This document shows positions 1 through 64,000 of a stretch of 64,000 nucleotides of DNA, one piece after another. The DNA lies in the NCBI RefSeq assembly GCF_000021725.1, contig NC_012115.1:514501-578500 (forward strand). The letters run 5' to 3'. Position 1 is the first letter of the stretch. Every line of letters begins with the position of its first letter. The notes under the pieces are model-generated. The model was given only the letters and a program-made list of their open reading frames with translations. It did not search any database and was not told the origin of the DNA. A program made the translations under genes and the position numbers. The stretch is from Nautilia profundicola AmH. GTDB taxonomy: Bacteria; Campylobacterota; Campylobacteria; Campylobacterales; Nautiliaceae.

Positions 1-702
1 GATCTGGAAAATAAGGTTACTATGGGATTTGCGTTTTACAAAGAAGATGAAAATAAAATCATGATGAATTCACCGAAATTCGGACTTGTTGAATATATTG
101 ACTTTGAATTTAAATTTGAAGACTTTAATGAAATATTTGCGACTATTAAAGTTATGAACGAAACGGGTGAAAAACTTGTCGAAAACTTTAAAAATAAAGC
201 TCCCGAACTTTTTGAAAACGCTATTAAAGCAAGTCTTGATACTAAAAAGAAAGGAATTGCCTATTTATGGGGGTTAATCGGGATAGTTTTAGGGTTTGCA
301 GACAATGTCGACGATGCGTATGAGAAACTGCTTGTTTACGCGAACTCAGCAATGGCTAAAAAAGGTCCGAGAATCGATTATAAAATGAAAGATAAAAACC
401 TTGATCCATTATGGGCGATAAGAACGGCAATGAGCTTTAAACTTGCGGGAGTTGATAACTATTTACTCAGTTTCGGTGTGCTTGAGAGTTTTGCTGAATT
501 TTTAAGCAATACATACGAAACTGTGGATAAAGAATCTCCGCTAAACGGAGCTGTTATTGTAGGGGATCTTTTTGAGGGTGAATTTTTAAATAAAATTTAT
601 ACAAACATTAAGAAAAACTTCCCGACTTTCACACCAAAAGCACTTCCTATGAACGGAGCCATCGAAGCATTCGGAAGTGCTGTTATCCTTAGTAAAAGTT
701 AA
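1..702 (+). CDS. Unknown protein, C-terminal part (5' end outside window)
   Basis: The reading frame is open from the first base, so the methionine at base 22 is probably internal and the gene starts upstream of the window. About 233 residues are visible. They are soluble-looking, with acidic and lysine-rich stretches and a hydrophobic helix around LWGLIGIVLGFAD. No signal peptide or catalytic motif can be seen. The gene precedes hypF on the same strand with a terminator-like hairpin between them, so a hydrogenase accessory role (for example a HydE-type protein, which accompanies Campylobacterota hydrogenases) is possible. That is a guess from context only. Confidence 0.6.
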   Translation, partial: DLENKVTMGFAFYKEDENKIMMNSPKFGLVEYIDFEFKFEDFNEIFATIKVMNETGEKLVENFKNKAPELFENAIKASLDTKKKGIAYLWGLIGIVLGFADNVDDAYEKLLVYANSAMAKKGPRIDYKMKDKNLDPLWAIRTAMSFKLAGVDNYLLSFGVLESFAEFLSNTYETVDKESPLNGAVIVGDLFEGEFLNKIYTNIKKNFPTFTPKALPMNGAIEAFGSAVILSKS

Positions 703-738
703 TGTCATTTTAACTTTAAAAGGTTATAATTTCAGAGA

Positions 739-756
739 AAGCAAGTTGCTTTTTTC
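739..756 (+). terminator. Hairpin plus T-run after the unknown gene
   Basis: A short inverted repeat AAGCA-AGT-TGCTT is followed directly by six T residues, 37 bases after the stop of the upstream gene. It fits a weak intrinsic terminator that separates that gene from hypF. A pyrimidine-rich tract follows up to about base 792. Confidence 0.5.
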
Positions 757-821
757 ATTTTTTCTCCTTTTTTCCTTTTTCCTCCTTTTTAATTGTTGTA
801 AAATTTCTAAAAAGGTCTGAG

Positions 822-3101
822 TTGAGAATTAAGTATAAAATCAACGGAATAGTTCAAGGCGTCGGATTTAGACCAACTGTATATAAAATTGCAAAAGAGC
901 TTGATTTAAAAGGATATGTTCTTAATTCAAGCGACGGTGTAATTATTGAAATAGAAGGTGAAAATCAAAATAAATTTATTGAAACGTTAAAAAACAACCT
1001 GCCTCCTTTGGCAAGAATAGATACGATTGAAAAAGAGATACTTGAAAGAAAAAACTACACTGATTTTGAGATAATAGAATCAAAACAGACTACAAAAACT
1101 ACGTCAATTTCTCCTGATATTGCAATATGCGATGAATGTCTTAAAGAGATGTTTGATAAAAACAACAGGCGCTATCTGTTTCCTTTCATAAACTGCACAA
1201 ACTGCGGACCGAGATATACTATTATCAAAGATATACCTTATGACAGAAAAAACACTTCAATGGCAAAATTTAAAATGTGTGAGAAGTGCTACGAAGAATA
1301 TACAAATCCGCTTGATAGAAGATACCATGCCGAACCTACGTGCTGTTTTGAGTGCGGACCCGAATTAAATGTAAAATGGAAAATGGAAAATGGAACATGG
1401 AAAGAATTGAGAATTGAGAATGGAGAATGGAGAATTAAAAAAATTGAATTGATTGCTGAAAAAATAAAAGAAGGAAAAATTGTAGCGATAAAGGGGCTTG
1501 GAGGGTTTCATCTTGTGTGTAACGCTACAAATGAAGAGGCGGTAAAGGAACTTAGACGCAGAAAACAAAGACCAACCAAACCGTTTGCCATGATGTTTAA
1601 GGATTTGGATACGATTAAGGAATACTGTGATTTAAGCGCAAAAGATACAGAACTTATCACCTCAAAAGAAAAACCAATAGTTCTTGTAAAAAAAAGAGTT
1701 GATTTGCCGCAAATAGCGGACGGTATCGACAGATACGGCGTCTTTTTGCCGTATACTCCGGTGCATTATCTTCTTTTTGAATATATTGATTTTCCTATAG
1801 TTGCAACAAGTGCCAACATTTCAGATGAGCCTATTATTAGAGACAGTAACGAGCTTGTTGAAAAACTTGGAAATGTAGTTGATTATATACTTGATAACGA
1901 CAGGGATATAATCAATGCGTGTGACGACAGTGTTGTTCAGGCTGTGGAGTTTGAATATATCACCATGAGATGCGCGAGGGGATATGCTCCATTGATGAAA
2001 AATGTAAAATTTAAAATGGACAATGGAAAATGGACAATGGAAAATGAAAAAGATAAGATTGATAGAAATAATAATTCTCAATTCTCCATTCTCAATTCTC
2101 AATTGAATATATTGGGTGTTGGTGCAAATCAAAAAAACACCATCTCCCTCTCATTCAAAGACAAATTTATACTCTCGCCTCACATTGGGGATCTCGGAAC
2201 AATAGGTAGCATTGAATATTTTGAGAGAACCATTGATACGTTTAGGAGGCTTTATGATTTTGAAGAGGATGTTATTATTTGCGATAAGCATCCTTATTAT
2301 GAATCTACAAAATGGGCATTGAAACAAAATAAAAAGATCTATCAGATACAGCACCATTATGCGCATGCGCTTGCTACAATGTTCGAATATGACTTAGAAG
2401 GGGATTACCTCGCTTTTATCTTCGACGGAACGGGATACGGTGATGACGGTACAATCTGGGGCGGTGAGGTGTTTATAGCAAACAGACACACATATGAAAG
2501 AGTGCATTATTTTAAACAGTTTAAACTCATAGGCGGTGAAAAAGCCGTTAAAAATCCTGCAAATATGGCTGTTGCACTGCTTGATGACGAAATTGCCGAA
2601 AAATTTAAAAACCGCAAACTTGCAAAAAACCTCTCAAAAGGTTCGTTTCCTTTAACATCTTCAATGGGAAGAATATTTGATATGGTGGCTTACCTTGCCG
2701 GTATGATTGAAAGAAACGAATGGGAAGGTATGAGCGGGCTTTTGATTGAGAAATATTACAATCCTGAAATAGCTGAGTATATTTCTTTAGCCGACAGCAG
2801 AGGATGCGGAGTAAAAAAAGAGATAGATTTTGTTGAACTTTTAAATTTCGCGGCAAAAAACAGAGGCGATTTTGAGCTTGTTTCGTCTGTTTTTATAAAT
2901 TCTATCGCAAACTGTGTTGTTGAAATATCCGAAATGTATGATTTGGATGTAATATTAGGAGGAGGGGTCTTTCAAAATAAAACCCTTTTAAGCGAAATAT
3001 TAAAAAGATCTAATAAAAAGATTTATTTTAACAAAACAATTCCTATAAATGACGGAGGGATAAGCGTAGGCCAGACGGCCTGGGGGATTTGGAATCTTTA
3101 G
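822..3101 (+). CDS. hypF: Carbamoyltransferase HypF, [NiFe]-hydrogenase maturation
   Basis: HypF uses carbamoyl phosphate and ATP to make a carbamoyl group that HypE converts to the cyanide ligands of the [NiFe] active site. Domains in order: acylphosphatase (residues 1-88, QGVGFRP at 12-18), paired zinc fingers (four CxxC motifs starting CDEC at 103), a YrdC-like domain from about 206 (KGLGGFHL) and a Kae1-like domain from about 430 (HHYAHA, FDGTGYG, GGGVFQN). Start is TTG, chosen because AAAAGG lies 6 bases upstream and the acylphosphatase fold begins at once. Oddity: two low-complexity inserts (residues about 184-205 and 398-426) coincide with heptamer repeats in the DNA and fall at the domain boundaries. 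The stop overlaps the convergent rhodanese gene by 3 bases. It probably serves the Ech-type hydrogenase at 46-51 kb and others outside the window. Confidence 0.97.
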   Translation: MRIKYKINGIVQGVGFRPTVYKIAKELDLKGYVLNSSDGVIIEIEGENQNKFIETLKNNLPPLARIDTIEKEILERKNYTDFEIIESKQTTKTTSISPDIAICDECLKEMFDKNNRRYLFPFINCTNCGPRYTIIKDIPYDRKNTSMAKFKMCEKCYEEYTNPLDRRYHAEPTCCFECGPELNVKWKMENGTWKELRIENGEWRIKKIELIAEKIKEGKIVAIKGLGGFHLVCNATNEEAVKELRRRKQRPTKPFAMMFKDLDTIKEYCDLSAKDTELITSKEKPIVLVKKRVDLPQIADGIDRYGVFLPYTPVHYLLFEYIDFPIVATSANISDEPIIRDSNELVEKLGNVVDYILDNDRDIINACDDSVVQAVEFEYITMRCARGYAPLMKNVKFKMDNGKWTMENEKDKIDRNNNSQFSILNSQLNILGVGANQKNTISLSFKDKFILSPHIGDLGTIGSIEYFERTIDTFRRLYDFEEDVIICDKHPYYESTKWALKQNKKIYQIQHHYAHALATMFEYDLEGDYLAFIFDGTGYGDDGTIWGGEVFIANRHTYERVHYFKQFKLIGGEKAVKNPANMAVALLDDEIAEKFKNRKLAKNLSKGSFPLTSSMGRIFDMVAYLAGMIERNEWEGMSGLLIEKYYNPEIAEYISLADSRGCGVKKEIDFVELLNFAAKNRGDFELVSSVFINSIANCVVEISEMYDLDVILGGGVFQNKTLLSEILKRSNKKIYFNKTIPINDGGISVGQTAWGIWNL
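1373..1436 (+). repeat. Heptamer repeat array inside hypF (copy 1)
   Basis: Roughly nine 7-base units: three of AAAATGG, one AACATGG, a transitional stretch, then GAGAATT, GAGAATG, GAGAATG, GAGAATT. The array is translated in frame, giving a Trp/Glu/Asn/Lys-rich linker between the last zinc finger and the YrdC-like domain. Comparison from memory with E. coli HypF indicates an insertion of about 20 residues here. Confidence 0.85.
2013..2100 (+). repeat. Heptamer repeat array inside hypF (copy 2, with inverted half)
   Basis: Alternating AAAATGG and ACAATGG units occupy 2013-2047. After about 25 bases, four units of the inverted form (AATTCTC or CATTCTC) run from 2073 to 2100, reverse complementary to the GAGAATT units of copy 1. 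The array is translated in frame and fills the linker between the YrdC-like and Kae1-like domains. Confidence 0.85.
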
Positions 3102-3658
3102 AACTGGTCTAAAATAATAGGCTCTTTAGGATGTTCCACAGCTTTAAGCCCTTTAGAGAATCCTCCAAATTCCGTAACTTTATTAACAACACTATAACCT
3201 GTATTTAACCATCCGTTTATACCGCCTCTAAGTACATATACATTTTTTTTAGGAATTCCAAACCATTTAACAAGCTGTCCCCCGGCAATTACAGCTCTGT
3301 GTCCTGTAGCACATACGAATACATAAACGGTATTTGGTTTAAATGCACCCATTGCAGCATACACAGGTACCTGTCCCAAAGGATATTCATCATAATCAGG
3401 CCAGTCTATTTCCCCACCTTTCATTTCATCTACACTTCTTACATCAACAATGGTAAAATCTTTATCTTTTTTCATCCAATCTTTTAATTCATCCGGTGTG
3501 ATGTAGTTTACATATTTTTCATATGAATGGCACATTTTGTTAAGTGCTTCAACTTTTGGTCCCATACCTTTAATTGTATCTGCTAATTTGAAAGTGTGTG
3601 CATACGCAAAACTTCCTGCTACCATTAATCCTAATGCTAAATGTCTTAATTTCATCAT
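3098..3658 (-). CDS. Periplasmic rhodanese-domain protein
   Basis: A 186-residue protein with an N-terminal signal peptide (residues 1-20, ending SFAYA) and one rhodanese domain from about residue 52. The active-site loop CATGHR places the catalytic cysteine at 116, so it is probably a sulfurtransferase handling polysulfide or thiosulfate outside the cytoplasm. The start is supported by AAGGAGG 2-3 bases before tandem ATG codons. It is divergent from a Crp/Fnr regulator with only 76 bases between them, which suggests that regulator controls it. Sulfur respiration is common in such organisms, but the substrate is not shown by the sequence. Confidence 0.88.
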   Translation of the reverse strand: MMKLRHLALGLMVAGSFAYAHTFKLADTIKGMGPKVEALNKMCHSYEKYVNYITPDELKDWMKKDKDFTIVDVRSVDEMKGGEIDWPDYDEYPLGQVPVYAAMGAFKPNTVYVFVCATGHRAVIAGGQLVKWFGIPKKNVYVLRGGINGWLNTGYSVVNKVTEFGGFSKGLKAVEHPKEPIILDQF

Positions 3659-3734
3659 AACCTCCTTAATTTTTATTTAACCATAATGAATTATAATTCA
3701 GTATATACAAAAAAAATGTAAAAGATTTGACAAA

Positions 3735-4376
3735 ATGAAAAATTGCAGAGTATTAATCGCTTCTAAAGAGATTGAAAAACTTTTTGATAATAATTTTTTT
3801 TCCAATATTCCTCACAGATTTTTAAAAAAAGGAGAAGTTTGTTATCCTGAAACTCCAAGAATTCTTGTACTTAAAGAAGGTGAGCTTAAAATATCTCTGT
3901 ATGAAGATTCAAAAGAACTTATTTTATACTTTCTACATAAGAACAATTTTTGTTTTTGCAATAACGATATTATGGTGACCGCTAAAGAAGACAGTAAATT
4001 TTATTTTCTTGAATCTCATCATTTTATTGATCTTTTTAATAATATTGATTTTTGTAATCTTCTTTTAAATAATCTAAATCAAAATATAGAAATGGAAAGA
4101 AATATATTAAAATCCCTTGCGTTTAAAAGTGCAAAAGAAAGAATTAGTGATTTTCTGTTGGATTTGGCTCAAAGTATAGGTAAAGCAACAAATGAAGGTA
4201 TTATTATAGATATTCACTGTACCATGGAAGAGAGTGCATCTTTTTTAGGAATGAGTAGACAAAGGTTTTCTACATTTATAAATGAAATGATAAATGAGAA
4301 TATTTTAGAGAAGTTAGGGCATAAGAAGATCTTAATAAAAGATTTAAGAAAACTTGAAAATTTTGCGAAAGAATAA
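3735..4376 (+). CDS. Crp/Fnr-family transcriptional regulator
   Basis: A 213-residue regulator with an N-terminal cyclic-nucleotide-binding-like beta roll (about 20-100), a dimer helix (about 110-145) and a C-terminal winged helix-turn-helix at about 163-183 (MEESASFLGMSRQRFSTF). Cysteines at 4, 36, 73, 75 and 107 do not match the classic N-terminal Fnr cluster, so the signal is unclear. It is divergent from the rhodanese gene, its most likely target by position. Its 3' end overlaps the convergent EamA gene by 33 bases. Confidence 0.88.
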   Translation: MKNCRVLIASKEIEKLFDNNFFSNIPHRFLKKGEVCYPETPRILVLKEGELKISLYEDSKELILYFLHKNNFCFCNNDIMVTAKEDSKFYFLESHHFIDLFNNIDFCNLLLNNLNQNIEMERNILKSLAFKSAKERISDFLLDLAQSIGKATNEGIIIDIHCTMEESASFLGMSRQRFSTFINEMINENILEKLGHKKILIKDLRKLENFAKE

Positions 4377-5207
4377 GTCACCCGTTTCTGCTACAAGCAT
4401 TGCAAATATAACTAAGACAGCTCCTATTATTTGAATGAAGCTTAAATGTTCACCATAAAAATAACCGAATATTGCCGCACTTACCGGTTCCATCGCAAAT
4501 ATAATAGCGGTTTTTGTAGGGGTTGTAAATTTTTGTGCATAAGTCTGTATAAAATATGCAAATACTGTAGCAAACAATACTGTTACTATCAGCGCTATTA
4601 ACACATCTTTTGAAAAGGTTATATTACCTTTTTCAAAAGGTACAAAAATAAGGCTTAATATTCCGACAGCTAAAAACTGAAACGTTACAAGAGTATATAA
4701 ATTGTATTTTTTCGAATAAATATCAGTATAATTAATATGAAAAGCGACAAACACTGTTGAAATAAGAGTTAAAATTTCACCTTTTCCAAACCCGCTTATA
4801 TCGGCACCGGTTAAGAGATATATACCTAAAAAAGCTAAAATGACGCCTATTATTGCATAAATTGAAATATGTTTTTTAAACAGAAAAAAAGCGACAATTG
4901 GAGTTAAAATTACGTAAAGTCCAGTAATAAAAGCAACAACGGAAGAGGGTGAATACAAAAGTCCGAATGTCTGAAATGAAAATACTAAAAAATTAAATAT
5001 TCCTAATATAAAAGCGGCTTTAATGGAGTTTTTATCAAAGCTTATTTTTTTGTAAAAAATAATAAACATTAATAAAAACGCCAAAAAAAATCTTAAAAAT
5101 AAAAACATAAATACCGGAATATCTGCAATAGCATTTTGAACGAGTTTAAAAGTGATTCCCCAAAATATTGCAACAATTAAAAGCAAAAAATCGGCGAAAT
5201 TGATCAA
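4344..5207 (-). CDS. EamA-family (DMT) transporter
   Basis: A 287-residue inner-membrane protein with about ten hydrophobic helices arranged as two EamA repeats, typical of drug/metabolite transporters. The second repeat carries the family-like AMEPVSAAIFGYFYGE segment. It is the last gene of the minus-strand amino-acid transport cluster and overlaps the upstream permease by 4 bases, so it is probably co-transcribed. An amino-acid or metabolite export role is plausible from context; the substrate cannot be read from sequence. Confidence 0.88.
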   Translation of the reverse strand: MINFADFLLLIVAIFWGITFKLVQNAIADIPVFMFLFLRFFLAFLLMFIIFYKKISFDKNSIKAAFILGIFNFLVFSFQTFGLLYSPSSVVAFITGLYVILTPIVAFFLFKKHISIYAIIGVILAFLGIYLLTGADISGFGKGEILTLISTVFVAFHINYTDIYSKKYNLYTLVTFQFLAVGILSLIFVPFEKGNITFSKDVLIALIVTVLFATVFAYFIQTYAQKFTTPTKTAIIFAMEPVSAAIFGYFYGEHLSFIQIIGAVLVIFAMLVAETGDLFFRKIFKFS

Positions 5208-6160
5208 ATTCCGCCTTTTGCTTTCATTTTTTTCTCAAGTCTGTGACCAATGAAGCTGAGTATTGAAGTTAACATTAAATATAATGCAGCAACAGTTAGC
5301 CATGTTTCAAACGGAGAGAAGGTATTTGCAACAATCTCACGTCCGACTTTTGTAAGGTCGGTAATAGAAATAATTGAAACAAGCGAACTGTCTTTTATAA
5401 GTGAAATAAGCTCACCTACAAGTGCAGGCAAGGCTTTTCTAAGTGCTTGAGGCAGTATAATAAGCTGCATTTTTTGGAATGACGTAAATCCAAGAGACAT
5501 TGCAGCCTCATGCTGTCCTTTGTCTATAGCCTGAATAGCACCTCTTAAAATTTCTGCTATATACGCACCGTAAAATATGGATAAACTCATTACTCCAGCC
5601 CAGAATCTCGGCAGGTTGAAAATTGTAGCAACTATAAAGTAAAATATAAACAGCTGCACGAGCAATGGAGTACCTCTAATTACGGTTACGTATACACTTC
5701 CGATATAATCAAGTGCTGGTATACCGCTTAATCTCATAATTGCAATTATGAGACCTATAATAAATGCTATAATCATTGATATAATGGAAATTTTAATCGT
5801 AACCCAGATACCCATAATAAAAGGTCCGGGTTCAAGCTTCGATTTATAAGCAAATTCATCATCCTGATATAAATAATCACCGTTTTTGAATTCAAGTTTA
5901 TAACCTGTGATGTCAAAAGTTTTTACGCTTTTGTCTTCACATATTATTTCAGCTTTATTTTGTTTAACAATAAGTTTTCCGTCACATGGAGATGTGAGAG
6001 GAATTTTCTTTTCATATACGAAATACTTGGGAATCATATCCCATTTCCACGTATAGTTTATTTTACTTGCAGCTTGATACAAAAACCACCCGAGCAACAC
6101 ATAAAATAAAAGGGCAAAAATTTGCCCGATTTTTCTATCTTTTATTATTGATTGTTTCAT
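5204..6160 (-). CDS. Polar amino-acid ABC transporter permease with periplasmic insert
   Basis: A 318-residue HisM/GlnP-type permease. The EAA loop that contacts the ATPase is visible (GQHEAAMSLGFTSFQKMQ). It differs from the two other permeases in the cluster by an N-terminal helix followed by about 70 extra residues (roughly 36-108, with two cysteines), predicted to lie in the periplasm before the core helices. It follows its own binding protein with a 4-base overlap. No second ATPase is present, so it probably shares the one at 7037-7777. Confidence 0.92.
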   Translation of the reverse strand: MKQSIIKDRKIGQIFALLFYVLLGWFLYQAASKINYTWKWDMIPKYFVYEKKIPLTSPCDGKLIVKQNKAEIICEDKSVKTFDITGYKLEFKNGDYLYQDDEFAYKSKLEPGPFIMGIWVTIKISIISMIIAFIIGLIIAIMRLSGIPALDYIGSVYVTVIRGTPLLVQLFIFYFIVATIFNLPRFWAGVMSLSIFYGAYIAEILRGAIQAIDKGQHEAAMSLGFTSFQKMQLIILPQALRKALPALVGELISLIKDSSLVSIISITDLTKVGREIVANTFSPFETWLTVAALYLMLTSILSFIGHRLEKKMKAKGGI

Positions 6161-6957
6161 TGCACTCTTTTTAGCCAGTCAGTGCTTTGGAACCATCTGT
6201 GATAGAATTTATCATAAGTTCCATCGTGTTTGATTTGTCTTAGGAAGTTGTTTAACCAGTTAAGAAAATCAGGATCACCGTGATTGATTGCAAAGCCTAA
6301 AGGTTCATAAGTTAAATCTTCTTTTAAGAAAATAAGTTTGCCTTTACCTTTTCCAGCCATGAAAAGTTCGTTGTAAGGTTTATCGTAGATAAATGCATCC
6401 GCTCTGTTATTAAGTACTTCTTGAACAGCAGCACTTTCACTGTCAAATGTTTTAATTGTAGCATGTTTGAATAATTTTCTTGCTGCAATTTCACCTGTTG
6501 TACCAAGTTTAGTTGTAATTACGATACCTTTTTTATCTAAATCTTTATAAGATTTAACACCTGCATGTTTTTTGTTTACAAGCAGAGTCTGTCCTACTAA
6601 GAAGTAAGGGTTTGCAAACATTACTTTTAAGTTTCTTTGTTGAGTAATTGTCATACCAGAAATAATAATATCACATTTACCAGTAATAAGAGCCGGAATA
6701 ATACCGTCCCATGCAGTCGGAACAAGTTTTAGTTTAACACCCATGTCTTTTGCCATTTTTTTAGAAATATCCACGTCAAATCCGATAATTCTTCCATGTT
6801 TGTCTCTCATTTCAAACGGAACGTATCCAGGCTCAAGACATACTCTTAGTTCACCTTTTTGAACAATTGAATGAAGGGTTGAATTTTTCCATACGTTAAA
6901 GTCCGCCGCAAAAAGCATAGACGCTAACGCGATTATTGCAATTAGTAATTTTTTCAT
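6157..6957 (-). CDS. Amino-acid ABC transporter substrate-binding protein
   Basis: A 266-residue periplasmic binding protein of family SBP_bac_3. It has a signal peptide (residues 1-18, ending MLFAA) and the usual two-lobe motifs: LRVCLEPGYVPFEM, GFDVDISKKMA, and the hinge DGIIPALITGKCDIIISGM. It precedes the 318-residue permease and is separated from the ATPase gene by 79 bases holding an octamer repeat and a strong hairpin, which may set its expression apart from the rest of the operon. The substrate is probably a polar amino acid. Confidence 0.92.
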   Translation of the reverse strand: MKKLLIAIIALASMLFAADFNVWKNSTLHSIVQKGELRVCLEPGYVPFEMRDKHGRIIGFDVDISKKMAKDMGVKLKLVPTAWDGIIPALITGKCDIIISGMTITQQRNLKVMFANPYFLVGQTLLVNKKHAGVKSYKDLDKKGIVITTKLGTTGEIAARKLFKHATIKTFDSESAAVQEVLNNRADAFIYDKPYNELFMAGKGKGKLIFLKEDLTYEPLGFAINHGDPDFLNWLNNFLRQIKHDGTYDKFYHRWFQSTDWLKRVQ

Positions 6958-6972
6958 GTTTACTCCTTTTTA

Positions 6973-7012
6973 TTAAGTTGTTAAGTTTTTAAGTTGTGAA
7001 GAGGTGAAGTTT
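6973..7012 (-). repeat. Octamer repeat array between ABC-transporter genes
   Basis: Five consecutive 8-base units on the plus strand: TTAAGTTG, TTAAGTTT, TTAAGTTG, TGAAGAGG, TGAAGTTT. It resembles the longer octamer array at 12389-12468. It lies in the intercistronic leader of the downstream binding-protein gene. Confidence 0.75.
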
Positions 7013-7025
7013 TTTTCACCTCTTC
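6998..7025 (-). promoter_or_regulatory. 11-bp stem intercistronic hairpin
   Basis: A perfect inverted repeat GAAGAGGTGAA / TTCACCTCTTC with a 6-base loop stands between the ATPase stop and the next binding-protein gene. On the transcribed minus strand no T-run follows it. It therefore looks less like a terminator than a processing, stability or attenuation structure that would set different mRNA levels on its two sides. Confidence 0.65.
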
Positions 7026-7036
7026 TTTAGCTTCTT

Positions 7037-7777
7037 TTAGTGATGTAAAATTTCGCTAAGGAATTTCTTAGCTCTGTCAGTTTTAGGATTGTTGAAAAAC
7101 TCTTCAGGTGTGTTTTCCTCAACAATTTCACCCGCGTCCATAAATACGATTCTGTCACTAACTTCCCTTGCGAATCCCATTTCGTGTGTTACACACACGA
7201 TTGTATAGTTTTCACGTGCAAGCTCTTTCATAACATCCAAAACCTCACCGATCATTTCCGGGTCAAGTGCACTTGTCGGTTCGTCAAAAAGAATGATTTT
7301 AGGCTTCATTGCAAGAGTTCTTGCGATAGCAACCCTCTGTTTTTGACCACCACTAAGTTCACTTGGGTATTTATTTGCCTGATGAGGAATTTTTACTCTT
7401 TCAAGAAGCTGCATTGCAAGTTCTTCAGCTTCTTTTTTAGGCATTTTTTTAACTTTAATAGGTGCTATTGTAATATTTTCCATAATTGTTAAATGCGGAA
7501 AAAGATTAAAATGCTGGAATACCATTCCGACTTCTTGACGAAGTTTGTTTATGTTTGTTTTTTTATTATACAGATCTTGTCCGTCTACAACAATTTTCCC
7601 ACTGTCAATATCTTCAAGTCTGTTAATACAGCGGATTAAAGTTGATTTACCACTTCCGCTGGGACCGCATACAACGACAACTTCACCTTTATCAACGTTA
7701 AAATTAACGCCCTTTAAAGCATGGAAGTTACCGTAATATTTTTCTATATCTTTCATTTGAATAATCGGTTCCATCAA
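7037..7777 (-). CDS. Polar amino-acid ABC transporter ATPase (GlnQ/GltL-like)
   Basis: A 246-residue cytoplasmic ATPase with Walker [11 protein letters not shown]-loop [10 protein letters not shown], signature LSGGQKQR, Walker [12 protein letters not shown] and the switch histidine in CVTHEMGFA. Length and motifs fit the polar amino-acid uptake family. It lies 5 bases after the second permease of the operon and is the only ATPase for three permeases in this cluster. Confidence 0.95.
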
Positions 7778-7782
7778 ATCTC

Positions 7783-8601
7783 CTATGCGTTAAGCTGTTT
7801 TTCTACTTTTTTTTCTAACATATGAGAAAATTTACTCATACTAAACGCTATACTGAAATATACAAGCGCTACAAAACTAAAAATCTCAAAGCTGAGATAA
7901 AGTCTGTTGTTTATAATTGTTGCCGCTCTAAAGAACTCTATTACGCCTATTGTGTAAGCTAAAGACGTATCTTTAAAAAGTGCGACAAATTGTGAAACAA
8001 ATGCCGGTATCATTTTTCTGTATGCCTGTGGCAATATAATGTAAATAAACGTTTGAGTACTGTTGAAACCTAACGATTTAGCAGCCTCAAACTGTCCTTT
8101 GGGAATTGAATTAATACCGGCTCTTACTATTTCGGCAACATATGCGCTTGTAAAAAGCGTAAATGCAATAATTGCCGCAACAGTAGGCGATACATGTGCC
8201 TGGGTATGGAAAAATGCCATAGAAAATACCGGTATGGCAAAAAACACCCAGAATATTACCATAAGTAGAGGCGTAGCACGTAATAATTCAATATATAAAA
8301 TCGCAGGAATTTTTATAATTTTGATACTCGACCATCTTGCTATTCCAAAAATCGAGCCTATAATAAAACTGAAAAAAATAGAAGTTATCGCCAATATGAA
8401 TGTAAGTGCCAAACCTCCTATTTCTCCAGGTTTTCCAAAAAATAAAAATCTCATATTATCTTTCGTGAATACTTCACTAAAGTGTGTTTCAGGGTATGCG
8501 ACCATTTGAAATGCTTTAAGTAAAGCGGCTATTACAATTATGTTAAATAACCAAAATTGAATTTTGTGTTTTTTAAAATAGTTTTCAATATTTTTAAGCA
8601 T
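7783..8601 (-). CDS. Polar amino-acid ABC transporter permease (GltK-like)
   Basis: A 272-residue inner-membrane permease with about five helices and the EAA loop [20 protein letters not shown]. It overlaps the upstream permease gene by 8 bases and is followed 5 bases later by the ATPase. This is the usual arrangement of a heterodimeric uptake channel with its ATPase. Confidence 0.93.
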
Positions 8602-9307
8602 TTTTTACACCTTTTGAGAATTTAATCTCAATCAAATTCATAAAAAATGATGTAGTTAGTGTAAGAAAAATATAAAGAATTGTAACAGCAGTAGCCGCTT
8701 CAAACCCCCTGAATGTTTCGGCGTCTATTTGTTGTGTCGCAAATGTAAGTTCTGCAACACCAATAGTCATTGCAAGTGATGAGTTTTTTATAAGATTTAA
8801 AAACTGGCTTGTTAAAGGAGGAATTATAATTCTTATAGCCTGAGGATAAATTATATACCACATTACTTGAAACCTGTTCATTCCAAGTGACTGTGCCGCT
8901 TCAAACTGTCCTTTTGGAATAGAGTTTATTCCGGCTTTAACAACTTCACCGATATATGCACCGGTATATAAGATTAAAGCTAATAAGGCTGAAAAAAACG
9001 CATCAACATCTTGAATATGTAAAAATTCTCCCCAAGAATTTAAAAATGGGAATATTTGAGAAAGTGTAAATGTGAAATAAATAAAGAACATTTGAACAAT
9101 TAAAGGAATGTTTCTAAAGCTTTCTACATAATAACTGGCAAAAAGTGACAGCCAGAAATTTTTAGAAGCCCTTCCGATTCCTACAATTGAACCGATTAAA
9201 AAACTAAATAATATACCAAGTATTGATAATTTAACAGTAGTAATCAGACCTTGTATTAAAAGGCCTTTATATTCAATTAATACACCCCAGTCAAATTCAT
9301 AACCCAT
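8594..9307 (-). CDS. Polar amino-acid ABC transporter permease (GltJ-like)
   Basis: A 237-residue inner-membrane permease with the EAA loop GQFEAAQSLGMNRFQVMWYI. It pairs with the 272-residue permease, which it overlaps by 8 bases. It follows the binding protein at 9348-10130 after a 40-base gap that contains a small hairpin. Confidence 0.93.
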   Translation of the reverse strand: MGYEFDWGVLIEYKGLLIQGLITTVKLSILGILFSFLIGSIVGIGRASKNFWLSLFASYYVESFRNIPLIVQMFFIYFTFTLSQIFPFLNSWGEFLHIQDVDAFFSALLALILYTGAYIGEVVKAGINSIPKGQFEAAQSLGMNRFQVMWYIIYPQAIRIIIPPLTSQFLNLIKNSSLAMTIGVAELTFATQQIDAETFRGFEAATAVTILYIFLTLTTSFFMNLIEIKFSKGVKNA

Positions 9308-9328
9308 ATTAATTTACCTTTTATTGAT

Positions 9329-9342
9329 TCCCCTAAAGGGGA
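9329..9342 (-). promoter_or_regulatory. Small intercistronic hairpin
   Basis: TCCCC-TTTA-GGGGA on the minus strand forms a perfect 5-bp stem between the binding-protein and first-permease genes. Such elements after abundant binding-protein genes often protect the upstream mRNA or reduce read-through; that role is inferred here. Confidence 0.5.
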
Positions 9343-9347
9343 GAGTT

Positions 9348-10130
9348 TTATTTAGGCCAAACTTCCGGAAGTCTGTTTGGTTCTGTTCCGAACCATTTTT
9401 TGTAAAGTTTTTGATAAGTACCGTCTCTTACTGCATCTTGAATTGCAAAGTTTACAGCATCTCTGAAATTTGATTCGTTTTCTCTTACACCCATACCATA
9501 AGGTTCGAATGTAAACGGTTTACCTACAACTTTAAATTGTCCGTGAGAATTTTTAGCTTGAGTTGCACACCAAGTGTAATCAGTTGAAACTGCATCGATT
9601 TTTCCTCTTTTTAGAGCCATTACTGCTTGAGGATATTCTTGGAAATATACAAGTTTAACACCAGGACAAACTCTTTTGAAGTTGTCACCACTTGTTGCAC
9701 CTTGAATTACACCAACTCTTTTACCTGCAAAATCTTTATAACTTTTAGCTTTGCAGTCTTTTCTTGCCAAAATTGACTGACCGTCGAAATAGTAACTAAT
9801 TGTAAAATCGATTGGTAAATCTCTTTTTACTTTGTGAGTCATACTTGCGGCTGCAATGTCAATTGTACCGCTTTGTACCATTGGAATTCTTGTTTTTGAA
9901 GTTACTTGAGTAAATACAGGTTTTACTCCAAGTTTTTTAGCGATATATTTAATTAAATCGATGTCAAATCCGACAACCTGACCTTTTGAGTTTACATACC
10001 CAAATGGAGGGAAGTCATACTTAACACCAGCTTTTAACACACCGCGACTTTGTACGTCTTTAAGCAAATCTGCGCTGGCAGTCGTTAAAAACATACCTAA
10101 AATGACGAAAAATGCAAATAGCTTTTTCAT
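9348..10130 (-). CDS. Glutamate/aspartate-type ABC binding protein
   Basis: A 260-residue periplasmic binding protein (SBP_bac_3) with a signal peptide ending TTASA at residues 16-20. Lobe motifs LKAGVKYDFPPFGYVN, GFDIDLIKYIA and DIAAASMTH are present. It is the first gene of the transport operon, with a TATAAT -10 on the minus strand at 10162-10167 and GGAGAA before the start. Gene order (binding protein, two permeases, ATPase) matches glutamate/aspartate systems; the exact ligand is inferred. Confidence 0.92.
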   Translation of the reverse strand: MKKLFAFFVILGMFLTTASADLLKDVQSRGVLKAGVKYDFPPFGYVNSKGQVVGFDIDLIKYIAKKLGVKPVFTQVTSKTRIPMVQSGTIDIAAASMTHKVKRDLPIDFTISYYFDGQSILARKDCKAKSYKDFAGKRVGVIQGATSGDNFKRVCPGVKLVYFQEYPQAVMALKRGKIDAVSTDYTWCATQAKNSHGQFKVVGKPFTFEPYGMGVRENESNFRDAVNFAIQDAVRDGTYQKLYKKWFGTEPNRLPEVWPK

Positions 10131-10215
10131 TTTGTTCTCCTTCGTTGATATTTCAACAATTATTATAGCTAAAAAATTACATTTTTATTACAATCTATTT
10201 AAAAATAAGTTTAGT

Positions 10216-10830
10216 TTATAATAGTAATAACTCGAGGGTTTGGGGTGTTAATGAAGATAAGTTGTAAGCTGATAGTGTATTGGTAGGATAATATATATTA
10301 TACGGATTGAATGTAGTTTCAATCGGCAATGTAAAGCTGATGTTTTGAAGTGTTTCAAATAATGAATTATATTTATCGGAAACTAATTTGGTATATTCTT
10401 CAATTGTCTGTGTGTTTGGATCAAATAAAGGTATACTTAAATTTACTTTTTCTCCGTTTATATCTAATGTTTGATTAAAAACATTTAAATTGTCAAAAGT
10501 AGTGTTTTGTAAAATATCATTTATTTCTTTAGTGTATTCATCAATTATTTCTTGTGTAGGATTATTTATCTCTTTTAATGTATCTGTAAGAGTTAATACT
10601 TTTTCTAAAGAATTTACTGCAGTCTGTAATATACCTACGTTTTGATTAAATGTATCAACGCTTGCAAAAAGAGGATTTGTTGCAAACTGTGTAGGTGAAA
10701 AATAATCCGTAACCCTTAATGATATAAGGTTTTCAATATATTCAGGATTAAAAGTGACAGGCTGTGTATTATAAACACTTGGTAAATATGTTAAAGGATA
10801 ATAATATGATGTAATTGGCAAAGTTGCCAT
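10216..10830 (-). CDS. Degenerate flagellin-like protein
   Basis: A 204-residue protein with Tyr/Pro/Thr-rich ends and a central segment (FNQNVGILQTAVNSLEKVLT through FDNLNVFNQTLDINGEKVN) that parallels the D1 helix region of flagellins and the neighbouring gene at 10841-11539. Both share a hydrophobic N-x-[ST]-x-P element after the strand following the helix. Unlike the neighbour it lacks recognisable D0 ends, so it may have another role or be decaying. It is co-directional, 10 bases downstream of the neighbour. Confidence 0.6.
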   Translation of the reverse strand: MATLPITSYYYPLTYLPSVYNTQPVTFNPEYIENLISLRVTDYFSPTQFATNPLFASVDTFNQNVGILQTAVNSLEKVLTLTDTLKEINNPTQEIIDEYTKEINDILQNTTFDNLNVFNQTLDINGEKVNLSIPLFDPNTQTIEEYTKLVSDKYNSLFETLQNISFTLPIETTFNPYNIYYPTNTLSAYNLSSLTPQTLELLLL

Positions 10831-10840
10831 TTTATACTCC

Positions 10841-11539
10841 TTAAATCAGTAAATTCATTAAATTCTGTTCAGATATATTCATTTTATGTGCCTGTGCCAA
10901 TATTGATGCGTTTAATTTAAGCTCTTCATTTTTCATATCTGTTACAGTTTTCGCTATATCGGTTTCGTTTTGTGATTTTGCGTTTGATGTGTTTATTACA
11001 AACTGTGCAAGGTTGTTTACTTTTGAAACCGCTTCGTTGTTAAACGCTCCTACTGAGCTTAACGCGCTGTTTAATGATTTTTCAAAATCATCTATATTTT
11101 CAGTTGAAAATTCTGGCATTGACGTATTAACATTTATTCCATTGAAATTAAATTCTCCAAACACACTTTTCCCATTGTATTGTGTTTGACTTAATGTGTC
11201 GTTTATATTTTGTGAAAGTTTATTTATTTGTGAATTGATTGCTGCTAAATTATCATTATTAAGTGTTGCGTTGTTTGCAGCAACTTGCAATGTTTTTATT
11301 TCACTAACATTATCACTAATTGAACGTAATGCACCGTCAGCAATCTGCATAAACCCTACAGCTTCGTTGAAATTGTTAATTTCTTGTAATGAAGTATTAA
11401 TGTCATTTTCATATACATCTTGTATAAATGCATTTACGACATTATCAGTTTTAGACGGATCTGCTAATTTATGAATGTCATTATTAATCTTATTCATTGA
11501 TTGGTTTAAATTAAGAGTATTGAAATCATTGATTTTCAT
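10841..11539 (-). CDS. Miniature flagellin-like protein
   Basis: A 232-residue protein with flagellin-like ends. The N-terminal part reads like the flagellin D1 repeat (FMQIADGALRSISDNVSEIK, then LAAINSQINKLSQNINDTL and YNGKSVF). The C-terminus resembles the flagellin D1/D0 end (NETDIAKTVTDM, LKLNASILAQAHKM, LMNLL). The surface-exposed middle is almost absent, so the whole is about half the usual flagellin length. A minus-strand TATAAT lies at 11570-11575 and GGAGGC precedes the ATG. It could be a minor filament or cap component, or a secreted flagellin relative. Confidence 0.72.
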   Translation of the reverse strand: MKINDFNTLNLNQSMNKINNDIHKLADPSKTDNVVNAFIQDVYENDINTSLQEINNFNEAVGFMQIADGALRSISDNVSEIKTLQVAANNATLNNDNLAAINSQINKLSQNINDTLSQTQYNGKSVFGEFNFNGINVNTSMPEFSTENIDDFEKSLNSALSSVGAFNNEAVSKVNNLAQFVINTSNAKSQNETDIAKTVTDMKNEELKLNASILAQAHKMNISEQNLMNLLI

Positions 11540-11618
11540 TTTTGCCTCCTTGGCATATATTACTTATATATTATACCATATTTTTGATAAAATGTTTAAA
11601 AAACTTTTAAGGTTTTAA

Positions 11619-12380
11619 ATGATAGAAATTAGACACTTAAAAAAAGTTTTTGGTACAAAAGTAGTATTAAAAGATATTAATTTAAAAATCGAAGACAACA
11701 AGACCACTTATATTTTAGGAATGTCGGGGCAGGGTAAATCTACAATAATCAAACATATTGTTGGCTTGTTAAAACCAACAAGCGGAGAAGTCCTCGTAGA
11801 CGGTGTAGATGTCGGAAAAGCTGATATTAAAACACTTTATGAAATAAGAAAAAAAGTAGGGTTTACATTTCAAGAAGGGGCATTGTTTGATAGTATGAAT
11901 ATTTTTGATAATGTTTCTTTTCCACTGGTTGAACATACAAATCTAAGTAAAAAAGAGATTGAAAAAAGAGTATATGAGACTCTTGAAATGGTTGGACTTG
12001 ATTCTGAGAGGGTTGCTAAACTGTATCCTCACGAATTAAGTGGCGGAATGAGAAAAAGAGCGGCAACTGCCAGGGCTATAATACTTAAACCGAAATATGT
12101 TCTGTATGATGAACCTACAAGTGGTCTTGACCCTATAATAAGTGATAAAATAACAAGAATGATAGAACATTTAACAAAAGATTTCGGTATGACAAGCGTT
12201 GTGATTTCGCATGACTTGAAAGAAACTTTTAAAAGTGCGGATTATGTTGCAATGCTCTATAACGGAGTGATTATAGAATACGGAACTGTGGATGAGTTTA
12301 AAAACTCATCCAATCCTATTGTACAGGCGTTTATAAAAGGGGAAAGCGAAGAATATGAAAAAATTGCAGAAGCGGTGTAG
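11619..12380 (+). CDS. MlaF-like ABC ATPase
   Basis: A 253-residue ATPase with Walker A GMSGQGKST, signature HELSGGMRKRAATARAI and Walker B VLYDEPTSGLDP. The GMRKR signature and general layout match MlaF/Ttg2A, the ATPase of retrograde phospholipid (MCE-type) transport. No MlaE permease or MlaD protein follows; the next gene encodes a HlyD-like protein. The cognate permease must be upstream-independent or elsewhere. The gene ends just before a long octamer repeat array. Confidence 0.85.
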   Translation: MIEIRHLKKVFGTKVVLKDINLKIEDNKTTYILGMSGQGKSTIIKHIVGLLKPTSGEVLVDGVDVGKADIKTLYEIRKKVGFTFQEGALFDSMNIFDNVSFPLVEHTNLSKKEIEKRVYETLEMVGLDSERVAKLYPHELSGGMRKRAATARAIILKPKYVLYDEPTSGLDPIISDKITRMIEHLTKDFGMTSVVISHDLKETFKSADYVAMLYNGVIIEYGTVDEFKNSSNPIVQAFIKGESEEYEKIAEAV

Positions 12381-12388
12381 TAGCGGTA

Positions 12389-12468
12389 GGTAAGTTGTGA
12401 AGCGGAGAAATTGTGAAGTTGAGAACTTGAGAAGTTGAGAAGTTGTGAAGTAGGTAAGTTGTGAAGGG
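12389..12468 (+). repeat. Octamer tandem repeat array
   Basis: Ten consecutive degenerate 8-base units, in order GGTAAGTT, GTGAAGCG, GAGAAATT, GTGAAGTT, GAGAACTT, two of GAGAAGTT, GTGAAGTA, GGTAAGTT, GTGAAGGG. The array starts 8 bases after the MlaF-like stop and ends 18 bases before the HlyD-like gene, so it makes up most of the intercistronic region. Confidence 0.88.
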
Positions 12469-12486
12469 AAAAAAGTATAAAGGATA

Positions 12487-13224
12487 ATGATGAAAAAAAT
12501 AATTTTTTTGCTCGGTTTTGTATTTTTATTTGCATATGAGGCAAAAGTGGAGCCTTTTGATATATATAAAATAAAAGCATCGGTTGCCGGGGAAGTTGTA
12601 AAAGCAGATAAAACACTTGAAGCTAAAAATATAAAAGATTCACTTATTGTAAAAATAGACGATAAACAAAATTTAATTGACTTAAAAAATTTGCAAGCAC
12701 AGGTAAAAATTTTAAACGAAGAAATTATTAATCAAAGGGCTGTCGTTAAAAGAAAAAAAAGAGTTTATGAAAAATATCAAAATCTTAAAACAAAATCACA
12801 AAATGAAAAAGATATGAAATTTTATGATTATATGAATGCTCTAAATCAATTGCTTAATTTAGAATCTCAGTTCAATAACACTTTGGCTAATATTCAAAAA
12901 TTAAAAGATACGATTTCTAAAAAAAACATTGAAGTCAAAGGATATGTTTATAAAATTTATGTCAATGAAGGTGATTATGTGGCGCCCGGTGTTTTAATAG
13001 CAGATGTATATGATGTCACCAAGCAGAAATTGGTTATTTATATACCTATTGATGAAAGCGGAAAGTTAAGAAATAAAACAATATATATAAACGGTAAACC
13101 AAGTAATTTTAAAATTTACAAAGTTTGGAATGTTCCTGATACGCAGTATGTGACAAGCTATAAAGTGGAATTGATAGGTAACGGATTAAAATACGGGGAA
13201 ATTGTTAGTGTGGAATTAAAATAA
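12487..13224 (+). CDS. HlyD-like periplasmic adaptor protein
   Basis: A 245-residue exported protein (signal peptide about 1-17) with a split lipoyl/barrel-sandwich region: VAGEVVKADKT near the N-terminus and VKGYVYKIYVNEGDYVAPG in the middle. These flank a coiled coil of about 75 residues rich in Lys/Glu/Gln. This is the layout of membrane-fusion proteins of export pumps, but short and without the N-terminal anchor typical of HlyD. AAAGGA precedes the start. It follows the MlaF-like ATPase across the octamer array; a functional link is uncertain. Its end overlaps the next convergent gene by 9 bases. Confidence 0.75.
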   Translation: MMKKIIFLLGFVFLFAYEAKVEPFDIYKIKASVAGEVVKADKTLEAKNIKDSLIVKIDDKQNLIDLKNLQAQVKILNEEIINQRAVVKRKKRVYEKYQNLKTKSQNEKDMKFYDYMNALNQLLNLESQFNNTLANIQKLKDTISKKNIEVKGYVYKIYVNEGDYVAPGVLIADVYDVTKQKLVIYIPIDESGKLRNKTIYINGKPSNFKIYKVWNVPDTQYVTSYKVELIGNGLKYGEIVSVELK

Positions 13225-13431
13225 AGAAGCTGTGAACCTGTCTTCCGATACTTTCACTTCTCCAGTCAATAAAATACCAATTTCATCTATATCAAGATAA
13301 TCGGGGTATTCGATTTCTATACCCCAACTATTGTAAAATATAGCTTTATCTCCTCTTATTTCTTCAAATTCAAGTATTTCATCATCAACTAATATTTGCA
13401 TACCTTTTTTTAATTCATAAACTTTTCTCAA
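13216..13431 (-). CDS. Small unknown protein, 71 residues
   Basis: A 71-residue acidic beta-rich protein with motif GMQILVDDEILEFEEIRGD. No family is recognised. TTG start chosen because AAAGG lies 6 bases upstream; an alternative ATG is ten codons further in. A minus-strand TATAAT is visible near 13456-13461, giving the gene its own promoter. The short SH3-like strand pattern suggests a small beta barrel, but this is inference. Confidence 0.6.
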   Translation of the reverse strand: MRKVYELKKGMQILVDDEILEFEEIRGDKAIFYNSWGIEIEYPDYLDIDEIGILLTGEVKVSEDRFTASLF

Positions 13432-13501
13432 ATCAAACCTTTATTTGGTTTTTTTAATTATAACACTTAAAAATTTAAGTTTTCTTAAAAATAACATTTT
13501 G

Positions 13502-14599
13502 TTAATTCCACTCTTCTATAACTTCTTTGAATATATCGGCAAGTTTATTTACTTCTTCAGGCGTTGTTCTTTCATTTGGTGCGTGAATTGTATCGTTTTT
13601 TACGCCGAATTCCACAACTTTTACACCGTGTTTTGCAAAAAATCTTGCGTCACTCGTCCCGCCTGCAGTTGAATGTTGAGGTGTAATGTTAGTGTGGTTT
13701 TTTATAGCTCTGTCAAGGGCTTTTACCACTTTTGTATCGGGATTTGTTACAAACGGTTCTGCACTTTGTTTAAGCTCAAGCGTATAGTTCATATCTTTAA
13801 AATGCTCATGAATAAAGTTTTTGATTTTTTCTTTGTCCGTATGGGTGTTGTTTCTGACGTTAAACATCATTTTAAGTTCACCCGGAGTTACGTTTGTAAC
13901 TTCCATACCGGCTCTTATATCCGTAACTACGAATTTACTTGGTGCAAAAAACTCATCACCATCATCCAAATCAACCCCGGCTATTTTGTGTAAAACCTGT
14001 GCAACTTTATGTATAGGGTTGATCGATTTTTCAGGATAAGCCGCGTGTCCTTGAAGGCCTATTTTTTTAAGTACCCCGTTTATTGAACCTCTTCTTCCGA
14101 TTTTAATGGCGTCTCCGAAAACTTTTTCACATGTAGGTTCCGCCACGATTGCATAATCCGGAATAAGGTTTTTATCTTTTAAGATTTCAAGCATGTATTT
14201 TGTACCCCATACGGCATCGCCTTCTTCATCGCTTGTTATAAGTGCGCTGAGAGTTCCTTTGAAGTTTTTGGCGTTTTTCATAGCCCATAAAAAAGCCGCA
14301 AGACCGCTTTTCATATCCTGCGCACCCCTTGCGTAAATAAATCCCTCTTTTTCTGTAGGTGTGAACGGATCGGTATTCCATCCCTCACCCGGAGGCACGA
14401 CATCTATGTGCCCGCCGAAACACAAGTGGTCGCCTTCTCCGAATTTTTTATAAATAAACAGGTTTTTGACGCCTTCTTTTTCACTTTCTATTACTTCAAA
14501 ACCTTTAAGATATTCTTTTATGAACTCCATTCCTCCGTCATCGTCTGGAGTTACGGATTTAAAACTTAAAAGCTTTTTAAAAAGATCTATGACATTCAT
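13502..14599 (-). CDS. dapE: Succinyl-diaminopimelate desuccinylase DapE
   Basis: Hydrolyses N-succinyl-LL-diaminopimelate to LL-diaminopimelate in the lysine and peptidoglycan pathway. The 365-residue protein has M20-peptidase zinc ligands: GGHIDVVPPG, ARGAQDMKSG, and the catalytic SDEEGDA. The C-terminal STAGGTSDARF and IHAPNE motifs are characteristic of DapE. Length is normal. It is monocistronic or paired with the small gene at 13216-13431, which lies downstream on the same strand. Confidence 0.95.
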   Translation of the reverse strand: MNVIDLFKKLLSFKSVTPDDDGGMEFIKEYLKGFEVIESEKEGVKNLFIYKKFGEGDHLCFGGHIDVVPPGEGWNTDPFTPTEKEGFIYARGAQDMKSGLAAFLWAMKNAKNFKGTLSALITSDEEGDAVWGTKYMLEILKDKNLIPDYAIVAEPTCEKVFGDAIKIGRRGSINGVLKKIGLQGHAAYPEKSINPIHKVAQVLHKIAGVDLDDGDEFFAPSKFVVTDIRAGMEVTNVTPGELKMMFNVRNNTHTDKEKIKNFIHEHFKDMNYTLELKQSAEPFVTNPDTKVVKALDRAIKNHTNITPQHSTAGGTSDARFFAKHGVKVVEFGVKNDTIHAPNERTTPEEVNKLADIFKEVIEEWN

Positions 14600-14667
14600 G
14601 GAATTTTACCTTTATATGTATTATATATGTTAATATTTATATTGAATTTTATCATAAAGGATTTATT

Positions 14668-15546
14668 ATGTTGGAAAAATTTATTAAATTTATTAAAGAG
14701 TATATTTTTATTGCAATTTTACTTGTATATATTTTAGGATTTATTGTTATTAATTCTTATATAGGTACTTATCAATTTTATCAAACAGAAATATTAAATA
14801 ATTTATATCTTATTGCTGGTATGCAATTTATGGTTTTTATTGGAATATATTATTTTTTTGTAGGTAAACAATTTATTTATGGAGATAAATGGATAAACGA
14901 AGAGATTTTATTTATAGAGTGTAAATCATTTATTTGTATAAGTGTTATTTATGTTAGATATTTAATAGAAATTTTCTTTCAGAGTTCATTGGCTACTATA
15001 GTTTTTTTAAGTATATTTATTGAAATAAAGTTTGATAAATATTATAGCTTTTTAGCGATTAGTTTTTTATTTTTATTTTTTTTTGATATTACAAATTTAG
15101 ATATAAAATTTAAAAAAACTAAATTTTTTTTAGAAACAACTTTTAAATTAATAGCTATATATTTCTTTTTTAAGTATTGTTTCTATTTTAAACATACACT
15201 TTATGTTTTTTCTTTGTATTTTGCAATTTCAATATATATTACCTTTGTTATTTATATTTTAGCAACGTATAATAAAACTTATGAAAGGATTTTATTTACT
15301 GTTTTTATGGGATTGCTTTTTTTAATTTCAATTGCTTTATCGTTTGGGAAATATATTTATCCAAATATTAGTAAAAAATATGGAGGTGGTAAAAAAGAAA
15401 TTATAAAAATTTATTTAAAAGATAATAACGTTTATAATGGATATCTTATTTTAGACACTAATATATATACTGTAATTAAAGATCAAGAAACTAACAAGAC
15501 AATAAAAATAATCAATGATAATATTGAAAAAATTATTTATAATTAA
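14668..15546 (+). CDS. AT-rich multi-pass membrane protein of unknown function
   Basis: A 292-residue protein with about seven or eight strongly hydrophobic Phe/Ile/Tyr-rich helices up to residue about 235. A short soluble tail follows, carrying YGGGKKEIIKIYLKDNNVY and predicted strands. The YP-x3-S-x3-GGGK tail motif recurs in uncharacterised membrane proteins of varied bacteria, but no function is known to me. Base composition is much richer in A+T than the flanking dapE and M20 genes, and codon choice is extreme, suggesting recent acquisition or relaxed selection. AAAGGA precedes the ATG. The 3' end overlaps the convergent methyltransferase gene by 14 bases. Confidence 0.7.
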   Translation: MLEKFIKFIKEYIFIAILLVYILGFIVINSYIGTYQFYQTEILNNLYLIAGMQFMVFIGIYYFFVGKQFIYGDKWINEEILFIECKSFICISVIYVRYLIEIFFQSSLATIVFLSIFIEIKFDKYYSFLAISFLFLFFFDITNLDIKFKKTKFFLETTFKLIAIYFFFKYCFYFKHTLYVFSLYFAISIYITFVIYILATYNKTYERILFTVFMGLLFLISIALSFGKYIYPNISKKYGGGKKEIIKIYLKDNNVYNGYLILDTNIYTVIKDQETNKTIKIINDNIEKIIYN

Positions 15547-16012
15547 ATAATTTTCCAATAAACCTAAAAGGTTTTTCACTAAAATAGATTACTTCGAAAT
15601 CTTTAAAGATTTCAAAAAACTCTTCTTTGCTTATAGGATATTTTCTAATAGTTTCAAATACAAAATAACCGCCTTTTTTCAATGCCGAAGGAATCTGTTT
15701 TAAAAGATTTAAATTAAAATATTTAATCATTAAAATTACGTCATATTCATTTTTTGGAATCATATAACTATCAAGATCCAGACAAAAAGTTTTTATTCTG
15801 TTGTCATTTATTTTAGAAATACCTATTTCGCTTATATCAATTAACGTTACGTCATAACCTTTGTCTGCCAATGCTTTTGCATTTCTTCCATAGCCTCCAG
15901 CAAGATCCAATGCTTTTGCGTTTGCTGTAGGGATGTAATTAATTAAAACACTTGGAGGTTTTGGGGTTAGAGTTTTGTATTTTTCATTCCATTTTAATTT
16001 TTCTTCTATCAT
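15533..16012 (-). CDS. Small class I SAM-dependent methyltransferase
   Basis: A 159-residue protein with the SAM-binding motif I ALDLAGGYGRNAKAL, an acidic motif II (VTLIDIS) and DVILMIKYFN as the post-II strand. It resembles TehB-type short methyltransferases. The N-terminus WNEKYKTLTPKPPSVL matches the start of that group. The substrate is unknown. It is convergent with the membrane-protein gene and overlaps its end. Confidence 0.82.
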   Translation of the reverse strand: MIEEKLKWNEKYKTLTPKPPSVLINYIPTANAKALDLAGGYGRNAKALADKGYDVTLIDISEIGISKINDNRIKTFCLDLDSYMIPKNEYDVILMIKYFNLNLLKQIPSALKKGGYFVFETIRKYPISKEEFFEIFKDFEVIYFSEKPFRFIGKLFNYK

Positions 16013-16063
16013 TGTGTAACCTTTGTAGTAGTAAAAATTAAATTTTTAGTAAATTAAATGTGC

Positions 16064-16069
16064 TATAAT
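16064..16069 (+). promoter_or_regulatory. -10 box of the M20 amidohydrolase gene
   Basis: TATAAT 25 bases before the ATG, followed by a TAGGAG ribosome-binding site. No clear -35 is visible in the A+T-rich sequence upstream. Confidence 0.5.
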
Positions 16070-16094
16070 ATATAAATATACATTAGGAGTTATT

Positions 16095-17255
16095 ATGGAA
16101 ATTATAACCGAACTTGAAACTTTAAAAGACAAAATTATAGAAATCAGAAGACATATACATATGTATCCTGACCTCTCTGGTGAGGAAAAACCTACAAGGG
16201 ATTATATAAAAAACATACTTGAAAAAGCCGGAATTAAAACCAAAACGTTTAATGACAATTACGCTCTTGTAGCGGAGATAACGGTAGATGAAAACAAGCC
16301 TTTTTTGGCTTTCCGTGCGGATATGGACGCACTTCCTATACAGGAAGAAAACCACATCTCCTACGCTTCCCGAAAAAAAGGAATCATGCACGCATGCGGG
16401 CACGACGCGCATACGGCGATACTGACAGGAGTAATGCTTTTTTTAAACGAACATAAAAACAGATTAAATATGAATATAAGAGCCATATTTCAGCACAAAG
16501 AGGAGGTTTTTGAAGGTGGAGCGAGCGATCTTATTAAAACCGGTGTGCTTGATGGGGTCGAGGAGATATACGGCCTTCATATGTATCCGTATCTGAAAAC
16601 GGGAGAAATTGGTTACAAATACGGGGAAATGATGGCAAGTGCGGATATGTTTGAAATAGAAATTTTCGGAAAAAGCGCTCACGGTGCAAGGCCTCACGAG
16701 GGTGTTGACGCGATACTTACGGCTTCAATGGCCGTAAATTCGATAAATCATATAGTCAGCAGAAGAATAGACCCTCTGCATCCTGCGGTTATATCATTCG
16801 GAACAATTGAGGGAGGAAAAGCAGCAAACATCATATGTGACCATGTAAAACTTACGGGAACGGTCAGAACGCTTAACGATAAGGTTAGAAGTGATATTAA
16901 AAGGATGATAGAAAGTGCTGTAGAGGGAATTTCAAAAAGTATGGGGGCTGAATATAAGTTTCATTATTATTACGGTAACAGTGAGCTAATCAATACGCGT
17001 GAATGTGTCGATAAAGTAATAAAAGCAGCTAAAAATGTGGGTGTAAAGCCTGTTGATCTTGTATCGCCGGTAATGGGCGGGGAGGATTTTGCTGAATATT
17101 TAAAAGCTGTAAAGGGTGCGTATTTCAGGCTTGGATGTTGCAGTAAAAGAAAGGATACGTGTTATCCTCAGCATCATCCGAAATTTAATATAGATGAAGA
17201 CTCATTGATAATTGGAGCCAAAATTTTAGCGGCTCTTGCATTGGAGGAGATATGA
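16095..17255 (+). CDS. M20-family N-acyl amino acid amidohydrolase
   Basis: A 386-residue metallohydrolase of the hippurate hydrolase / IAA-amino acid hydrolase type. Metal ligands are visible in HACGHDAH and in the QHKEEVFEGGA segment; MGGEDFAEY and the C-terminal HHPKFNIDE are family hallmarks. It probably releases amino acids from N-acyl derivatives in the cytoplasm. It overlaps the following GNAT gene by 4 bases (ATGA), so the two are translationally coupled. Confidence 0.9.
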   Translation: MEIITELETLKDKIIEIRRHIHMYPDLSGEEKPTRDYIKNILEKAGIKTKTFNDNYALVAEITVDENKPFLAFRADMDALPIQEENHISYASRKKGIMHACGHDAHTAILTGVMLFLNEHKNRLNMNIRAIFQHKEEVFEGGASDLIKTGVLDGVEEIYGLHMYPYLKTGEIGYKYGEMMASADMFEIEIFGKSAHGARPHEGVDAILTASMAVNSINHIVSRRIDPLHPAVISFGTIEGGKAANIICDHVKLTGTVRTLNDKVRSDIKRMIESAVEGISKSMGAEYKFHYYYGNSELINTRECVDKVIKAAKNVGVKPVDLVSPVMGGEDFAEYLKAVKGAYFRLGCCSKRKDTCYPQHHPKFNIDEDSLIIGAKILAALALEEI

Positions 17256-18259
17256 AAAGCAGTGTTTTTTCACCGTTTTTTACTTACAAAGCGGATATAG
17301 ACGTAAAAATCAGGGATTATAAAAAAGGTGACGGGGAAGGAGTGGTAGAGCTGTTTTTGGAAAATTACGGCAATACATATTATAAACAGAGTTTTTACTC
17401 TCCCAAGCACTGGGATGAAATGGCAAAAAGCGACAAATACTACCCCATAATCGCCAAAATCGATTCAAAGGTGGTAGGACAGTTTTTGTTAACCGTTTAT
17501 GACGAATATATAGGGGAAGTGGGCGCTGTTGTGGTTCATCCGGATTACAAAGGGCGGGGGATAATGAACAAAATGTTTTCCTATCTTTTAAAAAGGGCGC
17601 AAAATCTTGGACTTAGCAGTGTTTACGGAGAAGCCATTATGTTTCATCCGTTTTCACAAAAAGCGAATCTAAAACAGGGTATGGTCGAAAGTGCCCTTCA
17701 GCTTGGGGAAGTGGCTTCATGGATATCCCAAAAGGATATTAAATTTGAAAAACGCTCAGGTGTGCTTGTAAGTTTTAAACTCTTTAAAAAACAAAGACGC
17801 TTTATAAATATCCCTAAAGTTTACGAAAACATAATAAAAGATGTTTATAAAAGAGCCGGGATTAAACATTTTAGATCATCAAGAAGACTAAAACCCGCAA
17901 TAAAAACAAGTGAAAATCATCTTTTGAAATTAGGAAGTATTATAATCGATTCGAAAGTTAAAAACTTTAAAGAAAAGTTCAATAAAAGATTTGCCTTTCT
18001 TAAAACAAAACACGATATGATTTATGCGGATGTGAACCTTAAATCAAAAAACATAGATGAAATTGTGGAGTTTTTAAATAAAAAGGGATTTTTTTACAGC
18101 GGTGTGCTGTTTAATAAATATGAAGGGGATGATTATCTGAGACTTCAGTATGAAAACACTCACAATATTGAAGAAAAACTTAACGTCTGCTTTAGCAGAT
18201 ACTGCAAAAAGCTCAGCCGTTTTGTTTATCTTGACAAACAAAGGGTCAGCCGCATATAA
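17252..18259 (+). CDS. GNAT-family acetyltransferase with C-terminal extension
   Basis: A 335-residue protein. Residues about 20-165 form a GNAT fold with the acetyl-CoA loop VHPDYKGRGIMNKMF. The rest (about 170-335) is a second alpha/beta region without a motif I recognise. Translationally coupled to the M20 amidohydrolase by a 4-base overlap, it may act on a related amine or amino acid. The last 14 bases overlap the convergent esterase gene. Confidence 0.85.
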   Translation: MKSSVFSPFFTYKADIDVKIRDYKKGDGEGVVELFLENYGNTYYKQSFYSPKHWDEMAKSDKYYPIIAKIDSKVVGQFLLTVYDEYIGEVGAVVVHPDYKGRGIMNKMFSYLLKRAQNLGLSSVYGEAIMFHPFSQKANLKQGMVESALQLGEVASWISQKDIKFEKRSGVLVSFKLFKKQRRFINIPKVYENIIKDVYKRAGIKHFRSSRRLKPAIKTSENHLLKLGSIIIDSKVKNFKEKFNKRFAFLKTKHDMIYADVNLKSKNIDEIVEFLNKKGFFYSGVLFNKYEGDDYLRLQYENTHNIEEKLNVCFSRYCKKLSRFVYLDKQRVSRI

Positions 18260-18800
18260 AATTGTCTATCATACAAATATAATCGCCTATATTTTCAAAC
18301 CTGTGGTTTCCTCCGTATTCTACAACAACTTTGGCATTAGGATGTTTTTTGAATTTTTTAAGTGTTTTTTTGTAATTAAGCACTTCGTCGCCGCTTTGTA
18401 ACAATACGAGATATTTTCCGTTCTTCAGTTCGGTTTTGTACTTCTTTAAATCTTTTAAATAGCTTTTTTTCCATTTAAATGGTTTGTTGTCACAGTATCT
18501 GTACTGTGGTCCGACATACGGTTTTAGTGTTTTGTAAGGTTTAAGGGACGGATTTATGAGTATTGCTTTTAGGTTGTATTTTTCAGCAAGATATATTGCA
18601 TAATATCCTCCAAGAGAACTTCCGATAAGTACAGTATCGGGTGTAATGATATCTTCTAAAAATTTAATTGCTTGTTTAGGCGAAAAGGGTAGGTTTGGTG
18701 TTAGAGTTATTGCTTTTATATTAAAATGTGATTTTATTGTTTTACTTTTTTCACCCTCGCCGCAGCTTTTGAATCCATGTATATAAATTATCTGTTTCAT
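18246..18800 (-). CDS. YqiA-like esterase (UPF0227-type alpha/beta hydrolase)
   Basis: A 184-residue alpha/beta hydrolase. It begins with IIYIHGFKS, has the nucleophile elbow GSSLGGYYA with Ser at about 79, an aspartate in LLQSGDEVL and a C-terminal GGNHRF histidine, completing a catalytic triad. This is the YqiA/YcfP layout. It overlaps the upstream lipoprotein gene by 4 bases. The substrate is unknown. Confidence 0.85.
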   Translation of the reverse strand: MKQIIYIHGFKSCGEGEKSKTIKSHFNIKAITLTPNLPFSPKQAIKFLEDIITPDTVLIGSSLGGYYAIYLAEKYNLKAILINPSLKPYKTLKPYVGPQYRYCDNKPFKWKKSYLKDLKKYKTELKNGKYLVLLQSGDEVLNYKKTLKKFKKHPNAKVVVEYGGNHRFENIGDYICMIDNFICG

Positions 18801-19135
18801 TGTACCGGATTTTCATAAAAGACGTATGTTTCGTAATTTGTCACTTCAAAATAAAGTTTTTTCTTTTCATCAGGGTCGATTTTATAGTTGAAATTTTTAT
18901 CAAGATATCCGTATGCGTATCTGTAAGGTCTTGGCTGGTTGTCGTCCGTCCCGTGTGCGGTAGTGAGTTTATCTACTTTTAAAAATCTCATAACAAGCTT
19001 ACCTCCGCTGTATATGTCAACCACACCGTTTACACCCGTATAGTTTTGAATGGATCTTCCTATTTTGTTTTGCTGTTCTTGCGTACATCCGGTGATAATA
19101 AAAAGTACTGCTGTAAAAAATAACAATTTTTTCAT
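18797..19135 (-). CDS. Small lipoprotein of unknown function
   Basis: A 112-residue protein with a lipoprotein signal (FIITGC, Cys at 17) and a compact beta-rich domain (GVVDIYSGGKLVMRFLKVDK, then RYAYGYLDKNFNYKID). No catalytic motif is visible. It is coupled by a 4-base overlap to the esterase gene and divergent from the ABC exporter operon at 19.2 kb. Confidence 0.78.
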   Translation of the reverse strand: MKKLLFFTAVLFIITGCTQEQQNKIGRSIQNYTGVNGVVDIYSGGKLVMRFLKVDKLTTAHGTDDNQPRPYRYAYGYLDKNFNYKIDPDEKKKLYFEVTNYETYVFYENPVQ

Positions 19136-19197
19136 TTATATCCTTGTTTAGATTTGGTTTATATTGAAATTGTTTAATTATAACAAAAGGAGTGAAA

Positions 19198-19869
19198 ATG
19201 GTTAAACTAACAGACGTCCATAAATCCTATAAAACGGGGGAAATCGAGGTAAAAGTACTTGAAGGGCTTGATCTGGAGATTGAAAAAGGCGAGTTTGTGG
19301 CATTGATAGGCCCGAGCGGAAGCGGAAAAACCACTATTCTAAACATAATCGGCGCACTTGATCGGGCTGACAGCGGAAAAGTGGAAGTTGCGGGTGTGGA
19401 TATTACAAATAAAAACGAAAAAGAGCTTACTAAATTCAGGGCCGATCATTTGGGATATGTTTTTCAGGATTTTAACCTAATTGAAGTTTTCAGCGTATTT
19501 GAAAACGTTAATTTTCCTCTTAAGGTAATACACAAAAGAAAAGATGATGATAAAGTAATTAACTTGCTGCAGGATATCGGAATGACGGATCAGATAAATA
19601 AATTTCCCGACCAGCTCTCTGGCGGACAAAAGCAAAGGGTTGCTGTGGCAAGGGCTCTTGTTACGGATCCTTTGATTGTTTTGGCGGATGAGCCTACGGC
19701 TAATCTTGACAGTGTGACAAGTCACAGGGTTATTGAGCTGATGCGTAAAATGCAGAGGGAATTTAATACGACTTTTATATTCTCCACACACGATACTCAT
19801 CTGATAGACGAGGTAGACAGAGTGCTTTATCTGCAGGATGGAAAAATTATCAAAGATGAAAGGAAATAA
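19198..19869 (+). CDS. LolD/MacB-type ABC ATPase
   Basis: A 223-residue ATPase with Walker [11 protein letters not shown]-loop [11 protein letters not shown], signature LSGGQKQR and Walker [12 protein letters not shown], the pattern of LolD, MacB and FtsE relatives. The ATG at 19198 is chosen over the GTG at 19192 because the AAAGGAG ribosome-binding site ends at 19191, directly abutting the GTG. It is the first gene of a four-gene operon with an FtsX-like permease, a LolA-like protein and an outer-membrane barrel. Confidence 0.93.
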
Positions 19870-19870
19870 A

Positions 19871-21079
19871 ATGGAAAGTTTTAAAATTGCATTCCGTAAC
19901 CTCATCAGAATGGGTAGAAGGACGTTTTTAACCAGTTCACTTATAGCAATTGGCGTCGTGTTTGTGGTTCTTTATATTACATACGCGGAGAGTTTTAAAA
20001 ACTCAATGATAGCGCAGATTACCGATAGCGTAATGGGTGAACTTCAAATTCACAAAAAAGGATATGTATCAAGTCTCGATTCACTGCCGCTTGATAAAAA
20101 TCTGGGGCCTAAAGTTGTTAAAAAAATTGAAGAGAAGCTAAATTCGATGCCTGAAGTCTATTCTTACAGTGAAAGGCTGAAATTCGGAGGAATGATAAGT
20201 AACTATACCGATTCTACGAATATAAGACTTAACGGAATAGATTCTGAGATGGAAGCCAAAACCCTGCCGCTTCTGAAAGAACGTCTAACCGGGCATCTGC
20301 CAAAAGAAGGCGAAATTGTTATACCTGAACTGATTTCAAAAGGTCTTCATCTTAAAATCGGAGATGTTGTAGTGCTTGTGGCTACGAACAAAAACGGAAG
20401 TATGAACGCAAAAACGCTAAAAATTAGCGGAATAGTAGGCATTATCTCAGGTCCCGGAGGAAGGGATGGATATATAAACCTCAAAGACGCCAGAAAACTT
20501 TTAAGAATCAAAAAACCTGAAATAAACGAAATAGTTATAAAACTTAAAAATCCGGATATGTTGCAAAAAGCAAATAAAGAGCTTATTAAATTTGTAAAAA
20601 AGAACAAAAAACCGAAACTTGAAGTGCATACATGGATTAAACTTTCACCTTTTGCGAATATTATAAAAATGCTTGATATTATGACATTCAGTATTGAAAT
20701 AATTTTGATTTCAATTGTACTTGTTTCCATTCTTAACGTAATGATAATGAGCGTGTTTGAGAGAATCAAACAGATAGGTACCATGAAAGCGATGGGGACT
20801 CCTAAAAGTTTTATCGTATCAATGTTTGTAAACGAAGGTCTGCTTCTTGGAATATTCGGTTTTATTATCGGTGTGATTGCAAGTATCGCTTTTGTTTATA
20901 TTATAGGAGATATTCATTACAGCTTCGGACGTCAAAGCGACTTGCTGCTTGTGCCTGTGATAGATTGGAAAAGTGTGGTAAGTGTTGGTGTGATGGTTGT
21001 TGTAATTGCCGTAATTGCGAGTCTGTATCCTGCATTTAAAGCGGCGAGTCTGAAACCTATTGACGCTTTAAGAAGCTAA
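19871..21079 (+). CDS. FtsX/MacB-type ABC permease
   Basis: A 402-residue inner-membrane protein: one N-terminal helix, a large periplasmic MacB_PCD-like domain (about 45-270), then three C-terminal helices (FtsX domain, MKAMGTPKSFIVSMFVNEG). A start at 19871 is preferred over the upstream in-frame ATG at 19838, because AAAGGA lies just before it and the N-terminal residues then match the family. With the ATPase it forms a mechanotransmission-type ABC unit that moves lipoproteins or other envelope substrates rather than transporting across the membrane. Confidence 0.92.
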   Translation: MESFKIAFRNLIRMGRRTFLTSSLIAIGVVFVVLYITYAESFKNSMIAQITDSVMGELQIHKKGYVSSLDSLPLDKNLGPKVVKKIEEKLNSMPEVYSYSERLKFGGMISNYTDSTNIRLNGIDSEMEAKTLPLLKERLTGHLPKEGEIVIPELISKGLHLKIGDVVVLVATNKNGSMNAKTLKISGIVGIISGPGGRDGYINLKDARKLLRIKKPEINEIVIKLKNPDMLQKANKELIKFVKKNKKPKLEVHTWIKLSPFANIIKMLDIMTFSIEIILISIVLVSILNVMIMSVFERIKQIGTMKAMGTPKSFIVSMFVNEGLLLGIFGFIIGVIASIAFVYIIGDIHYSFGRQSDLLLVPVIDWKSVVSVGVMVVVIAVIASLYPAFKAASLKPIDALRS

Positions 21080-21189
21080 GATACAATGAAAAAACTAATA
21101 TGAAAAAATATAAAAATTTACAGACTAAATTTATTCAACAATTGGTGCAAATTTTGGACATTGCAAAAAAGCTAAAAAGTACAAACGGC

Positions 21190-21219
21190 AAGCACCCTAC
21201 GGGTAAGTGTGCTTTTTTT
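21190..21219 (+). terminator. Intrinsic terminator in the ABC-exporter operon
   Basis: AAGCAC and GTGCTT form a stem around CCTACGGGTAA, itself with a CCC/GGG core, followed by a run of seven T residues. It lies in the 213-base gap between the permease and the LolA-like gene. It would reduce transcription of the two downstream envelope genes or end the first transcript. The rest of the gap shows no feature I can support. Confidence 0.7.
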
Positions 21220-21292
21220 AACGCTTTTTTTTCATTAAAATTTGCAGTTGTTTCATAATATTTAGTCTTTCAATTTATTTTAAGGAGAAAAA

Positions 21293-21991
21293 ATGAAAAA
21301 ATTATTGTTAGCGGTATTGATTCCGGTGTTTTTGTTAGCCTCGAACATACTTGAAGAGATTGATAAAAATCTGAATCCTACGAGTTTTGAAGCATACAAA
21401 AAACTTATAAACATTGAACCCGACGGAAGTAAAAAAGAGTTTCTAATGTGGATGATTAAAAAAGACAAAGATAAAATAGCAAACTTGTTTTTAAAACCCG
21501 CAACCGATAACGGCAGGGCATTGCTTAGACTCGGTGATAATATGTGGCTGTATATTCCCGGTATTGCCAAACCTTTAAGGGTTGCATCCGCTCAGAGCGT
21601 AACGGGTGGTGTTTTTAACAACAGCGATATTTTAAGGGTGGATTATGCCGTTGAATATGATATAGAAAAACAAGAAGGTGATACACTTTATTTAAAAGCA
21701 AAAAATGAAGATGTTACATATGAAAAAATCGTTATGAAAATAGATTTAAAAAGAAAGTTGCCGATTAAACTCGACTGTTATGCGGGAGGTATTTTGATTA
21801 AAACGATCGAATACGCAAAAATTACGGATTTTGGAAACGGAATAGTAAGACCCGCCGTTATGCAGACAACTTCGCCTCTTCAAAAAGGGTATAAAAGTAT
21901 TATGATATGGGCGAAAATTAAACCAAGAATTCTTAAAGACGAATATTTTACGCTTGAATTTATGCCTCATCTTAATGAAATAAGAAAATAA
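21293..21991 (+). CDS. Outer membrane lipoprotein-sorting (LolA-like) protein
   Basis: A 232-residue periplasmic protein with a signal peptide ending LLASN at about residue 17. The family pattern KDKIANLFLKPATDNGRALLRLGDNMW and the repeated antiparallel beta strands match the outer membrane lipoprotein-sorting proteins often encoded beside MacB/LolCDE-like exporters. It probably carries a lipid or lipoprotein from the ABC permease to the outer membrane. AAGGAG lies before the ATG. Its stop is followed within 4 bases by a heptamer repeat. Confidence 0.85.
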   Translation: MKKLLLAVLIPVFLLASNILEEIDKNLNPTSFEAYKKLINIEPDGSKKEFLMWMIKKDKDKIANLFLKPATDNGRALLRLGDNMWLYIPGIAKPLRVASAQSVTGGVFNNSDILRVDYAVEYDIEKQEGDTLYLKAKNEDVTYEKIVMKIDLKRKLPIKLDCYAGGILIKTIEYAKITDFGNGIVRPAVMQTTSPLQKGYKSIMIWAKIKPRILKDEYFTLEFMPHLNEIRK

Positions 21992-21994
21992 ATT

Positions 21995-22029
21995 GAGAAT
22001 GGAGAATTGAGAATGGAGAATGGAAAATT
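21995..22029 (+). repeat. Heptamer repeat at a gene junction (ribosome-binding module, copy 1)
   Basis: Five 7-base units: GAGAATG, GAGAATT, GAGAATG, GAGAATG, GAAAATT. The 15-mer GGAGAATTGAGAATG at 22001-22015 gives a GGAG ribosome-binding site, 8 bases of spacing and the ATG of the outer-membrane protein gene. Confidence 0.85.
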
Positions 22030-23050
22030 AAAAGCTAAAAGATTGTTTTTTTTCATATTTAGCTTTATTGCATCTTCTTTAATAGCGGGGGATTTGGATA
22101 ACATCGATATATCACTGGACCTTGGTGATGTGGATAAACCTTACAGTTACAAGGGGTATTTGAAGCCGGAGATGTATTATATTGACGATAAAGAAAAATA
22201 TACGAGATTTAAAAGCGAACTGAATTTTGAGGGTGATTACAAAAAAGATCTGTGGTATTTCAAAGGCAACTGGAGCGGATATTATACCACCGATAAATAT
22301 GACACTTCAACATACGGTATTGTAAACGAACTTTATGTAAAATACGGTGATGTGCATAAAAACGTTACGGTTGGTAAAGAGCTTTTAAAATGGGGCAAAG
22401 GGTATGCTTACAGTGCGGTCAGTTTTTTTACACGCCCTAAAAACCCTCTATATCCGGAAGATCTGAAGCAGGGGTATGAGCTTATACATCTTAAAACGAT
22501 AAATACTTTAAATTCAACCGTTAAAAACTATTCCCTTGATTTAATATATATGCCCTCATCAAATGCCTTTAATTCAGATTTGAAAAAGTCGCAAAACTGG
22601 GGTGCGAAACTTTATATGCTGTATAATGATATCGATGTCGATTTTATGTTTGAAAAAAGCAATGTTTATCCTGATAAATACGGGGCCGATTTTTCGTTTA
22701 ATTTAATGACGGAGCTTGAAATGCACGGTGAGTTTGCAAAAGATTCCGATTCAAAAACATCTTATCTGCTCGGTTCAAAATATGCGAGCGATTACGATTA
22801 TACGGTAACTTTTGAGTGGTATAAAGACTGGAGTGAAAACAAATTTATTTACGCCAAAATTTCTCAAAAAGATTTTTTTATTGATTATCTTACTGCATAT
22901 GTTACTGGAATTAGAAATTATACGCAAAATATGAATTCGCTTCTTTTAGGAGGCAGTTACGATTTTAAAAACAATTTTGTCCTAACCGCGGAATATCTCA
23001 CCTCTACAAAACAAAAACAGACAAAACTCTCAATTAGCTACTATTTTTAA
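22013..23050 (+). CDS. Outer-membrane beta-barrel protein
   Basis: A 345-residue protein with a signal peptide (MENGKLKAKRLFFFIF..., ending about SSLIAG) and alternating amphipathic strands through to a C-terminal aromatic YYF, the signature of outer-membrane barrels. ATG 22013 is preferred over the in-frame TTG at 22007 because GGAG is 8 bases upstream, within a heptamer repeat. The first residues MENGK are repeat-encoded and unlikely to matter. As last gene of the exporter operon, it may receive or assemble the transported lipid or lipoprotein, or form the exit channel. Confidence 0.8.
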   Translation: MENGKLKAKRLFFFIFSFIASSLIAGDLDNIDISLDLGDVDKPYSYKGYLKPEMYYIDDKEKYTRFKSELNFEGDYKKDLWYFKGNWSGYYTTDKYDTSTYGIVNELYVKYGDVHKNVTVGKELLKWGKGYAYSAVSFFTRPKNPLYPEDLKQGYELIHLKTINTLNSTVKNYSLDLIYMPSSNAFNSDLKKSQNWGAKLYMLYNDIDVDFMFEKSNVYPDKYGADFSFNLMTELEMHGEFAKDSDSKTSYLLGSKYASDYDYTVTFEWYKDWSENKFIYAKISQKDFFIDYLTAYVTGIRNYTQNMNSLLLGGSYDFKNNFVLTAEYLTSTKQKQTKLSISYYF

Positions 23051-23073
23051 CATCCATTCTCTTTTCTTTTTGC

Positions 23074-23079
23074 TATAAT
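23074..23079 (+). promoter_or_regulatory. -10 box of ligA
   Basis: TATAAT preceded by TTGC, 22 bases before the ligA ATG, with GGAGAGG as ribosome-binding site. It gives ligA its own promoter. Confidence 0.5.
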
Positions 23080-23086
23080 CGATTAA

Positions 23087-25072
<1,986 letters not shown>

Positions 25073-25079
25073 ACTCTAA

Positions 25080-25108
25080 TTGATAACTTTTTTCTTTTTT
25101 GATATAAT
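25080..25108 (+). promoter_or_regulatory. Promoter of clpS-clpA-aat
   Basis: TTGATA at 25080-25085 and TATAAT at 25103-25108 are separated by 17 bases, 30 bases upstream of clpS. This is close to a full sigma-70 promoter and starts just after the ligA stop. Confidence 0.75.
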
Positions 25109-25138
25109 AAATATATATATAAATTTTAAAGGATAAAA

Positions 25139-25432
25139 ATGCCGACCAAAACGGTTGTTGAAAACGATGTAGAAATAATAATGCCCAAACTTTATAAAGT
25201 GATGCTTTTAAACGACGATTATACAACATTCGACTTTGTAATTGAAATACTAAAAACAGTATTTCACAAAAACGAAGAAGAAGCGATAAACATAACTTTA
25301 AAGGTTGACAGGGAGGGAAGTGCGGCAGTAGGGGTTTACCCTTACGAAATCGCACAGGTTAAAATAGAAAAAACGCATACCTTGGCACGTCAGGCAGGGT
25401 ATCCGTTAAGAGCAGTAATGGAGGAGGTTTAG
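25139..25432 (+). CDS. clpS: Clp protease adaptor ClpS
   Basis: A 97-residue adaptor that binds N-degron substrates and delivers them to ClpA. The ClpS core is visible: YKVMLLNDDYTTFDFVIEIL, with the substrate-pocket Asn-Asp-Asp, then EEAINITLKVDREG and the C-terminal YEIAQVKIEKTH. The stop abuts the clpA start with no intergenic base. First gene of an operon with clpA and aat. Confidence 0.97.
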   Translation: MPTKTVVENDVEIIMPKLYKVMLLNDDYTTFDFVIEILKTVFHKNEEEAINITLKVDREGSAAVGVYPYEIAQVKIEKTHTLARQAGYPLRAVMEEV

Positions 25433-27595
25433 ATGCAGATTACGGAAAATTTAAGAAATATATTTAATGAAATTGTAAACGAGGCTAAAAGAAGACAAAA
25501 CGAATATATTACAGTTGATCATGCCTTTTATGTTCTTTTAAAAGATAAAAATATAAGATTTTTACTTGAGGATGTGGGGGTTGATGTTGATTATATAAGA
25601 AGGGGGCTTGATTATTATCTTGACAGATATATTGAAAAAGTGCCCGTAAGTGTAACTCCGACTGAAACGTTATCATTTCACAGAGCCACTGAGAGAATGA
25701 TAAACCATATTCAGGGAATCCGTAAAAACGTAGCGGATGAGCTTGATTTTTTTGTGGCGCTGTTGGAAGATGAAACAAGCTACACCAATCAGCTTCTTAA
25801 AGAATTCGGTATAGAAAAAGTTGAGATAGTTGAATACATAACCGAAACAAAAGAAGACAAAAAAGAAAATAAAAAAGAATCTCCTCTTGAAGAATTTACA
25901 ACCGAGCTTACTTCCATTGCCAAAGATTTCGATGATGTTATCGGAAGAGATAAAGAAATAGACAGAGTAATGCAGGTACTTGCAAGACGTAAAAAAAACA
26001 ATCCGGTTCTCGTGGGAGAACCGGGAGTCGGAAAGACTGCGATTGTCGAAGGACTTGCAAAAAAAATCGCACTTAACGAAGTGCCTAAACAGCTTAGCGG
26101 TAAAAAAATATATTCACTTGATCTCGGTTCACTCGTAGCGGGTACAAAATACAGGGGTGAGTTTGAAAAAAGAATGAAAACTATTTTAGATGAACTTAAA
26201 AAGGAAAAAGAGCCTATTTTATTTATCGATGAAATTCATATGATTGTGGGTGCGGGGGCTGCCGGCAGCAGTAGTATGGATGTGGCAAACCTGCTAAAAC
26301 CGGCTCTTGCCAAAGGTGAGATCAGATGCATAGGCGCTACTACATATGAAGAGTATAAAAACCATTTTGAAAAAGACAGAGCCCTAAACAGAAGATTTCA
26401 AAAAATAGACGTTAAAGAACCGAGCATTGAAGATACCGTTAAAATTTTAAAAGGTTTAAAAAACAGATATGAAGAGTTTCACGGTGTGAGATATTCCGAA
26501 GAAGCACTTAAAAGTGCTGCAAGCTTAGCTAAAAAATATTTAAGAGAGAAATTTTTGCCTGATAGTGCGATTGATCTGATAGATGAAGCCGGGGCTAAAT
26601 TTAAGTTAAGAGGCAAAAAACTTATTACAAAAAGCGATATTGAGGGAATTGTGGCAAAAATCGCAAATATTCCAAAAGAGAGCGCATCAAATAATGAAAT
26701 CGAAAAACTAAGAAACCTTGAAGGAAACCTTAAAGCCAAAGTTTTCGGACAGGACCAGGCGATAAAAGAACTTGTAAAAGTTATAAAAAGAAAAAAAGCC
26801 GGACTTACAAGAGAAGATAAACCGATAGGAAGTTTTCTTTTTGTAGGACCTACGGGTGTTGGTAAAACGGAAATTGCAAAACAACTCGCTTCAATACTTG
26901 GGGTTAATTTTATGAGATTCGATATGAGCGAATATCAGGAAAAACACTCAGTCGCAAAACTTATTGGCTCTCCTCCGGGATACGTAGGATATGAAAAAGG
27001 AGGGCTTTTAACGGAAGCTATCAGAAAACAGCCTCATACGGTACTGTTGCTCGACGAAATAGAAAAAGCACATCCCGATATCGTGCAGATTTTACTGCAG
27101 GTGATGGATAATGCGTCTTTAACCGATAATGACGGAAGAAAGGCGGATTTCAGAAATGTCGTGCTTATAATGACCAGCAACCTTGGAGTCGGAGAAGGTA
27201 ATAATCCCGGATTCCTGCAAGAATTTGCCGAATTTAAAGAAGAAGCGATTGAGAGATTCTTCGCACCAGAATTTATAAACAGACTCGATGCGATAGTAAG
27301 GTTTAAGCCTCTTTCTCATGAGAGCGTTATGCTCGTGGTGGATAAGTTTATAGATGAACTTCAGGATAAACTAAGCTCTAAAAAAGTAAAACTGACCCTC
27401 ACAAAAAGAGCGAAAAACGCCCTTGCGAAAAAAGGATATTCACCTAAACTCGGAGCTCGCCCTCTTGCGAGAATTATTGAAGAAAATATTGTAGAACCAT
27501 TAAGTGATGAAATACTTTTCGGGGATTTAAAAGGGGGAGGAGAAGTGAAAGTTGATTATGTTAAGGATAAATTTAGTTTAAAAGTGAATAAATGA
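25433..27595 (+). CDS. clpA: ATP-dependent Clp protease ATPase subunit ClpA
   Basis: A 720-residue unfoldase that feeds ClpP. It has an N-terminal double Clp repeat domain (1-145), AAA-1 with Walker [10 protein letters not shown] and Walker B ILFIDEIH, and AAA-2 with GPTGVGKTE and [11 protein letters not shown]. The middle coiled-coil M domain found in ClpB is absent, which marks it as ClpA. Downstream aat overlaps its stop by 4 bases. It works with ClpS to degrade proteins carrying N-terminal Leu or Phe. Confidence 0.96.
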
Positions 27596-28332
27596 TTAAG
27601 GTAAATGAGAATCCTCCTCTTTACCTGCTTGATGATTTTGAGTTTCCCGATCCTTTTGAACCGTTTGACGAAGGATTTATAGGAGCAAGTTACGATTTGT
27701 ATCCAAAAAGGCTTCTGGAAGGGTATTCTCAAGGCTTTTTCCCATGGTATCAGGATGATGAGGGTATGTATCACTGGTTTGTTTTAAATGAAAGAATGCT
27801 TTTAAAAACGGATGAAGTTAAAACAACCAAAAAACTTTTGAGAAAACTCAGAAGCCCCAAATGGGAATTTAAAATCAATACGAGATTTGATGATGTTATA
27901 AGATATTGTGCCAATGTTAAAAGAAAACATGAAAACGGCACATGGATAAGTGACGGATTCATAGAAGCATATACGGAGCTTCACAATTACGGATTTGTTT
28001 TATCTGTTGAGAGTTATTATGAGGGTGAGCTTGTCGGAGGATTTTATGGGGTTGCCATAAACAGGTATTTTAGCGGTGAGAGTATGTTTCATCTAAAACC
28101 GGATGCGAGTAAGCTTGCACTCATATATTTTTGTGATGTTTTAAAACAAAACGGAATCGAATTTATCGACTGTCAGGTGCCGAGCGAACATCTTGCGAAT
28201 ATGGGTGGCAAGGTATATAAAAAAGAAGAGTTTATACCTATGATACAAGAAGCCAGCGGATATATCGGAAAAAATGATGAAGAGACAAACTTGAAGACTG
28301 AAAAAGAAAAAGTAATAGCTGAAAACAAGTGA
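27592..28332 (+). CDS. aat: Leucyl/phenylalanyl-tRNA--protein transferase Aat
   Basis: Adds Leu or Phe from charged tRNA to proteins with N-terminal Lys or Arg, making them ClpS substrates. The 246-residue protein shows the family core: EGYSQGFFPWYQ, TWISDGFIEAYTELH, SVESYYEGELVGGFYG, FSGESMFH and DCQVPSEHLANMGG. It has a 4-base overlap with clpA, so enzyme, adaptor and unfoldase are made together. The lysine-rich C-terminal 25 residues are an extension. Confidence 0.96.
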   Translation: MIKVNENPPLYLLDDFEFPDPFEPFDEGFIGASYDLYPKRLLEGYSQGFFPWYQDDEGMYHWFVLNERMLLKTDEVKTTKKLLRKLRSPKWEFKINTRFDDVIRYCANVKRKHENGTWISDGFIEAYTELHNYGFVLSVESYYEGELVGGFYGVAINRYFSGESMFHLKPDASKLALIYFCDVLKQNGIEFIDCQVPSEHLANMGGKVYKKEEFIPMIQEASGYIGKNDEETNLKTEKEKVIAENK

Positions 28333-28355
28333 TTATTGAAAAGGCGGAGGAATAG

Positions 28356-29573
28356 ATGCTTAAATTTAATACGTATTATGATTATGAAAACAAAAATTTA
28401 GAAACATTTGCATATGAGAGTCTTGTAAAAGAAAAAGAAAGCGGTGAAATAGGGTATTATCATCTTCCTAAAAATTCTATGGACTTATTAAATGAACTTG
28501 ACAATATAAATTACAACTTTGAAAAAATAGCGGTTATCGGTATAGGCGGATCTTCTCTCGGGACAAAAGCCATATACAGGCTATTAAAATCAAACTATAA
28601 AAACGTAAAAGAGATAGTTTTTCTTGAAAATACAGACCCGATCGAGCTTAAAAACCATTTTTCTAAAATAGATAAAAACAATACGCTTTTTTTAGTAATA
28701 TCTAAATCAGGGACCACAATTGAGACTATTTCAATTTTCAAAGCGGCGATCGATTACTTTAAACTTGATTTAAGTAATGATAAAATTATTGTAATTACGG
28801 ATCCCGCCTCAAACCTCGAAAAGTTTGCGGATAAATATTCTATAAAAGTTTTTAATATTCCAAAAAACGTGGGAGGTAGGTTTTCCGTATTCAGTGCTGT
28901 GGGTGTTGTGCCTTTGTATCTTGCGGGGTTTGACGTTAAAAAGGTTTTAAAAGGTGCGGATGAGTTTTTTGAGTCGTTTTTTAATAAAAGCGAATGGCAT
29001 CTTATAAGAAAAGCCGCCTTTTTATACGAAAGAAGCAGATGTTATAAGATGAATGTTGTGTTTTCATACTCTTCACTTTTGGATGAATTTAATAAATGGT
29101 ATGTACAGCTGTGGGGTGAGAGTCTTGGAAAAATCAATAAAAAAGGCGGAAGGGTAGGTCTTACTCCTATTGGATTGTTAGGTTCTATTGATCAGCATTC
29201 ATTTTTGCAGCTTTTGATAGAAGGTCCGAGAGATAAAACGGTTACTTTTATAAAGGTTAAAAATTTCGAAAATTCTTTAAAAATCCCGAATATTTCGCTG
29301 CCTTTTTTAGAAACGACAGATTTTGTAAACGGATATACGTTTAACGAACTTATAAACGCACAGTGTGACGCTACAAGAGAAAGTGTTGTTAGAAGCGGTA
29401 TTGACGTGGATGAAATCGTACTTGAAAAATTGAATGAAGAAAACGTGGGAATGCTGCTTGTATATTATGAACTGTTAACTTCCGCTGTAGGTGCGCTTTT
29501 TGAAATAAATACATACAATCAACCGGGCGTGGAGTTTGGTAAAAAGATCTTAAAAACCAAATTTAATTCATAA
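28356..29573 (+). CDS. pgi: Glucose-6-phosphate isomerase
   Basis: Interconverts glucose 6-phosphate and fructose 6-phosphate. The 405-residue protein is the short form seen in several Campylobacterota. Motifs: GIGGSSLGTKA, the phosphate-binding SKSGTTIET, the catalytic EFNKWYVQLWGESLGK region, and IDQHSFLQL with the catalytic histidine. It follows aat by 23 bases on the same strand and overlaps the convergent repressor gene by 11 bases. Confidence 0.96.
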   Translation: MLKFNTYYDYENKNLETFAYESLVKEKESGEIGYYHLPKNSMDLLNELDNINYNFEKIAVIGIGGSSLGTKAIYRLLKSNYKNVKEIVFLENTDPIELKNHFSKIDKNNTLFLVISKSGTTIETISIFKAAIDYFKLDLSNDKIIVITDPASNLEKFADKYSIKVFNIPKNVGGRFSVFSAVGVVPLYLAGFDVKKVLKGADEFFESFFNKSEWHLIRKAAFLYERSRCYKMNVVFSYSSLLDEFNKWYVQLWGESLGKINKKGGRVGLTPIGLLGSIDQHSFLQLLIEGPRDKTVTFIKVKNFENSLKIPNISLPFLETTDFVNGYTFNELINAQCDATRESVVRSGIDVDEIVLEKLNEENVGMLLVYYELLTSAVGALFEINTYNQPGVEFGKKILKTKFNS

Positions 29574-30180
29574 TCCTTACCACTTTTCCTATAATTTCGG
29601 CATCTTCCACCGTTTCGCCGGGATAGAGTTTATTGTCTGAAATAAGCTCTATTTTACCGTCGCTTCTTAGGTTTATTCTTTTTACAAATACTCCAGCGGG
29701 AGTGGATACTACGAATATTCCGCCGTTTTGTACGCTTTTATCGTTTCTGTCTATAAATATGATGCTGCCGTCTTTTATGGTAGGCTCCATCGAATCGCCT
29801 ATTACGTTTATGGCGTCTAAATCTTTATCTATAATTTTTTTGTCTATGTAAAGAGTTTCATAATTTTCATCAAAGTTGAGTGCTCCGCCTCCTGCACTTG
29901 CGTTTATGTCTTTAAAATATCTGATTTTAGAAAATTTTTCGGTTTCCGTTGCTATGTTTTCTATCTGCTGGTCAAACAGAAGCCAGTTAAGGGATATTTT
30001 TCTTTTTGCGCAAAAATATGCCAGCTCTTCAAAAGGGATTTTATTTCTTTTTTTAAGCATTGAGAGATGTTCCGGAGTAATCCCTAATGCTTTTGCCACG
30101 TCTTTGTTTAAAACTTTTCTCTCACCAATCTCCAAAGATAATATATCTTTAATTTTTTCTATTATTTTTTCAAAATTCAT
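29563..30180 (-). CDS. S24-family (LexA/CI-type) self-cleaving repressor
   Basis: A 205-residue protein with an N-terminal DNA-binding domain (about 20-70; NKDVAKALGITPEHLSMLKK) and a C-terminal S24 peptidase domain. Catalytic Ser130 (GDSMEPT) and Lys167 (VFVKRI) are present, and an Ala-Gly bond at 96/97 in NASAGGG is a likely self-cleavage site. ATG 30180 is preferred over the upstream TTG at 30195 because AAGGA is correctly spaced. It is divergent from a Y-family polymerase. LexA is missing from many Campylobacterota, so this may replace it in the damage response; that role is inferred. Confidence 0.9.
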   Translation of the reverse strand: MNFEKIIEKIKDILSLEIGERKVLNKDVAKALGITPEHLSMLKKRNKIPFEELAYFCAKRKISLNWLLFDQQIENIATETEKFSKIRYFKDINASAGGGALNFDENYETLYIDKKIIDKDLDAINVIGDSMEPTIKDGSIIFIDRNDKSVQNGGIFVVSTPAGVFVKRINLRSDGKIELISDNKLYPGETVEDAEIIGKVVRIMN

Positions 30181-30188
30181 ATTATTCC

Positions 30189-30234
30189 TTAACAAACTGT
30201 TAATTTAAGTTTCAATATTATATCAGTTTGTTAA
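30189..30234 (-). promoter_or_regulatory. Operator-like inverted repeats of the S24 repressor
   Basis: The palindrome TTAACA-AAC-TGTTAA lies at 30189-30203, in the leader just before the repressor's ribosome-binding site. An 11-base inverted copy of its left part (CAGTTTGTTAA on the plus strand) lies at 30224-30234, inside the promoter spacer. Centres are 35 bases apart. Two related sites that overlap the promoter suggest autorepression. Confidence 0.7.
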
Positions 30235-30246
30235 TATTTGTGTCAA
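30217..30246 (-). promoter_or_regulatory. Sigma-70 promoter of the S24 repressor
   Basis: On the minus strand a perfect TTGACA (30241-30246) and a perfect TATAAT (30217-30222) are separated by 18 bases, 37 bases before the ATG. The spacer contains an operator-like half of the TTAACAAACTG element. Confidence 0.8.
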
Positions 30247-30260
30247 GAAAAAAGTTGTTT

Positions 30261-30321
30261 AAGTTAGTTAGGGTAGTTAAGGTTAGTTAAAGTTAGTTGA
30301 GGTTAGTTGAAGTTGGTTAGG
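30261..30321 (+). repeat. Decamer repeat array between repressor and polymerase genes
   Basis: Six degenerate units of about 10 bases (AAGTTAGTTA, GGGTAGTTA, AGGTTAGTTA, AAGTTAGTTG, AGGTTAGTTG, AAGTTGGTTA). The segment TTAGTTGAAG at 30303-30312 is matched by its inverse CTTCAACTAA at 30340-30349, which could form a hairpin in the polymerase leader. Confidence 0.8.
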
Positions 30322-30397
30322 TTTTTAGAGTGTAAATAACTTCAACTAATCATAAAAAACTAAATTAACTTAAAGAGTATACCTTTAAAGGAAGGAT

Positions 30398-31636
30398 ATG
30401 AAGATACATTTGGATTTGGACTCGTTTTTCGTATCCGCACACAGAATAGAAGATAAAACCCTTTTGAATAAACCGGTAGTTGTTGTTAAAAGAAATGATA
30501 AAGAAATATTTAAAAATGAAAAAACAAAACTTTTGAATTTAAATGAGGGAGCTTTTACAGGGGATCTGATAGTGGGGGATGAAAAGTACGACAAAAGCTA
30601 TTTTCTTGAAAACGGCAAAGTAAGAGGCATAGTAGTAACGGCCAGTTATGAAGCGAGGGAACTTGGAATAAAAACAGGTACAACCCTTGCCGAGGCTCTT
30701 AGAATCTATCCGAAACTGACGGTTCTTACCCCTAATTATAAACTTTATCATATACTTTCTTACAAACTGAAGCTTTTTTTAGAAAAGAAAATACCTCTTG
30801 TTGAACAGTACAGCATCGACGAGTTTTTCGGTGATTTGGAAGGGTGGGTGAATGATGGTGAAATTTACGGGTTTATCAAAACATTAAAGGATGAAATTTG
30901 GAAAAGGTTTAATCTCCCGGTATCCATAGGCGCTGCAAAAAGCAAATGGACAGCCAAGCTTGCAACGTCATTTGCAAAACCCGACGGAATAAAAGTGGTA
31001 AAAAATATAGATGAATTTATTGAAAATATACCTGTAGAAAAATTTCCAGGTATCGGGAAAAGAATAGAAAAAAGGATTAAAGAAAAAGGAATATTGACTT
31101 TAGGGGATGTAAAGAGAGAAAAAGAGTATTTCTATTCTTGGGGAAAGGCGGGAGTGCAGCTTTATAACAGGGTTTGCGGAACTGATAATGAAAAAGTTAT
31201 TCAAAAAAGTGAAAGAAAAAGCATAGGTATTTCCAGAAGGTTTGATCCCGTTTACGACAGAAAAGAAATAATCAGAAGAATCGGAATACTATGCAGGTAT
31301 CTTTCTTTTTTGGTTAAAAAGAAAAAAGTAAATCCTACTTTTTATTATCTGAGTATCAAATACAAACACTCCAAAAAATCAAAAGCGCATATAACACTTG
31401 ATAGAATATTTAACGAAATGTTGTTAAAAGAAGTAATGGTAACGCTTTTTTACAGGGCTGATATAGAGGATGATTATATTATTTCTTTAGGTATAAGCGT
31501 TTCTAAGTTTAAAAAAGTTTCAAATCTTTTTGATCTGGAAGAAGATAGAAAAATGGAAAAATTAAATGATGCGATTTATAAATTAAGAAGCAGATACGGG
31601 CTTTCAGCCCTGATTAGCGCTTCGGAGATTATTTAA
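30398..31636 (+). CDS. Y-family translesion DNA polymerase (DinB/UmuC type)
   Basis: A 412-residue polymerase with HLDLDSFF at 4-11 and the catalytic YSIDEFFGD at 138-146. The palm/finger element TASYEARELGI, a helix-hairpin-helix (FPGIGKRI) and a little-finger domain (about 235-350) follow. An extra segment of about 44 residues (31-74) sits between the first strand and the fingers, compared with canonical DinB. AAAGGAAGG precedes the ATG. It is divergent from an S24 repressor, so it is probably damage-inducible. Confidence 0.93.
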   Translation: MKIHLDLDSFFVSAHRIEDKTLLNKPVVVVKRNDKEIFKNEKTKLLNLNEGAFTGDLIVGDEKYDKSYFLENGKVRGIVVTASYEARELGIKTGTTLAEALRIYPKLTVLTPNYKLYHILSYKLKLFLEKKIPLVEQYSIDEFFGDLEGWVNDGEIYGFIKTLKDEIWKRFNLPVSIGAAKSKWTAKLATSFAKPDGIKVVKNIDEFIENIPVEKFPGIGKRIEKRIKEKGILTLGDVKREKEYFYSWGKAGVQLYNRVCGTDNEKVIQKSERKSIGISRRFDPVYDRKEIIRRIGILCRYLSFLVKKKKVNPTFYYLSIKYKHSKKSKAHITLDRIFNEMLLKEVMVTLFYRADIEDDYIISLGISVSKFKKVSNLFDLEEDRKMEKLNDAIYKLRSRYGLSALISASEII

Positions 31637-31638
31637 AA

Positions 31639-32427
31639 TTATCTTTTAAGATTGTTTACGGTTTGAAGCATCTCGTCACTTGTTACGATTGCTTTACTTG
31701 CCGCGTCGTATGCTCTTTGACCTGTGATAAGGTCCGTCATTTCTTCAACAAGCTGAACGTTACTCATTTCAACAAACCCCTGTCTTAGCTCTCCCGTTCC
31801 GTCAAGTCCCGGCGTTGAGACTATAGGATCACCCGAAGCCGTAGTATCGATATATAAATTGCTACCCAATGAATGAAGTCCGGCCGGATTTATAAATTTT
31901 GCAATTTCAATCTGACCGATTTGCTGCATTTGTGTCTGTCCGGCTTCCAAAACAGATACGGTTCCGTCCGTTCCTATTGAAACCTGTACGGTGTCTGCGG
32001 GAAGTGTAATGTTTGGGATTAATTTATAGCCGTCACTTGTTACGATGTTTCCGTCCGCATCAAGTTTAAAAGCACCGTCTCTTGTATATGCGATTCTTCC
32101 ATCAGGCAGTTGCACTTGAAAAAATCCGTCTCCCTGGATTGCAACGTCAAGATTATTGCCCGTTTCTTTAAAATTTCCCTGTGAAAATATTTTTGTAACG
32201 GCTGTAGGTCTTACACCAAGCCCTACATTAATTCCCGTAGGCGATTGTGTCGTTGTGGACGTAGATGTTCCGGCATATTCCATTGTCTGATAAAACAGAT
32301 CCGCAAATTCAGCACGCTGCTTTTTGTATCCTATAGTGTTTACATTTGAAATATTGTTTGAAACTACGTCTATTTGCATTTGCTGTGCCATCATCCCTGT
32401 GGCTGCCGTATACAAACTTCTTACCAT
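31639..32427 (-). CDS. flgG: Flagellar basal-body rod protein FlgG
   Basis: Distal rod protein of the flagellum, exported by the flagellar type III apparatus. The 262-residue protein has the N-terminal rod motif SLYTAATGMMAQQMQIDVVSNNISNVNT cut here for length, the central GDGFFQV and DGAFKLDADG segments, and the C-terminal QLVEEMTDLITGQRAYDAASK helix. Length is standard. It follows flgF on the same strand after a 347-base gap that carries its own sigma-54 promoter. Confidence 0.95.
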   Translation of the reverse strand: MVRSLYTAATGMMAQQMQIDVVSNNISNVNTIGYKKQRAEFADLFYQTMEYAGTSTSTTTQSPTGINVGLGVRPTAVTKIFSQGNFKETGNNLDVAIQGDGFFQVQLPDGRIAYTRDGAFKLDADGNIVTSDGYKLIPNITLPADTVQVSIGTDGTVSVLEAGQTQMQQIGQIEIAKFINPAGLHSLGSNLYIDTTASGDPIVSTPGLDGTGELRQGFVEMSNVQLVEEMTDLITGQRAYDAASKAIVTSDEMLQTVNNLKR

Positions 32428-32774
32428 TTTAAATCCTTTTTATATATGTTGTTGATTCAAAGCAAAATCCGTTCCAAAATGTTGATAGGTTGTTAAAGTT
32501 AGTTAGCGGTGTTAAAGTTTGTTATGATTTATTGGTGTAATAGCCATTGCTATATTGATAATTGGATTTGTTATGCTTATTGCTTTGGTGTTTGGTACTG
32601 CTCAAATCTCGGTTCTCTTTATACCCACAAAGTCATGGTTATATTAAAACACATCTGACAATTTTCACTTTTTTTCACTTACTCTTTCTACTCTTTTTCC
32701 CGTTTTGCCCTTTTTTATACTTGGAACTTGGCAATTTTTTATTTTTTATTTTACATTGTATATTATCAATTGTT
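32428..32774 (-). other. 347-base gap between flgF and flgG
   Basis: The end next to flgG holds its sigma-54 promoter. Next to it (32481-32524) is a degenerate GTTAGTTA/GTTAAAGTT repeat like the array at 30261. The other half is T- and A-rich, with short 7-base-like words on the minus strand (GTAAGTGAAAAAAAGTGAAA). A plus-strand frame (32562-32819) is low-complexity and has no gene support. I see no RNA gene. Confidence 0.6.
32460..32475 (-). promoter_or_regulatory. Sigma-54 promoter of flgG
   Basis: On the minus strand TTGGAACGGATTTTGCTTT has the -24 GGAAC and -12 TTGCTT elements with standard spacing, matching the sigma-54 consensus used for rod and hook genes in Helicobacter and Campylobacter. 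It lies 33-48 bases before the start codon. Confidence 0.88.
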
Positions 32775-33560
32775 TTACGCCCTTACATTGGCGAGTTTTT
32801 CAATTGCGTCACGATTTAAATCATCCATAAATGTTGTCATAACTTTTTGATACTGTTCTACAAGTCTGTTTGTTTCGATTAAGTCTGTCATTTCACGAAT
32901 CGGATTTACGTTTGATTTTTCTAAAAATCCTTGCAGTGTTGAGTTTTTAGTGTCAATAGTAGCTGTATCGGGAATAAAATCAAACATATTGTCACCTACT
33001 TTTTTAAGAGTGTTTAGGTTGTCGATTTTTACAATTTTAAAAGTAGCTACTTTTTCGTTGTTTTGATAAATGTTTCCGTTTTTGTCTATAGTTACGGGAT
33101 ATGATGGTGCCAATTGAATAGGATTGTTTTGTTCGTCAAGAACCTGATAACCGTCTTTTGTAACAAGGTATCCGTTAGCGTCTAAATTAAAGTTACCGGC
33201 ACGTGTAAGTTTTTCTCCGTTTGGAGTGTTGATTGCAAAAAACTGATTTTTTTCTTTTAAGGCTATATCCAACGGATTTGAAGTTTTTTGTAAATCTCCG
33301 ATATCGTAATTTGTGTATTCTTCCACAACGATAGGTACTTTATTAAGATTTCTGTTTATAAATTTGGCGGCTTCTTTGGTGTTGTTTTCAAGTGGCAGAT
33401 TGTCTCTTTTTTCACTAAACAATCTTTCAAAATCGCCGATTATAATATCGTCTTGTTTAAAGCCTGCAGTGTTGACATTTGCCAGGTTGTTTGATATAAC
33501 GTTTAGCCTGTTGAACTGAGTGACCATAGCACCGGTGGCGTCGTAATATCCGTTTATCAT
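32775..33560 (-). CDS. flgF: Flagellar basal-body rod protein FlgF (FlgG paralogue)
   Basis: A 261-residue rod protein. The N-terminus GYYDATGAMVTQFNRLNVIS with NNLANVNTAGFK, and the C-terminal SNVNPIREMTDLIETNR, are typical of the FlgF/FlgG family. It is distinct from the FlgG at 31639-32427 and precedes it on the same strand, so FlgF (proximal rod) is the best call; some Campylobacterota annotations call it FlgG2. It has its own sigma-54 promoter and is divergent from rpoD. Confidence 0.9.
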   Translation of the reverse strand: MINGYYDATGAMVTQFNRLNVISNNLANVNTAGFKQDDIIIGDFERLFSEKRDNLPLENNTKEAAKFINRNLNKVPIVVEEYTNYDIGDLQKTSNPLDIALKEKNQFFAINTPNGEKLTRAGNFNLDANGYLVTKDGYQVLDEQNNPIQLAPSYPVTIDKNGNIYQNNEKVATFKIVKIDNLNTLKKVGDNMFDFIPDTATIDTKNSTLQGFLEKSNVNPIREMTDLIETNRLVEQYQKVMTTFMDDLNRDAIEKLANVRA

Positions 33561-33581
33561 GTAAAGCCTTTTTATAAAGGT

Positions 33582-33598
33582 AAAGCAATAAGCGTTCC
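33582..33598 (-). promoter_or_regulatory. Sigma-54 promoter of flgF
   Basis: On the minus strand TTGGAACGCTTATTGCTTT shows -24 GGAAC and -12 TTGCTTT with the same spacing as the flgG promoter, 22-38 bases before the ATG. Confidence 0.88.
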
Positions 33599-33610
33599 AA
33601 AAATTTTTAG

Positions 33611-33616
33611 TATAAT
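33611..33616 (+). promoter_or_regulatory. -10 box upstream of rpoD
   Basis: TATAAT within TAGTATAAT, 82 bases before the preferred rpoD start and 13 bases from the -24 element of the divergent flgF sigma-54 promoter. The two promoters are nearly back to back. Confidence 0.55.
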
Positions 33617-33697
33617 TCCACTCTTAAAATGAGTGGTTTGCAATCGATAGCGTTAAACTATCCATTGCACACTACTCACACAAAAAAAGGAGCATTA

Positions 33698-35512
33698 ATG
33701 GCATTGCCAAAAGAACTCGAAAAACTCTTTAAATCCAATAAAAACGGAATTGTTACGTATGAAACTATTGTTAATTTATTACCAAAAGTTCCTACAAAAA
33801 CTCAAAGTAAAGAGATACTAAAAGCCGCAAAAGAATACAATATCAAACTAATGACGGCAGCTGAAGTTGCTAAGCTTAAAAACCTTGAAGACGTTGTTAA
33901 AAACGAAGAAGAAAGAGAAAGAAAAAAAGAAGAACTTGCAGAGGATATTCTTAAAGACAAAGAACTGCTTGAATGGAGCAGGTCCGATTCTCCTGTCAGG
34001 ATGTATCTGAGGGAAATGGGACACATACCTCTTCTTGATAAAGACGAAGAAATTGAAATATTCAGAAGAATTCAGCTTGGTGAAGAGATTATTCTTGATG
34101 CGATCTGTTCAATTCCTTTTTTAATAGATCTTGTACTTAAATATAAAGAGCCTCTACTAAACAGGGAAAGAAGGGTAAAAGAACTTTTCAAAAACTTTGT
34201 TGAAGAAGAAGAAGTTGATGATGAGGATTCAAAAGAAGGAAAAAGACAGAAAAAAATCTCAATCCGTGAAAAAAGAATCAACGAACTTTTCAAAAACCTT
34301 GAAAAAGCGAAAAAAGAGTGGGAAAAAGTACTTGATGAATACGATCAGGTAATTAATGCAAAAGATATGGACGAGCTTGAGAGACTGCATAAAATCCTGC
34401 AGCTTACATTTAAAAAGAAAAAAGTAAAAGAAGCTCTTAACGAGCTCGGATATACGTCAAAACTTATCAATGAAATCGTTAAAACAGTTGAAACCGCTCT
34501 TAAAGGTGATAAGGATTTTGAAAAAGAACTTAAGAAAAAAGAATATAAACTGCCGTTATTCAATGAACAGCTAAGAAAACTTCACAAAGAAATTCTAAGC
34601 AAGATTACCGAGCTTAGTAAAGAAGATATCGCCGCAATGGTTCCGGAACACACGATGGTAAACGTTTATATGGATATCAAAAAGCTTGTAGAAGCAAAAA
34701 AAGCCAGTGAAAATATGTTCGGGATGGAGCCTGAAAAACTCGAAGTAATCCTTGAACAGCTAAAACGCGGTAAAAAAATCACAACCGAAGCCAAAGAAAA
34801 AATGGCAAGGGCGAACCTCAGACTTGTTGTAAGTATCGCTAAAAAATATACAAACCGTGGTCTTCCTTTCCTTGATCTGATCCAGGAAGGAAACATAGGG
34901 CTTATGAAAGCTATTGACAAATTTGAATTTGAAAAAGGGTATAAGTTTTCAACATACGCCACATGGTGGATAAGACAGGCAATTTCACGTGCCATTGCAG
35001 ACCAGGCAAGAACGGTAAGAATTCCTATACATATGATTGAAAACATTAACCAGATCAATAAAATCGTAAGAAAATACGTGCAGGAAGAAGGAAAAGAGCC
35101 GTCTTTGGAAGTAATTGCCAAAGAGATGAAAATGCCTATAGAAAAAGTAAAACAGATTCTGAAAATTTCAAAAGAACCTGTGTCTCTTGAAGCTCCTGTG
35201 GGAGAAGAGGAAGACGGAAAATTCGGAGATTTTATCGAAGATAAAACATTTACGAACCCTTATGAAGAGGTTGTAAACGAGGATCTTAGAAAACATATCG
35301 AAGAGATTTTGGAACAGCTTAACGAAAGAGAAAGAGCGGTTATTAAAATGAGATTCGGTCTGATGCCTGATAAGAGTGAAAGAACTCTTGAAGAAATCGG
35401 AAAAGCATTAAATGTAACAAGAGAGAGGGTAAGACAGATTGAAAGCAGTGCGATTAAGAAACTAAGACACCCTAACATCGGGAAGTTTTTGAAAAACTAT
35501 ATTGAGAGCTGA
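33698..35512 (+). CDS. rpoD: Primary sigma factor RpoD (sigma-70)
   Basis: Directs RNA polymerase to housekeeping promoters. A start at 33698 ([11 protein letters not shown], 604 residues) is preferred over the in-frame ATG at 33629, because AAAGGAG lies 6 bases before it and the upstream 23 residues look non-conserved. Region 1.2 ([18 protein letters not shown]), a long acidic/lysine-rich non-conserved region, region 2 ([20 protein letters not shown], then [10 protein letters not shown]), region 3 and region 4 ([16 protein letters not shown]) are all visible. Confidence 0.97.
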
Positions 35513-35518
35513 TAAATA

Positions 35519-35549
35519 ATGGAGAATGGAGAATTGAGAATGGAGAATT
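35519..35549 (+). repeat. Heptamer repeat at the rpoD-nadE junction (module copy 2)
   Basis: ATGGAGAATGGAGAATTGAG followed by AATGGAGAATT, beginning 7 bases after the rpoD stop. The 15-mer GGAGAATTGAGAATG at 35528-35542 carries GGAG, 8 bases and the preferred nadE ATG, exactly as at 22001-22015. Confidence 0.85.
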
Positions 35550-36355
35550 ATAAACTCTCCAACGTTGGGAAATGGGAGCTGATTGAGAGGTTTTTGATTA
35601 AATTCATACAAGAAGAGATTACAAAAACCGGGCTTAAAAAGGGTATATGCGGACTAAGCGGAGGGATTGACTCCGCCGTTGTAGCCGTACTTGCGAAAAA
35701 AGCTCTCGGTGATAATTTTAAAGCCTTTTTACTTCCTTCACAGTTTTCAAGCAAATCAAGCGTTGAAGACGCTCTTAAACTTTGTGAAAAGTTTGACATA
35801 GACCATGAAACAATCTCGATCGCTCCGCTTTTAAACGCATATCCTATTGATGATAAAGTCAGATTCGGAAATTTCTCTGCACGTATGAGAATGGCTATTC
35901 TTTATGATAAAAGTGCGGAACTCGGAGCTCTTGTAATCGGTACGAGCAACAAAAGCGAACTTTTACTCGGATACGGGACGCTTTTTGGAGATCTTGCGAG
36001 TGCATTAAATCCAATAGGGGATCTTTATAAAACGGAAATTTTTGAGTTTGCCGAATACCTCGGAGTTAACGAAGAGATTATAAATAAACCGCCAAGCGCT
36101 GACCTGTGGGAAGGCCAGAGCGATGAAAAAGAGCTCGGATACACATACGAAGAACTTGATGCGGTATTGAGGGATTTTGTGGATGAAAGAGCCACAAAAG
36201 AGGAGCTTTTAAGAAAATACGATAAAGATTTGGTTGAGTTTGTCCTTAAAAAGATCTATTTTAATCAGTTCAAAAGAAAAATGCCGATAATCGCAAAACT
36301 TAAAAGCAGAACGATAACACACGACTTTTTATACGAAAGAGACATAAAACTGTAA
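35540..36355 (+). CDS. nadE: NAD synthetase NadE (ammonia-type)
   Basis: Makes NAD from deamido-NAD, ATP and ammonia. The core shows the ATP-pyrophosphatase loop GLSGGIDSAV, then GTSNKSELLLGYGT, NPIGDLYKTEI and PPSADLWEGQSDE. There is no glutaminase domain, so it belongs to the short ammonia- or glutaminase-partner form (271 residues from ATG 35540). An in-frame ATG at 35519 would add seven repeat-encoded residues (MENGELR) but lacks a good ribosome-binding site. Confidence 0.95.
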   Translation: MENYKLSNVGKWELIERFLIKFIQEEITKTGLKKGICGLSGGIDSAVVAVLAKKALGDNFKAFLLPSQFSSKSSVEDALKLCEKFDIDHETISIAPLLNAYPIDDKVRFGNFSARMRMAILYDKSAELGALVIGTSNKSELLLGYGTLFGDLASALNPIGDLYKTEIFEFAEYLGVNEEIINKPPSADLWEGQSDEKELGYTYEELDAVLRDFVDERATKEELLRKYDKDLVEFVLKKIYFNQFKRKMPIIAKLKSRTITHDFLYERDIKL

Positions 36356-36388
36356 GTGAAAAGTGTAAAGTGAAAAATTTAAAGTTAA
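36354..36388 (+). repeat. Heptamer repeat across the nadE-lpxK junction
   Basis: Five 7-base units: AAGTGAA, AAGTGTA, AAGTGAA, AAATTTA, AAGTTAA. It begins inside the nadE stop codon (TAA at 36353-36355) and spans the GTG start proposed for lpxK. The word differs from the GAGAATG family but the period and location are the same. Confidence 0.75.
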
Positions 36389-37272
36389 AATTTCATACTT
36401 TTGCAGAAGAAATGCTTTTTTATCCTAAATGGTATCACTGGCCGTTAATTATTCTGCTACTTCCTTTTTCTTTAATCTATATGACGGTAATACATTTTAA
36501 GTTTCCAAGAAAATTTGAAGATTTGGGTATTCCGGTTGTGTCTATTGGAAATATAATAATCGGCGGCAGCGGTAAGACTCCTTTTTCGATAGCTCTTGCA
36601 AATGAGTTTGAAAGTTATAAACCGGCTGTGGTTTTAAGGGGTTACGGTAGGAATTCTAAAGGCCTTGAGGTTGTGAGTGAGTGGGGTGATATAGTAACGG
36701 ATGTAAAAACAAGCGGTGATGAGGCAATGGAAATAGCACTTAAGACAAAAGCGCTTGTGATTGTGAGTGAAGACAGAAAAAAAGGGATTTTAAAAGCAAA
36801 AGAGCTTGGTGCCGGTTTTGTGATACTTGACGACGGGTTTGACAAACCGTTTAAAAAATTAAACATCGTACTTGATCAAAAAATCAAAAACCCTTTTTGC
36901 ATACCTGCAGGCGGATACAGGTATCCAAGACTTGCTTTGAGATTTGCCGATTTGGTTTTGGAAGAGGGCAGGGATTTTAAAAGAAATGTAAGATGTCCCG
37001 AGGGTGATATGCTGATTTCAGCAATATCTAAACCCGAAAGACTTTTAAAGTACTGTAAAATGCCATATAAATTTTTCCCTGATCATTATGAGTTTAAACC
37101 TGAAGATATTGAGAAGTTTAAGGATAAAACGATCGTAACCACCATGAAAGATTATGTAAAACTTAAAGAATTTAACCTTAATTTAAAAGTGATTGAGTTA
37201 AATGTTGAGATAAATAAAGGGATTTTAAATCAAATCGAGCAATATTTGGTAAAATTACATAAAAAAGGCTGA
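36370..37272 (+). CDS. lpxK: Tetraacyldisaccharide 4'-kinase LpxK
   Basis: Phosphorylates the lipid A precursor at the 4' position, at the inner membrane. The 300-residue protein has an N-terminal membrane helix (WPLIILLLPFSLIYM), Walker A IGGSGKTP, VVLRGYGRNSKG, and the Asp-Asp pair of ILDDGF. The GTG start lies in a heptamer repeat; an ATG at 36412 (MLFYPKWYHW), closer to the conserved N-terminus, is an alternative. It is followed 2 bases later by the YfgM-like gene. Confidence 0.93.
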   Translation: MKNLKLKFHTFAEEMLFYPKWYHWPLIILLLPFSLIYMTVIHFKFPRKFEDLGIPVVSIGNIIIGGSGKTPFSIALANEFESYKPAVVLRGYGRNSKGLEVVSEWGDIVTDVKTSGDEAMEIALKTKALVIVSEDRKKGILKAKELGAGFVILDDGFDKPFKKLNIVLDQKIKNPFCIPAGGYRYPRLALRFADLVLEEGRDFKRNVRCPEGDMLISAISKPERLLKYCKMPYKFFPDHYEFKPEDIEKFKDKTIVTTMKDYVKLKEFNLNLKVIELNVEINKGILNQIEQYLVKLHKKG

Positions 37273-37274
37273 AA

Positions 37275-37832
37275 GTGGAGATTAAAGAAAAACTAAAACA
37301 GGAAGAGGAACTTTTAGTAAAAGTATTTAAACTTGAAAAATTTATAAAAAAATATAAAAAACAGATAATTGCCGGTGTAACAATCGCAGCGCTGATTTTA
37401 ATAGGTAATGCTGTATACGGGTATATTCAGACACAAAAACTGATATCTTCAAACAACGCTTTTGATACGTTAATGCAAAACCCTAACGATAAAGCCGCAC
37501 TTGAAAAAGTAAAATCAAATGAAAACCTGTATCAGGTCTATCTACTTCAAAGTGATAAAATTGAAGATTTGCAAAAAGTAACTGCACCTGAACTTAAAGC
37601 AATTGCCGCATATAAAATTGCAATGCTAAAAGGCGACAAACAATCACTTGAAAATTATCTTTTAAACCCAGATTATAAAATATTAAAAGATCCTGTGAGA
37701 GTCGCATTAATTAAAATATACTTAAAAGAGGGTAACCGTGAAAAAGCGAAAGAACTTTATACTCAGATTACCCCAAATTCAGAATTTGCCGCAATTGCAA
37801 AATTTTTATTGCATTACGGGATAGTTAAATGA
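37275..37832 (+). CDS. YfgM-like single-pass membrane protein
   Basis: A 185-residue protein: cytoplasmic N-terminus, one helix (IIAGVTIAALILIGNAVYGYI, residues about 36-56) and a periplasmic TPR-like helical region (LKAIAAYKIAMLKGD, VALIKIYLKEGNREKAKELY). This matches YfgM, an ancillary subunit of the SecYEG translocon. In E. coli yfgM lies directly before bamB, and here the next gene is a BamB-like lipoprotein, which supports the call. Start GTG. It overlaps the next gene by 4 bases. Confidence 0.78.
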   Translation: MEIKEKLKQEEELLVKVFKLEKFIKKYKKQIIAGVTIAALILIGNAVYGYIQTQKLISSNNAFDTLMQNPNDKAALEKVKSNENLYQVYLLQSDKIEDLQKVTAPELKAIAAYKIAMLKGDKQSLENYLLNPDYKILKDPVRVALIKIYLKEGNREKAKELYTQITPNSEFAAIAKFLLHYGIVK

Positions 37833-38836
37833 GATATCTTTTAATATTACTGGTTATTTTTTTTACGGGATGTTCTGTTAAGGTTTATGAACCTAAAAAA
37901 ACAGAACATAAAAAACTTCCTGTAAACAATGAGTACAAGTCTTTAAGCGAATATACAAAAAATACATTAACGTTTTCTACGTTAAAATTAAAATACGTTA
38001 AAAAAAGTGATATTCTCGATGACGGTATTAGGGTTGAAAAAGTATATTTTGATAAAAAAGGTAATGAATTAGGAAAATTTATAAAAATAAATAAAGATTT
38101 AGCCGTTAGCGGCAAAAAACTTTATGTGATTTCTCAAAAAAAAGTTTACGAACTTCCTTTTTTAATTTTTAGTGCAACAAGAAAAGACAATCTTGTCGCA
38201 GTTGTTTTTGAAAACGGAAAATATGGTGTTTATGATTTAAATAATAAAAAAATGAAATTCATTTTTGAAGGTGACGGAGTTTTGAGTGTTAGATATTTAC
38301 ATGCCCAGCCTCTTTTTTATAAAGATCTGATTTTATATCCTTTGTTGACCGGAAATGTTGCAGTTGTGGAGTTAAACAACGGAAAATATATAAGAAGTCT
38401 GAATATTTCACAAAACCAGTTTAATGATAACGTTATATTTTTAAAAATAGTAAATAATCAGCTTTTCATGGCAACACCGAGTAAATTGATACTTTTTAAT
38501 CCTTCTTATTTAATAGATTATAAAGCTGATATTAAACATATTATCGATTATGATGGTTGTCTTTATATTTTTACTGCCGATGGGACTATTATTAAGCTTG
38601 ACAGCAATTTAAAAGAGTTAAAAAAAGTAAAGCTTCCATATGCAAGTTTTTTTGCTCCGAGCGTATGTAACGGTAACATATGGACTGTGGAAAGAGGAGG
38701 ATATTTATTAAAAATAACTCCTGAACTTAATGTAACGGTATATACCGGGAATGATTTTCAAACTCAATATAATGAACAGCTTAAACTTGACGGTTGTAGA
38801 ATTTATAATGCAGATAAGGTTTTTATGATTGAGTAG
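37829..38836 (+). CDS. BamB-like lipoprotein
   Basis: A 335-residue lipoprotein (lipobox VIFFTGC, Cys at 15) with a beta-propeller-like C-terminal part: repeated strand pairs such as KLYVISQKKVYELPF, KYGVYDLNNKKMKFIFEG and GNIWTVERGGYLLKI. Propeller fold, lipidation and the YfgM-like neighbour point to BamB, a subunit of the outer-membrane barrel assembly machine. Sequence match to classic BamB is weak by eye. The end overlaps xerH by 8 bases. Confidence 0.72.
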   Translation: MRYLLILLVIFFTGCSVKVYEPKKTEHKKLPVNNEYKSLSEYTKNTLTFSTLKLKYVKKSDILDDGIRVEKVYFDKKGNELGKFIKINKDLAVSGKKLYVISQKKVYELPFLIFSATRKDNLVAVVFENGKYGVYDLNNKKMKFIFEGDGVLSVRYLHAQPLFYKDLILYPLLTGNVAVVELNNGKYIRSLNISQNQFNDNVIFLKIVNNQLFMATPSKLILFNPSYLIDYKADIKHIIDYDGCLYIFTADGTIIKLDSNLKELKKVKLPYASFFAPSVCNGNIWTVERGGYLLKITPELNVTVYTGNDFQTQYNEQLKLDGCRIYNADKVFMIE

Positions 38837-39656
38837 GTACTTAGAAGCGTTTTTAGAATATTTACAGATAAATAAAGGCGTAAGTAAAAACACATATGAA
38901 GCATATAAAAGAGATTTGCTTCAGTTTGAAGAATATATAAAAAAACCTATTATCGAAGCAGATAATATGGATATTATTTCCTTTCTTTCTTCCATTGGCA
39001 ATAAACGCTCTTTAAATAGAAAACTAAGTTCAATAAATTCTTTTTTTGATTTTGCATACAAACACGGAATGAGTGACACCAAACATAAAATCAAACAGGC
39101 AAAAATTCCAAAAACTTTACCTAAGTTTTTAACTAAAGAAGAAATTTTAAATGCGATTAAAAATATAAAACCTGAAAAATGGTTTGATTTAAGGGATAAG
39201 TCGTTAATTCTTTTTATTTATGCAACCGGTCTTAGAATTAGTGAAGCTTTAAATACTAAAATAAGTGATATAGAAAACGGCTGGGTAAAAGTAACCATGG
39301 CAAAAGGTGAAAAGCAAAGGATTGTTCCGATTGCAAAAGTGGCACTTGACGCTATTGAAGAATATCTTAAAAAAAGGCCATGTCAGAGTGAATATCTGTT
39401 TGTGAATAAAGACTGCAAACCTTTAAGCAGAATTAGCGCTTTTAATATAACTAAAAAATATTTAAACGTTTCACCTCATGTTTTAAGACATTCATTTGCA
39501 ACAGCTCTTGTTTTAGGCGGTGCGGATTTGAGGGTGGTTCAGGAACTTTTAGGACATTCTTCGTTAAATACCACACAGATTTATACACATATTCAAAAAG
39601 AGAATTTAAAAGATACGGTAATAAAATATCATCCTCTTGAATTAATGGAGAATTGA
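38829..39656 (+). CDS. xerH: Tyrosine recombinase XerH/XerC type
   Basis: Resolves chromosome dimers at a dif site. The 275-residue enzyme has an N-terminal SAM-like core-binding domain (1-90) and a catalytic domain with Arg135 (TGLRISE), Lys159-162, His217 and Arg220 (HVLRH), His243 (GHSSLNTTQIY) and the nucleophile Tyr252. Campylobacterota use a single XerH recombinase, so that symbol fits; XerC/D is the alternative. TTG start overlaps the BamB-like gene by 8 bases. The last codons and stop lie within a heptamer repeat. Confidence 0.93.
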   Translation: MSRYLEAFLEYLQINKGVSKNTYEAYKRDLLQFEEYIKKPIIEADNMDIISFLSSIGNKRSLNRKLSSINSFFDFAYKHGMSDTKHKIKQAKIPKTLPKFLTKEEILNAIKNIKPEKWFDLRDKSLILFIYATGLRISEALNTKISDIENGWVKVTMAKGEKQRIVPIAKVALDAIEEYLKKRPCQSEYLFVNKDCKPLSRISAFNITKKYLNVSPHVLRHSFATALVLGGADLRVVQELLGHSSLNTTQIYTHIQKENLKDTVIKYHPLELMEN

Positions 39657-39676
39657 GAATGGAAAAAGGAGAATTT
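39645..39676 (+). repeat. Heptamer repeat at the xerH junction (module copy 3)
   Basis: ATGGAGAATTGAGAATGG then AAAAAGGAGAATTTAAAG. The third exact copy of GGAGAATTGAGAATG is at 39647-39661. Here the repeat also encodes the last xerH residues (MEN) and its TGA stop, so one 15-mer ends one gene and starts the next. Confidence 0.85.
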
Positions 39677-39982
39677 AAAGAGTTAATAGAACTACTTATG
39701 AAAAATGATCTTATCTGTAAAAAATTAAATGAAATTAAATTAAATACGAGAAAAAAATTAAAAGCTTATTTGGGAGTAAATTTAAAAAATGAATACTGTT
39801 TTGTTTTAAAACTTGACAAAAAAAGCAGGTTTTTAAGTAAAGATATCGATGTCTTGTATGAATTTTTGCCCAAAGAGATAAACTTCAGGTATAAAAAGAA
39901 AATCTTGATTTTAAACGGGCCTATTTGCTCTAAAGCAAAAGAGAAAATAAACGATTGGAAGATTATAAATGGTGCTGGTTGA
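39659..39982 (+). CDS. Unknown small protein between xerH and coaX
   Basis: A 107-residue basic protein with mixed helix and strand (FKELIELLMKNDLICKK, KLKAYLGVNLKNEYCFVLKL, KKILILNGPICSKAKEKI). No family is recognised. ATG 39659 is preferred over the in-frame TTG at 39653 because GGAG is 8 bases upstream. Its last 14 bases overlap coaX, so translation is coupled. The segment KKILILNGPICSKA is the most conserved-looking part. The function is not known. Confidence 0.78.
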   Translation: MEKGEFKELIELLMKNDLICKKLNEIKLNTRKKLKAYLGVNLKNEYCFVLKLDKKSRFLSKDIDVLYEFLPKEINFRYKKKILILNGPICSKAKEKINDWKIINGAG

Positions 39983-40577
39983 TATAGGCAATACTAATTA
40001 TCATATATATAAAGACGGAAACATAACACACATAAAAAACATCTGTTCTTTTGAGGAGAAAGTATATTATATAAGCGTCAATAATGAAAAAGAAAAAGAC
40101 TTACTTATAAAAAATCCTCATGCGATTAATTTAAAAAATTACGTCAAGTTTAAAACCAGATATGAAGGCCTCGGAATAGACAGGATAATGGCATGCAAAA
40201 GTATAAAAGACGGAGTGGTTGTTGATGCAGGAAGTGCCATTACTGTTGATATTATGGAAAACGCCAGACATTTAGGTGGTTTTATATCTCCCGGGATTTA
40301 TGCTTTTAAAAAAGCTTTTGGTACAATTTCAGAAGTTTTAAAATTAGAACCTTTACCGCTAAAAAATAATTTACCTAATTCTACTGATGAAGCATTGAAC
40401 TGGGGCAGTATAGGCGCAGTTAAATGTTTGATAGAAAAAGTGGCTGAAAATAAAAAAATATATTTTACCGGCGGTGATGGTAAGTTTTTGTGCAATATGT
40501 TTGAAAAGTCCGAATATATTGATGATTTGGTGTTTAGAGGAATGATGATAACAATAAAGGAAATGGAGAAAAAATGA
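39969..40577 (+). CDS. coaX: Type III pantothenate kinase CoaX
   Basis: First step of coenzyme A synthesis: phosphorylates pantothenate. The 202-residue protein has the phosphate-binding DIGNTNYH near the N-terminus, GLGIDRIMACKS, GVVVDAGSAITVDIM and GGFISPGI, all CoaX hallmarks, plus FTGGDGKFL near the C-terminus. Slightly shorter than the usual 240-260 residues. It overlaps hisG by 4 bases. Confidence 0.94.
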   Translation: MVLVDIGNTNYHIYKDGNITHIKNICSFEEKVYYISVNNEKEKDLLIKNPHAINLKNYVKFKTRYEGLGIDRIMACKSIKDGVVVDAGSAITVDIMENARHLGGFISPGIYAFKKAFGTISEVLKLEPLPLKNNLPNSTDEALNWGSIGAVKCLIEKVAENKKIYFTGGDGKFLCNMFEKSEYIDDLVFRGMMITIKEMEKK

Positions 40578-41191
40578 GTTTAACGATTGCTTTGCCAAAA
40601 GGTAGGATTGCTGAAGAGGTTTTAAATATTTTTAAGAAAATTTTTAATGAAGACTTTGAGTTTGAAAACAGAAAACTTATTTTAAGAAAAGCGGGATTTA
40701 CATTTTTAAATGTTAGAAACTGGGATGTTGCGGCTTATGTCGAGAACCAGGCGGCTGATATAGGTGTAGTGGGATTTGATGTTTTGGAAGAGCTTGAGAG
40801 TGATGTACTTGAACTTATGGATTTGGGACTTGGAAAATGCCGTGTTAGTGTAGCCGGTATAAAAGGTGATGAGAGTTATAAAGATAAAACTGAAATAAAA
40901 GTGGCGAGTAAACTTCAAAATATAGCAAAAAAATATTTTTCTAAAAAAGGAATTCCTGCAAGTGTAATCAAACTTAACGGTTCAATTGAATTGGCTCCGC
41001 TTGTAGGGCTTAGTGATGTTATTGTCGATATTGTAGAAACGGGGAGCACATTAAAAGAAAACGGTCTTGAGGAAAAAGAAGTTATCATGAGCTCAAGTGC
41101 GAGACTTATAGCAAACAAAAACTCGTTTATTGAAAAAAAAGAAGAAATTATTGACATTTTGGAAAAAGTAAAGGCTGTGTATGGGGCTTGA
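40574..41191 (+). CDS. hisG: ATP phosphoribosyltransferase HisG (short form)
   Basis: First step of histidine synthesis. The 205-residue protein is the short HisG form that lacks the C-terminal regulatory domain and therefore normally needs HisZ, which is not in this window. Motifs: LTIALPKGRIAEEVL, the AADIGVVGFDVL segment, and DVIVDIVETGSTLKENGL at the PRPP-binding site. The ribosome-binding AAAGGAAATGGAG lies within coaX. It overlaps the next gene by 11 bases. Confidence 0.96.
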   Translation: MSLTIALPKGRIAEEVLNIFKKIFNEDFEFENRKLILRKAGFTFLNVRNWDVAAYVENQAADIGVVGFDVLEELESDVLELMDLGLGKCRVSVAGIKGDESYKDKTEIKVASKLQNIAKKYFSKKGIPASVIKLNGSIELAPLVGLSDVIVDIVETGSTLKENGLEEKEVIMSSSARLIANKNSFIEKKEEIIDILEKVKAVYGA

Positions 41192-41852
41192 GCTGTATGG
41201 GAGGATTGAAGATCTTTTTTTGGATAAAGAAGCTGCACATATTTTATGGAGTAAATTCATTTCGATATTAATTAACCTTGATGTTAAGAATGTAATTGAT
41301 ATTGGTTGTGGTAGTGGTGATTTTTGTGAGCTTGCTTCACTTAGCGGGTTAAAAATAAAAGGAATCGATTTAAGTCATACTCAGATTGAGCGGGCAAAAA
41401 ATAAATGTGATTGTGAAGTAAAAAATGTTTGCGACTTGAAAGAAACCTTTGATGCCGGAGTGGCTATTTTTGATGTTATAAACTATATGAATGATAAAGA
41501 ATTGAGAGAGTTTTTTAAATGTGTTGAAAATGTAGTTGAGAGGTATTTTATATTTGATGCAAACAGCTTTTTTGCGATGAACGACCTTGCAATAGGAACG
41601 CTTAAAGCAGAAGATGAAAAAAGGTTCGGGGTACTTTATTCCGATTTTGAAGATGATATTTTAACAACTGAGATTACACTATTTGAAAAAGAAGGCGACT
41701 GCTATAAAAAATCACAGGCTAATATTGTCCAGTATTATCATAGTGTGGAAAAACTCTGTAAAATGACAAACATGAAACTTATAAATAAAATTCCGGTGTC
41801 ACTTTACGGCAGCGGAGAAATAGAAAAGTGGATTTTAGTATTTGAGAAATAA
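41181..41852 (+). CDS. Class I SAM-dependent methyltransferase
   Basis: A 223-residue protein with motif I VIDIGCGSGDFCELAS, acidic motif II GIDLSHTQIERAK, and FDAGVAIFDVINYM as post-II strand. The C-terminal half (YFIFDANSFFAM) resembles small-molecule methyltransferases. The substrate is unknown. It starts inside hisG and ends exactly at the convergent nth gene. Confidence 0.85.
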   Translation: MGLELYGRIEDLFLDKEAAHILWSKFISILINLDVKNVIDIGCGSGDFCELASLSGLKIKGIDLSHTQIERAKNKCDCEVKNVCDLKETFDAGVAIFDVINYMNDKELREFFKCVENVVERYFIFDANSFFAMNDLAIGTLKAEDEKRFGVLYSDFEDDILTTEITLFEKEGDCYKKSQANIVQYYHSVEKLCKMTNMKLINKIPVSLYGSGEIEKWILVFEK

Positions 41853-42497
41853 TTATTTTGCTTTAAAACTTTCTTTAGTAACGCAAAAATCTGGAACAAA
41901 GCATTTTTCACATTTCGGATTTTTTGCGGTACATATGTATCTTCCGAATAGGACAAATCCCTGATGTAATTCGTTAAGGTCCGTTTTAAAAGCTTCAACT
42001 AAGTCTTTTTCAGTCTGCTCAACAGTTTTCGCATCCGTAATTCCGAGTCTGTGAACTACTCTGAATACGTGAGTATCCACCGCCATTCTGTTTTCTCCGT
42101 TTAATTCTATTAAAAATACGTTTGCGGTTTTATTGCCAACACCAGGAAGTTTAATTAACTCTTTGTGATCATGTGGAATTTTACAGTTGAATTTATCTCT
42201 TACTATTTTTGCCATTTCTATTATATTTTTGGCTTTATTGTTAAAAAAAGAGCATGATTTAATTATATTTTTTACATCATCAATATTTGCGCACGCTAAA
42301 CTTTTTATATCAGGATATTTTTTAAAAAGTTCCGGTGTAATGATATTTACTCTTTTATCTGTACATTGTGCACTTAAAATTATTGCAATCAATAACTCAT
42401 AGTCGTTTTTGTAATTTAGTTCCGTCTGACTTCCTTTATAATGTTCTAAAAAGCGTCTTTTTATTTCTTCAAGCTCTTCAGGTGTTCTTAATACCAT
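41853..42497 (-). CDS. nth: Endonuclease III Nth
   Basis: DNA glycosylase/AP lyase for oxidised pyrimidines. The 214-residue protein has the helix-hairpin-helix LPGVGNKTANVFL with the catalytic lysine of the preceding GNKTA, the catalytic aspartate in MAVDTHVFRV and a C-terminal [4Fe-4S] ligand set (CTAKNPKCEKCFVPDFC). Length is standard. It is convergent with the methyltransferase gene without an intervening base and divergent from yebC. Confidence 0.96.
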   Translation of the reverse strand: MVLRTPEELEEIKRRFLEHYKGSQTELNYKNDYELLIAIILSAQCTDKRVNIITPELFKKYPDIKSLACANIDDVKNIIKSCSFFNNKAKNIIEMAKIVRDKFNCKIPHDHKELIKLPGVGNKTANVFLIELNGENRMAVDTHVFRVVHRLGITDAKTVEQTEKDLVEAFKTDLNELHQGFVLFGRYICTAKNPKCEKCFVPDFCVTKESFKAK

Positions 42498-42563
42498 ATT
42501 GCTTCTCCTTTAAGTGTTATATAAATGATTTTTATACTTGGTATTTATAAATGAGTTTTATAG

Positions 42564-42569
42564 TATAAT
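42564..42569 (+). promoter_or_regulatory. -10 box of yebC
   Basis: TATAAT (in TAGTATAATAAC), 26 bases before the ATG, followed by the ribosome-binding site AAAGGAGAA. Confidence 0.5.
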
Positions 42570-42595
42570 AACAAATATTTTAGCAAAGGAGAATT

Positions 42596-43312
42596 ATGGC
42601 TGGACATAATAAATGGTCTAAAGTAAAACATATAAAAGCAAAAGAAGATGCTAAAAAATCTAAAATTTTCACAAAACACGTAAGAGCAATAATGACAGCA
42701 GCAAGACAGGGAGGAGGGAATCCTGATACGAACGCTGCTTTAAGACTTGCGGTTGAGAGAGCAAAAGCTGACTCAATGCCTATGCAAAATATCCAAAGAG
42801 CAATAGATAAAGCGACAGGAAATCTTGACGGGGTTACTTTAAGCGAAGTGAGCTACGAAGGATACGGTCCTGGCGGGGTAGCTATTATGGTTGAGTGTCT
42901 TACAGATAACAAAAATAGAACCGTGGCGGAAATAAGACACGCGTTTAAAAAAGCCGGAGGAAGCCTCGGAACAAGCGGAAGCGTAGCTTGGATGTTTGAA
43001 AAAAAAGGTATTGTAGTAGTTAACAGAAGCGATAAAGATGATGAAGTTATGGAAACGGCTATTGAGTCGGGAGCTGAAGATATTAAAGAACTGAATGAAG
43101 TACTCGTAATTGAAACAGCTCCGGAAGATTTTAATAACGTTTTGGAAGCCGTGAATAATATAGATGGTATTGAAATATTAGAAAGTAACGTTCAGCTTGT
43201 AGCGACAAATGAAAGTGAAGTGGATGATGAAACTGCTGAAAAAGTAGAAAAACTTATAGAAGTTCTTGAAGAACTTGACGATGTTCAAAATGTAATACAC
43301 AATATGGCGTAA
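42596..43312 (+). CDS. YebC/PmpR-family regulator
   Basis: A 238-residue protein with the family start [20 protein letters not shown], then [30 protein letters not shown] and [13 protein letters not shown]. YebC proteins have been described as transcription regulators and, more recently, as factors that help ribosomes through difficult stretches. It is transcribed alone, since a -10 box for the next gene follows its stop. Confidence 0.95.
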
Positions 43313-43318
43313 TTAAGG

Positions 43319-43324
43319 TATAAT
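43319..43324 (+). promoter_or_regulatory. -10 box of the parvulin gene
   Basis: TATAAT starts 7 bases after the yebC stop and 49 bases before the parvulin ATG, which is preceded by AAGGAG. Confidence 0.5.
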
Positions 43325-43372
43325 TAACGTTAAACAAATACAATAAATAAAATAAAAAAACAAGGAGAATTT

Positions 43373-44233
43373 ATGAAAAAAATAGTATTAGGTGGATTAA
43401 TAGCGGCAGCTGCATTTGCATTTCCTGGAATGCAAGGTGGTATGGGAAATGCATCAATGACGGGAAAACCTATGAAAGGTTTAACGGATAATACTGTTGT
43501 TGCAACAATTGACGGTAAAAAAGTTACAGTAAAAGATGTTAATAATTTTTTACAAGGAATGACAGCTGATAACAGAATCAGATTACAAGATTTACCTGCT
43601 CAGCACGTAGGTCAGTTTGTAAAACAGTATGTTGATACTATGGTTTTATATAAAAAAGCTAAAAGTGTGGAAAAAACTCCTCAATTCCAAGCGCTTGTTA
43701 AAAAAATGGCGGTTGATTACTGGCTTAAGCAAAAACTTAACAATATGAAAATTTCTGATGCGGAAGTTAAAAAATTCTATGAAGAAAACAAAGATATATA
43801 TTTTAAAACTACTCCAAAAGTTAAAGCAAGACATATTGTTGTAAAAGACGAAAAAACAGCTGAAAAGTTAATTAACGAATTAAAAGGACTTCATGGTAAA
43901 GCGCTTGAAGAAAAATTTGCAGAACTTGCAAAAAAATATTCAACAGGACCTACAAAAGTTAACGGTGGAGAGCTTGGATGGTTTGATCCAAAACAAATGG
44001 TTCAACCGTTTGCAGAAGCTGTAAATAAAATGAAACCAGGTGAATTAACACTTAAACCTGTTAAAACAAGATTCGGATATCATGTAATTTTAGTAGAAGA
44101 AAAAAATGAAAAAAATTATATGCCTCTAAATGAAGTAAAACTTCAAATTATCGAATATCTAAAAAGAGCTAAATTACAAAAAGAAATTCAAAAACTTAAA
44201 GATTCTTCAAAAGTAGACATTAAAGTTAAATAA
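43373..44233 (+). CDS. Periplasmic parvulin-type peptidyl-prolyl isomerase (PEB4/SurA-like)
   Basis: A 286-residue chaperone-isomerase. Signal peptide about 1-17 (AAAAFAFP), a SurA N-like helical region (about 45-135) and a parvulin domain at about 150-255 (KARHIVVKDEKTAEKLI, NGGELGWFDPKQMVQPFAEA, TRFGYHVILVEE). This is the layout of Campylobacter PEB4 and Helicobacter HP0175, which help fold outer-membrane proteins. It lies 10 bases upstream of the aldolase gene and may be co-transcribed, as in other Campylobacterota. Confidence 0.93.
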   Translation: MKKIVLGGLIAAAAFAFPGMQGGMGNASMTGKPMKGLTDNTVVATIDGKKVTVKDVNNFLQGMTADNRIRLQDLPAQHVGQFVKQYVDTMVLYKKAKSVEKTPQFQALVKKMAVDYWLKQKLNNMKISDAEVKKFYEENKDIYFKTTPKVKARHIVVKDEKTAEKLINELKGLHGKALEEKFAELAKKYSTGPTKVNGGELGWFDPKQMVQPFAEAVNKMKPGELTLKPVKTRFGYHVILVEEKNEKNYMPLNEVKLQIIEYLKRAKLQKEIQKLKDSSKVDIKVK

Positions 44234-44243
44234 GGAGGCTTAA

Positions 44244-45308
44244 ATGGATTTTAGTTTTGTAAAGCCTGGTGTTTTAAGCGGTAGTGAAGCTGCTAAAGTA
44301 CTTGATTACTGCAAAGAAAAAGGATTTGCTCTTCCTGCAATAAACGTAGTTGGTACAAACTCAGTAAATGCAGTAATGGAAGCGGCAAAAGAAGTAAACC
44401 TTCCTATTATTATCCAGTTCAGTAACGGCGGAGCTCATTTCTGGGCCGGTAAAGGTCTTGACAATGAAGGTCAAAAAGCTGCTGTTCTTGGTGCTATTGC
44501 AGGAGCAAAACATATTCATACTTTAGCTGAAGCTTACGGAATTCCTGTAATTCTTCACACAGACCATGCGGCAAGAAAACTTTTGCCTTGGATTGACGGA
44601 CTAATTGAAGCAAACGCTAAACACAAAGAAAAATACGGTAAACCTCTTTTCAGTTCACACATGCTTGATTTAAGCGAAGAGCCTCTTGAACAGAATGTTC
44701 AAACATGTAAAGAGTACCTTAAAAAATTAAGCGCGCTTGATATTATGCTTGAAATCGAGCTTGGTGTAACAGGCGGAGAAGAAGACGGCGTGGACAATAC
44801 AGGAATCGACAACTCAAAACTTTACACTCAGCCTGAAGACGTTGCATATGCGTATAAAGAGCTTAGCGAAGTGAGCGACCTTTTCACAATTGCGGCAAGT
44901 TTCGGAAATGTTCACGGTGTATACAAACCTGGGCACGTTAAACTTGAACCGATAATTCTTAAAAATTCTCAGGAATATGTAAAAAAAGAATTTAATTTAA
45001 GTGACGATAAACCTATCAGATTCGTATTCCACGGAGGAAGCGGTAGTGAACTTTCTAAAATTCATGAAGCAATTGACTACGGTGTTGTAAAAATGAATAT
45101 CGATACCGATACTCAGTGGGCGTTCTGGGCAGGAGTTAAGGGTTATATTGAAAAATTCAAAGACTACCTTCAAAGTCAGATCGGTAACCCTGAAGGTGAA
45201 GATAAACCTAATAAAAAATACTACGATCCGAGAAAATGGCTAAGAGAGGGTGAAAAATCGATGAAAAACAGAGTAATCGAAGCGTATAAAGATTTAAGAG
45301 CAATCTAA
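44244..45308 (+). CDS. fba: Class II fructose-bisphosphate aldolase
   Basis: Cleaves or forms fructose 1,6-bisphosphate; in an autotroph mainly for gluconeogenesis. The 354-residue protein has the zinc ligands in ILHTDHAARKLLPW and HGVYKPGHVKL, the FHGGSGSE loop and NIDTDTQWAFW. Length matches the class IIA (FbaA) type. AAGGAGG precedes the ATG. Its stop overlaps the next start by one base. Confidence 0.96.
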   Translation: MDFSFVKPGVLSGSEAAKVLDYCKEKGFALPAINVVGTNSVNAVMEAAKEVNLPIIIQFSNGGAHFWAGKGLDNEGQKAAVLGAIAGAKHIHTLAEAYGIPVILHTDHAARKLLPWIDGLIEANAKHKEKYGKPLFSSHMLDLSEEPLEQNVQTCKEYLKKLSALDIMLEIELGVTGGEEDGVDNTGIDNSKLYTQPEDVAYAYKELSEVSDLFTIAASFGNVHGVYKPGHVKLEPIILKNSQEYVKKEFNLSDDKPIRFVFHGGSGSELSKIHEAIDYGVVKMNIDTDTQWAFWAGVKGYIEKFKDYLQSQIGNPEGEDKPNKKYYDPRKWLREGEKSMKNRVIEAYKDLRAI

Positions 45309-46180
45309 TGAATAATAATAGTTGGAGAATCGAAAATTCTCCAATAACCCCTTTTTTCTTTCAAAATAACTTCTATCATATAAAAAGAGACGATTTATTA
45401 AATGAAATATTTAACGGCAATAAAGCAAGAAAGTTTTATTACTTCTTACAAAATGAATTTCCTGGCATTAAAAGAGTAATTTCATTCGGTTCTAATCAAT
45501 CTAACGCAATGATGAGTTTAAGTGAGCTTTGTAAAATAAAAAAATGGGACTTTATTTATTATACTAATCATATACCAAAATATTTAAGACAAAACCCGGA
45601 AGGAAACTATTTAAAAGCCTTGCAAAACGGTGCGAATATAATTGAAACTTCTTTAAACGGAGAAAAATTAATAAAGTTTGTAAAGTCGCTGAAAGATGAA
45701 GAAACATTAATAATAGAAGAGGGCGGCAGGGTTAAAGAGAGTGAATTTGGTATAAAAAAACTTGCCGAAGAAGTGAATGAATATGCACTTAAACATAATT
45801 TAAAAATATTTCTTCCAAGCGGTACCGGAACGACTGCATATTTTCTTTCAAAGCATGTAAATGTTGAAGTTTTAACAGTTCCCTGTGTAGGCGATGAAAA
45901 TTATCTCAAAAAACAATTTAAATGGCTTGGTGGGGGTAAAACGCCAACAATTTTAAAACCAAGAAAAAAATATCATTATGGAAAACTTTACCCGGAGCTA
46001 TATTATTTATGGGACGATTTAAAAAATTCTGGAATAGAATTTGATTTATTATATGATCCAGTCGGGTGGGATACTGTTTTATACCATAATTTAAAGGACA
46101 TATTATATATCCATCAAGGCGGCGTTTTAGGTAATATAACTATGCTTAAAAGATACGAAAGAAAACTAAAACTCAAATAA
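45308..46180 (+). CDS. PLP-dependent enzyme, ACC deaminase / D-cysteine desulfhydrase type
   Basis: A 290-residue fold-type II PLP enzyme. The PLP lysine is in FNGNKARKFYYF, followed by SFGSNQSNAMMSLSELC, EEGGRVKESEFG and the phosphate loop PSGTGTTAYF. These match the 1-aminocyclopropane-1-carboxylate deaminase and D-cysteine desulfhydrase group; the real substrate cannot be told. It starts one base inside the aldolase stop. The first residues (SWRIENS) come from a GGAGAAT-type sequence that forms a hairpin. Confidence 0.85.
   Translation: MNNNSWRIENSPITPFFFQNNFYHIKRDDLLNEIFNGNKARKFYYFLQNEFPGIKRVISFGSNQSNAMMSLSELCKIKKWDFIYYTNHIPKYLRQNPEGNYLKALQNGANIIETSLNGEKLIKFVKSLKDEETLIIEEGGRVKESEFGIKKLAEEVNEYALKHNLKIFLPSGTGTTAYFLSKHVNVEVLTVPCVGDENYLKKQFKWLGGGKTPTILKPRKKYHYGKLYPELYYLWDDLKNSGIEFDLLYDPVGWDTVLYHNLKDILYIHQGGVLGNITMLKRYERKLKLK
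45322..45344 (+). repeat. Heptamer-derived hairpin at the start of the PLP-enzyme gene
   Basis: TTGGAGAAT-CGAAA-ATTCTCCAA forms a perfect 9-bp stem with a 5-base loop, 14 bases after the ATG. The arms are GGAGAAT words as in the heptamer arrays, so this looks like a decayed or palindromic member of that family. Confidence 0.65.
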
Positions 46181-46289
46181 TTTACTACTTTAATATATTT
46201 AAAATCCATTTAAATAATACCATTTGAATAATGTAACATTTTTGCACATTTTGAAATAAATTAATATAAGTTTAATTTATATATTATTT

Positions 46290-46305
46290 AAATGAACATT
46301 CATTT
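46290..46305 (+). promoter_or_regulatory. Palindromic operator-like site before the hydrogenase operon
   Basis: AAATGAA-CA-TTCATTT is an inverted repeat of 7-base arms, located 41-56 bases before the first Ech-type gene and directly upstream of a -10-like TATACT at about 46314-46319. It thus occupies the -35 region, where a regulator would control transcription. Confidence 0.6.
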
Positions 46306-46345
46306 GCTATTATTATACTATTGCAAAATATTTATGGAGGGTATT

Positions 46346-48205
46346 ATGGATTTATTCATTACAATGAGTATCGTATTGCCGTGGATTGCTGCATTTGTAA
46401 TCTATTTGGCAAAAAACGATTTTTTGACAAATGTACTGTCATTTGCAATGTTACCGATTTTAGGGTATTTTGCATGGATGGTATATTCAAGCGGAAATTT
46501 GCCATATTTGATGGATACGCCAAGTTGGGTGAATTATTTAATTACAGTGTATGATTTCGGACTTTTGGGTTATTTCCTATATCAGGGGATTAAAAACAAA
46601 AGTATGTTGGTATCAGCATTAGCAATTCTTCAATTGGTTCTTTTAATTATCGTCGTTTTAATGATTGAACATTCAAATACTGCAAATATATATGTAGATA
46701 AACTTACTGCGTTTATGTATATGATTGTTGCGATTGTCGGTGTTCCTATTGCAATATTTGCAACAAAATACATGGAATACGACGAAAAAGGAAAACACAG
46801 CTTTGTTGCAATATTAATCTGGTTTTTAGGTGTTATGAATTTTGCCGTAAGTGTTAACAATATAGAGTGGTTTTTTGCGCTGTTTGAAACAACAACACTT
46901 GCTTCATATGTACTGATCAGGTTTAGAATGGACAGGGAAGCTGTAAATAATGCCATTTTAGCTTTATGGATGAATCAGATCGGTGGAGTGGCGATTCTTT
47001 TCGCACTTCTTACATTTATAAAAACAAGCGGAATGTATCATTTTACGGATCTTTTAAATGCAGATCCTAAAACACTTTCTCTTGCGGCTCTCGGGTTTCT
47101 TAGTTTAAGCGCGCTTGTTAAAGGCGCTCAGATGCCGTTTCATAAGTGGCTGCTCGGTGCAATGGTGGCGCCGACACCTGTTAGTGCGATTTTACACTCG
47201 GCTACAATGGTAAAAATCGCTCCTTATCTGCTTCTTAGAATTTCACCAATTATTAAAGGTACGCTTTTAGCGAAACTTTTAATTATAACTACCGGATTTG
47301 TGTTTGTGGCGGCTGCGGTAATTGCCCTTACACAGGATAATTTCAAAAAGATTCTTGCTTATTCGACAATATCTCTGCTCGGGCTTATGATGCTTGCTGC
47401 GGTTGTAGGCACACCTATCGCAATTACAGCAAGTCTGCTTTTAATCCTTTTCCATGCGTTTGCAAAAGGATTCTTGTTTATTGAAGCCGGTGTACTTGAA
47501 AAAGTTTTCCATGTTAAATACATTAAAGAGATGAGAAGACTTATCGAAAGGGCACCTTTAACTTTAATGTTTATTTTCTTCGGATTTTTAAACATGACGT
47601 TTGTGCCTTTCGGTACGTTTATAGGTAAATGGATTATGATCGAAGAGGCAAGCGGTTTTCTAACTCATGGAAGCTATGTGCTTTTAATTCTTTACGTAGG
47701 TGCCGGAAGTGCGTTTTTAAGCGTGCTTTATATGAAAGTATTGGGTATCAGTGTGAGAAAGTCACACGGTATTGAAAAAGTAAAACTTCTGCCGCTTCCA
47801 AAAAGATTCAATTTCGTATCAATCTGGTATTACGCATGGCTTTTGGCACTAACCGTGTTTATTGCGCCGTTTATAGCTACACAGATAGTGCCTATTGCTA
47901 CTGAGCTTAGCGGCAGCGTAGCTAATATTCATGCTGATAACCTTTCACTTGTTATCAACAGTTCGACTCTTTATTTCTGGCAGATTATGGGTGCTTTGGT
48001 TATACTGCTTCTTATCCATGCACTGCCGTTTTTCGTACATTTCAAAAATGTCGATACCGCAATGCCGTATAACTGCGGTGAAGCGTTCCCAAGACACATT
48101 GAAACATACAACTTCGTATGTATTTCAAAATATGAAAACTATTTGATTGCGTTTAGTATTGCACTGTTTGTAATGGTGTTAGTTCTCGGAGGAGGTTTAT
48201 TATGA
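46346..48205 (+). CDS. Ech-type hydrogenase membrane subunit A (NuoL-like)
   Basis: A 619-residue multi-helix protein related to NuoL/HyfB and EchA, the ion-pumping antiporter-like subunit. The antiporter core is visible: NIEWFFALFETTTLASYVLI, LVKGAQMPFHKWLLGAMVAPTPVSAILHSATMV abridged here to its motifs KGAQMPFHKWL and PTPVSAILHSATMV, and AYSTISLLGLMMLA. Start ATG 46346 is chosen because GGAGGG precedes it; the in-frame ATG at 46292 lies inside the operator-like palindrome. It overlaps the next subunit by 4 bases. Confidence 0.94.
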   Translation: MDLFITMSIVLPWIAAFVIYLAKNDFLTNVLSFAMLPILGYFAWMVYSSGNLPYLMDTPSWVNYLITVYDFGLLGYFLYQGIKNKSMLVSALAILQLVLLIIVVLMIEHSNTANIYVDKLTAFMYMIVAIVGVPIAIFATKYMEYDEKGKHSFVAILIWFLGVMNFAVSVNNIEWFFALFETTTLASYVLIRFRMDREAVNNAILALWMNQIGGVAILFALLTFIKTSGMYHFTDLLNADPKTLSLAALGFLSLSALVKGAQMPFHKWLLGAMVAPTPVSAILHSATMVKIAPYLLLRISPIIKGTLLAKLLIITTGFVFVAAAVIALTQDNFKKILAYSTISLLGLMMLAAVVGTPIAITASLLLILFHAFAKGFLFIEAGVLEKVFHVKYIKEMRRLIERAPLTLMFIFFGFLNMTFVPFGTFIGKWIMIEEASGFLTHGSYVLLILYVGAGSAFLSVLYMKVLGISVRKSHGIEKVKLLPLPKRFNFVSIWYYAWLLALTVFIAPFIATQIVPIATELSGSVANIHADNLSLVINSSTLYFWQIMGALVILLLIHALPFFVHFKNVDTAMPYNCGEAFPRHIETYNFVCISKYENYLIAFSIALFVMVLVLGGGLL

Positions 48206-49041
48206 ATCAAACGTTTATGCTGATTTTAACTTTATTTGCGCCGATAATAGGCGGTTTTGTTTACGGAGTCGAGAGAATCGTAAAAGCCAGAATGCAAAGC
48301 AGGGTGGGGCCTCCACTTATGCAGCCTTTTTACGACTTTTTTAAATTAATGGACAAAAGACCTATGATGGTTCATTCCCTGCATGCGGTAATGGGGATTA
48401 TGTATTTTGTAGCGAGCTGGTTTGCGCTTCTTGTGCTGTTTATGGGTAATGACCTGCTTGTTGCGGTATTTTTCCATGTTATTGCGGTACTTGCACTTAC
48501 AATCGGTGCGTTTAGTGTAAGAAGTCCTTATAGTGTTATCGGTGCTATGAGAGAGCTTATGCATATGATAAGTTATGAGCCTTTGATGGTGCTTATGGTG
48601 GTAGGATTTTACCAGGTGGTAGGTAGTTTTAATTTAAAAGATATTTTAAGTTATGAAGGAATCCCTCTGCTGCAGCTGCCGGTTGTGTTTGTGGCGTTTG
48701 TGCTTGCTATTCCTATGATGCTGCACAAATCCCCTTTTGACGTTGCGGAAGCTCATCAGGAAATTGTCGGCGGACCTGAAATCGAATACAGCGGACCGTT
48801 TTACGAAGCAGTTTATACAGGTAAATGGATAGAGTATGTATATGTGTTTTTCTTTGTGTTTTTATTCGGTGGAAGCCACTACTGGCTTGGCGCACTGCTT
48901 GTGCTGTTCGTATTTTTATTCGTAAATGCGCTTGACAATGCAACTGCAAGGCTTGATTTCAGAAGAATGGTTAAGTTTTCATGGTTTGTACTGATTCCTA
49001 TTTCAGCGCTTAATATTATATTTTTGGCATTATGGAGGTAA
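48202..49041 (+). CDS. Ech-type hydrogenase membrane subunit B (NuoH-like)
   Basis: A 279-residue membrane protein of the NuoH/HyfC/EchB family, which links the soluble arm to the ion-pumping part. Family motifs: GFVYGVERIVKARMQSRVGP, LMHMISYEPLMVL, and KSPFDVAEAHQEIVGGPEIE with its conserved acidic residues. It overlaps both neighbours (4 and 10 bases), as expected for an obligate complex. Confidence 0.95.
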   Translation: MNQTFMLILTLFAPIIGGFVYGVERIVKARMQSRVGPPLMQPFYDFFKLMDKRPMMVHSLHAVMGIMYFVASWFALLVLFMGNDLLVAVFFHVIAVLALTIGAFSVRSPYSVIGAMRELMHMISYEPLMVLMVVGFYQVVGSFNLKDILSYEGIPLLQLPVVFVAFVLAIPMMLHKSPFDVAEAHQEIVGGPEIEYSGPFYEAVYTGKWIEYVYVFFFVFLFGGSHYWLGALLVLFVFLFVNALDNATARLDFRRMVKFSWFVLIPISALNIIFLALWR

Positions 49042-49538
49042 TTATGGGAATATTCACTAAATTCAGAAAAAAATCCCCTTGGATTTTGCATTACAACACA
49101 GGCGGATGTAACGGATGCGATATTGAAATACTTGCGGCTCTTGCACCGAAATACGATATTGAGAGATTTGGGATGTTAAACAGGGGAAATCCTAAGCAGT
49201 CAGATATTCTGCTGGTAACTGGTCCGGTTACGAAAAGATGCCGCGATGTGCTTAGAAGACTCTATCTTGAAATGCCGGAGCCGAAAGTGGTTGTGGCTAT
49301 GGGCGCATGTGCTCACGGCGGGGGAATTTTCAGGGATTTTTACCATGTGGAAAACGGGGTTGACAACATAATTCCCGTAGATGTATGGATTCCCGGATGT
49401 GCCCCGAGGGTTGAAGCCGTAATTGACGGAATGGTTGAAGCGGTTAAAATCTGGGAGAAAAAAACAAAAGAAAAAGAGTTTATGAGAAATCATTCAAATG
49501 AATTACTTGAAAAATTAGGAGCGAGAAATGACGATTAA
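49032..49538 (+). CDS. Ech-type hydrogenase small subunit C (NuoB-like)
   Basis: A 168-residue electron-transfer subunit carrying the proximal [4Fe-4S] cluster. Ligands are seen in TGGCNGCDIE, MGACAHGGG and IPGCAPR, the pattern of EchC/HycG/NuoB. Start ATG lies inside the end of subunit B with GGAGG upstream. Overlaps subunit D by 11 bases. Confidence 0.95.
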   Translation: MEVIMGIFTKFRKKSPWILHYNTGGCNGCDIEILAALAPKYDIERFGMLNRGNPKQSDILLVTGPVTKRCRDVLRRLYLEMPEPKVVVAMGACAHGGGIFRDFYHVENGVDNIIPVDVWIPGCAPRVEAVIDGMVEAVKIWEKKTKEKEFMRNHSNELLEKLGARNDD

Positions 49539-49899
49539 TCCTGAAATAACCTTTTTTGAAGCCACAATAGACAATGTGGTGGATTTGATAAAAGCATGGT
49601 ATGACGAAAAAAAATATCACTACGTAACGGTAAACGCTACAGACAACGGCGGAAACGTAACAATTGACTGGATATTTTCAAAATATTACGACAAAAACAA
49701 ACTGGTAGTGTTTAGAGCCGAGAATGTTGCGTATGATGCAAAAATCCCTTCAATCGTAAGCGTTGTTCCGAGTGCTTGGATTGCTGAATGGGAACTGGCA
49801 GACTTGTTCGGACTTGATGTAGAAAATGCGGCAAAAGGTGTGTTTATCGAACCGGATGCACCGCAGGCGCCGCTTAGAAAAGGGGAAGCAAATGGGTAA
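49528..49899 (+). CDS. Ech-type hydrogenase subunit D (NuoC-like)
   Basis: A 123-residue protein related to the 30-kDa NuoC subunit and EchD. The end motif AEWELADLFGLDVENAAKGVFIEP matches the family's E-R-E/D-LFG region, although the canonical arginine is replaced (EWEL). It overlaps the large subunit by 8 bases. As in Ech enzymes, subunits C and D are separate genes rather than a NuoCD fusion. Confidence 0.9.
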   Translation: MTINPEITFFEATIDNVVDLIKAWYDEKKYHYVTVNATDNGGNVTIDWIFSKYYDKNKLVVFRAENVAYDAKIPSIVSVVPSAWIAEWELADLFGLDVENAAKGVFIEPDAPQAPLRKGEANG

Positions 49900-50977
49900 T
49901 AAAATAATTGTACCTTTCGGATCACAGCATGTTGCGCTGCCGGAGCCGGTGAGCTTTTTATTTGAAACACAAAACGAAGTTATTACTGATGTAACGGTTA
50001 ATATCGGATATGTACACAGAGGTATAGAAAAAGCTGCGATTACGAGGTTTGAATATACTCAGCTGCCGTATCTTGTGGCAAGGGTGTGCGGGCTTTGCTC
50101 TATCACTCACGCTGGTGCATATACACATGGTATTGAAAAACTGCTCGGAATTGAAACGAATAAAAAAATAGACTATTTAAGAATGCTTGTGGTGGAGCTT
50201 GACAGAATCCACTCCCACATGCTTGCAAACGGTCACGTAGCGGAGGTTGTAGGATATGAGAACCTCTTTATGCAGACATTCAGATACAGAGAAGACGTAA
50301 TGGACATACTTGAGAGAATCACCGGAAACAGGGTTCAGTACGATTATCAGATAATAGGCGGTGTTGCGAGAGACTTCGATAAAGAAACCGAAGATTTTGC
50401 AAGGGAGAAACTTTTAACGCTTAAAGCAAATACAGAAAAATTAATTGAGTTTTTTGAAAACGACTACACTTTCGCTCTTAAAACAAAAGGCGTGGGTACA
50501 ATCTCAAAAGAGATGGCCGAAAAATTCAATGCAGCAGGTCCGATCGCAAGAGCCAGCGGACTTGAAACGGATGCAAGGGCTGAATATGATTATCTTCCGT
50601 TTGAAGAAGTGGGATACAAACTCCAAACAAGAACCGAAGGCGATGTATGGGCCAGAAACATGGTGAGATTTGATGAAATTATGAATTCAATCGAAATGTG
50701 TCTAAATATTCTTGACGGTATTCCTGAAGGTGAGCACAGGGTTAAAGTAAAAGGAAGACCGGACGGAGAAACTTTTGTAAGGGTTGAAGCGCCGAGGGGT
50801 GAATGTTTTTATTATCTAAAAGGAAACAAAACAAAAGTACTTGAGAGAGTAAGAATCAGAGTGCCGACATATGCAAACATTCCTGTTTTAAAAGAGCTGT
50901 TTGTAGGTGAAAAATATTCTGACGCCCAGGCGATAGTGCTCAGTTTCGATCCTTGTATGAGCTGTACGGCGAGATAA
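49892..50977 (+). CDS. Ech-type [NiFe]-hydrogenase large subunit E (NuoD-like)
   Basis: Catalytic subunit, 361 residues, with the four nickel ligands in RVCGLC (Cys66, Cys69) and DPCMSC (Cys355, Cys358). The protein ends at ...CTAR, so there is no C-terminal extension and no maturation peptidase should be needed, as known for CooH. ATG 49892 is chosen for the GGGGAAGC upstream and the conserved IIVPFGSQHVALPEP start. HypF-made cyanide ligands are needed here. The order L-H-B-C-D-I of NuoL, H, B, C, D and I homologues equals echABCDEF. Confidence 0.96.
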   Translation: MGNKIIVPFGSQHVALPEPVSFLFETQNEVITDVTVNIGYVHRGIEKAAITRFEYTQLPYLVARVCGLCSITHAGAYTHGIEKLLGIETNKKIDYLRMLVVELDRIHSHMLANGHVAEVVGYENLFMQTFRYREDVMDILERITGNRVQYDYQIIGGVARDFDKETEDFAREKLLTLKANTEKLIEFFENDYTFALKTKGVGTISKEMAEKFNAAGPIARASGLETDARAEYDYLPFEEVGYKLQTRTEGDVWARNMVRFDEIMNSIEMCLNILDGIPEGEHRVKVKGRPDGETFVRVEAPRGECFYYLKGNKTKVLERVRIRVPTYANIPVLKELFVGEKYSDAQAIVLSFDPCMSCTAR

Positions 50978-50987
50978 AGGAGTAAAA

Positions 50988-51494
50988 ATGATACAAATGT
51001 TTATAGAGTCACTAAAAAACCTCGTTTCAAAGCCTGAAACGATTAAATATCCTTTTGCCCCGTCTCCTGAGCCTAAAGGATACAGAGGGACCATTCTTTA
51101 CAATGAAGAGCTTTGTATTTTTTGTGACAAATGCGAAAATATATGTCCTCCGGGAGCTATAAAATTTGAAGTTGTGGATATTGAGAGCGGTAAGAAACAG
51201 TATAACTACAACCCATATCTGTGTATTTACTGCGGTGCGTGTGTCGATGCTTGTCCTAAAGCGGAAGAAGGGTGTTTAACACAGGCTGAAGTTAGAACTC
51301 CTGTAATGGGTGAGAGTGTTATTAAAGACCCTAAGCTCGGATATTTTATCAACGAAATAGATAATCCTAAAGAAGTTGAAAAAAAATGGCGCGAGCTTGA
51401 AATCAGAGCTGCAAAAAGCCGTGAAGAACTTGCCGAATATAAAAAAGCAAAAAGAGCCGCGGCAAAAGCAGCAAAAGCAAAAGCCTCAGAATAA
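50988..51494 (+). CDS. Ech-type hydrogenase ferredoxin subunit F (NuoI-like)
   Basis: A 168-residue protein with two [4Fe-4S] motifs (CIFCDKCENICPPGAI and CIYCGACVDACPKAEEGC), the NuoI/EchF polyferredoxin-type subunit that exchanges electrons with a soluble ferredoxin. The C-terminus is an Ala/Lys-rich tail (KKAKRAAAKAAKAKA). It follows subunit E by 10 bases with AAAGGAG and closes the operon. Confidence 0.94.
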   Translation: MIQMFIESLKNLVSKPETIKYPFAPSPEPKGYRGTILYNEELCIFCDKCENICPPGAIKFEVVDIESGKKQYNYNPYLCIYCGACVDACPKAEEGCLTQAEVRTPVMGESVIKDPKLGYFINEIDNPKEVEKKWRELEIRAAKSREELAEYKKAKRAAAKAAKAKASE

Positions 51495-51519
51495 TCTTCT
51501 CTTTTTTCTTTTTTAGGTG

Positions 51520-51551
51520 TATAATAACCTTATGAATATAAATTCATAAGG
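51520..51551 (+). promoter_or_regulatory. -10 box and leader hairpin of the dehydrogenase gene
   Basis: TATAAT at 51520-51525 is followed 2 bases later by a perfect 10-bp inverted repeat CCTTATGAAT-ATAA-ATTCATAAGG (51528-51551). Its right arm includes the AAGGA ribosome-binding site of the dehydrogenase gene. It could be an operator over the transcription start or a hairpin that hides the ribosome-binding site. Confidence 0.7.
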
Positions 51552-51558
51552 ATCCGCT

Positions 51559-52470
51559 ATGAAAATCGCCTTTTTTGAAATTAAACCCGAAGAAAAATCC
51601 TTCTTTGAACAAAATCTAAAAGAGCATGAGTTATATTTTTTTGAAAAACCCGTAAATGAGTATGAGGGTGTTTTTGATTTTGATGTGATATCCGTATTTA
51701 TTCATTCAAAAGTAGACAAAAACACACTAAAACGTTTTGTTAATCTAAAATATATCCAGACGCGCTCAACCGGTGTTGATCATCTTGATTTGGAAGAAAT
51801 CTATAAAAGAGGGATAGTTGCAAGTAATGTAGTAGGGTATGCTGGACCTGCGGTAGGAGAGTTTTCTTTTTCACTGCTTTTTGAGGCTATCAGGAAGACT
51901 TATATTGCAATAAACAGACTTAAAGAAGGCAGTTTATATTATGCCGATTTAAAGGGTTGTGAAATAGCCGGTAAAACAGTAGGGATATTGGGACTCGGCA
52001 CAATTGGAAAATATATAGCCAAACTCGCGTTGGGGTTTAATGCGGAAGTCATCGGATTTAATAGAAGTATAAAAAACATACCCGGTGTAGAATACACAAC
52101 AAATCTTGAATATGTGCTTAAAAATAGTGATTTTTTATTTATAGCCTTACCACTTACAAAAGCAACAAAAAATTTGATAAATAAAGAAAATATAATATCT
52201 TTTAAAGGAAAAGTAATAGTTAATCCTGCAAGAGCAGAAATAATCCAAAAAGAAGTGTATGAGTCGTTTGAGGGGATAATTGCTGCGGATGTGCTTCCAG
52301 ATTGGGATTTGGCAAAAAAAGAGAATATAATCGCCACACCTCATATGGCTTATTATACTAAAGAGGCGCTGTTTAGAATTATGGAAATATCACTTGAAAA
52401 CTTAAAGGATTTCTTAAACGGAAACAAACCTCGAAACTGTCTTAAAATATTCTATGAAAAGGAGAAGTAG
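51559..52470 (+). CDS. D-isomer-specific 2-hydroxyacid dehydrogenase
   Basis: A 303-residue NAD-dependent oxidoreductase of the lactate/phosphoglycerate dehydrogenase family. Visible: the catalytic arginine region IQTRSTGVDHLDLEE, the Rossmann motif GKTVGILGLGTIGKYIAKLA, and TPHMAYYTKEAL with the catalytic histidine. It may reduce a 2-oxoacid (for example pyruvate to D-lactate); the substrate is not fixed by sequence. Followed without a gap by a tetraheme cytochrome gene. Confidence 0.9.
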   Translation: MKIAFFEIKPEEKSFFEQNLKEHELYFFEKPVNEYEGVFDFDVISVFIHSKVDKNTLKRFVNLKYIQTRSTGVDHLDLEEIYKRGIVASNVVGYAGPAVGEFSFSLLFEAIRKTYIAINRLKEGSLYYADLKGCEIAGKTVGILGLGTIGKYIAKLALGFNAEVIGFNRSIKNIPGVEYTTNLEYVLKNSDFLFIALPLTKATKNLINKENIISFKGKVIVNPARAEIIQKEVYESFEGIIAADVLPDWDLAKKENIIATPHMAYYTKEALFRIMEISLENLKDFLNGNKPRNCLKIFYEKEK

Positions 52471-52827
52471 ATGATGAAATATGTTTCAGCACTGTTTTTA
52501 ACGCTTAGTATTGCATTTTCATGCAGCAGTGACTGTCTTGAGTGCCATCCTAAATTAAAACCTTTAGAGTACGACAAACACAATAAATATTATAAAAAGC
52601 ACCATTTTTTAATAACATGTACAAAATGTCATCCTAATCACAATGAAAAAGCTATGAGTGAATGCGGTGCGGACTGCTTTGACTGTCACAGTAGGGAAAA
52701 ACTAACTCACACTCCGATTCCTGAACATCAAAAACTAAAAACATGTACAAAATGTCATAAAGATACATTAAAAGAGATTATTCCGCAAAGTCCAACAAAT
52801 GATTTTCTAAATTTTCAAAAAAAATAA
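52471..52827 (+). CDS. Small periplasmic tetraheme c-type cytochrome
   Basis: A 118-residue exported protein with four CxxCH heme-binding motifs (CLECH, CTKCH, CFDCH, CTKCH) and several extra histidines that can serve as distal ligands. The signal peptide covers about residues 1-17; the cysteine after AFS may be lipidated. It resembles small cytochromes c of the c3/c7 type that relay low-potential electrons in the periplasm. It begins at the base after the dehydrogenase stop. Confidence 0.88.
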   Translation: MMKYVSALFLTLSIAFSCSSDCLECHPKLKPLEYDKHNKYYKKHHFLITCTKCHPNHNEKAMSECGADCFDCHSREKLTHTPIPEHQKLKTCTKCHKDTLKEIIPQSPTNDFLNFQKK

Positions 52828-52856
52828 AAAATTTTTGAATTTTTTGAAAAAATCTA

Positions 52857-52885
52857 TTGACATTAAAAAATAATTTCCATATAAT
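52857..52885 (+). promoter_or_regulatory. Consensus promoter of the tRNA array
   Basis: TTGACA at 52857-52862 and TATAAT at 52880-52885 with a 17-base spacer, 36 bases before the first tRNA. This is a strong sigma-70 promoter. Confidence 0.88.
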
Positions 52886-52920
52886 TTCAGTCCACAACGA
52901 CAAGTTGTGAAAGAAAAGCT

Positions 52921-52996
52921 GACCCGTTAGCTCAGTCGGTAGAGCATCTGCCTTTTAAGCAGAGGGCCGTTGGTTCGAATCCAACACGGGTCACCA
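52921..52996 (+). tRNA. tRNA-Lys (anticodon UUU)
   Basis: A 76-base cloverleaf: acceptor GACCCGT/ACGGGTC, anticodon loop CTTTTAA with TTT, T loop GGTTCGAATCC, and an encoded CCA end. First of four tRNAs in an array. Confidence 0.97.
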
Positions 52997-53002
52997 CGCT
53001 AT

Positions 53003-53077
<75 letters not shown>

Positions 53078-53113
53078 CTTCTAAAAGTCCTAATCCTTTA
53101 ATAAAATGTTGTT

Positions 53114-53189
53114 GGTCGCTTAGCTCAGTTGGGAGAGCACCAGCCTTACAAGCTGGGGGTCGCAGGTTCGAGCCCTGCAGCGACCACCA
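53114..53189 (+). tRNA. tRNA-Val (anticodon UAC)
   Basis: A 76-base cloverleaf: acceptor GGTCGCT/AGCGACC, anticodon stem around CTTACAA with TAC, T loop GGTTCGAGCCC, and encoded CCA. Confidence 0.97.
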
Positions 53190-53206
53190 CCTACAATGCT
53201 AAGTGT

Positions 53207-53283
<77 letters not shown>

Positions 53284-53454
53284 TTTGAAAACACTTCCTA
53301 TAAAGTGTCTGTCACCAAAACGTTATTGCTGTTTATCTTATTTTACATTTTCCTTACATAGATTAAAATGTGATAAGTTATTTTAATATGATTTTATTGA
53401 TAATATTCTTTTGTGATGTATAATAGAATTATAAAAATAGTGTAGGGAAAATCA

Positions 53455-53700
53455 ATGACTCCAGAAGAGATGATCTTACGTAATATCGTCGAAAATGAAG
53501 ATATTGGCATGAGATTTAAATTAAAAGCTATGGAAGCTTTAAAAATAGATAATGTATTTGATCTAATAGAGTTTGCTAAAAAATTTAATTTAAAAGTTGA
53601 TATTGATATTTCCCAAGATTTAAAAACCAATAAAGAAAAAGTTTATTATCTTTTAAATGAAGAGTATTATAAATTACGAGATAATAAATTTGAATTTTGA
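53455..53700 (+). CDS. Small helical protein of unknown function
   Basis: An 81-residue charged protein, mostly helical (MGMRFKLKAMEALKIDNVFDLI region), with no recognised family. A TATAAT box at 53419-53424 and AGGGAAA before the ATG support expression. It ends 2 bases before the convergent YkgJ-like gene. The alternating Leu/Ile/Lys pattern suggests a protein-protein interaction role, but nothing specific can be said. Confidence 0.6.
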   Translation: MTPEEMILRNIVENEDIGMRFKLKAMEALKIDNVFDLIEFAKKFNLKVDIDISQDLKTNKEKVYYLLNEEYYKLRDNKFEF

Positions 53701-53702
53701 TA

Positions 53703-54254
53703 TTAATCAAAATATTTGTATAAATGTATTAACGATTCTTTTTGAAAAAAGGAATGTTTATCATTATGTTTTGCAATAGTATATATATTTATACCATGAT
53801 AAGTATTAAATAAAGTAAGCTTTAAGGTGTTTAACCATTCTTCTGTTTTTTTTATTTTATTAATAATATTATCAAATCTTTCTTCGTAAAATTCAGAATA
53901 TAAAAAATCTTCTTTTTTCATTGGTAAATATTTTCCTTCAATTCCTACACCCCTGCAAGATAAATCTAAAAGTATAGTATCGTACCAAGGAGAATACGGA
54001 TATATTTTACATGCAGGTGGTCTATTTATATATATTGAGCATTTATTATCTTTTAGATAAGGACAAGAGATTTTATTGCTTAATAGCATTACGGGCTTTA
54101 AAGTGTCAAGTTCTGCTATCAAAATTGGAAAGTATTTGTATACTTTTTCAAAATCATCAAGTATTAATGGTGCCATCGGTTTTTTGCAGCAATCCACACA
54201 TTCTTCACACCCTTTAAACTTTAATAGATCTAAATGCTTTAAATCAACAAACAT
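53703..54254 (-). CDS. YkgJ-family cysteine-cluster protein
   Basis: A 183-residue protein of the zinc/iron-chelating CxxxCxxCC family: GCEECVDCCKKPMAPL near the N-terminus, then CPYLKDNKCSIYINRPPACKIYP. These conserved cysteines probably bind a metal or an iron-sulfur cluster; the biochemical role of the family is unclear. It overlaps the upstream MtfA-like gene by 11 bases. Confidence 0.85.
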   Translation of the reverse strand: MFVDLKHLDLLKFKGCEECVDCCKKPMAPLILDDFEKVYKYFPILIAELDTLKPVMLLSNKISCPYLKDNKCSIYINRPPACKIYPYSPWYDTILLDLSCRGVGIEGKYLPMKKEDFLYSEFYEERFDNIINKIKKTEEWLNTLKLTLFNTYHGINIYTIAKHNDKHSFFQKESLIHLYKYFD

Positions 54255-55071
54255 CTGTTTGAACCTTATAGAATTTTTTTAGTTCTTTATATATATCCGG
54301 AAAGTGTTTTTTTAACAAACAAGGTTTCATAAAATAATATTCGCTCATAACCGCAAAGAATTCAGCTTTGTTTGTTGCGGCATAGCTATCGATTAATGAA
54401 TATTTGCCTAAAAATCGGTTTAAAATAGATTTTTGTTTAAACTTTTCATATTCATTAAACATTATTTTAGTCCATTCTTTGTAAAAAGCTTTATTGATAG
54501 GAGGAATGCCATCAACGATACCATTTTCAAAATCAAGCTCATGAGCAAATTCATGGATTATTACATTACGGCCTAAATTATGATGTATCTCTTTTTTTAC
54601 TTCATCCCATACTATAACAACACTTTCTCCAACAGCTTCTCCGCTGATTAATAATTCTTCTTTGGTCATAATGCCATTGGCAGTATTGTTATGATTATAT
54701 ATTATTGTGTAGGGATAAACATAAATGTATTTTAACGAGTCATAGCAGTAATATTTATTGTAAATAGTAGGTAAACATGCAAAAAAAGCAATTGTTGTTT
54801 TTATTTCATTTGTTATATTTATTTTTATACCTATAAATTCTTTTTCTTTTTTAAATCTTTTGATTTTAAACGCAATGACCTTTTTTTCGTATTCATTAAG
54901 TTTATTATAAACTTCCATTTTATTCAATACATCTATGTCTGTTTTATCAAGAGGTGTAGATTGAAGTTTTTTTAACCATCTTAAATATAAAAAATGTCGT
55001 ATAAGTAGAAAGATTATAAAAAAGAAAAAAAGAGCCCAAAGAAAGATTAATAAAGTTTTGAATTTGTCCAT
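54244..55071 (-). CDS. MtfA-like zinc peptidase
   Basis: A 275-residue protein with an N-terminal membrane helix (TLLIFLWALFFFFIIFLLI, about 5-25) and a cytoplasmic MtfA (peptidase M90) domain: VIIHEFAHELDFENG with HExxH-type zinc ligands and the distal DSYAATNKAEFFAVMSEYYF with the third ligand. In E. coli MtfA is activated by Mlc and cleaves peptide substrates. It overlaps crcB by one base. Confidence 0.88.
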   Translation of the reverse strand: MDKFKTLLIFLWALFFFFIIFLLIRHFLYLRWLKKLQSTPLDKTDIDVLNKMEVYNKLNEYEKKVIAFKIKRFKKEKEFIGIKINITNEIKTTIAFFACLPTIYNKYYCYDSLKYIYVYPYTIIYNHNNTANGIMTKEELLISGEAVGESVVIVWDEVKKEIHHNLGRNVIIHEFAHELDFENGIVDGIPPINKAFYKEWTKIMFNEYEKFKQKSILNRFLGKYSLIDSYAATNKAEFFAVMSEYYFMKPCLLKKHFPDIYKELKKFYKVQTDVC

Positions 55072-55457
55072 TATTTTAAAATAGCCTCAATACCTTTAAA
55101 TCCGGCTCCTGCTAATATGATGCATCCTATAACATTTAAAAGTATGTATGATAATGCTTGAATGTATAATGCATTTTTAAATAAAAAAAAGCTTTCTACA
55201 GCAAAAGTTGAAAATGTTGTAAAAGCACCCATCATACCGGTTGTGAGCATTGACTTGATGTAAGGGTTTTGAATACCTCCGTACTGGATTGCACCTATAA
55301 ACATCCCCAAAAGTAGACTACCTATTAAATTTACACTTAACGTACCAAAAGGAATATCATGTTTTACGGCACTATTTACGAGCCCGGCTGTATATGCTCT
55401 TAGAATCGCACCAATAAAGCCACCTATACCAATTGCAAGCATTGTATCGAATTTCAA
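55071..55457 (-). CDS. crcB: Fluoride ion channel CrcB
   Basis: A 128-residue inner-membrane protein with four helices, the Fluc/CrcB architecture that exports fluoride. Signature motifs GGFIGAILRAYTAGLVN, FGTLSVNLIGSLLLG and GMMGAFTTFSTFAVE are present. TTG start is supported by AAGGAG 6 bases upstream. Only one copy is seen; it would act as a dual-topology dimer. No fluoride riboswitch is visible in the 59-base leader. Confidence 0.93.
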   Translation of the reverse strand: MKFDTMLAIGIGGFIGAILRAYTAGLVNSAVKHDIPFGTLSVNLIGSLLLGMFIGAIQYGGIQNPYIKSMLTTGMMGAFTTFSTFAVESFFLFKNALYIQALSYILLNVIGCIILAGAGFKGIEAILK

Positions 55458-55516
55458 ATTATTCTCCTTATAAGCAGTATTTATTAAAATTATAATATTT
55501 ATTTATGAAATTTGTT

Positions 55517-56209
55517 TTAAGATGAATATTCTTTATCCAAAACTTCCTGCATTTTTGCTTTTGTTTCTTCAAACCAGTTCGGATGTTCGTTAGGATTAAA
55601 ACTTGGTAAGAAGATTATTTTAATGGTTTGTTTTTCAATTCTAAAAGGTTTTTGTTTAAATGCAAACGGTAAATTAATGATTACAAAAGGTTGAACTTTC
55701 AAATTTAATTTTTCGGCAACAGCTTTGGCTCCGTTTTTCCATTTAATCATTTTTTTTGGATTGATTTTATTTCTTGTACCTTCGGGAAATAAAACAACTT
55801 TAAATCCTCTATTAGTTCTGTCTTTTATCTCTCTTAGCATTTTTAAAACTGATCTTTTATCGCTTCTGTCTACTAAAATCATATCAGTTTTGGTGAGCAT
55901 GTATTTTATTACCGGAATTTCCCCAAGTTCTTTTTTGGCAACCCATATTAGTTTTTCAGGTATTACGGTTTCCATAAGTGCAATATCGAGATTGCTTGTA
56001 TGATTTCCGATCAAAAGTTTTGCTTCAGGGTCTATTTTACCTTCAATAATTATGTCTCTTGCTATGAGACTGGTTAAAAACCTTGAACAGCCTTTTCTAT
56101 ATTTTAATTCATTTTTTGGATTTAAACCGCAAAGGAGTCCCGTAAAAAAAACACATATTCCCCCGGCAGCTAATTTTAATAAACTAATAATACTATCTAA
56201 TATCTTCAT
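55517..56209 (-). CDS. plsC: 1-acyl-sn-glycerol-3-phosphate acyltransferase PlsC
   Basis: Adds the second acyl chain in phosphatidic acid synthesis at the inner membrane. The 230-residue protein has an N-terminal helix, the catalytic GNHTSNLDIALM (HxxxxD), VDRSDKRSVL and the glycerophosphate-binding FPEGTRNK motif. It overlaps the SH3 protein gene by 17 bases and ends the long minus-strand operon that begins at ctpA. Confidence 0.9.
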   Translation of the reverse strand: MKILDSIISLLKLAAGGICVFFTGLLCGLNPKNELKYRKGCSRFLTSLIARDIIIEGKIDPEAKLLIGNHTSNLDIALMETVIPEKLIWVAKKELGEIPVIKYMLTKTDMILVDRSDKRSVLKMLREIKDRTNRGFKVVLFPEGTRNKINPKKMIKWKNGAKAVAEKLNLKVQPFVIINLPFAFKQKPFRIEKQTIKIIFLPSFNPNEHPNWFEETKAKMQEVLDKEYSS

Positions 56210-57161
56210 TTTTCACCCATCCGATTTTATTTTTTATTTTTATTTTTGTGTAATGTTTAGATTTTTTTAAAATTTTTACTTTTGTTCCAATAGGAGCTTG
56301 ATAAAACACAGTGGAATTTTTTGTAGGTAATATGTATATTTTTGTTCCTCTGCTTAAGTAAGCTTCGCCTTTAGGTAAATTGTTATAAACTAAAAACCCT
56401 GTTAATAACAAAGGAGGAATAAGTAACCAGACTTTTTGATAGACTAAAAAAATAATAGTTAATATAGCTATAATGCTTAATACGAATATATTTATTGGGG
56501 TAAATAATGTGTTTTCTTCCGGATTTAAATCAGTTTGTGTACTTATTGTCTCTTCTTTGATATTTATAGGAATTTCAATTTTTTGATAATTGTCATTGTC
56601 GGTATTGAAATAATAAAATTTTATTTTTTGCTGCTTATTATCAACTAAACCTAAGTATGTTGCTTTTTCGGGAGATATAACCGTTAAATTTTCATCTTTT
56701 AAATGTAATGTAAAATCTTTTAGATTTGCGTCTTTTCCTATAAGAGTGAAAGAGATTATATTGTATTTTTTATCATATTTACTTGATATTGTATTATTGA
56801 TTTTTAAATCTTTTGCTAAAACATTGCAGAAATCTTTTATTTTTTCAATTTTAGAGGTATTATATAAATTGTTGAGTACTATTTCTTTGTATAGATTTTT
56901 GCTTAAAATAAACATCTTTTTAATTTCATTGTCATTTTTGTATTTAAGATTAATTTGATATACAAAAGGACTTGTTTTAGTAATATTAATTTCACTTCCT
57001 AAAGGAGGCACAACAGTTAAGTTCATTTCTTTAGGGGTAATTACTTTTATATTAAGATCAATTATTTGGTTTTCGTAATATTCTTTTTTTAAATTAGGAT
57101 ATTGAATTATTAAATCAGCGGAAAAAAGAAGGGTAGCTATAAGAATGATTAAATATCTCAT
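56193..57161 (-). CDS. Membrane protein with BatD-like periplasmic region and C-terminal SH3 domain
   Basis: A 322-residue protein: signal or anchor at 1-15, a beta-rich periplasmic region (about 20-215), two adjacent membrane helices (about 228-262) and a C-terminal bacterial SH3 domain (about 270-322, GTKVKILKKSKHYTKIKIKN with GWVKNEDIR). SH3 domains of this type often bind peptidoglycan, and the adjacent gene encodes an M23 endopeptidase, so a wall-binding or sensing role is inferred. It overlaps the M23 gene by 4 bases. Confidence 0.75.
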   Translation of the reverse strand: MRYLIILIATLLFSADLIIQYPNLKKEYYENQIIDLNIKVITPKEMNLTVVPPLGSEINITKTSPFVYQINLKYKNDNEIKKMFILSKNLYKEIVLNNLYNTSKIEKIKDFCNVLAKDLKINNTISSKYDKKYNIISFTLIGKDANLKDFTLHLKDENLTVISPEKATYLGLVDNKQQKIKFYYFNTDNDNYQKIEIPINIKEETISTQTDLNPEENTLFTPINIFVLSIIAILTIIFLVYQKVWLLIPPLLLTGFLVYNNLPKGEAYLSRGTKIYILPTKNSTVFYQAPIGTKVKILKKSKHYTKIKIKNKIGWVKNEDIR

Positions 57162-58258
57162 TTGAGCGCTATGCTATTCTCTTTTGTAAAGTTTTGAATA
57201 TATGCTAAGAATTTTTTTCTTTGTTTTCCGTACAATGTCACTTTTACAGAATTTTTTAATCTTACGGGATTAATCCATTTTCCGTATCTCATCACAGCAA
57301 AATGTAAATGTGGGCCAGTTGAAAGACCGCTGTTTCCAAGGTATCCTATTGTCTGACCTTGGGTCACCCATCTTCCTACGTATATTCCTCTCGGATATCC
57401 ATGAAGATGTGCATACATTGTTATATAGCCATTTTTGTGTCTGATTTTTACTGTTCTTCCGTATCCTCTAATCCAACCCCTAAATATTACTTTTCCATCT
57501 GCTACCGCATGAATAGGTGTCCCGATTCTGTTTACATAATCAATACCGTCATGCATTCTCCATTTATGCAAAATAGGATGAAATCTCATACCGAATCTTG
57601 AAGAAATTCTTTTATATCTAAGAGGAGCAGCTAAAAACATTCCTTTTAAGCTTTTTCCTCTTGAATCATAATATCTTCCGTCATAAGGATTTAGAAAAGC
57701 GCTTATATTATATTGTTTGTTTGAAATTTTTGCAAAAAGAATTTTTACATCTTTTACTTCACCAAATTTTATTTTTTCTTTGTAAACTATATCTATTTTA
57801 GTGTTTTTAGGAATAGCCCTGAAGTTTATTCTGTCTGAAAAAATATAAGCGAGTTTAGAAGCTAAACTCCTTAATTTTGTGGCTTTGTACAAATCATAAC
57901 TTAAATAATTGTTTATTTCCGTTGAGACATGTTTTGTTACTGTTTCGTAAACTATAGGAACAATTTTAGTAACATAACCTTTTTCTGTTTTAATAATTTG
58001 TAATTGTTGCTTTGAATTTATAGGTATTAAAGCTTGTTTGATAATATTGTTGTCTTTTAATATAAAAACACTTTCACCTCTTGGTATAGCTCTAACATAT
58101 CTCTTTATTTTAGGCGGTAGATTATAATAAATACTTAATGGAAGAGAATTTTGTTTTAAAAAACCGTAAAAGGTGTCTTTATTCCCCCATTTATGTATAT
58201 CTACTTTATATGCTAATAGAAATATAGGTATAAAAATTAAAAGAATAAATTTTTTCAC
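57158..58258 (-). CDS. M23-family peptidoglycan endopeptidase
   Basis: A 366-residue periplasmic zinc peptidase with a signal peptide (about 1-16). The LytM domain is at about 215-330: [20 protein letters not shown] with the His and Asp zinc ligands, and [16 protein letters not shown] with HxH. An N-terminal region of about 200 residues has strands typical of Csd-type cell-shape enzymes in Campylobacterota. It probably cuts peptide cross-links. It overlaps purQ by 4 bases. Confidence 0.92.
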
Positions 58259-58923
58259 TTCATAAATCCTTCTATCATTTTAATACCGTCACTTCCACCA
58301 AGCAGACTTTCCATTGCTCTTTCAGGATGCGGCATTAAGCCAAATACGTTTTTATTTTCATTACAAATTCCTGCAATTGCATCTATACTTCCATTTGGAT
58401 TTAATTCATTACCGTTTGCATCACAGTATTTTAAAATTATTTGACCATTATCATACATTTTTTTAAGAGTTTCCTCATCTACTTTATAATTTCCTTCCGC
58501 ATGAGCGATTGGAATATTTACTATGTCACCTACATTTAGATTTTGTAAAAATTTGTTGTTGTTGTCTACTACTTTTAGATGGTGGAATTTTGAAATAAAA
58601 TGCAGATTTTCATTTCTTGTCATGCCTCCAGGCAGAAGGTGTGATTCAAGAAGTATCTGAAAACCGTTACAAATCCCAAGTACATAACCACCTTTATTTG
58701 CAAAATCTTTTACTTCTTGCATTATTGGTGAAAATCTTGCGATTGCTCCGCTTCTAAGGTAATCACCGTAGCTGAATCCTCCGGGAAGAACAACAAGATC
58801 GGGATTTTTTAAATCATGTTCGTTATGCCATACAAATTCAACGTCGGCACCTATTTTTTCAAAAGCCCATTTAGTGTCTCTGTCACAATTGGTTCCCGGA
58901 AAAACAATAACACTAACTTTCAT
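58255..58923 (-). CDS. purQ: Phosphoribosylformylglycinamidine synthase subunit PurQ
   Basis: Glutaminase subunit for the fourth step of purine synthesis. The 222-residue protein has the nucleophile Cys85 (GICNGFQ), [15 protein letters not shown], and the MPHPERAM histidine-glutamate pair. It overlaps purS by one base and the M23 gene by 4. The PurL subunit is outside the window. Confidence 0.97.
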
Positions 58924-59162
58924 TATTTTACCTCTATTTCGTAGTTTTCAATAACTGGGTTTGCCAATAATTCATCAGCTGCTTTTTTTGCGATTTCTAT
59001 AGCTTTTTCTTTATCATCTGTATTGATATCAAGTAAAATTTGTTTTCCTACTCTTACACCATCAACATCTTTAAATCCTAATGTTTCAAGAGCATGATGA
59101 ACAGCTTTTCCTTGTGGATCAAGTACACCTTTTTTCAAATGAACATTTACAGCAACTATCAT
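58923..59162 (-). CDS. purS: Phosphoribosylformylglycinamidine synthase subunit PurS
   Basis: A 79-residue structural subunit that joins PurQ to PurL. It shows the family pattern VNVHLKKGVLDPQGKAVHHALETLG with strand-helix alternation and the final VIENYEIEV. It overlaps purC by 4 bases. Confidence 0.96.
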   Translation of the reverse strand: MIVAVNVHLKKGVLDPQGKAVHHALETLGFKDVDGVRVGKQILLDINTDDKEKAIEIAKKAADELLANPVIENYEIEVK

Positions 59163-59866
59163 TTTACATCCTTTAGTCTGTTTAATACTTCAGTGTAAGC
59201 TTCTTTTATATTTCCTAAATTGAACCTAAAAAGGTCTTTATCTAATTTTTTACCAGTTTTTTTATCCCAAAGTCTACATGAATCCGGTGTAATTTCATCT
59301 GCTAATATAATATTTCCGTTTTCGTCTCTTCCGAATTCAATTTTAAAGTCTACCAAAGTAAGTCCTACTTTGTCAAAAAATTCGCTTAAAAATTTATTAA
59401 CTTTAAGACCGTATTCCCTTAAAAGGTCTAACTCTTTTCTTGTCTTTACAAGTTCTAAAACCATAGCATGGTCATCATTGATAAGAGGATCGTTTAAATC
59501 ATCATTTTTATAATAAAACTCTACTATTGTAAATGGTAATTTTGTACCTTCTTTAAGTCCGAGTCTTTTTGCAAGGCTTCCTGCAACGATATTTCTTACT
59601 ACTACTTCAATTAAAATAATATCGACTTTTTTAACAAGCTGTTTAGTTTCGTCAATTTGTTTGATTAGGTGCGTAGGGATACCTTCTTTTTCAAGCGCTT
59701 CGAAAATTAATGTTGTAATAGCGCAGTTTAATGCACCTTTTCCGCTTTCTTCGTCCGCTTTTTCACCGTTGAATGCAGTTAATGAATCTTTGAATTCACA
59801 AATTACTTCGTTAGGGTTTTGAGTTTCATAAATTCTTTTTGCTTTACCTTCATATAACAGTTTCAT
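59159..59866 (-). CDS. purC: SAICAR synthetase PurC
   Basis: Joins CAIR and aspartate in purine synthesis. The 235-residue protein begins YEGKAKRIYET (ATP-grasp-like start) and has VVRNIVAGSLAKRLGL, DDHAMVLELVKTRKEL and ADEITPDSCRLWDK, all PurC signatures. It overlaps both ctpA (4 bases) and purS. Confidence 0.97.
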   Translation of the reverse strand: MKLLYEGKAKRIYETQNPNEVICEFKDSLTAFNGEKADEESGKGALNCAITTLIFEALEKEGIPTHLIKQIDETKQLVKKVDIILIEVVVRNIVAGSLAKRLGLKEGTKLPFTIVEFYYKNDDLNDPLINDDHAMVLELVKTRKELDLLREYGLKVNKFLSEFFDKVGLTLVDFKIEFGRDENGNIILADEITPDSCRLWDKKTGKKLDKDLFRFNLGNIKEAYTEVLNRLKDVK

Positions 59867-61113
59867 TTTGCTCCTTTACTTATTATTAATGCTTTTAATA
59901 TGTTTGCTCCGGTTAATAATTGTAAATCACCGTCAATTTTTTGAACATTTTTATTTTCTTTTTTTGTTTTTTTCTTATCTATTTTATTTAATTCAGCTTT
60001 TAAATGTGCTTTAAGATTTGCTTCTTTAATTGCGGCTTCTGTAAGGTTTTCTTCTTCAACTTTTCCAGGATGAACAATAATATCAGGTGTAACACCTTTT
60101 GCTTGTATTGTTCTTCCGCTCGGAAGATAATATCTTGCAACTGTAAGTCTGATTGCTTCGTCTTTGTTTACAGGAAGTATGGCCTGAACACTTCCTTTTC
60201 CGAATGTTTTTTCACCTACTATTACCGCACGTCTGTGATCCTGAAGACCTCCGCTGACTATTTCACTGGCACTTGCGCTTCCGCCGTTAACAAGTACAAC
60301 GATTGGAATGTTTTTGTATGTACCTCTTCTGTGTGCATAATATACTTCATTTTCGCTTTTTACTCTACCTTTTTGAGAAACTAAAATACCTTTATCAATA
60401 AACAAATCAAGCATTCCTGTAGCTTGGTTTAGTAAACCTCCCGGATTGTTTCTTAAATCAATAATAATTCCTTTTTTACCTTCTTTTTTTAATTTTGGAA
60501 GAATGGATTTTAATTTACTTACAACATTTTTATCAAATGAAGAAATTCTTATATATTTGATTTCAGGGTAGTTTTCTAAATCTTTAGCTTTTACAGATTT
60601 GATTTTAATAATACCTCTTGTAATTACAACTTCGAAAGGTTTTTGTCCTTTTCTTACTATTGTAAGTGTGATTTTAGTACCCGGTTTTCCTCTCATAAGA
60701 TTAACGGCCTCGTCAAGTGTCATATCAATTGTGGCTTTATCATTAATTTTTAAAATAATGTCACCGGCTTTAATTCCAGCTTTATAAGCAGGAGTATCGT
60801 CAATCGGTGAAATTACGGTTAAAACACCATTTCTCATACCGACAACTATACCAAGTCCACCGAACTCTCCCGATGTTTGTACCTTTAATTCTTTATATGC
60901 TTTTTTATCAAGATAGCTTGAATGTGCATCAAGTTCAGGTAGTAAGCCTTTTAATGCTTTATTTATTATAGTAGTCGTATTTATTTCATCAACATAATAT
61001 GCTTCTATCATGTTTACTACTTTTACGAATTTTTCGTATGCAGCGAGTCTTGTTTGTTGATTTTCCGCAAATAATGATGTTATTAATAATAAAGCCAATA
61101 ATAACTTTTTCAA
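59863..61113 (-). CDS. ctpA: Carboxy-terminal processing protease CtpA (S41)
   Basis: A 416-residue periplasmic serine protease. Signal peptide (1-17), a helical N-terminal region, a PDZ domain (about 85-165; GGLGIVVGMRNGVLTVISPI) and the S41 core with NGGSASASEIVSGG holding the catalytic Ser, and GEKTFGKGSVQ holding Lys. TTG start is supported by GGAG 6 bases upstream. A minus-strand TATAAT lies at 61143-61148. First gene of the operon to plsC; it may process murein hydrolases such as the M23 enzyme downstream. Confidence 0.93.
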   Translation of the reverse strand: MKKLLLALLLITSLFAENQQTRLAAYEKFVKVVNMIEAYYVDEINTTTIINKALKGLLPELDAHSSYLDKKAYKELKVQTSGEFGGLGIVVGMRNGVLTVISPIDDTPAYKAGIKAGDIILKINDKATIDMTLDEAVNLMRGKPGTKITLTIVRKGQKPFEVVITRGIIKIKSVKAKDLENYPEIKYIRISSFDKNVVSKLKSILPKLKKEGKKGIIIDLRNNPGGLLNQATGMLDLFIDKGILVSQKGRVKSENEVYYAHRRGTYKNIPIVVLVNGGSASASEIVSGGLQDHRRAVIVGEKTFGKGSVQAILPVNKDEAIRLTVARYYLPSGRTIQAKGVTPDIIVHPGKVEEENLTEAAIKEANLKAHLKAELNKIDKKKTKKENKNVQKIDGDLQLLTGANILKALIISKGAK

Positions 61114-61253
61114 AGCTGCTCCTTCGGAGTTTTTGAAATTCTATTATATTTTTTATTAAAAGTAAAATATATGTAATTATTAGCAAATATATAGCTGTTT
61201 TCGTTCCTAATGGAATAGTTTAAGCAAAGTTTAAGAAATTATATAAAAAACCT

Positions 61254-61282
61254 TGACATAAAGTGACTAAAGTGATATAATA
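61254..61282 (+). promoter_or_regulatory. Consensus promoter of clpB with direct repeats
   Basis: TTGACA (61254-61259) and TATAAT (61277-61282) with a 17-base spacer. The spacer carries the direct repeat TAAAGTGAC / TAAAGTGAT. Heat-shock genes of Campylobacterota are usually repressed by HspR or HrcA, so this repeat is a candidate operator; it does not match the HrcA CIRCE element. Confidence 0.82.
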
Positions 61283-61312
61283 CGCTTAACATAAAACTTT
61301 TAAGGAGGAAAT

Positions 61313-63915
61313 ATGGAAAGAATATTTGAAAAATTAACAAACCAAATGATGGAAGCACTTGAAAGCGGTTTAAGTCTTGCATTGCATAACAGAAACCCGG
61401 AAGTACATCCGTTACATATTGTATGGGGACTTGTGACTAATACAAATACTGTATTAAACCAAGCTTTAAATAAAATGGGTGTAGATAAAGTTGCTATTGA
61501 GCTTGAACTTAAAAGTGCAGTAGACAGACTTCCAAAAGTTGATAACATTACAAAAGAGTCTATTAAAATAGGAAGAGAATTAATTGAAAGTCTGCAAAAA
61601 GCTGAAGGACTTGCAACTAAACTTGGTGATCAATATGTTGCTGTTGACACATGGCTTATTGCAAACCTTGACAGATTTAAAGACACTCTTGGGAAATTTG
61701 TAGATCTTTTTGAGCTTAAAAAAACTCTTGAAGCAATAAGAGGGCGCATAAAAAGATTGAGAGCAAAAGTGCGGATGAAACACTCGACGCATTAAACAAA
61801 TACGGAATCGACCTTACTGCGAAAGCGAGAGAAGGTAAACTTGATCCGGTAATCGGAAGAGATGAAGAAATTAACAGAATGATGCAGATTCTTATCAGAA
61901 AAACTAAAAACAACCCGATTTTACTTGGTGAACCGGGGGTTGGTAAAACAGCTCTTGTAGAAGGGCTTGCTCAAAGAATCGTTAAAAAAGAAGTACCGAC
62001 AAGCCTTCAAAACAAACAAATCGTAGCGCTTGATATGACTGCGTTAATTGCAGGTGCAAAATACAGAGGTGAATTCGAAGACAGACTAAAAGCCGTTGTG
62101 GATGAAGTTAAACAAAATCCTAACATTATATTATTTATCGACGAAATTCACACAATCGTAGGTGCGGGTGCGAGTGAGGGTAGTATGGACGCCGCAAACA
62201 TCCTAAAACCAGCACTTGCAAGAGGAGAGCTTAGAACAATCGGTGCGACAACACTTAAAGAATATAGAAAATATTTCGAAAAAGACGCGGCTCTTCAAAG
62301 AAGATTCCAGCCAGTAATGGTAAACGAGCCGAGCGTAAACGAAGCAATCAGAATCTTAAGGGGTCTTAAAGAAAGACTTGAAGCGCATCACAACGTAATT
62401 ATTAAAGACGAAGCAATCGTAGCTGCGGCAAAACTGACTGACAGATACATCAGTGACAGATTCCTGCCGGACAAAGCAATCGACGCAATAGACGAAGCTG
62501 CGGCTGAAATCAAAATGCAAATCGAAAGCGAACCGTTCGAACTTGCTAAAATTAAAAGAGAAATCGAACAGCTAATGGTTGAAAAAGAGGCTCTTCAAAT
62601 GGAAGGTGAGAGCGAGAAATCTAAAAAAAGACTTGCTGAAATTGAAAAAGAATTAGCTAATCTTGAAGAAGAAAAAAGAAGACTTGAAGCTAAATTTGAA
62701 GAAGAAAAAAGAGTTTTAAAAGAAATAGCTGAGATTAAACAGCAAATTGAAGAACTTAAAGTTCAAGCTGATATCGCTAAAAGAGAAGGAAACTTCCAAA
62801 AAGCGGCTGAAATCGAATACGGTAAAGTAGTTGAACTTACTAAAAAACTTGAAGAACTTGAGAAAAAATGGGAAGAAATGCAAAAAGAAGGTACGCTTCT
62901 TAAAAACGCTGTTGATGAAGAAGCGGTTGCAGATGTTGTAAGTAAATGGACAGGTATTCCTGTAAATAAAATGTTACAAAGCGAGCTTGAAAAAATCCTG
63001 CATATCGAAGACGAGCTTAAAAAATGGGTAGTTGGACAGGATGAAGCTATTAAAGCTGTAGCAAGAGCAATTAAAAGAAATAAAGCGGGACTTGGCGATC
63101 CAAACAGACCAATCGGAAGCTTTATGTTCTTAGGACCTACAGGGGTAGGTAAAACAGAAACAGCTAAGACATTGGCAAGATTCTTGTTTGATGATGAAAA
63201 AGCGATGATCAGATTTGATATGTCTGAATATATGGATAAAATAAGCGTATCTAAACTGATCGGTGCTGCGCCTGGATACGTTGGATACGAAGAAGGCGGA
63301 CAGTTAACAGAAGCTGTTAGAAGAAGACCGTACAGCGTAATTCTGTTTGATGAAATTGAAAAAGCGCATCCGGATGTATTTAACATCCTGTTACAGGTGC
63401 TTGACGACGGTAGACTTACAGATAATAAAGGTGTGACAGTAGACTTTAAAAACACAATTATTATCTTAACAAGTAACATCGCAAGCGATATCATTATGGA
63501 AATTAAAGATCCGGAAGCAAGAAAAGAAGCGGTTTGGGCTGAACTTAAAAGAAGAATGAAACCTGAATTCTTAAACAGACTTGACGATGTGGTTGTATTT
63601 AACCCACTTGGCAAAGAACAGGTTAAACAAATCGTTGATATCTTGCTTAGAAAAATTACAAAAAGACTGGCTGAGAGAGAAATTGAGCTTACTCTCACAG
63701 ACAGAGTTAAAGAGGTTATCGCTGAGGTTGGATTCGATCCGATTTTCGGTGCGAGACCACTTAAAAGAGCAATGGCTGAAATCATTGAAGACAGACTTGC
63801 CGAACTTATCCTTGAAGGAAAAGTTAAAGAAGGCGATAGGGTTGAATTTGATGCAGATGATAACAATATCATTATCAAAGTTAACGGCCAGGAAGTTGCA
63901 AGGGATCCTAAATAA
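61313..63915 (+). pseudogene. clpB: ClpB disaggregase, interrupted by a frameshift
   Basis: A ClpB of about 867 residues is encoded in two frames. 61313-61795 gives the N-domain and the first residues of the linker (to EAIRGR), then runs into a foreign tail and stops. The -1 frame continues as [19 protein letters not shown], which is the expected ClpB sequence, through AAA-1 (GEPGVGKTA), the long coiled-coil M domain (about residues 405-540) and AAA-2 (GPTGVGKTE) to 63915. One missing base between about 61730 and 61760 explains this; the G-run at 61740-61744 and the A5 run at 61755 are candidates. It may be a sequencing error rather than a true mutation, since the rest looks fully conserved. 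ClpB rescues aggregated proteins with DnaK. Confidence 0.85.
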
Positions 63916-64000
63916 TCCCTTGGCTTCCTTTATTGTCTATAAATAGTGCCAGACACCTAACATTATGTTACATTGATTTTACATTGTACTAATTTAATAG

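Follow-up and report, generated by a model that had tools for sequence, protein, structure and literature searches.

A LexA-like repressor as the apparent DNA-damage switch of the Campylobacterota

We propose that a small S24 repressor of the self-cleaving type, encoded beside a Y-family translesion polymerase in Nautilia profundicola AmH, is the LexA-analogous SOS repressor of the Campylobacterota, a phylum thought to lack one. In relatives, the predicted binding sites of the repressor lie upstream of recA, recQ, and other repair genes, although in N. profundicola itself the repressor seems to control little more than itself and the polymerase. DNA binding, RecA-stimulated cleavage, and induction by damage are inferred from sequence, and we put the probability of this explanation at about 0.82. 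We started from a sequence-only reading of the locus, which noted perfect promoter boxes, a palindrome with an inverted half-copy in the promoter spacer, and the residues of a self-cleaving repressor, and which suggested a possible SOS replacement in the form of a local damage switch. The observation is confirmed and the interpretation is supported, but a local switch, while it fits this species, understates the whole: across the phylum, the regulator appears to run an SOS-type regulon.

The locus lies within a window of 64,000 nucleotides (contig NC_012115.1, positions 514,501 to 578,500), and all coordinates below are those of the window unless a locus is named. The intergenic stretch 30181-30397 separates the two genes, and the features are as follows. 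(Numbers beginning with f denote families of genomes and numbers beginning with L denote individual loci.)

29563-30180, minus strand: S24 repressor gene (205 aa; CI-type HTH plus S24 peptidase domain)
29890-29895, minus strand: codons of Ala96-Gly97, the predicted cleavage site (ASAGGG)
29791-29793, minus strand: codon of catalytic Ser130
29680-29682, minus strand: codon of catalytic Lys167
30189-30203, no strand assigned: operator O1, TTAACAAACTGTTAA, just downstream of the −10 box of the repressor promoter
30217-30222, minus strand: −10 box TATAAT of the repressor promoter
30220-30234, no strand assigned: operator O2, ATATCAGTTTGTTAA, inside the repressor promoter spacer, 31 bp from O1
30229-30237, plus strand: putative extended −10 (TGT-TAATAT) of the polymerase promoter, overlapping O2
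30241-30246, minus strand: −35 box TTGACA of the repressor promoter
30257-30323, plus strand: degenerate GTTAGTTAAG-type repeats in the presumed 5' leader of the polymerase gene, not conserved
30398-31636, plus strand: Y-family (DinB/UmuC-type) translesion polymerase (412 aa), the only one in the genome

The repressor promoter is a 12/12 match to the consensus, with an 18-bp spacer and an extended −10. O1 (TTAACA-AAC-TGTTAA) is the only exact match to TTAACANNNTGTTAA in the 1,676,444-bp genome, while O2 has two mismatches. A chance origin of O1 is excluded by its conservation at the same place in relatives, not by the count in the window (within two mismatches, there are 21 sites where 13 are expected). 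With the start codon at the ATG at 30180, the cleavage site and the catalytic residues are numbered as in the sequence-only reading. Pfam models identify a Peptidase_S24 domain (75.6 bits against a cut-off of 23.3) and a phage-CI-type HTH just under its cut-off (20.9 bits against 22), and the divergent gene matches the IMS family (118.9 bits).

The protein is not LexA. It scores 33.9 bits against the curated cut-off of 110.95 for the LexA model (TIGR00498), and the LexA winged-HTH domain (PF01726) was not reported at E values up to 0.001. None of 150 genomes of the order has a protein that passes the LexA cut-off, whereas several of the well-known control genomes do. The repressor is also the only S24 protein of its genome, and RecA is present in all 25 genomes tested, including this one. 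A profile search against the PDB finds the catalytic domains of LexA and UmuD. The AlphaFold model (mean pLDDT of 75, weak around the cleavage loop) matches 186 CI, LexA, and lambda CI, including LexA and lambda repressor bound to the RecA filament (8gms, 8gmu). Ala-Gly is found in 106 of 109 distinct orthologs (and is invariant in alignment A1), and the Ser-Lys spacing is 37 in 103 of 104 orthologs measured. This appears to be the spacing in LexA (119/156) and in UmuD (60/97) as well.

Orthologs of the repressor occur in 108 of the 150 genomes, at 74-89% identity within the family (Nautiliaceae, to judge from matching named contigs) and mostly 40-60% beyond it. The Y-polymerase is divergent from the repressor in families f1, f18, f10, and others, including all nine Nautiliaceae loci. 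In loci with the TTAACA class of operator, O1 recurs mostly 7-14 bp before the start codon and O2 follows at 31 bp in most distinct loci (a spacing of 31-32 bp recurs in most distinct loci with the same helix class), although the 16 bp between them vary. This looks like two dimers on one face of the DNA. TTGTTAATATT is conserved at O2 but not at O1 in families f1 and f18, which suggests that O2 overlaps the −10 of the polymerase promoter, but this promoter is inferred from conservation only. In contrast, the repeats in the presumed polymerase leader are absent from most relatives. In the window, they can pair with 30334-30374, and separate Nautiliaceae and f18 genomes have different low-complexity or minisatellite-like insertions there.

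In other families, the palindrome beside the repressor changes its half-site but keeps the form nnnnCA-N3-TGnnnn. In 106 distinct loci, the class of operator follows the recognition helix of the repressor without crossing: PEHxS occurs with TTAACA (21 of 24), NQLTxATMK with ATTTCA (31, plus 3 ties, of 34), and PQATFATMK with ATGWCA (23 of 31). A fourth pairing, of NFATMK with ATTGCA, is seen in two loci (L150 and L370). The classes coincide with clades, so part of the covariation is shared ancestry and the loci are not independent, but it is what direct binding predicts. We did not identify an operator for the polymerase-linked paralog in Arcobacter or for several repressors in families f4 and f16.

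In two of these lineages, the cognate operator is strongly enriched. First, ATTTCAWWWTGAAAT occurs 105 times in 21 genomes, as compared to 2 times for the same pattern read backwards. Of 88 of these sites that we read, 75 have a gene start from −30 to 150 bp downstream (some sites are represented by two overlapping loci, so these numbers are not all independent). Scans with hidden Markov models identified RecA, RecQ, RmuC, the UDG-linked radical SAM protein (TIGR03916), RadC, and integron integrase among the targets, with RecA at 59-68 bp from the site in several genomes. A Y-polymerase that is away from the repressor has its own site at two loci (L226 and L172). Second, ATGWCAWNWTGACAT, in the ATGWCA family, occurs 23 times in 6 genomes, as compared to 0 times for the control, and these sites precede genes that we recognized by reading as recA, recQ, ruvA, radA, a comM-like gene, and an integron-type integrase. 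In Sulfurospirillum, recA has an operator with one mismatch and the radical SAM gene has an exact one. (Sulfurospirillum sites about 3.3 kb into the chromosome lie inside a coding gene and were discounted.) In an Arcobacter-family genome, the promoter of the second paralog carries ATTGCAAAATGCAAT and recA carries ATTGCAATTTGCAAT; the two share ATTGCA-N3-TGCAAT. This is an SOS gene set.

Other genes also lie under these operators. A conserved protein of 112-113 aa (MYGKKKERLYVYDL...; L207:927-1262, L220:1586-1921, L263:1623-1958, L343:1122-1460), with no Pfam or NCBIfam match for the copy in L207, is found in two lineages that use different operators and is likely a new SOS gene. Small membrane-like proteins (60-88 aa, with no Pfam or NCBIfam match for the one in L205) recur 24-63 bp downstream of the operator in family f7. 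A BrnT toxin, DNA methyltransferases, and RhuM-family genes lie downstream of exact operators and are mobile or defense genes that have joined the regulon. Finally, integron-type integrases in vent Campylobacterota have the operator upstream, as LexA controls intI elsewhere.

In contrast, in nine Nautiliaceae genomes (N. profundicola and eight others), TTAACA-N3-TGTTAA is not enriched (60 sites against 101 for the control). The recA promoter of N. profundicola has no site, and neither do those recA promoters of families f1 and f18 that could be read. The supported targets are the repressor itself and the polymerase, and control beyond the polymerase is unproven in this family. A site with one mismatch lies 24-26 bp before polA in three Nautiliaceae, but it overlaps a conserved promoter-like stretch and was not found at polA in the other genomes that we read, so it remains tentative. 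Another shared site, between dapE and a small gene (window position 13491), includes the stop codon of dapE.

To explain these observations, we propose that the repressor binds O1 and O2, 31 bp or about three helical turns apart, as a dimer, probably cooperatively, and so represses both its own promoter and the overlapping divergent promoter of the polymerase. DNA damage would lead to RecA-ssDNA filaments, which would trigger self-cleavage at Ala96-Gly97 by the Ser130-Lys167 dyad, and the polymerase would be made until intact repressor re-accumulates. In relatives, the same repressor, with a lineage-specific operator, would control recA and other repair genes.

A second possibility, which is unlikely but is the main rival, is that the repressor controls SOS genes but does not cleave itself and is released by another signal, such as an anti-repressor or a small partner. 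The closest fold match by E value is a lambda-186 hybrid/phage 186 CI, and 186 CI is probably not cleaved but inactivated by an anti-repressor. Also, conserved micro-ORFs face the repressor in 71 loci (see below), and in Acinetobacter the small protein DdrR is a co-repressor made from a gene divergent from umuDAb (PMC7273328). However, the Ala-Gly, Ser, and Lys residues with the spacing of LexA and UmuD are almost invariant, and the micro-ORF is absent from Nautiliaceae, including the window.

Third, this could be a domesticated or resident phage repressor that controls only itself and whose proximity to the polymerase is incidental, as the HTH is of phage CI type and the best fold matches include the 186 and lambda repressors. 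This seems more unlikely still because the neighbors are housekeeping genes, with no phage genes seen by eye in 24-37 kb, because orthologs with a conserved divergent polymerase are phylum-wide, and because operators lie before repair genes in relatives. Finally, it is very unlikely that the palindromes are promoter or terminator features bound by another factor, with the repressor regulating only itself: although O1 and O2 overlap promoter elements in AT-rich DNA where many near-matches occur by chance, the half-site follows the recognition helix without crossing, and the same site recurs before unrelated repair genes with control counts near zero.

S24 repressors that stand in for LexA are already known. 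The closest precedent is the non-canonical SOS regulators of Bacteroidetes (PMC8565304), which also combine an S24 peptidase (with Ala-Gly and Ser-Lys) with a CI-type HTH instead of the LexA winged helix, and which control an SOS regulon with divergent operator motifs in a phylum thought to lack LexA. That family was found only in Bacteroidetes, one group there uses CTAA-N5-TTAG, and the facing micro-ORFs are found here. The small regulon in N. profundicola resembles the minimal regulons, built around error-prone polymerases, of UmuDAb/DdrR in Acinetobacter and HdiR in Streptococcaceae (PMC7273328, PMC8565304), but those are different lineages, orthologs in other families of Campylobacterota have sites at recA and many repair genes, and the window lacks the small partner. 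FddR of Francisella (PMC13148647) is an S24 phage-type repressor that took over part of the damage response in a lineage without LexA, but it is confined to one genus, while the present family is phylum-wide. With LexA itself, the repressor shares the self-cleavage residues and their spacing, the predicted fold of the C-terminal domain, autoregulation (inferred here), and the content of the regulon in relatives, but its operator seems to be unlike LexA boxes.

Epsilonproteobacteria are described as lacking LexA, and Campylobacter jejuni as having no typical SOS response (PMC2390758, citing Erill 2007). The N. profundicola genome paper does not mention LexA or SOS, and among open-licence papers we found no description of an SOS regulator in Arcobacter, Sulfurimonas, Sulfurospirillum, or Campylobacterota. 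If our proposal is right, then much of the phylum outside of the well-studied host-associated genera does have an SOS response, including inducible mutagenesis and, in vent lineages, SOS-type control of integron integrases. It would be a further independent replacement of LexA, and the natural series of operator and helix changes makes the evolution of DNA specificity directly testable.

It is also interesting that in 71 loci that we read, a conserved small ORF with a ribosome-binding site faces the repressor (some of these loci come from the same genome through two searches). The micro-ORFs fall into two classes: class 1 is 23-34 aa and ends in SNxxF, LNEKVL, or the like, and class 2 is 36-44 aa, with GCKTAAEFALFLK. 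Counts of changes indicate purifying selection (pN/pS of 0.36 and 0.19), and Pfam gave no family (one match, at E = 0.18, is below the cut-off). Some micro-ORFs precede the polymerase in an apparent operon. The nearest parallel that we know of is DdrR. It is possible, although tentative, that the Campylobacterota have an ancient, phylum-wide SOS system, with an operator code that drifts together with the recognition helix, that includes a damage-induced micro-peptide (23-44 aa) acting as a co-repressor, an anti-repressor, or a division checkpoint, and that Helicobacter- and Campylobacter-like lineages lost this system while Nautiliaceae reduced it to one polymerase. At L337:1200-1445, an 82-aa paralog of the repressor with the HTH but no S24 domain is itself under the operator and is possibly a non-cleavable competitor, and short HTH-only matches were also found in three genomes.
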